A DNA stretch of 37,017 nt, taken from assembly GCA_009602725.1 (NCBI GenBank), contig WELB01000002.1, positions 1,968,097 to 2,005,113 on the forward strand. The letters run 5' to 3'. Position 1 is the stretch's first letter. Each line of letters opens with the position of its first letter. This stretch comes from Spirogloea muscicola (Eukaryota; Streptophyta; Zygnematophyceae; Spirogloeales; Spirogloeaceae). Positions 1-37,017 of the stretch are shown here, in pieces. The notes under the pieces were generated by a model. The model searched no databases. It was given only the letters and a program-made list of their open reading frames with translations, and had not been told where the DNA came from. The translations under genes and the position numbers were made by a program.

Positions 1-95
1 GCCGTGCTCTCGCTGCGGCCTCCGGCTTTCGTCAGGGGGATAGTTTACCGGCAGCTAGTCTGTCGGATGTGAGGCTCCTCACTCGTAACTACTAA
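1..95 (+). pseudogene. LINE-like ORF2 C-terminal remnant (plus copy)
   Basis: The frame starting at base 3 reads RALAAASG, then GDSLPAASLSDVRLLTRNY and a TAA stop at 93-95. The same peptide ends at least eight other copies in this window. The copy is cut by the window edge. I infer the C-terminus of a non-LTR retrotransposon reverse-transcriptase ORF; the family name is not certain. Confidence 0.6.
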
Positions 96-242
96 GTGGT
101 CCATCCTCCCCCGTTCTGCCATAGCCTCTTCAGGCCCCGCAGTCGCTGCTTAGCTCGTAGTTTGGCCCCTTCGAACCTTGTCAATTCTTTTCGGGCTGGC
201 TTCTCACAGCCCTTGCCCCCTTTGGGAGAGCCACTTCTTCCC
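96..242 (+). mobile_element. 3' tail of LINE-like element with terminal hairpin
   Basis: This follows the stop codon of the preceding remnant. It ends in a hairpin-forming segment (GGGCTG, 8-nt loop, CAGCCC at 193-212), then a CCCTTGCCCCC run and GGGAGAGCCACTTCTTC. The reverse complement is almost identical to 4113-4256 and 31955-32090. Confidence 0.65.
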
Positions 243-303
243 AATGGGGGCAAGGGCTGTGAAAAGCGAGTCCGAAAAGAGTTGACAAAGGGTCGAAGGG
301 GCC
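164..303. repeat. Long imperfect palindrome from two tail-to-tail element 3' ends
   Basis: Bases 164-230 are the inverted complement of about 245-303; both arms end in GGCCCCTTCGA. Two element tails of opposite orientation abut at about 240, giving a fold-back structure of ~140 nt. Confidence 0.7.
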
Positions 304-329
304 ACAATGACGGATGGGCCTGAAAAATA

Positions 330-540
330 TTTTCGACTTCAGACCTTCAGACCTTGTCCATTCTTTTGGGCTGGCCTCTCCCAGCCACCAGTTAATCTGG
401 CCGCGCTTGCTTCTATGTCGGAATGGGTGGAGGATGGACTACTCAGTAGCTACCGAGTAATAGAGGAAGAAGTGGCTCTCCCAATGGGGGCAAGGGCTGT
501 GAAAAGCCAGCCCGAAAAGAATTAACAAAGGGTCGAAGGG
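330..540. mobile_element. Mosaic of element 3' tails
   Basis: Bases 345-412 are a plus-strand tail variant with hairpin 368-386 (GGCTGG/CCAGCC), followed by TTAATCTGGCCGCGCTTGCT. The same variant occurs at 18600-18660, 25040-25112 and, inverted, at 24585-24655. Bases 465-540 are a minus-strand tail with hairpin 494-513. Confidence 0.6.
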
Positions 541-596
541 GCCAAATGACGGAGGGGCCCAAAGCTCTACGGCAGAACGGGTGGAGGATGGACCAC

Positions 597-960
597 TCAG
601 TAGCGACGAGTGAGGAGCCTCAAATCCGACAGACTAGCTGCCGGAAAACAATCCCCCTGGCCAAAGCCAGAGGCTGCAGCGAGAGCCCGGCCAGCACGCA
701 GATGCAAGGCGTGTGCCATGGACCGCTGAAGGGAGACTGACAACCGCATGCGAAGGGGCCCATGAGCCAGCGGCGTTGAAGTCAGCCGGCTCACCTCGCC
801 TGCGGGACACAGCGTGCAGCGCAAGCTTGGCCAGCAGGTCGAGCCACTGGAACCCGAGAGCCCCGTGTACATCCACGGCCAGGGGTACAAATTCGGTTGC
901 ACGGTTCGCCTCCAGAATATAGACAAGGTCTAGGGGAAGCCCCACAGAGGTCATTTCCAT
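597..960 (-). pseudogene. LINE-like ORF2 C-terminal remnant (minus copy)
   Basis: On the minus strand one frame reads EFVPLAVDVHGALGFQW and LDLLAKLA (about 960-750). A second frame then continues with MRLSVSLQRS, ALHLRAGRALAAASG and SLSDLRLLTRRY to a stop at 597-599. A frameshift therefore breaks the ORF near 740. The FVPLAV…G…LL…A segment followed by a RxSVxLQR segment resembles, from memory, the end of non-LTR retrotransposon ORF2 proteins. It is followed on the minus strand by the 3' tail at 465-596. Confidence 0.55.
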
Positions 961-1082
961 GGCGGGCTTGATGCGTGACGCCGGTAATTATGCGATTTTG
1001 GAAGTAACAAAAGTCATACTCATCGAAACGGATGCCCACGGACGTCATTATCGCCGCACCCAAGACATTGTGGGCGTGTAAC

Positions 1083-1860
1083 CAGGCAAAGGAACAAGGG
1101 CTTTGGTCGATGTCGTCGTTACGGAGGCATCCAAAGGTTCAGCATCAACCCACATTGCCGGCCGCGCAGTAGGCAGTGCAGAACCAAATAAACTGCAGCA
1201 CTACATCGACTACCCCGTTGCAATGAGCTCCTGCCAGCCGCAGTCGATATCTCTGGCTGTCAGAGGTCCTCGAATCCACACCCTCTTTGAGAGAATTGCC
1301 AATCTACGCTATGATGACGCGCACATGGGCTTTCGGCCGAGATGTGCTTGCCAGCTGCATATCTGTCGTTCTTGCGCCATAGTGTGTTTGCCTGTTTGCA
1401 GCGCGCTCAGGCTCCAGCTTGCAACAGAAAGCTGGGCGAGATGTTGGTGGCAGTAGGGCTTGGAATTTGCCATCCGGTTTTCAAGCACCGATTTAGCGAC
1501 CTCTATGTGCTGACCCACTTTTACTCAGCAAACATCTTGCAGTTGGTAGTGTACGTCATTAGAGGTTCTTGCCCTTGGCCATTTGGCCTTCAATAATTTA
1601 GTACAAACAAGTTTTCCCACAGGGTATTGCTGGAGTGCCATTGCCACCCATGTTCCGGACCGTATGGCCCTTGTGTACTCCATGCGTCTGTCCATCGCCA
1701 TGCAGAGCTTTCGTGGCCCATGCTTTGCATCTGCACGCTGGCCGTGCCCTGGCTGCCGCCTCAGGGTGCACGGCAAGGCAACACCTTCTGGCTGCATTTC
1801 ATCTAGACTTGCGGCTGTTGGCCAGGGAGCAGGCCAGCTATCCTTAGTGATCACTTGCTA
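1083..1860 (+). pseudogene. Degraded LINE-like ORF2 C-terminal remnant
   Basis: A plus-strand frame from 1103 reads VDVVVTEASKG, then HIAGRAVGSAEPNKLQHY. This resembles the segment just after the reverse-transcriptase domain in some non-LTR elements (inference). Further downstream, out of frame, come MRLSIAMQ (about 1681), ALHLHAGRALAAASG (about 1726) and DLRLLARE (about 1815), matching the shared C-terminal peptide. No intact ORF remains. Confidence 0.4.
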
Positions 1861-2591
1861 TACATAGTGATTTCCGCTCTCCGGCCCCAGATTGTTCCTT
1901 ATGGGCGGCCTTTGACATCCATTGCCGCCTTCGGAGAGAGCTTCTTCATCTGCAACTATGCGGAGCCGTAGGTTGAGCAGCCCAGGGCCCTCTTCATATT
2001 TCCACATCAAGAGGAAGTCTTCAGTGAGTGGACGTAGAAGAGGTGAATCCAGAAATGCAGGACTGCCGTGGCTGCTCAGACATCCTAATCAGATGGGCAC
2101 AATCCGGCAGCGGTGGTGCCACCAGCAGCTCTGTCCAGGCCGCACTGCTGCTCAGCTCGGCGTCCTGTCCTGTTGGCTGCCAGGTCCACCACTTCCTAAT
2201 GGGCAGGCCCTCTCCTTTTCTTATTCAGTGAGTGCACTCGCCTTGTTCCAGCAGCCAACTGTTTGCTCAACTGTTGCACATTCTCTGAGCTGCCCTTTGC
2301 CATCACTCCCATGTCCAACCCTCCCCTCAGTGACCACCAAAGGCGACACTCGCTAGTCAGCAGAACATAGTGGTGGTCAGGACTCATAACCCCCACCCTC
2401 ATCTGCAGCAGGCAAAAGTGGTGAGCATGCCCGGCCCCTTGGCGACCACCCCTATGCACCTGCCCGAACCGCCAATGCTGTGGCGAGCCCTTTGCCACCA
2501 GGCGTCAGGCGGGGGTTTGACGGGCCCGGCACCCTGTAAGGCCCTTGCTTTGCACGCTAATGCAGCATGCCAGATAGCTATGCGTTCCAGG
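1861..2591. other. Intergenic, downstream of the thioesterase gene
   Basis: This holds the 3' flank of the minus-strand thioesterase gene. I see no convincing exon and no clear repeat. Short open frames exist but show no recognisable motif. No TGTAA motif was found on the minus strand close behind the stop. Confidence 0.4.
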
Positions 2592-3609
2592 TCACAAGCG
2601 AGCTTGGGGAGGCGGCTGCACTTCTTGTCCTGGCGTCAGACTTCTTTGCCTTCCCAAACCCGTACCGAGCGTGACTCGCGCGATCGCCACCAAGCTGCCG
2701 GGCTGGTCCGTTTCATCATTTCCTAGATCTTTCCACAATCTCACCTCCCAAACCTGCACATGTGCAGGCCCCGCAGGTCAGATTTTATGATGACAGCCTG
2801 ACCCCTCTGCCTCAGAGCCTGCAAACCAGTGCTTCAGCAAGACAAGATGAGCGGCCTATCTGCTGATACGCCAAAAGTCGACTCTGCTTTGGAGCCAGAT
2901 CAGTGCATGGCCACGACCTCTTAGTAGAGTGACCAGTCCCAGCCCACCTTCACTAGTGGTACTAGACGGTCCGCAGTACCTGGATCGTCCTGCCCTGGTG
3001 AACAGGAACTGCCTTGGCTACAATGGACTCGCCCACGGCCACTGCTCGGACATGACTGCAGTTGACCTCCAGGCCAAGTGCCGGCCCGTTGCCCGTCAGA
3101 CCCCCCCCAATGCTGGCCAAGCTCTCCGCGATCAGCGCCGACACGCCACCATGCAGCTGGTTGTACGGCTGCGCAGTTCAGAGCAATTGCAACTGCTGCT
3201 GACGACTGACATGCGTGCTCGGCTCTTTGATCGGCCGCAAACAAAACGACGCGCCCAGCTGGGCCTCCGCAGGGCGCCAAGGGCCTAAATGAAAGGTACG
3301 CAGCCGGCACACTTTTGAGCATGGCACCTGCCTGGAAGCGTCCGTGACTCGCATGCGGGCAACAAGCTCGTCTTTGGTGGCCTTGGTCAGCCGCAGGCCT
3401 GGCGCAGGGGGTGGAGCAGCAGGCGGTGAGCGGAAGCCTGCGCCCGGCCCGAGGCTGGCGTGGGCGCGCACAGCTTGCAGACGCCGCGCGGCTGGGGGGG
3501 GGGGGGGGGGGGCCGCGGGAGCGTGGAGGGCAGCATGGGCGCGCGGACCTAGGAAGCGGTGGATGGGGAGGACGCGCAGGGCGTCGGCGCCGTCCTGCGC
3601 GGCGGCCAT
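2592..3609 (-). CDS. DHNAT: Hotdog-fold acyl-CoA thioesterase, DHNA-CoA thioesterase-like
   Basis: Exons: 3609-3328, 3168-2980, 2753-2592 (phase 0 junctions; ~210 aa). The protein is likely to hydrolyse an acyl-CoA thioester. The closest remembered relatives are plant peroxisomal 1,4-dihydroxy-2-naphthoyl-CoA thioesterases of phylloquinone synthesis. Seen in sequence: RMRVTDASRQ joins PYNQLHGGVSALIAESLAS, the hotdog helix signature, with the candidate catalytic Glu at ~109. It continues to GRTIQVWEVRLWK and a VTL strand. The C-terminus is ARL-stop, a possible type 1 peroxisomal signal. The first ~70 residues form a Pro/Ala/Arg-rich extension including a proline run encoded by a 19-C tract, so its length is uncertain. 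The start at 3609 was chosen because the in-frame ATG further upstream (3735) lies in repeat DNA. The final VWEV codons are uninterrupted, although GAG|GTGAGA looks like a donor. The enzyme family is well supported; the exact substrate is inferred. Confidence 0.8.
3494..3512. repeat. 19-base G homopolymer
   Basis: An uninterrupted run of 19 G (plus strand) inside exon 1 of the thioesterase gene, read as proline codons on the minus strand. Length is likely error-prone in sequencing and variable in vivo; the frame on both sides agrees as given. Confidence 0.9.
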
Positions 3610-3715
3610 GGCGGCGGCGCGGGAGGGGCGGCGGCAGCAGCTCGGGCGTGCGCGCGCGGACGGCGGGGCGCTTCTGAGCCGAGCGACGGCGCTCGGCGCG
3701 GATACCTTTCCTTGT

Positions 3716-4112
3716 TGGCCCCTTAGCCAGCTCATAACCCGGTTAACAGGACATTTGTCAGGCTAGAGTTGGCCTCCCTTTTAGTTTCATGAGCACCGCG
3801 CGCCTTCTCCCTGGGCCCCGGGGCAGCTTCCTTCCTTCCTGCCTGCCTTTGGGTCTTGTGTGCTGCTACCGCATGCGTTTATCTATGTCCCTACAGCGGT
3901 CCCAAGCGCTCGCTTTGCACCGCCGCGCCGGTCGCGCCCTTGCAGCAGCCTCTGGGTTGCGCAGCGGGGTTGCTCTTCCCTTGCATTTTTGGCTTTGGAT
4001 ATTGTCCATGCTTTTTGGGCTGGCTTGGCCAGCCTTCTTCTCTAAGGGCTCGCCATTCTCTTCTCTTCCTCCCCTCAGCTCGTCTGACTTCATACTGCTG
4101 ACACGGGGGTAC
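3716..4112 (+). pseudogene. LINE-like copy interrupted by two nested insertions
   Basis: This begins with a module (CCCCTTAGCCAGCTCATAACC, then GGCCTCCCTTTTAG) also present at 20227-20320 and, inverted, at 36430-36515. It continues with the frame CYRMRLSMSLQRS, ALHRRAGRALAAASG and SSSDFILLTRGY (3867-4111). Compared with the minus copy at 24095-24256, it carries an extra segment at 3980-4069. After LLTRGY it is interrupted by a minus-strand element (4113-4385) and seems to resume at about 4386 with its own 3' tail. Confidence 0.6.
3973..4069 (+). mobile_element. ~83-bp hairpin unit with 7-bp target duplication
   Basis: CTCTTCC occurs at 3973-3979 and again at 4063-4069. The segment between is absent from the homologous copy at 24095-24256, where CTCTTCC occurs once. 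The insert carries TTGTCCATGCTTTTT, hairpin 4017-4034 and GGGCTCGCC. The same unit recurs in reverse orientation at about 25755-25830, 36325-36390 and 36530-36600. Confidence 0.6.
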
Positions 4113-4385
4113 GAAGAAGTGGCTCTCCCAATGGGGGCAAGGGCTGTGAGAAGCCAGCCCGAAAAGAATTGACAAGGTTCGAAGGGGCCAAAGTACGAGC
4201 TAAGCAGCGACTGCGGGGCCTGAAGAGGCTATGGCAAACGGGGGAGGATGGACCACTCAGAAGTTACGAGTGAGGAGCCTCACTTCCGACAGACTAGCTG
4301 CCGGGAAACTATCAAAGTATCAAAGGAAACTATCCCCCTGACGAAAGCCGGAGGCCGCAGCGAGAGCACGGCCAGCACAAGAAGA
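4113..4385 (-). mobile_element. 5'-truncated minus-strand LINE-like tail nested in another copy
   Basis: Read on the minus strand, the frame at 4383-4257 gives the RALAAASGFRQGDS…FPAASLSEVRLLTRNF-stop tail. It includes a ~20-bp internal tandem duplication near 4310-4335. The 3' tail follows (4256-4113) with hairpin 4160-4141. Short AAGAAG repeats flank it (about 4114 and 4380), but that motif is also part of the element end, so a target duplication is not proven. Confidence 0.6.
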
Positions 4386-4570
4386 GCGCCCTGTCTTCCT
4401 AGCCTGGTGGCTCCGTCATGAACACCTGTATGCATCTGGCTGGCCTCTTGCAGCCGCTCTTTTTATATCAGCAGCCGCATTCAATCTGTTTCTGGGCAGG
4501 ACCTCTTCAGGTCAAGGAAAAGCGCACGGGGCGCATGAAATGAAAAGGGAGGCCAATTCAAGCCAATTCA
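4386..4570 (+). mobile_element. Separated 3' tail of the interrupted copy
   Basis: GCGCCCTGTCTTCCTAGCC, then GGCTCCGTCATGAACACC and a hairpin (4438-4455) match the reverse complement of 23990-24094. There the same tail directly follows the intact LLTRGY-stop. A GCGCATGAAATGAAAAGGG motif shared with other copies lies at ~4531-4550. This block ends about 200 bp before the XPB start. Confidence 0.55.
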
Positions 4571-4777
4571 CAGTTCAAGCAGAGGCGAGTGCAAACTACA
4601 CAAGGCTACAGAAGTCAAGTGGCCACTGGGTGCTCAGTATCCCCTTGGCTTAACGCTGGAGAGATCTCGCCCCCACGTCTCCCTCCCTGCCGTCTTCGTC
4701 CCACTCGCGCGCTGTGGCGCTTGCCAGCAACACTCGCCGCCCCGCCGAGCCCCTGCGGCGCCCGAGAGGCCGCCGCT

Positions 4778-7700
4778 ATGAAGGCCAAGCGGGCCCTGGC
4801 CGGCAACGGTGAGCTCCCTGGCTCTTCCATGTCACCAGCCACACGGCCCTGGCAGTCGCATCCATGTCATATCTCGTCAGGGCTGCGCTCACGCCGTAGG
4901 TCCCAGCCGGCTGTGCCACCTCAAAGTGACGGCGCAGCCCCGGCTCACCGCTTCCCGACTCCTTGCATCTCCTGGCAGGTGCCGCCGGCGTCAGCAAGCG
5001 GCCGTCCTCGCAGGTGGCGCCCTGCACCATGCTGCACACTGCATGCATACAAGGTCCCCTCATGTACCAGGTCGCCTGCTCCTGCCTCACATGCCGCCGG
5101 GTTCTCCTGCGAGCTCAGGGAGGAGGATCAGTGGCTGGCAGCGATGCGGAATTTGAGGAGGATGTGCTCGTTGTGGAGGAGGAATTCGAGCAAGGTAAGT
5201 GCTTCATTGCTGTCCAACTGCAGGCGCAGTTCTGCTTGTCTAAGTGGTTTCCACCAGGGCTCTGGGTCACAGCGATGGTCCATGACGCCTTCTGAGGCTC
5301 AGGTAAGAATTGAGGGGCAGAATCACTCATAAAAGGGCAATTGCTACTCATCTCCTGCCAGACGAAATGGTTGAAGTAGGTTCCTCTTCTTGTGGCTTGA
5401 CTGATGCTGGGTGGACTGATTGCCCGGGTCAGAGGTGAGTATATCCCTCTTAGGCTTACGCACCCATAGGCAAAGATTTAGGATACTATCTGATCTCATC
5501 AACCGGCCTGCAGTCGATGATAGGGAGGGGGACGAGTATGGGAAGGATGCAGAGCAGGTGGTCAGGGCTAGGGACTTCTCGAAAATGGAGCTGAAGCTTG
5601 ACCATGCGTTGCGCCCTCTGTGGGTCTGCATCGATGGCCGCATCTTCTTGGAGACATTTTCTCACTTGTACAAGCAGGCATACGACTTCCTCATTGCCAT
5701 CGCCGAGCCTGTTTGCAGGTGCATGATTCAGATGGCCTTTGCTTCTTGCACTAGCACAGACCCCTGCCGGCCCCTGCAGTGCATTCATTTGCACGGTTGC
5801 AAAGAGGGCCAAGCAAGGCATGGTTGTCCCCACTTGACATGCGCTTGTCTTTAACCCTGCTGTCAGGCCAGAGAGCTTACACGAGTACAACTTGACCCCC
5901 CATTCTTTGTACGCGGCCGTCTCAGTGGGACTCTCCACAGAGACCATCATCACAGTGCTGGACCGGTTATCCAAAACCAAGCTGCATAGTGAGATTGTGT
6001 CCTTCATCAGGAGCTCAACCCAGAATTATGGCAAGGTTAAGCTTGTCCTGCAGCGTAACCGCTTTTTCGTGGAGTCCCCTTATCCAGACGTGAGTGGATG
6101 CAACCTGCTTTTAGCTCTACTAATAGTATGACTAGAGATTCAAGCACGTAAAAGTTACATGCCATTTACATTCCAGCTATTTAGTGATGCTGACACTGCA
6201 AGCCCGCCGTTGTCTTCATTGGAAATTGGAGAAGCTGAAGTGGCAGCACTCATAATATGTCTTTGTACACCGTCTTCACAAAACCTTGTGTCCACTGTAT
6301 GGCGTGAAGGTCCTGAGGAAGCTGCTACAAGATGATACTATTTCTCGAGCACGCATAACCGCCTCTGTAATTGTGAGTGCAGCTCATCGTCAGCATATTA
6401 AGAGGCAACATACTTTGCTTGATTTGGCTTGTGCTTGTTGACATGAGCACCAATCTTAAACGTCCTGTTCCTGTACTGATCGAGACATGTCTACTCTCCA
6501 TGTGATGTGTCTTGCCAAGGGTGGACTTGTTGCAAGCATCCAGGTGAAGTCTATGTCAATAGGTCTGCTCTGCAATCACAAAAGTGTGCATGTCATTTGT
6601 GATGGGCAGCCTGGCAGCAGGCATGGAGATGAAGCTTTCACAGTAAGCAAGGCTCCACAGGAAGCTGCAGGAGCTGAGAAAGATCTGCTGGAAAGTGATG
6701 AAGCTGCTGCTGCTGTCCTGGAGGCACAAGAGACGAACATGCATTCCTTTGAGATTGACCCTGCGCAGGTGACATGTCTCTGCCACAAGGTCGTTTCTCA
6801 GTGTATCTTGGATAGTGCTTCTCCTGCAGACTATGGGAATGCAAGGATGAGCAGCACGTCAGTTGCTGCAATTGACTTTAGTTCCTTGAAGAAACAACCA
6901 AGGCAGGACCCTGCAGTCACCTTGGCTGAGTCAAATGTGTGGGGGTTACCTTGTAGGTTGAGCATGTGAAGCAGCGATGCTTGCCTGGTGCTTTGAATCA
7001 CCCTATGCTGGAGGAGTACGACTTCCGAAATGATACAGTGAGCAATACCAAAGCGGATACCAGGTCACTTGCACTTGGTTGCTGTCAGCCAGCTGTCAGC
7101 CACTTGCAGACTGAGAGCTCCATTCCTTAGAGGACTTGCCCTTTATGGACTGGGTACAGCATTGAGGTACTCCATTTTCTCTGGCAGGTCAATCCTGATC
7201 TGAATGTTGAGCTCAAACCACACGCTCAGCCACGTCCATATCAGGAGAAAAGCCTAAGCAAGATGTTTGGCAATGGTGAGTGTTTGTGACACAATGCTTT
7301 GGAAACCTTGTCTTGTGAGTAGCTAGGCATTATTTCATTGGATTGGCCATAAAAGCTGATGTTACTCTTCAAGGTGACACGCTGGACCATGAATAACACT
7401 CTGTTTACACTGCCTAGAATCTCAATTAGATGAAAATTGTATTGTGCAGGAAGAGCACGGTCTGGTATTATAGTGCTGCCTTGTGGAGCAGGAAAGTCAC
7501 TGGTTGGAGTTTCAGCAGCAGTCCGCATCCGCAAGAGCTGCCTGGTCCTGGCAACAAATGCTGTGTCTGTGGATCAGTGGTGCTTCCAATTTAAGCTCTG
7601 GTCCACTGTGAGAGACGATCAGGTCAGAGCAGAGCTGTGCATTGATGCGAATTATCTGTCCTTAGTCTGTGTTTGATAAGAAGTTGGATGTTGGTCTGAG

Positions 7701-9911
7701 CTGTGCTAGTTGACCAGCTAATCTTTGTGTTTGATGTAGATTTCGCGGTTCACTTCTGATAGCAAGGAGCGATTTAAGGGGCAGTGCGGAGTTGTTGTCA
7801 CAACGTACAACATGATTGCCTTTGGTGGGAAGCGTTCAGTCGAGTCTGAAAGGATCATCCAGGATATACGATCCCGGGAGTGGGGCCTTCTTCTAATGGA
7901 CGAGGTGAGACTTAACCAACACCCCATTCAATCTTGTTGCTGCTATACCTGGATGCATGATGATGAAAGGTTCCCAGAGGGCCTCGTTTTAGTCGTTGTG
8001 GCAGACTCAATAGTGGTTGCCATCCTCTTTTGGGTTTGCAGGTGCATGTTGTGCCAGCAGCAATGTTTCGTCGAGTGATCAGCACTACACGCTCACACTG
8101 CAAACTTGGCCTCACGGCTACACTTGTGAGGGAGGACGAAAGAATATCTGACCTCAACTTCCTGATTGGCCCAAAATTGTATGAAGCAAACTGGTTGGAT
8201 CTAGTGAGGGGAGGATTCATAGCAAATGTACAGTGCGTGGAAGTCTGGTGCCCCATGACCCGCGAATTCTATGCAGAGTATCTCAAGGACTCCAATGCTC
8301 GCAAGCGCCAGGTTTGTGCTTAGCTCACTATGGACTTGCTATAATCTTAACCTTTGGATCTGGCAGCAGCTACAGTGAGACGAGACTCTGTTTGCGGCAT
8401 TGCACTATATAGCAGGCTACCCATAGGCCCAGGAGACAGCCTGGGAGGCCAGGCTTATATCTTGTCATGGCTCCTCGTGGTCTGCTTTCATCCCTGCTTT
8501 CTTCATTGGCAGGCACTCTATGTGATGAATCCGAACAAGTTCCGAGCTTGCGAGTATCTCATCCGCTTCCATGAACAGCAGCGAGGCGATAAGATAATTG
8601 TCTTTTCCGACAATCTTTTTGCTCTGCGTATGTATGCGGAGAAACTCCGCAGGCCAATGATATTCGGGCCAACCAGGTGCTGCAGCTACTTAGCCTTACA
8701 GCTCTCTTGGCAGTCCTGTCAAGTACCGCGCTGATTCCATGGGGCTTGTCTTTGCTGACCACTTTTTACTTTCTCTTACTGGTACTTGCGCTTCAAATTG
8801 AACAATGACTGAGGCAAGTGCACTTCGGAATGTGCAGTCATCATGAACGAACCAGGATATTGTATGCCTTCAAGCACAGCCCCGATGTCAACACTGTTTT
8901 CTTATCGAAGGTACAAATATTGAGCAAGCTGTTGTGGAATCCTCAGTTGTGAAACTCAAAAGGTCACTTGCACTACTTTGACCTCAAGGGAAGCCGATGC
9001 TTATTGAAGCTAGGGCCTGTGTGCGCCTGTGTGCAGGTTGGTGACAACAGCATAGACATTCCAGAAGCAAACGTGATCATTCAGATTTCCAGTCATGCCG
9101 GTTCCAGGCGCCAGGAGGCTCAGCGCCTGGGAAGAATACTGAGAGCTAAGGGCAAACCTCAGGACCGGCAGGCAGGTGGTGCTGAGGAGTACAATGCCTT
9201 CTTCTATTCGCTGGTATCCACAGATACTCAAGAGATGTACTACAGCAACAAGCGGCAACAATTTCTGATTGACCAAGGTTACTCCTTCAAGGTGGTGACT
9301 TCACTACCCCCTGCAGATGAGGGGCCTTCACTCGGTTACCACCACCTGGACGACCAGATGGACCTCCTCACAAAGGTTTGCATCTGACTGGATACACGTT
9401 GTCCAGCAGATGTGTTGCTTTGCCTGTTGCCGGGGAACATTCGCTCGAGTGTGAATGTTCACTCGCAGGAGTAATCTGCCTCGCCTTTGCAGGTCCTGAA
9501 TGCTGGGGAAGCTGGACTGGCAGAGGATGACTCCTTGGAGGACCCTGACGACGTGACCAGGACGTCCTTGCCTGCCCGTCGGACAGTTGGATCAATGAGT
9601 GCAATGTCAGGAGCTAATGGCATGATATACATGGAGTACAGGTGTGGTGCTTATCATGAACCTCGTCTGTGGTGCATGGCAGCTGAGCTGCAGTGATACA
9701 GGGAAAGCCTTCAACTGGCTCTGTGGTTGTCATGGGTGTGTATGACCCTGAGGTTGACCGATGTAATAGTATATTGAAGCATTGTTTTGGTTGCTGCAGT
9801 ACCAAGGGGCAATCGGGACGACTAGATGGAGCAGGGCGCGGGGCTGGGAAGAGTGCAAAGCCCAAGGACCCCCTCAAGCGGCACACTCTATTCAAGAGCC
9901 GTTTCCGATGA
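4778..9911 (+). CDS. XPB: TFIIH DNA helicase/translocase subunit XPB (ERCC3/Ssl2)
   Basis: XPB is the 3'-5' ATP-dependent DNA translocase of TFIIH, acting in promoter opening and nucleotide excision repair in the nucleus. Exons: 4778-4808, 4979-5013, 5119-5194, 5514-5718, 5867-6089, 6310-6372, 6610-6768, 6957-7037, 7188-7275, 7450-7622, 7740-7904, 8042-8311, 8513-8676, 8838-8910, 9037-9375, 9493-9641, 9800-9911. All phases agree, giving ~801 aa (human 782, Arabidopsis 767 from memory). Visible motifs: N-terminal RPLW and [11 protein letters not shown], Walker A LPCGAGKS (~330-337), DEVH (~432-435, split by an intron), RED (~463-465), [11 protein letters not shown], motif [10 protein letters not shown] (~628-635), and a conserved C-terminus ending LFKSRF. 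It resembles plant XPB most closely. The first three exons rest only on splice sites and acidic composition. An extra 18-nt exon (5362-5379) would also stay in frame. A TGTAA motif at 10074 is a plausible poly(A) signal. Confidence 0.96.
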
Positions 9912-10073
9912 ATGCTAGGTATGCTTCTGTGCTGGAGGAGCACAGGTGGAGCAACCATACAACAAAGACATGTCCACTGGTGGTCATCTCTGGTGCCATT
10001 TCAGTAAAGAGCCTGAGAGGTTGAGTAGGAGGCTGAAGTGGCGAGACCTTTTGCAGCCTGCAGCAGACAAGGG

Positions 10074-10078
10074 TGTAA
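10074..10078 (+). terminator. Possible UGUAA poly(A) signal of XPB
   Basis: TGTAA lies 163 nt after the XPB stop codon. In chlorophyte algae UGUAA acts as the main polyadenylation signal. A 5-mer can occur by chance. Confidence 0.35.
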
Positions 10079-11253
10079 CAAAGTTGATTCATCCAGCACT
10101 CTCAGGTATTCTCTATTCTTCTTACATTGGTCTAGCTAGTCAGTGTGACATTGACTTCATGCTTTCTCCTTGACTTCATGCATGCAGCGGATCCGGCCAT
10201 CAGCACGATGATGCACACGTTGTTGGCTATTGCTGGTCAGATTAGCCAATGCAAGAAACCGAAGTCAAGAGTTTTAAGCACAAGAAGTGGACTCTTACAC
10301 TACAATGGATGGTCTCGCTCGATGCATCACATCTCTCCCACCAATGCTCGCAGCAATGGGTTGTTTGCGATAGTGTCTGGTCATGGTCCTGATGCCAAAG
10401 TTTTGCTCCTCACACAGGCTGGCAGGTGGTCAGTCATTTCAAGGCAATACCAGGATTATGAATCAGGCAAATGCAGGCTTGACTCTCCCTGTCCATCTGT
10501 CCGCAAGCAAGCTGCACCTAGGGTTATCTGCAAAGGACTGTCATGGCCGTTGGAGGGGTCTGCAAAGCCCTAAAAGTTGATGAAACTGTCGAGGGAGCAG
10601 TGGGCCGATGATGATGCGCCTACAATCAGGCTCACCGTGCTCATAGCAATATCAGCTATCAGCTAATGCACAAGTCTGTGTGGGGCTCACAGACTTGTAC
10701 ATTTGGGCTTGCGTACTCGTGTTGTCAAAGTGCCTCACCCTGCCTACATTACTACGTCAACTTGACTGGATATTGCCGATCTCCCATGAGGAGATTTTAG
10801 ATTGGAGGCTCAAGCAAGCACGACATGGAGAAGGACCTCCAGACTAACAGTCTGTCAGAAAGGCTACCGCCTTAAGTGTTTGTGAATCGTAGTCTGATTG
10901 CCACAGTATCTGTAGAAGCAGGCATTGATGATTCTTATACCTTGGAGGAAAAGGCAGTAATGCTGGTACAGATTGCTTGATTTTTTCACCATGACAGGTG
11001 AATGAAAGATCGCTTTCAAGTAGCATAACAAGCTGAAGATGCTCAAAGACAACGAATTTGGGTATCAATTGCCATCTTGGGCCAGAACCAGATCATGCAA
11101 TTCTGCCAATGGAATAAAGTCAGGCGTGTTGGGCACAGAATCATTGTATCAGCACTTGCTCATCTTTACCTCATATCAGCAACTCATCTTCAACACTTTA
11201 AAAATCACTCAACAGTACTACGTCAGGACGCTGCGAGACTGCAAAGTGACACG

Positions 11254-11258
11254 TTACA
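11254..11258 (-). terminator. Possible UGUAA poly(A) signal of the raffinose synthase gene
   Basis: TTACA on the plus strand reads TGTAA on the minus strand. It is the first such motif after the stop codon, about 620 nt away. This is weak evidence. Confidence 0.2.
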
Positions 11259-11878
11259 CGTTTCTTGAGATGGCGCCTTGATAGAATGTACCAGGGCTGA
11301 AAAGCGTAGCCTGGGAGCTTAGAAGTCGACGAACTGATATGCAAGCACCAAACGCATGTGCTTCACATATCTCAGGACAGCTTCCTGTTCAGCAAGGCCA
11401 AAGCTAGAAAAAGCCAGTGCACTACTTCAAGGTGGCAGCAATTGTGCTGGATCACTGGGTATTTAACAACTTGACTGAAGCATTTCAGAGAATCAATCAT
11501 CGAGGAGCAGAGAAAGTGCTATGTGAAGCTACAAGGAAAAGTAGTCGGACTTATGAGCACGCAATTGTTATGCTCTTCTACCTACTCATAATAAGCAAAG
11601 GGATGATGTAGCAGGATAAGTCTTCTGTTTCATCAGGTTGTGTAGCCAATTCGGCAGTACCCACTGATAAAAATGGCTGCAGGGCTCGCATTGCAATGGC
11701 AAAGCTTTTAATTCGGCCTGCTGCAGGATAGGAATGCTGGAGTGAGGATAACGCAGGACCACTTGGGAAAGAACAAAATTTGTGAGCTACTGAGCAAAGG
11801 CAGATCATCTGCCAGCTTCTTGTGCGGCCAACTGCAGCTGACGTTTGGTATTGAAGTCGAAAGGAGAACACCAATTCC

Positions 11879-14800
11879 TCACACCTCTACCCGCAGCGAC
11901 CGAAATTTGGAACCCTCCAGCACAGGCAGAGTCATTGTCACCCGGCAACTTGCAGAGTCGTAGAGCACATCCACTCCACTTCCATCCAGGATACACTTTC
12001 GAGGTTTCCTTGTCGAGTAAACCACAAAGTCTCCAGAACCCCTGACCAGCATGTCCACTGCACAGCACGCCTTACAACATTGTCAACATGCAGACAATGC
12101 GAGACGGTCTGTAGGGCAAGCAGGCAGGTCCACACACCACCTTGAAGGCCTCATTTAATTGCCAAGGCTGGGTTCTGACAAAAACAACCGCGGCTGGAAT
12201 AGCACCTCCAAGCTCTGGTGGTGAAGCATCCAGGGCTTGCAGCTCCAGACACAGCTGGTCCCTGCTCTCATGCCGCTCTGGGGTACAGGGTGCATGAACA
12301 AGTTCCTGGTACTCGATAGAGTCGATAGCTCCGCCTGAGTTGAACATGCTGACCAAGCCGATGGGGGCGAAGGCCAGTCCTTGGGAGGCCACCTGTGACA
12401 AAAGAAGTGAGGCCACAGTGAGCAGGCAACAAACAAACACCTCAAGAACAGCCACCTATATGACTGAAGGGCCCACGCCGCACGACACACTTGTGTTCTT
12501 GGCAAAATGATGCTCAATGGTGAGGTCCATAGCAAATAGCATGTCCAGAATCACACCTTGATTGGTGCAATTGTGAAAAGCTCGTACTCCAAGACCCCCA
12601 ATGTCAGGGGAAGAGCTGCCCCCTTCACCAAGCGGATGAGTTCACCTGCCAGGCCATTGATACATGTCAGGCAGAGGATGCAATTTAGGTTGCTCCAAGG
12701 CAAAATATTACTCAGCAGCCTCTCCAACCCTACACCTCCTTAAATACTGCACTCCAGAATGACATTACGGGCTAGGCAAATAGTAAAGACCAACGGCGTG
12801 ACTCCACCATAGCAGCATGCATACCTCCTCGGTGGGAGTACGCAACAGAGTCTCCATCCCAGTCCCCCTCAGCCACCTGGCTAAGGTCATTCACATCGCT
12901 GGCCTTGATGATGCTGGTCACAGCTCCAGGCGCAGCATTGTGAATCAAATATTTTCCCCCGGTCTTGCACCATCCAGCTCCCTGCACACAATGCCACCAT
13001 CTTCTTCAAGAGAGGCCAAACAAGGCACAGGCAAGGCACAGCCGCGACTTCTACAATGTGTAGCAAAGACTCCTGGAGGTCACATGTCAAGTATAGTGCC
13101 AAACTGCCACAAGTGGACAAAGTGAAGGCGGGCAGAAGGTGCTACAATTCATTACAACCATCATTGGTCGACAAGCTCAAGGTGGCTGTAGCATATTATT
13201 TAGGACACAGAACAGGTACAGTGACACAAATACAACAGAGGAAGCACTGCACTGACACCAGACATTCTCACCTGACAATTGAAGGCCCCGACAATGCCAT
13301 TGCAGGCATTCATGTTCCACACTTTTAGCATGCTGAGACAAGATGTGGCAAGGAGACGCTTATCAGCATGAATCTATATATTCTGTAATGTCACATGACA
13401 ATCTGCGCTGGTTGTTACCAATAAGCATGTGCCAGTATCCCCACAGCTCACCTCTGGTTGTCTCTAGCTGGGTCCGTGAAGAGGCAATCACGAGTGGGTC
13501 TGCCAGGAAGACGGGCTCGCAAAACGCCACCATCTGGCAGGACTAGTTTCTTGAGAAGCTCGTAGTCGTGCATGTCGGGTTTATCACTGCAGCACGGCAG
13601 ACAACATGTAAGCTTTGTGATACACAGCTGAGTCTTGCTGAGAATTTGTGAGCCACTTTTGACTCCATTCAGGGGCAAACGTGACAACGACAATGACCAG
13701 CTACATCCATGCTTCAAGCCACCACCTTTTGTCCTAGACACCTGTCTCCTTCAAAACTTTCACCTGACATACACGGCACAACCACCGCAAGCACGTGCAG
13801 CAGCATGATACTCAGCCGCTGGATGAAGGCTCTGCATTGCACAAAGTCTGGACATGAGATGACAGGCATGCAAATGCGGGGTAATGGTGCACAGTCAATG
13901 TCCCAGCCCAAAAGCTGCAGCTTGCCGCAGATGACGCGCAACATAAGCGTCACTGCAGTATATGTGTAAGTGCTCGGCACTTTTAGCAGGACAGGGCAGC
14001 TGATGACCAGGACATGGGCTCACATGAAACATATCCCAGTCAGGCTGCATAAATTCCCCAAGAAACAGGCTGTTATATGCCACCTGCAGGGCATAACACA
14101 GCAGAGCTGGCTCATAAGTACTGTTGTAACATGCAGAGCGGCGCTTGGAAAGGGGACGGCGAAACATAGACTGCACAAGGCCCCTGTACACTTAAAGTCA
14201 ATGCTGATCTGGTGACTTGACAGACTCATGTTCCTAGCTACAACAATACAATTATTTCTGCTTGCCTCACCGAAGCAATGTGGACAGTGTGCGATGCTGG
14301 ATCCCTGGGCCAGAAGTCATCTGATGCTCGCACTACAGCCGTGTGCTTTGAGCTGATGAAAGGTGTTCAAATCTCAGTGGTGAGAATGGGACTCAATGCC
14401 GTTAGGAAACAATCACTCCACATGTCACTGAACAATTATGTCAACAAGGTAGAGAACCAATTCTCCTATGATGCATGCAACAGGCAGTCTCCTCCAAATA
14501 CCCAACATAGCTGTTCCTAGACCTAGACCAAACCATACCCGCCCCCTCTCATCATCCAGGGCGAAGAGCATGATGAAGGCATCAACAGCTATGATTGCAA
14601 GTCAAATCCAGCTCCTACCTGTAAAGCCCGTCAGTGTTGTGGCTCATGCAGGCAATGATGCCATTGTCTGGGAAATTGCGCCCAATGGACGCTTCCAAAG
14701 CAGCATGATACTGCTTTGCCATGGCAACTCTTCCACCATGGCCAGCACCCAGCGTTTCCAGAATATTCTGAGAGTCGACCTGGACTCAAAGAAGCAGTAG

Positions 14801-17800
14801 CACATCAGCACACAACATACCAAACGTCCTTCCTCTTGAATGGGCAGTCAGTCTTCCGATCAGTCTTCAAGGTGGCAGGGCCAAAATACTTACATTCAGA
14901 CAGTAAAGAACAAACAAAGGCCTGATCACATCAAAGATCTCACCTTCACTCCATCAATGCCTGCTGAAGCAAGGTATGCATGCATGTCATTGTAGAAGTC
15001 ATGGATCCTGCTGGGGTGCACGACGCCCAGGCCGTTGGTCGTGAGGCTATCCATGGCCATGTCGGGCGCATTGCCAAGCACACCTGGTGTGTGTACAGGG
15101 TATGTTAGTGCAGTCTCGTATCTTCCAAATAGATCGGGCTTGATTCCTCCCCAGTACCCCATAAGTGCGTGCCACACATAGATATACCTGCACATGGACG
15201 GACAGGTAGGACTACCATGAGCAGCCTATATCCCTTACAATGAAGGCCACAGTCTCTGATCCACTCGTATCGGATACCCACTCCAGCCTGCTAGTAAGCA
15301 AAACTCATCAAGCACAGCCGCATACGGCTGTGCACCGTACTTGACATCGTGCAGCTCCTTGGCATCCCGCACAACATCCCCAAGTCCAAGTATGGCCTCG
15401 ATCCCACTGGCCTCCTCTGGCGCAGTGCGTCTTCTCTTGCTGTTTCTGAGGAACTTCTGATTCTCCTTAAGGTCCACCAATCTGTTTGCATACCTATGAC
15501 AACAACAGAAAGCAGCCATGGAGGGTATGACATTCAACTGCAGATGAACTCAACGTTGTAAGCTGGGCACAGAGCCTAGACGGCAATCGAGCAGACCCAA
15601 ACCCCCCACTCCGGCCATCAGCAGAATCCAGGAACCTTCATAAACCCTACACCTAAACCCTAAACCTAACCCTAACACGTAACCCTAAACCCCAGTCGCC
15701 AGCTAATGTGGGCGAGCACAGGAGGGAAGGGGTAGCAGGCAAGCCGGAGGTCTCACTGTGTTCCCTGAGTGATGACAGCGCCATCTACATCCAGCCCCTC
15801 GTCTGCTGCGACTGACTGCCAGCCGTCGTCGATGATGAGGAACTTTGCTGGTGTCCCTCCTTTAGCCAAGCTGGGCACCACGACAATCCTGGAAATGTGA
15901 GCTCCACATTCTACCTGCAGCTAACTGCTACTTGCAGCATGCCGCTAGACAGCCACCAGCCCTCGCACAAGACAGCCCTCGCACCCGGGCAAGAAGCGAA
16001 GCAAAGCCCGACCTGGTAAGCCCGCTGTCGACGCCCTCGGCATTCACGTCAGTGTAGAAGGCATCCCATGTGCACCATCCGAAGTAGTCCAGCATTCCAG
16101 GCATCTGGTAAGAGTCCGTCCAGTAAGGCAAGAGGCCGTCAGAGGGCCTACAACATCTCAGCAGCATGACAGGTTGCAAACTGGGTTGCACAAGGCGAGC
16201 ACGTTGAACAAACTTTGAATGCTCAACGCAAGACCCGCTCTGGCGAAACAAGCCTGTGGCTGTCTGACCTTCTTGTTCTTGCGGGAGACGAATGATTGGG
16301 AGAGGAGCTCAAGCGAACTGCGACACAAGTGCCCACAAGTCGTGAGAAGTCTATGGCTAACAAGACCGGCTGCACGAAGACACAAGCTCCCCCTGGCACT
16401 CCCGCAAGGACGTACCCCCTTGGCGGGTGCCAGACAAACCCAGGCCCACCCAACCTAAGCTGCAATGCTACAATGGGTGCAAGACAAAGCAGGAGTCGGT
16501 CTGTGCCCAGTGACTACGTGCCCATTGGTGTTTGTCAAGGGTGCCTCATCTGGCTCGCACTAGCTTTGTGACCATTCTCAGCTTAACAGATGACGGGTGA
16601 ACGTGACAGACGGCGCCACCAAGGCAGTGCTTAGGGACGGGGGCTGATGGCAGGAACGGTAGGTGAATGGATGATATGCTCACTCTACAGCGTCAGCAAT
16701 GACTTTGTACGGGTCCGGCCCAGAATTTACAAACAAGGCTTTCACAGACTGGTCCACTTTGACAGAGGGACAACCTGCAGCAACAACCTTGCAAATCAAG
16801 AGATGCACATGCAGCCCTGCAGGAGAAGCCCCAGATGCCGACCTCGCCACTTAAAGCAGCAACACAGATGGGAGACCCGAGGGGAGGGCTGACTGATGTG
16901 TGCAAGTGAGTCTCTGACATCGTGCTCTATGCAACCTAATGCGTCAGCTGAAGCCGCTTCCCCCCGACGAACGGCAGGAGGTAAAAGGGCGATGCCGCTG
17001 CCCTCTGCAGCCGCTCCCTCCTCCCCCATCCCTCCAGACTCAGTCTGAGCGCGAGCTGCAGCAGGAAAGCGATGAGAGCTCACCGCTCTCAAGGCAGATC
17101 TCGACCTCGTCGTCGAGGTTGCCTTGGAGGGATGCCCTGAACGCACCATCCAGCTGCGGGAGGAAGACCGTGTACATGACCTCCCCGCCAACAGCTCCCA
17201 CGTCATCCTTGTCATCCTCGCTCTCCACGAGGAGAAACTGCGTCTCGAGCGGCAGCTGCTTGCCGCAAGACCCCATGGCCTGGGTCATCCACCACAACTT
17301 GAAGCGGAAGCAGGCCATGAAGCGGAGGCCTCTGCGCACGCAAGGGCAACCAGGTGCCAAGTGAGGTGAGCGAGCAGGTGTGCCAGCCAGCAAGGCAACC
17401 TGACAATGCAAAAGCCTATCTCTCTCTGCCAAGCCCTACGCCCTGCAGCCCTGCCAGGTATGCAAACCCTCATGCGACGGCCCATGCCGACTCACAGAAT
17501 AAAAATTTCATGTCTCCTGCCACGCAGCGGAGGGACCAGTGACCAGCAGCAGCTTCGAAAGAATGGGTGCGGCCAGGCGACTGCATGCGAAAGCGCACCT
17601 GAGCTTCCCGATGGAGAAGACGTGGCGGCTCTTGGGCTCAGCAGCGGTGAATCCGATGTAGACCCCCTCCACGCCAGCTGGCGCACAGACGGACACATTG
17701 CTCGGCACGTCGCCGAGGACCTTTCTGCCGTGTACGATCAGGTCGCCGCCGGCAATGCATATCTCTGCCAGCACCGCAGGCCACAGGGAGCTCAACCGTC

Positions 17801-17975
17801 AACCCCAAACCTCGACTCTTTCCGGCACCTCTTCTAGTGTTAGCGCGAGGGACGGCGGCGGCCCGCGGCGTCTGGCAAGGTGCACTCGCGGCTTCGGCAG
17901 CCACAGTGAGTGACACAGGTCGACGAGCGTACTTGGATCAGCCTGTAGCTCGAAGGGGGGCGTGGCAGCCACCAT
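11879..17975 (-). CDS. RFS: Raffinose synthase / Sip1-family (GH36) protein
   Basis: This family transfers galactose from galactinol to sucrose (raffinose synthase) or hydrolyses alpha-galactosides; which one cannot be told here. Exons: 17975-17933, 17764-17599, 17331-17084, 16774-16684, 16147-16013, 15888-15757, 15493-15341, 15187-14944, 14779-14619, 14352-14271, 14083-14024, 13831-13764, 13586-13452, 13332-13272, 12981-12825, 12645-12557, 12392-12141, 12070-11879. All phases agree; ~822 aa. Motifs: [28 protein letters not shown] (~203-217), [31 protein letters not shown] (nucleophile region, Asp ~406), [11 protein letters not shown] (acid/base region, Asp ~470), [29 protein letters not shown] and [15 protein letters not shown]. 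Exon 17 carries ~50 extra residues after the SGGA strand. The last splice pair is the least sure. The frame stays open upstream of the ATG with an Arg/Ala/Thr-rich stretch but no further in-frame ATG. Confidence 0.93.
15641..15694. repeat. Interstitial telomere-like CCCTAAA tract
   Basis: Repeated CCCTAAA/CCTAAC-type units in the intron between exons 6 and 7 of the raffinose synthase gene. They match the plant and trebouxiophyte TTTAGGG telomere unit imperfectly over ~54 bp. Confidence 0.75.
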
Positions 17976-18589
17976 CCTCTCGAGCAGGGCCGTGTCGGCA
18001 GCCACAGCACTGGCACGCAGAGTCGTCAGCCGGTGCCGGGCGGCCTGCAAGGCCGGGCGGCGGCCGAGGGCGGTGGCGGCGGCGGGGCGGAGGCGCAGGC
18101 CGAAGAGGGCCGCGTAGGCAGGCGGGGCGGAGGGAGCGGGGCCCAGGAAAAGAGGAATGATCCAAGGACGGGAAGCGGTGAGAAAAGCAAGCACACGGCA
18201 GAAACGGAACCCCTGATCAAGCGGGGCGCGCCGCCGAAGCGGGCCCCGTGGATCGGGCGGCGTCGGCGAAGATCCCCCGGGCGGCCGTGCGGGCGTGGCC
18301 GCGCCCATCTGCCACGCCTGGCGCGGCCCGCGCCGCCCGATCCACGTCGGCGCGCATCGCACGGCGCCCGCGCGCTCGGTGGGCCCCGCCCTCACCCACC
18401 TGCCTTCCCGCCGCGGGGCTGACCGCGTCCCCCCCGCCTCCGCAGCCGTCGGCTGGCGCCCGCTTGGACCCCGCTTGGCTCCAGCTTGGACCAAGCTTCA
18501 CCCCCACGAAAAGCGCCCCCGACGGCGCCGGCCGTCCCTGGCGCCCGCCACCTACCCCATCTCATCCGACCCCTCCGCTTCTCAGTCCT
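17976..18589. other. GC-rich upstream region of the raffinose synthase gene
   Basis: Very GC-rich DNA with long overlapping open frames on both strands, which is expected from composition. The minus-strand frame joined to exon 1 is open up to about 18494 and encodes a transit-peptide-like Arg/Ala stretch, but it lacks an ATG. No promoter element is recognisable. Confidence 0.35.
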
Positions 18590-18660
18590 TCGCACTCCGG
18601 CTCCCATTCCTTTGGGCTGGCCTCTCCCAGCCACCACTTAATCTGGCCGCGCTTGCTCCG
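18590..18660 (+). mobile_element. Element 3' tail variant with hairpin
   Basis: The hairpin at 18614-18632 (GGCTGG/CCAGCC) is followed by TTAATCTGGCCGCGCTTGCT. The sequence is nearly the same as 345-412 and 25040-25112, and inverted at 24585-24655. Confidence 0.6.
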
Positions 18661-18779
18661 CTTCTTCTGCTTCCGTGCAGGCCCCGGTGCCTGCGTTCCT
18701 TCCTCTCTGCCTGCACTGTGCAGTAGTGGCTCGATCAGACCTACATCCCGGTCATCTTGATTATCCTACATGGCTCCTT

Positions 18780-19273
18780 GCCTAGTCACGTCTTGCAGAG
18801 CTTGTCGGCCCCTTCGGCGTTGTCAATTCTCTTCGGGCGGAGCTGTTCCGAGGCCGCGACTCTGGGAGTTCCACTTTCTAATCTGGCGGCGGGCACGTAT
18901 TGACCGACATGTGTCGTTGACCCCCGCCACGTACCGTCAGACGATCGGAGAAGCCACTGTCACTCACCCGCCACGAAGCTGGGCGGCGAGTAAGCATAGT
19001 CCACGCTCGAGAAGAGCAGCCTGTAGAAGAGTACCTGCGTGCCCGCAGAGCCCTCGCTGCTGCCTCTGGCTCTGGCCAGGGGACCCACTTCCAGGAGCCT
19101 AGCTTCTCTGACCTGAGGCTGCTTAGCAGAGGTTACTGAGGAATACGTAGCTGCTTTGTTTCTTGTTGTGCTTGTTTTTCTTAGTGCTTTCCCTGGCCCC
19201 CTTCTCGTACTTCGTTCCCTCTCTTTGGGGCTGGCTTTTCCAGCCCCTATCCTCAATGGGCGAGCCCTTTCTT
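18780..19273 (+). pseudogene. LINE-like remnant, QEPSFSD subfamily, with 3' tail
   Basis: The frame at 19040-19137 reads RRALAAASGSGQGTHFQEPS, then FSDLRLLSRGY and a TGA. The tail contains hairpin 19227-19247 (GGGGCTGG/CCAGCCCC) and GGGCGAGCCC. The whole of 19043-19273 matches the reverse complement of 36785-37013. Confidence 0.6.
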
Positions 19274-19279
19274 TCTGTG

Positions 19280-19626
19280 CGTAGAGCGCTTCGATCTCAT
19301 GCGCACCGCTGCCTTCTACGCTGCCGTTCTCGATATATCCCTCCAGCGGTCCATGGCCCACGCTTTTCACCTGGCGTGCTGGCCGTGCTCTCACTGCCGC
19401 CTCTGGCTTTGTCAGGGGTATAGTTTTCCGGCAGCTAGTCTGTCGCATTTGAGGCTCCTCACTCGTAGCTACTGAGTGGTCCATCCTCCACCCGTTCTGA
19501 CATAGCATCTTCCGGCCCCTCCGTCACTGTTGCTTTAAGCCCCTCCGTCATTTGGCCACTTCGACCCTCTGTCAATTCTTTTCGGGCTAGGCTTCTCACA
19601 GCCCTTGCCCCCTCTGGGAGAGCCGC
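19280..19626 (+). pseudogene. LINE-like remnant with 3' tail
   Basis: Peptide fragments in shifting frames (DISLQRSMAHAFHL, then SFPAASLSHLRLLTRSY-stop near 19468) match the common C-terminus. The tail, with hairpin 19584-19604, ends GGGAGAGCCGCTTCTT. Confidence 0.55.
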
Positions 19627-19689
19627 TTCTTTTAGTTGCTATAGAGTGACTCATCCTACCCCAGATTTTTGAGATTAAGCTTCTGGCTT

Positions 19690-19880
19690 CTTCGTACTTT
19701 GGCCCCTTAGAACCTTGTCAAATTCATCTCGGGCTGGCTTCTCACAGCCCTTGCCCCCATCGGGAGAGCCACTTTCTTTCTACGGATGCCCTGGTACAGG
19801 AATGGCGAAGTGCCTCGGCTCGGCCACCCCCTTGTCTCATTCTTTCCGGGCTGGTTCTTCACAGCCCAGATGCCCATTGG
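19690..19880 (+). mobile_element. Two further element 3' tails
   Basis: Hairpins at 19731-19750 and 19848-19867 share the GGGCTG/CAGCCC stem and the preceding TTGTC and TTC-rich sequence. The first is followed by CCCTTGCCCC and GGGAGAGCCACTT. Confidence 0.5.
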
Positions 19881-20042
19881 AACAGCTATTTCTCTGATGC
19901 CGGGGCGACCACTTCTTCCCATGCGCCATGGACATCTACGGCGGCTACGGAACGATGTGGTCTTCCCTCATCCATCGCCTGGCACTGCATGTCGATGCCC
20001 GCCGACGTAGTCGGGCGGGTAGCTTGGGGCATTCTAGCGTCC

Positions 20043-20540
20043 CGCAAGCCATTGTTGCATGCTGTAGAATGCGACTATCATTAAGTCTACAGCGCTCCCA
20101 GGCACTCGCGATACACCAGCGTGCTGGTCGTGCATTAGCCCAGGCTAATGGCTTCCGTGGTGGTGCGTTGGCGCCTCAGTATAGCTTGTCAGATATGCAT
20201 GTGCTCACTCGGGAATATTAGTGTCCCCCTTAGCCCAGCTCATTACCCAGTTAACAGGAGGATGATCTTGACGCCTAGAATTGGCCTCCCTTTCAATCTC
20301 ATGCGCACCGCCCGCCTTCTCTCACTGATGCGCACCGTGCGCCTCCTCTCTGACTCTTGCTTTGCCTTCACCCTCCGCCCTGGCTCACAGCAAGACCATC
20401 CTCCGCAGTGTCTCACCCAGCCCGGGCAAGCCAGGAGAGATGGCGCGCGCTGCGCATGAAACAAAAGGGGAGGCCAGACCAAGCCAGCACACTGTTTGTA
20501 AGAAGAACCAGGAATCCGAGTGGGTATGAGGTAACGGAAC
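20043..20540 (+). pseudogene. LINE-like remnant with intact C-terminal frame
   Basis: An uninterrupted frame (CCRMRLSLSLQRSQALAIHQ, RAGRALAQANGF, SLSDMHVLTREY) ends at TAG 20219-20221. The following tail contains AGCTCATTACCCAGTTAAC and TTGGCCTCCCTTTCAATC, then GCGCACCG repeats. It is shared with 3719-3830 and, inverted, with 36430-36515. Confidence 0.6.
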
Positions 20541-21053
20541 GCTTTATTCAACTGAAGGCGGACTTCAGCACCCACGAGTGAGTCACGAGCGGCACCCGGA
20601 ATGGCGCAGCACTACCGACGATGGCGCGTGTCTGCAGGCGTGGCAGCCCACAGCACGGCCCATAGGTCAAAGGGGTGGAAAAAGAGAACAGGATTACGTG
20701 TATTTGAAACAAACGAATTCCACATGGCCAAGTACAAAGGCAAGCACATCTGAAGACATACATAATCTACAGCAGATTGACCCGCTCAGTAACCACGGGT
20801 CAAAACATGAAGGTCGCTAACCGATGCCTGAATACGAGACGGCAGATACGAATCGGACGCAGCAGCCCATGGCATAGGGCTGCTGCGTCCGAAGCACTGT
20901 GCTGGTGCTCCGCGCAGACACGCGCTTCGCCTCCAGTGCTGCAGTCGCTGAGCACCCCGCCTGACGGCAGTGCTGCCGGCTGTTCATCCTTGTCGCGGCC
21001 AACAGCGTCTGCAGGAGAGAGGCGCCGTACTCGGTCATGGCAAAGGGCGCATC
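20541..21053. other. Intergenic
   Basis: This lies between repeat DNA and a weak ORF on the plus strand, and downstream of the minus-strand Rab gene. No exon, RNA gene or repeat is recognisable. Confidence 0.3.
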
Positions 21054-21515
21054 ATGGCATGCATCATGGCAGCAAGTGCCTCGTGCTCGAGCTGCCAGCC
21101 TAGCACGTCAACTGGCGGCCTTGCAAGCTTGGCTTGGCGTTGTTGGGGGCGCCTTGCCTTGGTCCTGCTGTTCGGTCTTCCTGTCTTGCTTGTGTCTCCG
21201 GCAAGTCAGCTTGCTACACCACCTCTCAAGGTCGCCAGACTTCGTCCAAAGGACAGCTATGACCTTGAGATGCTCAACATCCGCCTGCGTTTGATCCAGG
21301 GTGGCAACATTGGCGGCCTGTATTTCCCATCCAACGACAAGTCTAGGAGCTGCGTCCACTGTGTGCCGCCAGTAAGGACTTCGCCTCTTTCCCATACCCG
21401 CACGACCTACCCTGTTCTGACCGTCTACATGGGCCAGCCCCACGCGTGTCGCCCTAATGATGTGGATGCAATCCTAGTCCGCTCCAGTACAACACAATGG
21501 CCTCTCCGACACTAG
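21054..21515 (+). CDS. Hypothetical type II membrane protein (weak)
   Basis: A single-exon frame of ~153 codons from ATG 21054 has no recognised family. It encodes a short Ser/Cys-rich N-terminus, a hydrophobic segment (LALVLLFGLPVLLVSPA) that could be a signal anchor, and then a normal-looking soluble stretch (KVARLRPKDSYDLEMLNIRL). Codon choice there looks coding-like. The C-terminal third looks less convincing, and an intron may begin near 21350. It lies antisense to the likely 3' UTR of the Rab gene. It could be a chance frame, a gene fragment or the first exon of an unrecognised gene. Confidence 0.25.
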   Translation: MACIMAASASCSSCQPSTSTGGLASLAWRCWGRLALVLLFGLPVLLVSPASQLATPPLKVARLRPKDSYDLEMLNIRLRLIQGGNIGGLYFPSNDKSRSCVHCVPPVRTSPLSHTRTTYPVLTVYMGQPHACRPNDVDAILVRSSTTQWPLRH

Positions 21516-21729
21516 TAGACCGCTTATCCAATTGAGTTTGGACCCTTTATAGGATTTCTTCCTCTCTTGCGCGGTCTTACCAACAAACGGCCCCACACAT
21601 ACTTCGGCCTCGCTCACTGGCCCCCCAATGGGGCATTTGCCAAACGCTTTCCATTCATATGCCTGGGCCTGGCCATGATAACAATGCGTCCTGGGAGGCG
21701 CAAGCGCATCAAGCTGCCCAGCGGCTGTG

Positions 21730-23658
21730 TCAGGATCCACAGCAGCTGGATGCTGTTTTAGGAGCACCACCTGTCCCGGCGTTTGGGAGGATGATCTTGA
21801 CGCCAGGCCCTGGCGCCGCCCCCTGTGTGCTGTCCTCTGCAATCAAGGCCTTCCGACTGACAATCCTGCGCACCAGAACGAGCTGACGGCTGATCAGTCT
21901 GCGGATAGTACGCCAGCTTCCGGAAAGTGGACTGCAACAACCATATTGGGGTCCATGGTCTCCAGCCAACTTGGCTAGATGAATCTCAAACGCAATCTCA
22001 CAAATCTGCACGCCCACACTGCCGGAGGATGCAGCAACTTGTGACTGCAGCCACGCTGGGCGCGGCAGAGGAAAACAGACTTGCACTGACAGAGTGTAGC
22101 AGCTCAATGCAAGGAGAGGTGCACTGTGCACTTGCCTCAAGGGCCTGCAGAAAGCTCGTGCTCTGTGAAAGGTTTGCAGGTGTATGGATCGCACCTTGCA
22201 TGCAAAACAGGTGAGAGTGGACGGGGGCAGCTGATGAAGTACAGACTGACCTGTAAATCTCAGTCAGGACCATGGTGAATGCTGACTCCACATTGGTGCA
22301 TTCTAGTGCGGACGTCTCCATAAATGCAACCCCCTGCTTCTTTGCCAGGTCCTTTGCTTCGCTGGTCCCTACAGAACGTTGATCTGAAAGGTCCGACTTG
22401 TTGCCAACCAGCATGATGAAGATGTTGGAGTCTGCATGTGCCCGCAGCTCCTCTAGCCAGCGCTCCACATGCTCAAACGTGGCTCTCTTGGTCATATCGT
22501 AAACGACCATGGCTCCAACTGCACCTCTGTAGTAGGCGCTTGTCACTGCCCGATACCTGCAACAAGGAAATGATCTGTCAAGCATCAAGAATGCCTCTTG
22601 CGTGCCAAGCAGGACCTGAGTACCGGAGCCTGGTTTGTAACGTGTCAGCTCCACCTTGCCATGTCAAACTAGCTGTCTCCTCAACTGAAGCCGATAAGAA
22701 GAGACTCAGATACTGTTGCACATCAGCTTGTATTTTCACATGACACACTTACCAGACAGACAGCTACATTTCTGACGCCTGCGATTCGTTGCTCAATCAG
22801 AGGCAAAAACTACTCTAGCAGACTGTTTCTCAGCCTGCTTGTCCCAAGCAAGCCAGCCCGTCTTCGTGATGCAAAACCCTACCCCTTCATTACTAAGGGA
22901 GTAGGGTTGTATGACAGAGGCCATCTCTGGCATGTAGTGCAGGCTAAGGTACAGCGCAGCCAAATGGTATGCTCACGAGCCATGTTACAATCCTATATTG
23001 AGTAAGTCACCGGTGCACGCACATAAAAATCTGGAATGAAGTGCTGCGCACAGCAAGCAGCGTTGAGTGGGAAACCAAGCCCATTTCTTTGAGTTGGAAA
23101 GTAGGTCCTGTGAAGCTGCGGGATGACCACGCCGTGCTGACTGCAGACTGCAAGGCAGCAGATAATGCAGCCCGAGCATACTGTCTGAGGCGTGACTGGG
23201 AACCAGGTAGGACTTCTGACTGCCTTGTGGCAATTGAGATGTTGAGGCGAGTGCCGTCTCACCTCTCTTGGCCAGCAGTGTCCCAAATTTGAGCCTTGAC
23301 GACTTTGTTCTCCACGGTCATCGTCCTGGTCTGAAACTCCACCCCAATGGTGGCCTTGGAGTCGAATGCAAACTCGTTCCGAGCGAACCTCGAAAGCAGC
23401 TGCGATTTCCCCACGGCTGCAACCAGCAAACCCAGGACTTTTGAGGCTCCTCTAGTGGACGGCCAATCGTAACGGAGATAGCAACACTTCCTGCACTGCC
23501 ATGCAGACAAGCTCTGCATGTCCCCAATTTCGTAAGGGATTCCTTGACCTGCTCGATGGCGGATGCGTGTGCAATTAACAACCTGAGTCGCCAATGAGGA
23601 CGATCTTGAAGACATAGTCCACCTTCGGCTCCTGGCCGCCATACCCGGACCCCTTCAT
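21730..23658 (-). CDS. RABA: Rab11/RabA-family small GTPase
   Basis: A membrane-trafficking switch of the trans-Golgi/recycling route. Exons: 23658-23583, 23416-23263, 22556-22251, 21865-21730; phases 1, 2, 2; 223 aa, usual for the family. Nucleotide-binding motifs: GDSAVGKS (23-30, split by intron 1), DTAGQER (71-77), NKSD (129-132), ETSAL (157-161). The effector segment [11 protein letters not shown] and the [17 protein letters not shown] switch II region are typical of Rab11. QLLSRF and the KVDYVFK start resemble plant RABA4. [11 protein letters not shown] precedes a variable tail that ends SSCCGS, giving two cysteines for geranylgeranylation. The start is supported by the N-terminal match and length. 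Repeat DNA begins ~330 bp upstream. The assignment to Rab11/RabA is firm; the subclass is less so. Confidence 0.96.
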
Positions 23659-23989
23659 GGCGACCAGGGCGCAGCGACAGGTGCCCCCTTCAGGCGCTCT
23701 TGCAGGCTGTCGCTGCCACCACCGGCAGGTCCAGATTCCGTCTGCAGACTACGGCGGCGTCGGGCACCCAGAAGGCTCACGTCTGCCGCCAAGTCTCAGG
23801 GAGGCCGGGCCCTTCCGCAGGGAGGCGCTGGCGAGAAGCCCCGGGGGTCCCCGACCGTCGGCGGCACGGGATGGTGGCGCGGGGGCATCTGAGGAGGCCG
23901 CGGCGGCTGCTACACCAGAGGGCCCGCGGAGAGGGGGCGCGGAAGCTGGCGGCGGCGGCGGCGGTGGCGGACAGTGGGCAGGTGGGGGT
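23659..23989. other. Upstream region of the Rab gene
   Basis: GC-rich sequence with open frames on both strands but no recognisable exon, probably the promoter and 5' UTR. No TATA-like or other site stands out. Confidence 0.35.
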
Positions 23990-24256
23990 TGGAAGAGAAA
24001 GCGGCTGCTGATATGAAAGAATCGGCTGTGAAATGCCAGCCAGATGCATACAGGTGTTCATGACGGAGCCAAAGGCTAGGCAGACAGGGCGCCCTCAATA
24101 CCCCCGTGTCAGCAGTAAGAAGTCAGATGAGCTGAGGGGAGGAAGAGCAACCCCGCTGCGCAAGCCAGAGGCTGCTGCAAGGGCGCGACCAGCGCGGCGG
24201 TGCAAAGCAAGCGCTTGGGAGCGCTGCAGGGACATAGACAGTCGCATACGGTAGCA
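23990..24256 (-). pseudogene. LINE-like remnant with intact C-terminal frame and 3' tail
   Basis: On the minus strand CYRMRLSMSLQRSQALALHR, RAGRALAAASG and LSSSDFLLLTRGY run without break to a stop at 24095-24097. The 3' tail (24094-23990) has hairpin 24041-24024. This is the uninterrupted reference for the nested copy at 3716-4570. Confidence 0.65.
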
Positions 24257-24700
24257 GGACACCAGACCCAAAGGCAGGTTGGAAGAGAGCGAGGGAACGA
24301 AGGCGGCGCCGCTGGTGACGTTGTGGGCGACGGGAAGGGAAGCTTGTCCACAACACGAGAAGGTGGCCAGGAAGAGGCCAGCCCAAGAAGAGTGGACGAA
24401 GGCAGAGAGGTAAGCCCCACACACGGGGCTCCCCCTCGCGCTTTCCGGCCCCTTCGGCCGCTTGTCACTTTCTTCTGGGCTGGCATGTCATTCCCCATGT
24501 TCATTCTGTATAGACAGAAAGTGGCTCTCCTAAAGGGGGCAAGGGCTGTGATCAGCCGTTCGACCAGAATCGACAAGGTCCGAAGAGCAAGCGCGGCCAG
24601 ATTAACTGGTGGCTGGGAGAGGCCAGCCCAAAAGAATGGACAAGGTCTGAAGGAGTCGGAGTGCTAAGGACTGAGACAGCAGTAAGCGAAGGGGCCAAAG
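24257..24700 (-). mobile_element. Upstream element sequence and further tails
   Basis: Contains minus-strand tails with hairpins at 24544-24556 and 24611-24629 and shared flanks (GCTCTCC…GGGGGCAAGGGCTG, GCAAGCGCGGCCAGATTAAC). Confidence 0.45.
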
Positions 24701-24744
24701 AGGGATTTCTCAGCTTTCCCGGTAGGATGATCACTTAGTGACCT

Positions 24745-25176
24745 CTAGTGAGGAGCCGCAAATCAGCAGGACTAGCAGCCGGAAAGCATCTTGTATCGGC
24801 GGCCTTTTCACAGCCCTCTCCCCCCGGGTTGCTTGCCCAGGTGTTCCGCATTCGGCTATTCATTTTCTTCCAACGGTCCCGGGCTCACGCAGTGCCATTG
24901 CGGGCAGGCCGCGCTGTGGCTGCTACTTCAGAGCCTTATCAGGGCGACGTCTTTCCGCCTGCTAGCTATCAGATTTGCATCTACTGATTAGAGGTCACTG
25001 AGAGTCCGCTTGCTGCTGTCTCAGTCCTTAGCACTCCGGCTCCTTCAGACCTTGCCCATTCCATTGGGCTGGCCTCTTCCAGCCACCAGTTAATCTGGCC
25101 GCGCTTGCTCTATCGGGGTGCCTCTTTTCCACCTGCAAGTTACTCCGACTTGCGGCTGCTGACTTGGGGTCACTAA
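24745..25176 (+). pseudogene. Two LINE-like remnants in tandem
   Basis: Frame 24854-24987 reads RLFIFFQRSRAHAVPLRAGR, AVAAT and FPPASYQICIY-stop, a diverged version of the common C-terminus. A tail with hairpin 25066-25084 follows. Frame 25117-25176 then reads GASFPPASYSDLRLLTWGH-stop, a second truncated copy. Confidence 0.5.
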
Positions 25177-25194
25177 GCTCCCATTCGCTGTAGT

Positions 25195-25560
25195 AAGACT
25201 AGAGTCCCCCTTCAGTTGTGTTCTTCATTTTGTTAACTTAGCCCCTCTTATAGTTTTCATTGTTCCTTTACAACGGTGTACTGGCTTGCTTTGGCCTCCC
25301 TCTCATTTCATGCGCACCGCGCGCCTTCTCTCTCTCCAAGACTGGCCTTACTTCTCTGCTTTCAGGAGCTTCTTCTGCCCCCACTTGCCTAGGGCTTCGG
25401 GTTATGCAGCCCCCTTTCCGACCTTGGCCACCCTTTCATTAAGAAGTGGCTCTCCCAATAGGCGCAAGGGCTGTGAGAGGATGTGGCTCTACCACTGGAG
25501 GCAAGGGCTGTAAGAAGCCAGCCCGACAAGGATTGACAAGGGGCGAACTACGAAAGGGGC
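25195..25560. mobile_element. Element-derived 5' module and duplicated minus-strand tails
   Basis: 25195-25330 matches 31025-31110 (GAGTCCCCCTTC, TTTACAACGGTGTACTGGC-like) and ends in the GGCCTCCCT…CATGCGCACCG module. 25441-25530 holds two partly repeated minus-strand tails, the second with hairpin 25505-25524. Confidence 0.45.
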
Positions 25561-25689
25561 CAGCAGTGAAATTCTCAAACCAAGGGTAGGATGAATCACT
25601 CAATGGCCAAGAGCGAGGAGCCTCAAATCTGACAGACTAGCTAGCACCCTTTCGTGCGTCTCTATCTTCAGGCCCCTCCGTCATTGTGG

Positions 25690-26040
25690 CTTTAGGCCCA
25701 TCCGTCATTTGGCCCCCATTGTCTTTTCGGGCTGGCTTCTCGCAGAACAAAGTGCTCGCCCTGAGTGAAGGAGGGCTAGCAAAGCCAGCCCAAAAAAGAA
25801 TGGACAATGTCCAAATCCAAAGGAAAAGGTGCCGGAAAAGGACTACACTAACAAACACGAGATGATGCAGAGGGAAGCACAGTACCCGCGAGTGAGCAAC
25901 AGCAAGTCAGAGTAGCTCGCTGCAGGGAAAGAAAGAGGCACTCCGCCGAGACCCAGAGGCAGCACAGCCATAGCACGGCCTGCTCGCGTGTGGACGGCGT
26001 GGGCTAGGGAGCGTTGAAACGAGACCACCAGGCGCATGCG
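25690..26040 (-). pseudogene. Minus-strand LINE-like remnant and hairpin unit
   Basis: Minus frame 26037-25843 reads MRLVVSFQRSLAHAVHTRAG, then FPAASYSDLLLLTRGY with no stop but a CASLCIISCLLV extension. That extension also ends the copy at 36710-36627. Bases 25755-25830 hold the same hairpin unit as the 3980-4069 insert, in reverse (hairpin 25773-25791). Confidence 0.5.
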
Positions 26041-26422
26041 GAATTACTAGGCGAGAGAACCGGCGGCGTCGAAGCCGGGCCCACTGGCGTTGTTTCATGC
26101 ACACCGCGCGCGTTCATCTTTCCTAGGTGCACATGGCGAGCGCGGGGGAGCGGGAGCGAGGCTGCCCGCTGGCCGCCAAGTAGCTCCACTTTCGGCACTA
26201 GCCTTTGCCCGAACTCTCCCTCTCTGCGCCTGGGCAACGCAGTTGGCTTGGATTGGCCATCATTTCATTCCATGCGCGGGGGCGCGCGCGCGCGTCTTCC
26301 CCCCCCGTCGCAGGTGATGGTATTTGCCGCCGTACTTTGGCAGCTCAGGCCCTCCATCCCTCACTAACACACCCCCTCCTCCGCGGCGGGGCCCCCCGCC
26401 GGCCCCGCCACCGCGCCGCCGC
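26041..26422. other. Upstream region of the BTB gene
   Basis: Contains short matches to the GCGCACCGCGCGC element motif (about 26098-26112), then GC-rich unique sequence up to the gene start. No promoter element is recognised. Confidence 0.3.
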
Positions 26423-29400
26423 ATGCTGCGCCCGCTGCCTGCGGCGGCNGGGCGCCGCTGCGGCCACAAGCCCCCGGCCCCGGCCCGGCGGCCGCGTGCG
26501 CCTCAACATCGGCGGCACCGTCTTCGAGACCACGCGCTCGACGCTGGAGAGCCATGTGGCCCACCAGCAGTCCCTCTTCGGCGCCATGCTGCACCAGCAC
26601 TGGCAGGCAAGCCCTCTCAGCAGCTGGCCGTGCCCTTGGCCGGCAATGGGGGGCCTCCTGCCTCCGGACACCTCCTCGCAGACCGTTTACTTCAGCCGCG
26701 AAGAGCCGCGAAGCTGCGCTTTGCCCCTCGTTGTGCGGCAGGTGGGCCGGCTGCTGATGGAAGCACAGATTCAATCATTGAGGACCTCTAATGGTCACTC
26801 TTGGAGGCCTCTGATCTTCCTCGATGCTGGCAGCAAGAAACATGCGTCTAGGGCTCACGGCTCAGCCCTGCGTTTCGTAGCCGAGGGGCGGAGTGAGGGT
26901 GCTGCAGCACCTGTGTTCCTAGCTGTGCAGCATGAATCTGACAAGAGCCTTGTGCTCGCGCCGTGTGCTGGGCAGACTTGCAATTCAGAAGAGGAGTACT
27001 TCATTGACAGGGATCCGGACGTCTTTGGCGAGTTGCTGGCCTTTATGCGCACGGGCAGGCTGCGTCGGTCTGCCAGGGACTCTGTCGATCGAGAGGAGCT
27101 GCTCCTGGAGGCCGACTTCTATGGCCTGCTGCCTAGCATCCAGGTTCCCCGTGCACTCTTGACTCCAGTGTGTGACCAGAGAAGCGAGCTTTGCATACAG
27201 GAAAGATGTGTTGAGTAGCTGTCTCTGGCCGGGAAGCACCCTGGAAGAGGAGTCAGGCAGTCTAGGTCAAGAGGGCTCACTAGGTGCATCTTGCGATCAC
27301 TGCTGTTGGTCGTAGTCCCGTGTCAAGTTCATGAGTGGATGTCAGAACTCTGGTGCTACCTTTGCTTGCAGGCAGAGCTGGCCCCTGGGTCCCTAGATGG
27401 GAACGCCATGGAGAGAGTGCGTAACATCGTCCCAGGGGGCAGAGATGTGTGCTCAGCATCTGCTGCAGGGCCAGATGGCTCGCTGCACATTGCTCATGGC
27501 TCCAAAATCACCGCATATGATGCAAACCTCCAGCGAAGTAACACGCTTGTGACCGACCATCCTTCCATTGACCTCCTCCATCGCGTCTCAGGTGAATAAG
27601 AGATCGTGTTGTAAACAACAAAGTGGCTACCATCTCCAACCCTTGCCCAAGTCATTGATGTATGCACGATGCATGACTTCCTCTGCAGGCTTGCTAAGTC
27701 AGGCTTCGGTGCAGGATGCCTGCAGCGAATCCTGCAGCAAAGCGAAGTGTTGTCACATATGCGGCACTTGCCTATTCCCTCCTAACAAAGTCTTGTTACT
27801 CTCTAATTTCTAGATTGTTTGCTATTTGGAAGGGAACAGACAAGCACCTTGCTGCCGGTGGGAATAAGTGTGCAGGCCTGCATATATACAACACCAGTGA
27901 TGGCTATAAAGCAAAGAAAATTGTGTGGCAGTTTCAGCCTACCTCCAACCGTGTCGCCACACATGTACAGGCCCTCGCCAGCTCCACCGATCTTCTCTTC
28001 TCCTCCTTCGAGTCCAATTCCCAAAGCCAGAGGTACTGACAAGCTACCGATGGCTGTAGAAAAAGGTGTGCTTGGGTTCAGGGTTGTAGCTGTCGTATGG
28101 GCACAGGCCGTGCTTTGGCAGCATCTATCACTTGCCTGGTCGATCTCCCTTGCCTAATTTGGGTCCTGATTGCTCCCCTCTTGCGGTGGCTGTTGCAGTG
28201 CGCTTCTAGTACTAGACAAGAGCACTCTGCAGGTACATTATGAGCTGGAGAGACAAGGCGGCTCAGAACTTCTGTTGGCATCTCAGGCAGCTGTCAGGCT
28301 GCAGTGGCTGCCCATCCATGGCCTTTTGCTTACTGCGGCTGTGCGGCGACAAGTCCGTAATTCCGCCTCCTTCCATGATGGTTTCCTGCGATTGCACGAC
28401 CTTCGCAGTCGCGAGAAGGTCAATTGCCAACCACGTGTCAATTTGCATGCCTCAGACATGCTGCATGTGCTCAATGGGTGTCTGAGTGCAGGCGAGACAT
28501 AGCACTTTGAATGAAGCTCTAATTTGTGATGATTCCACTTTGATCTGCACATACAAACGGACCAATTATACTCCCTGTGTGCTGGATTTCGCACAGATCT
28601 GGGAATGGCAAGAACCTGGCATTATTGGTATCCAGGACTCATTCACAGACGTCGTTGCAAATGAGGATCTCAACCTCCTCTTTAAAATCTCAAAGTCATC
28701 TGGTGGGCTCAGGCATCTTGCAGCTCTTTCTGTGAGCCGCTCCTGAATACTCAGTGGCCAGCAGAGGCATGCTAGCCTCAGTACAGGACTGCAGCAGCTT
28801 CTCTGCTCACTCCAAACATAGCTTGGTTGTTGTGACTGCCCGACTATGGCTGTGCGACTGTGCTGATGAGCTGTCTTAAGGTCTCTCGTTGACAATGGGT
28901 CTACTTTGTTGTCGTGTCAGGCATGCTGGAGATCATTGATCTGCGAAAGATGCTAGCAATAGCAGCAGGAAACCCTCCTTCTCCTGGCCAAGGTGACTTC
29001 GCAGCTACTCTTCGTGCCAGAGCCCCCAAGGCCGCACATAGCTTTCCCACCTTTCTGCGGGTGACTTACATGCTACATGCTCCTTCGTGACATGCTGGAG
29101 CAGCGCCTGGGCAGAGTCGTTGGCGTGTCTTGCACTACCCTAATGCCGCCGCCCATCCAGTCACTGTACAGAGGTGAGCTCTTATTGAGGATGATCACGC
29201 AAGGGCAGGGAGCTTTTGCTGAGGTGCAGATGTTTTTGGTTGGGTCATCGCAGCTTTGCATTTGTTTTCCCAATACTTCACAGATTGTTAGCCAACCTAA
29301 GAAGACGTTCTGAGGACAGATGACATGCTGTTTGCTGATCTGCATTCTTTGGTGGGCTTGATGTTGGCAACCCCACAATTAGCCCCAAGCCTTCGCCGCA

Positions 29401-30019
29401 AGGCGTGAGGTTGTTGGCCTCCAATCGGCAGGTACTGTACTACAGTCGAGCCCAGTGACATTTGTCTGCATGTATGGAGACCTCTTGAGCCCTTATGATG
29501 CTGTAATGCAGGTGCTGTATTTTCTGGAATTAGTCATCGTGTATTTATCCTGTGTGCAATGAATACCTAAGCTGGGAGCCAGGAACATATAGCCCAAAAA
29601 GTATGAAAATATATGCTTTATATGCCTTGCACTCGTTCAATTGCAGTTCCTTGACAGTTTGATACCTGCTTTCCATGCAGGTCTTGGTTGGAAGGGGTGT
29701 AGACATCGAGGTGTGGGCTCCACCAGCTCTTGAACTCATGGAAGAGTCGGGTTACAATCTCAAAAAGAATTTCGCTGCTGGTAAGCGGAAGCTTTTTTTT
29801 GGGAGCACCAGCACTAGCACTGGTTGTTTGCTTTTCACAAAGCATGCTAGCCTGTGAACACAGGTCGACTTGTAGTTGATGGCAATGTCTTCCGTTCGTC
29901 TTGCAGCTGAAGATCTCGATGCCTTACCCATCTCCAACATGGAATTAGGAGGCCAACGACTCTTTGTCACAAGAGGTCTGTCTGCAGAAAAAATTATAGA
30001 AGTCTGGGAGACCACTTGA
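26423..30019 (+). CDS. BTB/POZ (KCTD-type T1) domain protein with propeller-like C-terminus
   Basis: Probably a cullin-3 adaptor or scaffold related to plant At5g41330-type proteins (family knowledge; substrate unknown). Exons: 26423-26606, 26976-27143, 27372-27591, 27840-28032, 28199-28418, 28597-28702, 28921-29060, 29390-29431, 29681-29780, 29907-30019; phases agree and give ~494 aa once the N at 26450 is dropped. The T1 domain (~25-117) shows RVRLNIGGTVFETTRSTLES, FGAMLHQHW, EYFIDRDPDVFGELLAFMRT and DFYGLLPS. Downstream segments match the WD40-like half: LAAGGNKCAGLHIY, LLVLDKSTLQV, IWEWQEPG, DSFTDVVANEDLNLLFKI, LEIIDLRKM, VGRGVDIEVW, and GGQRLFVTRG before EVWETT-stop. Intron 1 uses a GC donor (26607). 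Exons 7-8 are the least certain junction. A TGTAA at 30035 lies 15 nt past the stop. Confidence 0.88.
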
Positions 30020-30034
30020 GGTGCTGTACTTTTA

Positions 30035-30039
30035 TGTAA
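30035..30039 (+). terminator. Possible UGUAA poly(A) signal of the BTB gene
   Basis: TGTAA starts 15 nt after the BTB stop codon, which would give a very short 3' UTR. A chance match cannot be excluded. Confidence 0.35.
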
Positions 30040-30989
30040 TATGGATTGTTGTGTCGTACTCCAAGCAGTGCAGAGGAGAGATGTACAGGGTGGTAAAAGA
30101 GCAGAACAATTGAAAGAGGGACCCACCATAGAAAGTAGGACATTTTGATAGCTACTTCGATACCTCTGGTCTGAGCAAGAGCCGAGTTGCGAAAGGTAAC
30201 TCTTGGATTGCCCAGCACAGAAAGTGCAATGCTGACATGCCTACTTAGTGACAACGAGCAAGTGAGTTGGGACCAGAAAATTGGCCACGCCCTGCACTGC
30301 AGTGCTACACTGTGCAGCGTTATGTACAGTGGTTGCTTCACTTATCAGGCTTCTACTCTGGGGATGTTGTCAAGCTATGGCGTGTTGCACAAAGAGGTTC
30401 AAAGTGAAAGCGTGGTAGCCAAGGTAGCCAAGGATTGAAAGTCAGCGGCGCAGTGGTCCTTGGAAACAGTCAACAGTCTTGGGAAGGATGGCTCCCTTGA
30501 AAAAGTTAAAACCTGGGAGGCGCACCTGTCAATTAGCTTCTCGCTAGTGACAAGAACATCACCTGTAACCTCCACGCCCGTTAGCTACTTGTCCTCCCTC
30601 ATCTTTTAAGTGGGTGAAGGTGTGACTACAGTAAGTCCAGTGAATCTTGACTTAAGATGCTGTCCATGACAATGATACACGGTTTCGGTGCATTCCCCCA
30701 CCTTGCTTGGAAGAGTACTAACAAATGGCCTTGTCCAGGGAACACATCGTTGCTCTTAGAGTAAGTATGCAGGGCATCAAGTGTAGGCGCGCATGTCTAG
30801 CTTCTCACAAGCCCAGAGAGACCTGAAGCAGCATCGTGAGTCCCCGGTGCTGTGCCGGATCGTTTGTATCAAATGACAAAGCTTCTTCGCCAGCAGCAAG
30901 GCAAGGCACTCGTCTTTGCCGTTCAACAGAGCTTCGCAACGCTATGGCCGTCGCGGCCGACTTATTCTCCCCGAAGCCATTCTTCTCAG
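30040..30989. other. Intergenic, 3' of the BTB gene
   Basis: Moderately AT-rich unique sequence. Short frames on both strands show no family motif or convincing splice structure. Confidence 0.35.
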
Positions 30990-32650
30990 GGGGCTTGTGG
31001 GCCATTGACCATCACTCTTGGAACCCAGAGTCCCCCTTCGGTTCTGTTTTCCGTTTACAAATTAGCCTCATTACATTTTTCTTTGTTCTTCTTACACACG
31101 GTGTGCTGGCTTGTTTTGGTCCATTTTGTTCTAGTCAATGCAGACCGCAACCCTTGAGGAGTAATTTCGTGCTTTTCGCACCTTCTGGCCCTGTCAAATT
31201 TTCTGAAGTCCAGAGGGCTGGCCGCTTACAGCCATTGCCTTAATTTGGAAAAGCTGTTGCCTCTCTCCCACACGAGAGGGCTCGCATCGCAAGATGCAAC
31301 GGATCCACTATTCTGTCCCTAGTGAGATGACAAGCCTCCTCAAGCATCCGTCAAGCCGCCAAGGCAGCCATCCGCCCACGACACCGTCGAATTTCGGCGC
31401 AGGCGAGATGCCCTTGGCCAGCCAGAAGAGAGAAGGCGTGGGCGGTGCGCACAGCAGGAAATAGAGAAAGACGCTTCCAGGAGAGGGCGGTGGCTGGGAG
31501 AGGCCAGCCCAGAGAAAGAATGAACGAAGGGAGGCCTAGCCGAGCCAATATCATGATCGTGCACGAGGCAATGGAGGTGCAGACATTGGGGCTAGACAAG
31601 CACCAAGAAGGGAGGGAGAAGGCGCGCGATGCGCATGAAAGAAAGGGAGGCCAAGCTTCGAGATACACCAAAGAAGCCCCAGTAAAGCTAGACCTTGGAA
31701 ACCACATCGCAGTACACTGTGCATGCGGAGGCATAGGAGATGAAACAATGAGGCAACACAGGGGAAGCCCTAGGCCAGGAGGGGCTGAGCTCAGGATTAG
31801 AGCGATAGCACGGGGGTGCATTCTAGCACCCACAAGAGCGAGGGCCAAAAGAAAGGCGCGCAGTGCGCTTGTGATGAAAGTGAGGGCAACCTGAGCCAAT
31901 GCACGAACTAAGCAAGAAGCCTCGGAAGTGTCAAGAGTGGGACAACATATAGCGGAAGAAGTGGCTCTCCCAATGGGGGCAAGGGCTGTGAGAAGCCAGC
32001 CCGAAAAGAATTGACAAGGTTCGAAGGGGCCAAACTACGAGCTAAGCAGCGACTGCGGGGCCTGAAGAGGCTATGGCAGAACGGGGGAGGATGGACCGCT
32101 TAGTAGCGGAAGCCTTAGGCTGAAGAATCAGGGCAAGGCTGGCTGTAGTACCCACGAGAAAGCACCAACAACACAGGCGAGCTAACTTGGTGCGCATGCC
32201 ACGAAACCATTGGCCTGGCTTAGTTTGCCGCCCATGGGGCTGAAAAGGGGCCAGGGCATGCGAGCGCAGCGAGAGCCGCATCCAGTATCAAGCGACCACT
32301 GCCTCCCGTATGCTGGTGTTGGCCAAGCTGCGAGAATTGCGGGGGGCATCAGCCTCCGAGCAACCGCCCACTTAGGCAGCGGTGCGGCAGAAGTCGAGAA
32401 AGAGCTCAATTATAAGGGGGGCGATGAAAGAAAGAATGTGGCTCTCCCAACTCGGCAAGTGGGAGCCGAAGGAGTGGAAGCCAGTGCGCTCATGCAGAGA
32501 AGACCGTATCGAGAGGGGGCCAGCCCGAAAGGGAATGGACGAGGGCCCAAGTGGCCGACGAAGCGCTTCACACATGAGAAGGGCGGGGCAGGCGAGAGCA
32601 GCACGAGTACGGCGAGGGCCAGCCCAGAGAGAGTGGACAAGGGCGCCCGC
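30990..32650. mobile_element. Retroelement block upstream of PSAL
   Basis: 31025-31110 matches 25195-25280. Hairpins: 31216-31233 (+), 31492-31510 (-), 31983-32002 (-). 31610-31680 has the GCGCATGAAAGAAAGGGAGGCC motif in reverse. 31955-32090 is nearly identical to 4113-4250 and to the complement of 105-240. Fragments near 32518 and 32617 keep only GGCCAGCCC plus the AATGGAC/GTGGAC flank. The block ends within ~50 bp of the first candidate ATG of PSAL. Confidence 0.55.
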
Positions 32651-32738
32651 AGCGCCAGGTGGCAGGCGCGAGGGCGCGGGGGGCGAGATCGGGGATGGCG
32701 CGCGCGCCGCCGCCATTGGCCGGCGGGGGCCGGGATAA

Positions 32739-34216
32739 GGCGCGCCCCCCCCCGGCCAGACCAGACCTTCCACCCCCTCCCCCTCCTTCTTCCCCCGCTC
32801 CTGCCCAAGCTGCCGACTGCGCGCCGCCGGCCCCCGCCGCCTGGCCGTCCGCGCCGCCAGCCAGTCCGCCGCCACCGGCGAGAAGGTCCGGGCTCCGCCA
32901 ACCCTCTCCCTTCCTGCCTGCGCGCCTGCTCCTCCCCGTCCACGATCAGCAGCTGCGCCCGCCGTGGCTCCCCTGCCTGCGCCTGCATGGGCAGCAGCAG
33001 CTGCCGGCAGCTCGGTCCCCTGGCCCGCGAGCGCCTCTGAGCGGGCTGTCGTGAGACCGCCTGCCGTGCCCCCGGCATCTCAGACGCCGTGCCAATCACT
33101 GCGATGCTTCTCGAAGCCTCCAGTCGTGACATTCGTAGCTAGCACTGCAGACATGCAATGTATTACCTGCGGGAGACTACAGCAAGCAGCGACAGCCGTT
33201 ACTCACGGGGCCCAATGCCTGCACTTCCACGAACACCCAGGGTGGCTGTCATTGGAAGCATTGCTCGCAATGCCACTCCCCTCTGCTATGCTGGCTTGCC
33301 TAGCTCCCCGGCTGACTCTCCCCCGGGCGGCTTGCTGGGTGCACGCAGTATCAAGTTGTTGAGCCTCTGAATGGTGATCCCTTCATTGGCTCGTTGGAGA
33401 CACCTGTGACATCTGCCCCGATAGTCGCGTGGTACCTCTCCAACCTCCCCGGCTACAGGACTGCCGTGTCTCCACTTCTCCGGGGAGTGGAGATTGGGCT
33501 TGCCCATGGCTACTTGCTTGTGGGTCCCTTTGCCCTTACTGGCCCCCTTCGCAACACCGAAATCCACGGTGCTGCGGGCACTCTGGGAGCTGCCGGTGAG
33601 TGACTTGGCACGCCCCTGCAGTGTTCTTCTTATTCGTTGGGGCAAGTAGTGGCGTCAAGGCAATGCAGGTTGTCTTCAGAGGAGAGTTTACACCGCAGCA
33701 CCAAATAGTGGGAAGCAGTCAGGGAGTGCAGCCCTGGCGCAGTGTTGACCTCGGCTGCACCTCTTGTAGCCCTGAGGATGTCAATGCACATGCTCGGTCG
33801 CTTGATCATGCTTTGGTCTTAACGATCTACTGCTATGTGCACATTGTGTTGTACCCAGGTCTTGTGGTCATTCTGTCCATCTGCTTGACCATCTACGGTA
33901 TTGCGAGCTTCAAGGAGGGTGCGCCATCCACTGGATCCAGCCTCACTCTCTCTGGCCGCACAAAGGAGGCCGATAAGCTCCAGGTACTTGGTCACTCTCA
34001 TAGATTGACAGTGGCATGATAGACTGCATCCTCACGTGGTCTCTTGTGCTGACTGCATCAAGATGCTCACTCAGCAATTGATCAGTGCTGCCTTGTCCAC
34101 AGACGTCGCAGGGCTGGGCCAGCTTTGCCGGTGGCTTCTTCTTTGGTGGCCTTTCTGGAGCTGCCTGGGCATACATCCTTCTGTATGTTCTCGACCTTCC
34201 GTACCCTGTGAAATAG
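32739..34216 (+). CDS. PSAL: Photosystem I reaction centre subunit XI (PsaL), 5' end unresolved
   Basis: PsaL is a thylakoid membrane subunit of PSI and the contact site of trimers in cyanobacteria and of LHCII docking in plants. Exons 2-4 are firm: 33349-33595, 33859-33983, 34103-34216. They encode [100 protein letters not shown] and [12 protein letters not shown]-stop, 161 residues with the three expected membrane spans. Exon 1 is inferred to end at 32885 (GEK|GTCCGG). Its frame (32739-32885) encodes an Arg/Ser/Ala-rich transit-like peptide, [16 protein letters not shown], which leads directly into YQVVEP as in land plants. That frame has no ATG before an upstream TAA (32736). Either an upstream exon exists or the 9-C run at 32745-32753 is miscounted; one more C would join ATG 32695. 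Confidence 0.95.
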
Positions 34217-35511
34217 GCGTTTTCCCGATCAGGCAGTGGCTTGAGGCAGGTGGCGGGGGCCTGATGACATCGGAGAAGGATTCTCCCCCTCCCCCCCCTT
34301 TGATGCTCTCAGCCCTGTATATACAACTGGATTCTTTCAGAATGCGAGCGCTTTGCACTTCGCCTCAGCAGCATGATGACCAGCTCTCAGTACTCATGGT
34401 GGTGGTCTCAGTCACGGTCAAATTTGTGGCAGTTTGCGAGAGCCTCTGGCCTGTGTTGTGAAAGTACTTGCTTTGCCCACCCTGGATAGGCCTTCTTGAG
34501 ATTCTAGATAGAGAGGTCGAGCTATGGAAAGGCACACACTTGTACTCTCCAGGACAATCCGCTTAGCTTGTACTGGATTTGCTTCAATCTGAAGGGTAGG
34601 AGTGTACTTTGTACACACAACCGATTCCAGAGAGTCAGGGTGCAAGGAGAACCTTAGGTCCTTGCAGATGACAGTCAATTCCGCAGACTTACAAGCCGCA
34701 GAGAAAAGCATCTTATTGGCCTGCGCAAGTGGAATGAAATCTGTGTAGGTGTGTCTGCCTTTGAAATGATGACCTTTCCGCTTTCATGCTGGCATAAGAT
34801 ACTTCTGAGGTGCACAGTGAAAAGGTAACACCAGAACTTTGATAAACATGAGTCTACCATGTTGGGACTCGTTGAAGAGGCACGAGAGCATGTATACCCA
34901 GACTGGGCATTAGTATGTAGTGGTGGCTAGCTAGTAAGGCTATCAGTCAATTCGCTCAAATCGTGACAACAAGCCACATCATGATGCCCTCAAGGGAACA
35001 AAAGCAACACATCTTTTAGGCTTATTTGGCACTATGATTGGCTACACTTCGACCTGCCAACTGTTTCGCACTGGTAAATGGTTACCACCTTACTCGTGCA
35101 GCTCGTGATTGTCCAGCTATGTGTGAAGTTTGTATCACCAAGCCCACAAGGTGGCCAGTCAAAATGTGTGGCATGCAATATTGCCAGGCTGAATGTTGCG
35201 TCGTCATGACACATGTATATGAATGGCAGACTTGCTAGTGGGTATGTGCAAGCACTAGTGGAAGCACTTCGGCCATAACCTTAGCTACCAAGTCACTGCG
35301 AGATGGAGCTTTGCACCTTGTGACCAGTTAGTCATGTTCACAAAGTGGTATGTTTACAGCCATCTGTGTCAAGCAACAAAACACGGTTTCTACTTCATGG
35401 GAACCCAGTGCATACATTGCTAGCGCGTTCTAGAATGCATTTGCACAATATGTTGGCAATGATTGAAGGAGCCCAAGCCTGATCCCAGCATGTTCGATAA
35501 TCAAATAGCAG
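34217..35511. other. Downstream of PSAL; possible exons of an unrecognised gene
   Basis: This holds the PSAL 3' flank. One plus-strand stretch (about 34670-34826) is open between a CAG acceptor and a GTAACA donor and looks coding-like (RREKHLIGLRKWNEICVGVS), but no family is recognised. It may belong with the orphan exon at 35512. No repeats were recognised. Confidence 0.25.
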
Positions 35512-35643
35512 TGGATGGAAGAAGTGTGGCCTTACGAGGTCAATGTGGACGTGGAGGATCCGAACGCAGAACCACAGCACCAAGACTTCTTCAGCGTGGT
35601 CTTCATGCTCGCAACTGTCTTTAAGAACCTCGGATTTGAATGA
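35512..35643 (+). CDS. Orphan terminal exon of an unrecognised gene
   Basis: After an AG acceptor (AATAGCAG) the frame reads WMEEVWPYEVNVDVEDPNAE, then PQHQDFFSVVFMLATVFKNL, GFE and a TGA at 35641-35643. Codon use (GTG, GAC, CTC, AAG) resembles that of the confirmed exons. A hydrophobic FFSVVFMLATVF stretch lies near the end. I do not recognise the family. Upstream exons would lie between PSAL and here. Confidence 0.4.
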   Translation, partial: WMEEVWPYEVNVDVEDPNAEPQHQDFFSVVFMLATVFKNLGFE

Positions 35644-36200
35644 TCCTTTATGGTGCAGTACTCCATGGAGTTGCCCAAGGCACAGTAGTAATGATTGCAG
35701 ACTTTTGACTCACTCGAAACTTGAACGTCACACTAAGTAGAGAGTCCTCATGTGGAGAGATAGTAATGATACACATGGCTTTACAGCCAGTCAGGACATC
35801 GTTCCCTGTGCAGCCCCTGACTCCTAAGTGAGAGGTCAGCTCACCTTCTACACCCATCATGCCTCGTCAACTCGGAAAATCATTAACAGCACATTGGACA
35901 GTCACACCGAGGAGAGCAGCCCAAACAGTTCTCAAGGCAGGAGAGCAGCCTTTAACGCTCTTTTACTATATGTGAAGGTTATACACCGTAATTCTGAAAC
36001 GGACGAGCTCTCATTATCTGCTATGGGCTTGAGAGCCTGTCACTACAGCCGATCCTTACAGCAGCAAGGCTTTGCCGTCATCTCGAGCTTCTATGTCCAG
36101 TCTAGTATCAGCAAGCGCTTCTGCCACTGGGAGATGGCTCTGAAGTAGGAGAAGATGAGTTGACCACGATTTGAGCTCCATTGCCAAAACCGGGCTGAGG
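35644..36200. other. Intergenic
   Basis: The longest frame (35828-36148, +) has no recognisable motif. No repeat is seen until about 36200. Confidence 0.3.
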
Positions 36201-36620
36201 CAATAAGGTCCTGTGTGCACGCTTTTGATGAGTACTCGGGAAGAAGAGTAGGAAGAGGACAAGCTTCACGTAGCGAGGCGATGGCTGTGAAACGCTGCGG
36301 GAAAGAAGAAAGAGGGGAGGGCTCGCTCATAGAAAAAGAGGGGCCAGCCCAGAAAAGAACGGACATTGTCCGCAGGCCTCAAAAGGCCACAAAAGGCCAC
36401 AAAAGAACTCTTCCGGCAGAGAGAGAGAGAGAGGAGGCGCACGGTGCGCATGAAATTGAAAGGGAGGCAAATTCTAGCCTTACATATGTCCTGTTACCTG
36501 GGTAATGAGCTGGCTAGGGGGAGGGCTCGCCCATAGAAAAAGAGGGGCTAGCAAAGCCAGCCCAGAAAAGAATGGACATTGTCCGCAGGCAGCAAAAGGC
36601 CACGAAACAGTGCCAGGAAT
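36200..36620 (-). mobile_element. Element modules in reverse orientation
   Basis: Two hairpin units with GGGCTCGC…GAGGGGC…CAGCCCAGAAAAGAA and GACATTGTCCGCAGGC lie at 36325-36390 and 36530-36600 (hairpin 36545-36563). Between them is the inverted CATGCGCACCG/GGGAGGC module (36430-36515). AAAGGCCAC is tandemly repeated near 36385, and a GAGA run lies at about 36418-36433. Confidence 0.55.
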
Positions 36621-36626
36621 GACAAA

Positions 36627-37017
36627 CTACACACCAAGACACGAAATGATGCAGATGGATGCACAGGAACCACGAGTGAGCAACAGCAAGGCAGAATACC
36701 AGTGTCCCCCTAGGGGGGACACTAATCCCAATGGGGGCAAGGGCTGTGAGAAGCCAGCCCGAAAAGAATTGACAAGGTTCGAAGAGAGAAGGGCTCGCCC
36801 ATTGAGGATAGGGGCTGGAAAAAGCCAGCCCAGAAAAGAATGAACAAAGGACGAGAAGGGGCCAGGGGAAGTACGAAGAACAACAAGCACAGAAAAGAAA
36901 CGAAGCAGCTACGAAGCACTCAGTAACCCCTGCTAAGCAGCCTCAGGTCAGAGAGACTGGGTTCCTGGAAGCGGGTCCCCTGGCCAGAGCCAGAGGCAGC
37001 AGCGAGGGCTCTGCCTG
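36627..37017 (-). pseudogene. LINE-like remnants and tails running off the window
   Basis: Minus frame 36710-36627 (LLLLTRGSCASICIISCLGV) matches the 25843-26037 copy. Tails carry hairpins 36741-36760 and 36811-36831. 36785-37013 is the inverted match of 19043-19273 and contains the …SFSDLRLL-type C-terminus. It continues past the window end. Confidence 0.55.

Follow-up and report, generated by a model that had tools for sequence, protein, structure and literature searches.

In the accessible part of one description (PMC5678591), proteins of R2-type LINEs are characterized by a zinc finger, a reverse transcriptase, a CCHC motif of the form CX2-3CX7-8HX4C, a PD-(D/E)XK motif, and a KX2KY motif. 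R2-type elements are described as generally, although not universally, site-specific, and their 5′-truncated copies arise by incomplete first-strand synthesis (PMC7650587, in excerpt); the 5′-truncated LINE copy is an already known kind of insertion. R2-like elements of the German cockroach make no strict choice of site (excerpt of PMC7650587), and 'stringent' LINEs carry stem-loops in the last part of the 3′UTR (PMC3747384, accessible sections). Here, we describe an 83-bp segment of the Spirogloea muscicola genome that is very probably a copy, extremely 5′-truncated and presumably dead, of LINE-A, our name for a dispersed non-LTR retrotransposon. The segment lies within a window (the whole stretch of DNA analyzed) of 37,017 nt from contig WELB01000002.1 (1,968,097–2,005,113 of the forward strand; assembly GCA_009602725.1), and coordinates below are those of the window.

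The corresponding inverted repeats of the window, between a copy near 3.9 kb and another near 24 kb, are 91 per cent identical over 145 nt and 96 per cent identical over 49 nt. When the 3.9-kb copy is aligned to the reverse complement of the 24-kb copy, it has 83 additional bp at 3980–4062 (plus strand), with 138 and 48 bp alignable on either side. An exact CTCTTCC borders this insert on both sides (3973–3979 and 4063–4069, plus strand). The heptamer is single in 286 nt of the 24-kb copy, where it occupies the corresponding point (24141–24147, minus strand), and the chance of a given heptamer recurring at a fixed point is approximately 1/16,384. The extra segment and the 7-bp target duplication reported in the first-pass annotation are therefore both real; the span of 3973–4069 given there takes in both heptamers. 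Homology of the insert to four LINE-A references starts at 3984–3990 and ends at 4049–4061, and at least the first four nucleotides of the insert (3980–3983) are unmatched by references of the family. Within the insert are two hairpins of the LINE-A 3′UTR, a small one (TGGAT-ATT-GTCCA; 3996–4008, plus strand), seen in the sequence and in fold predictions, and a larger one (GGCTGGC-TTG-GCCAGCC; 4018–4034, plus strand), seen in the sequence.

We searched the 153-Mb assembly with positions 3960–4090 as the query, which yielded 42 listed matches, with the best 40 of 641 candidates scored. Apart from the window's own, most listed matches cover approximately query positions 27–102 at 82–93 per cent identity. 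In an all-against-all comparison with flanks included, the common sequence breaks off abruptly at the right (3′) end in nearly all of the 39 other places, and the constant 3′ end that the first-pass annotation had proposed looking for is thus found among the 39 compared copies. Leftward, 32 of these 39 best copies run on into LINE sequence and then drop out successively. Twelve long copies can be aligned well over the upstream part, which translates as the end of a protein, SLAQVF...SYSDLMLLTRGY-stop. With these 57 aa as the query, 150 of 17,406 candidates were listed as matches; some very long open frames among them are runs of N (two loci checked, L040 and L042). Locus L041 has an uninterrupted frame of 1082 aa with the SLAQVF...SYSDLMLLTRGY end, followed by a 3′UTR with the same two hairpins and the same end point as the insert, beyond which flanks differ between copies. 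In its sister copy, L102, the larger hairpin starts 90 nt past the stop. Seven further places match the 1082-aa protein at 98–100 per cent without an internal stop, and such near-identical open-frame copies suggest that LINE-A was recently active. Because an uninterrupted-frame LINE carries the same two hairpins and the same end point, the 83-bp unit is, as judged from sequence comparison, the 3′-terminal part of the 3′UTR of an abundant LINE, without a 5′ end of its own, which bears out the LINE origin put forward earlier.

The first-pass annotation also had the unit recurring at three further places of the window. All three are genuine and lie on the minus strand, but two of them exceed the unit, being longer LINE-A copies with a coding end and a hairpin-bearing 3′UTR (25754–26080, 83 per cent identical to L043 over 340 columns, and 36521–36688). 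The third (36317–36394) is a weaker LINE-A 3′ end, with 75 per cent identity over 64 columns and a 52-nt repeat in common with 36556–36607; by eye, the loop and the greater part of one arm are missing from its hairpin.

The LINE-A protein (P0001) contains a reverse transcriptase (PF00078 RVT_1; E = 1.5e-13; 51.3 bits against a cut-off of 29.6) and, near its N-terminus, one zinc finger of the C2HC type (CX2CX12HX3C). We aligned four protein copies, of which the other three are 71–81 per cent identical to the first and one is without the N-terminus. In this alignment, the [YF]ADD motif is kept (A492-D493-D494 invariant), and C827, C829, H842, and C846 are invariant with the spacing CX1CX12HX3C. 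Also invariant in all four copies are restriction-like-endonuclease motifs, namely R896-x-D898-L, D913-V-V-T, and K943-E-x-K946-Y947, which point to a putative PD-(D/E)XK-type endonuclease with KX2KY downstream of the CCHC, assigned by motif only. Searches with the LINE protein of endonuclease profiles (Pfam), PDB, and NCBIfam returned no endonuclease match, and the Pfam search of the 1082-aa frame with E up to 1 returned no apurinic-type endonuclease.

In its long ORF, N-terminal zinc finger, reverse transcriptase, candidate CCHC, and PD-(D/E)XK-like C-terminus with KX2KY, LINE-A resembles R2-type LINEs as far as the accessible part of PMC5678591 describes them, and its copies are 5′-truncated like those in the excerpted PMC7650587. 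Unlike the generally site-specific R2 group, LINE-A is dispersed, its copies being found on many contigs with differing flanks; its CCHC, CX1CX12HX3C, also departs from the CX2-3CX7-8HX4C given in that part of PMC5678591, and one C2HC finger is seen. In lacking a strict choice of site, LINE-A can be likened, by description only, to the cockroach elements of the PMC7650587 excerpt, which belong to another host. As in the 'stringent' LINEs of the accessible sections of PMC3747384, hairpins lie in the last part of the LINE-A 3′UTR and are kept in short copies, a retention that is partly due to choice, since these copies were sampled by the hairpin itself; unlike those LINEs, LINE-A encodes restriction-like-endonuclease motifs and has no 3′ poly(A) at its common 3′ end. 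By analogy with the LINEs with 3′ stem-loops in the same sections, LINE-A may require its hairpin. A search of the literature on restriction-like-endonuclease LINEs in green algae and algal genomes found no description of the LINE-A family.

The small hairpin is also predicted in the L102 3′UTR, there as TGGAC-ATT-GTCCA. The predicted best folds of the L102 3′UTR and of the 25.7-kb and 36.5-kb copies contain an 8-bp hairpin (z = -2.7, -1.7, and -2.3); in the predicted best fold of the 3.9-kb unit the larger hairpin is absent and z is only -1.3. Other repeat families of the window end in a similar hairpin, GGGCTGG...CAGCC. Such hairpin-ended repeats are located at 89–241, 466–597, 4113–4244, 19575–19774, 25490–25555, 31954–32106, and 36713–36844, with more at 344–411, 18590–18657, 24586–24653, and 25042–25109. 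Some of them adjoin coding ends that by eye resemble LLTRN/S-x-stop. One kind of 3′ hairpin thus seems, from these sequence resemblances, to be common to a set of related LINE families.

For the distribution of truncation points, copies were sampled by an exact match to the hairpin and hence were not chosen by their upstream sequence. The assembly contains 159 exact matches to the GGGCTGGCTTGGCCAGCC form of the hairpin (83 forward and 76 reverse) and 287 to the GGGCTGGCTTTGCCAGCCCCTCTTTCT form (131 forward and 156 reverse). We measured 114 copies (74 of the first 100 listed GGGCTGGCTTGGCCAGCC places and 40 of the first 42 listed GGGCTGGCTTTGCCAGCCCCTCTTTCT places), of which 102 were left once 10 lying at assembly gaps and 2 in antisense orientation had been removed. 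An enlarged set of 122 adds 15 places from the unit search, four long loci, and the window copy, with six GGGCTGGCTTGGCCAGCC places left out. Among the 102 copies, the sequence kept before the hairpin is at most 57 nt in 38, 58–87 nt in 2, 88–260 nt in 40, and longer in 22. Of the hairpin-bearing insertions sampled, about one in three therefore measures approximately 105 bp or less (38/102; 42/122). The 38 short copies have 28 different starts, compared to 28.1 (SD 2.0) under random placement, and the densest 12-nt stretch holds 15 starts against 12.6 expected (P = 0.11); in the enlarged set there are 32 different starts against 30.1 expected. The window unit, whose homology extends approximately 29–33 nt upstream of the hairpin according to the reference used, is an ordinary member of this short-copy distribution. 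An apparent pile-up of truncations 166–173 nt before the hairpin was also considered and rejected, as it falls mostly at assembly gaps.

The stop rate is raised 1.6-fold within 57 nt of the hairpin relative to the 203 nt that follow (P = 0.035). Hardly any copies fall at 58–87 nt (two of the 102, with printed flanks identical to each other; 3/122 in the enlarged set). A constant stop rate alone does not explain this excess and the near-empty interval. RNAs consisting of the 3′UTR only, produced by cleavage or internal initiation and used in trans, would yield a distinct hairpin-only class, in which starts would mark RNA ends and not polymerase drop-off. On the strength of the modest excess of very short copies, we give this origin a small chance.

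Slightly less probable still is the proposal of the first-pass annotation that the hairpin unit is a minimal SINE-like passenger. Such a passenger would be a LINE 3′UTR-hairpin RNA with a transcription of its own, mobilized in trans by the LINE protein. The share of copies of approximately 105 bp or less (38/102), the raised stop rate, and the nearly missing lengths would agree with it, as would the L104 case, in which a related family has left a hairpin-only insert bordered by a 7-bp duplication. However, the starts of the short copies are scattered in a random-like manner, and most of the best copies carry more LINE sequence, as noted above. Moreover, the upstream flanks of 46 short copies, one of them the window copy, lack a head in common: within 10 nt of the junction, no sequence recurs in more than 3 of the 46 (L011, L092, and L159, whose flanks have another repeat in common), and otherwise two pairs agree (L060–L084 and L135–L167). 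Scans of the window for tRNA and Rfam matches gave none at the thresholds used, which also counts against a SINE. A SINE with a fixed head is rejected on the basis of the 28 starts in 38 short copies and the missing common head. Recognizing the apparent 'mini-SINE' as a LINE tail avoids naming a false new class of elements.

The first-pass annotation had named a loss of the segment from the 24-kb copy as the observation that would overturn an insertion, for example if other copies of the subfamily all carried it. We searched the 153-Mb assembly with positions 24000–24285 (minus strand) and scored the best 40 of 2162 candidates. The 42 listed matches comprise the window's own copy, one match that starts at query position 140, past the site, and 40 empty places. 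The insert is absent from all 40 other scored places that cover the host site (39 at 100 per cent and 1 at 98 per cent identity), which form a near-identical young set, with no equally old empty sister of the approximately 9 per cent-diverged 3.9-kb host copy in the sample. Because all 40 scored sites are empty and the target is duplicated, the change is an insertion: the 3.9-kb copy gained the segment and the 24-kb copy represents the empty state. A precise loss of the segment from the 24-kb copy and the rest of its subfamily has nothing in its favour and is contradicted by the same 40 places, by the flanking heptamer, which is duplicated here and single in the empty copy, and by the identity of the segment with the end of another element; we regard it as extremely improbable. 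A MITE or foldback DNA transposon, which would suit the compact size, the hairpins inside, and the short target duplication, is just as improbable, since by eye the two ends of the insert are not reverse complementary to each other and the hairpins are internal, longer copies contain a reverse transcriptase, and length varies on one side, with a variable 5′ end and a common 3′ end.

The insert thus combines the features of a 5′-truncated LINE copy: a common 3′ end, a variable 5′ end, an empty site, and a short target change. Such a truncated LINE-A copy was presumably made by target-primed reverse transcription. The LINE-A protein would recognize the hairpin-bearing 3′UTR of LINE-A RNA and nick a pyrimidine-rich site in a resident copy of another LINE, LINE-B. 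Reverse transcription, primed at this nick, would stop after approximately 80 nt, just upstream of the two 3′UTR hairpins. The CTCTTCC duplication would result from a second nick at a distance of 7 bp. These observations point to an abundant, dispersed, apparently recently active group of LINEs with restriction-like-endonuclease motifs in a GC-rich eukaryote, in which the resident LINE copies, as empty sites already in place, lend themselves to work on target choice and early stopping.

We looked for similar insertion marks at other copies, using 99 of the 114, with gap-adjacent and antisense copies still included. Across the junctions, 24 of the 99 have an exact repeat of 7 bp or longer, compared to 6.6 per cent of mismatched flank pairs, and 36 of the 99 have one of 6 bp or longer, compared to 16.6 per cent; the remaining 75 copies have no junction repeat of at least 7 bp. 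Among the sequences compared, mostly LINE loci, 26 of the 80 copies whose flanks were usable have an empty counterpart. The target changes that these counterparts imply lie between a duplication of 12 bp and a loss of 25 bp, a range set by the limit of 25 bp either way that we accepted. No clear base preference was seen past the 3′ junction. In L092, L159, and L011, truncated LINE-A tails follow a repeat ending ...GCGCGCCTTCTCTC with little or nothing in between, and the repeat also occurs in the window at approximately 3755–3810, 20275–20326, and 36426–36477; these joins could reflect either a preferred target or template-jumping chimeras. In L060, L084, and L096, LINE-A tails have inserted into, or next to, the hairpin region of a different LINE family, and the junction sequence is common to both elements.

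The host of the insert is, from its reading frame, the coding end of LINE-B, because the frame of the empty site (coding strand AGC GGG GTT GCT CTT CCT CCC CTC AGC TCA TCT GAC TTC) reads by eye to SSDFLLLTRGY-stop, an ending that is identical in L104. By eye, the insertion point lies within the 15th codon before the LINE-B stop. On the plus strand, the host coding end occupies 3835–3972 to the left of the insert (aligned to 24148–24285) and 4070–4110 to the right of it (SSDFxLLTRG..., aligned and read by eye), and the rest of the host 3′UTR aligns at 4383–4482. Between these parts lies a second, independent insertion (4111–4382, minus strand), the 3′ end of another hairpin-ended family (LINE-D), which is absent from the 24-kb copy. 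The homologous LINE-B copy without the insert, identified by alignment and genome search, spans 23997–24285 on the minus strand. This LINE-B end and those at 39 other places are 100 per cent identical on many contigs, apparently the product of a very recent burst.

In L023, a longer LINE-A-type copy is joined to LINE-B no more than approximately 2 nt from the 4062/4063 site, a junction which suggests that this LINE-B site has been used at least twice. The L104 insertion (approximately 4896–4963 of that locus) consists of approximately 54 bp of the hairpin end of the related family, located at the LINE-B stop and bordered on either side by TTATTGA (by eye). The window also holds open frames that we take to resemble a Rab-type GTPase (21998–22663, minus strand) and a BTB/potassium-channel tetramerisation-like protein (26202–27218, plus strand).
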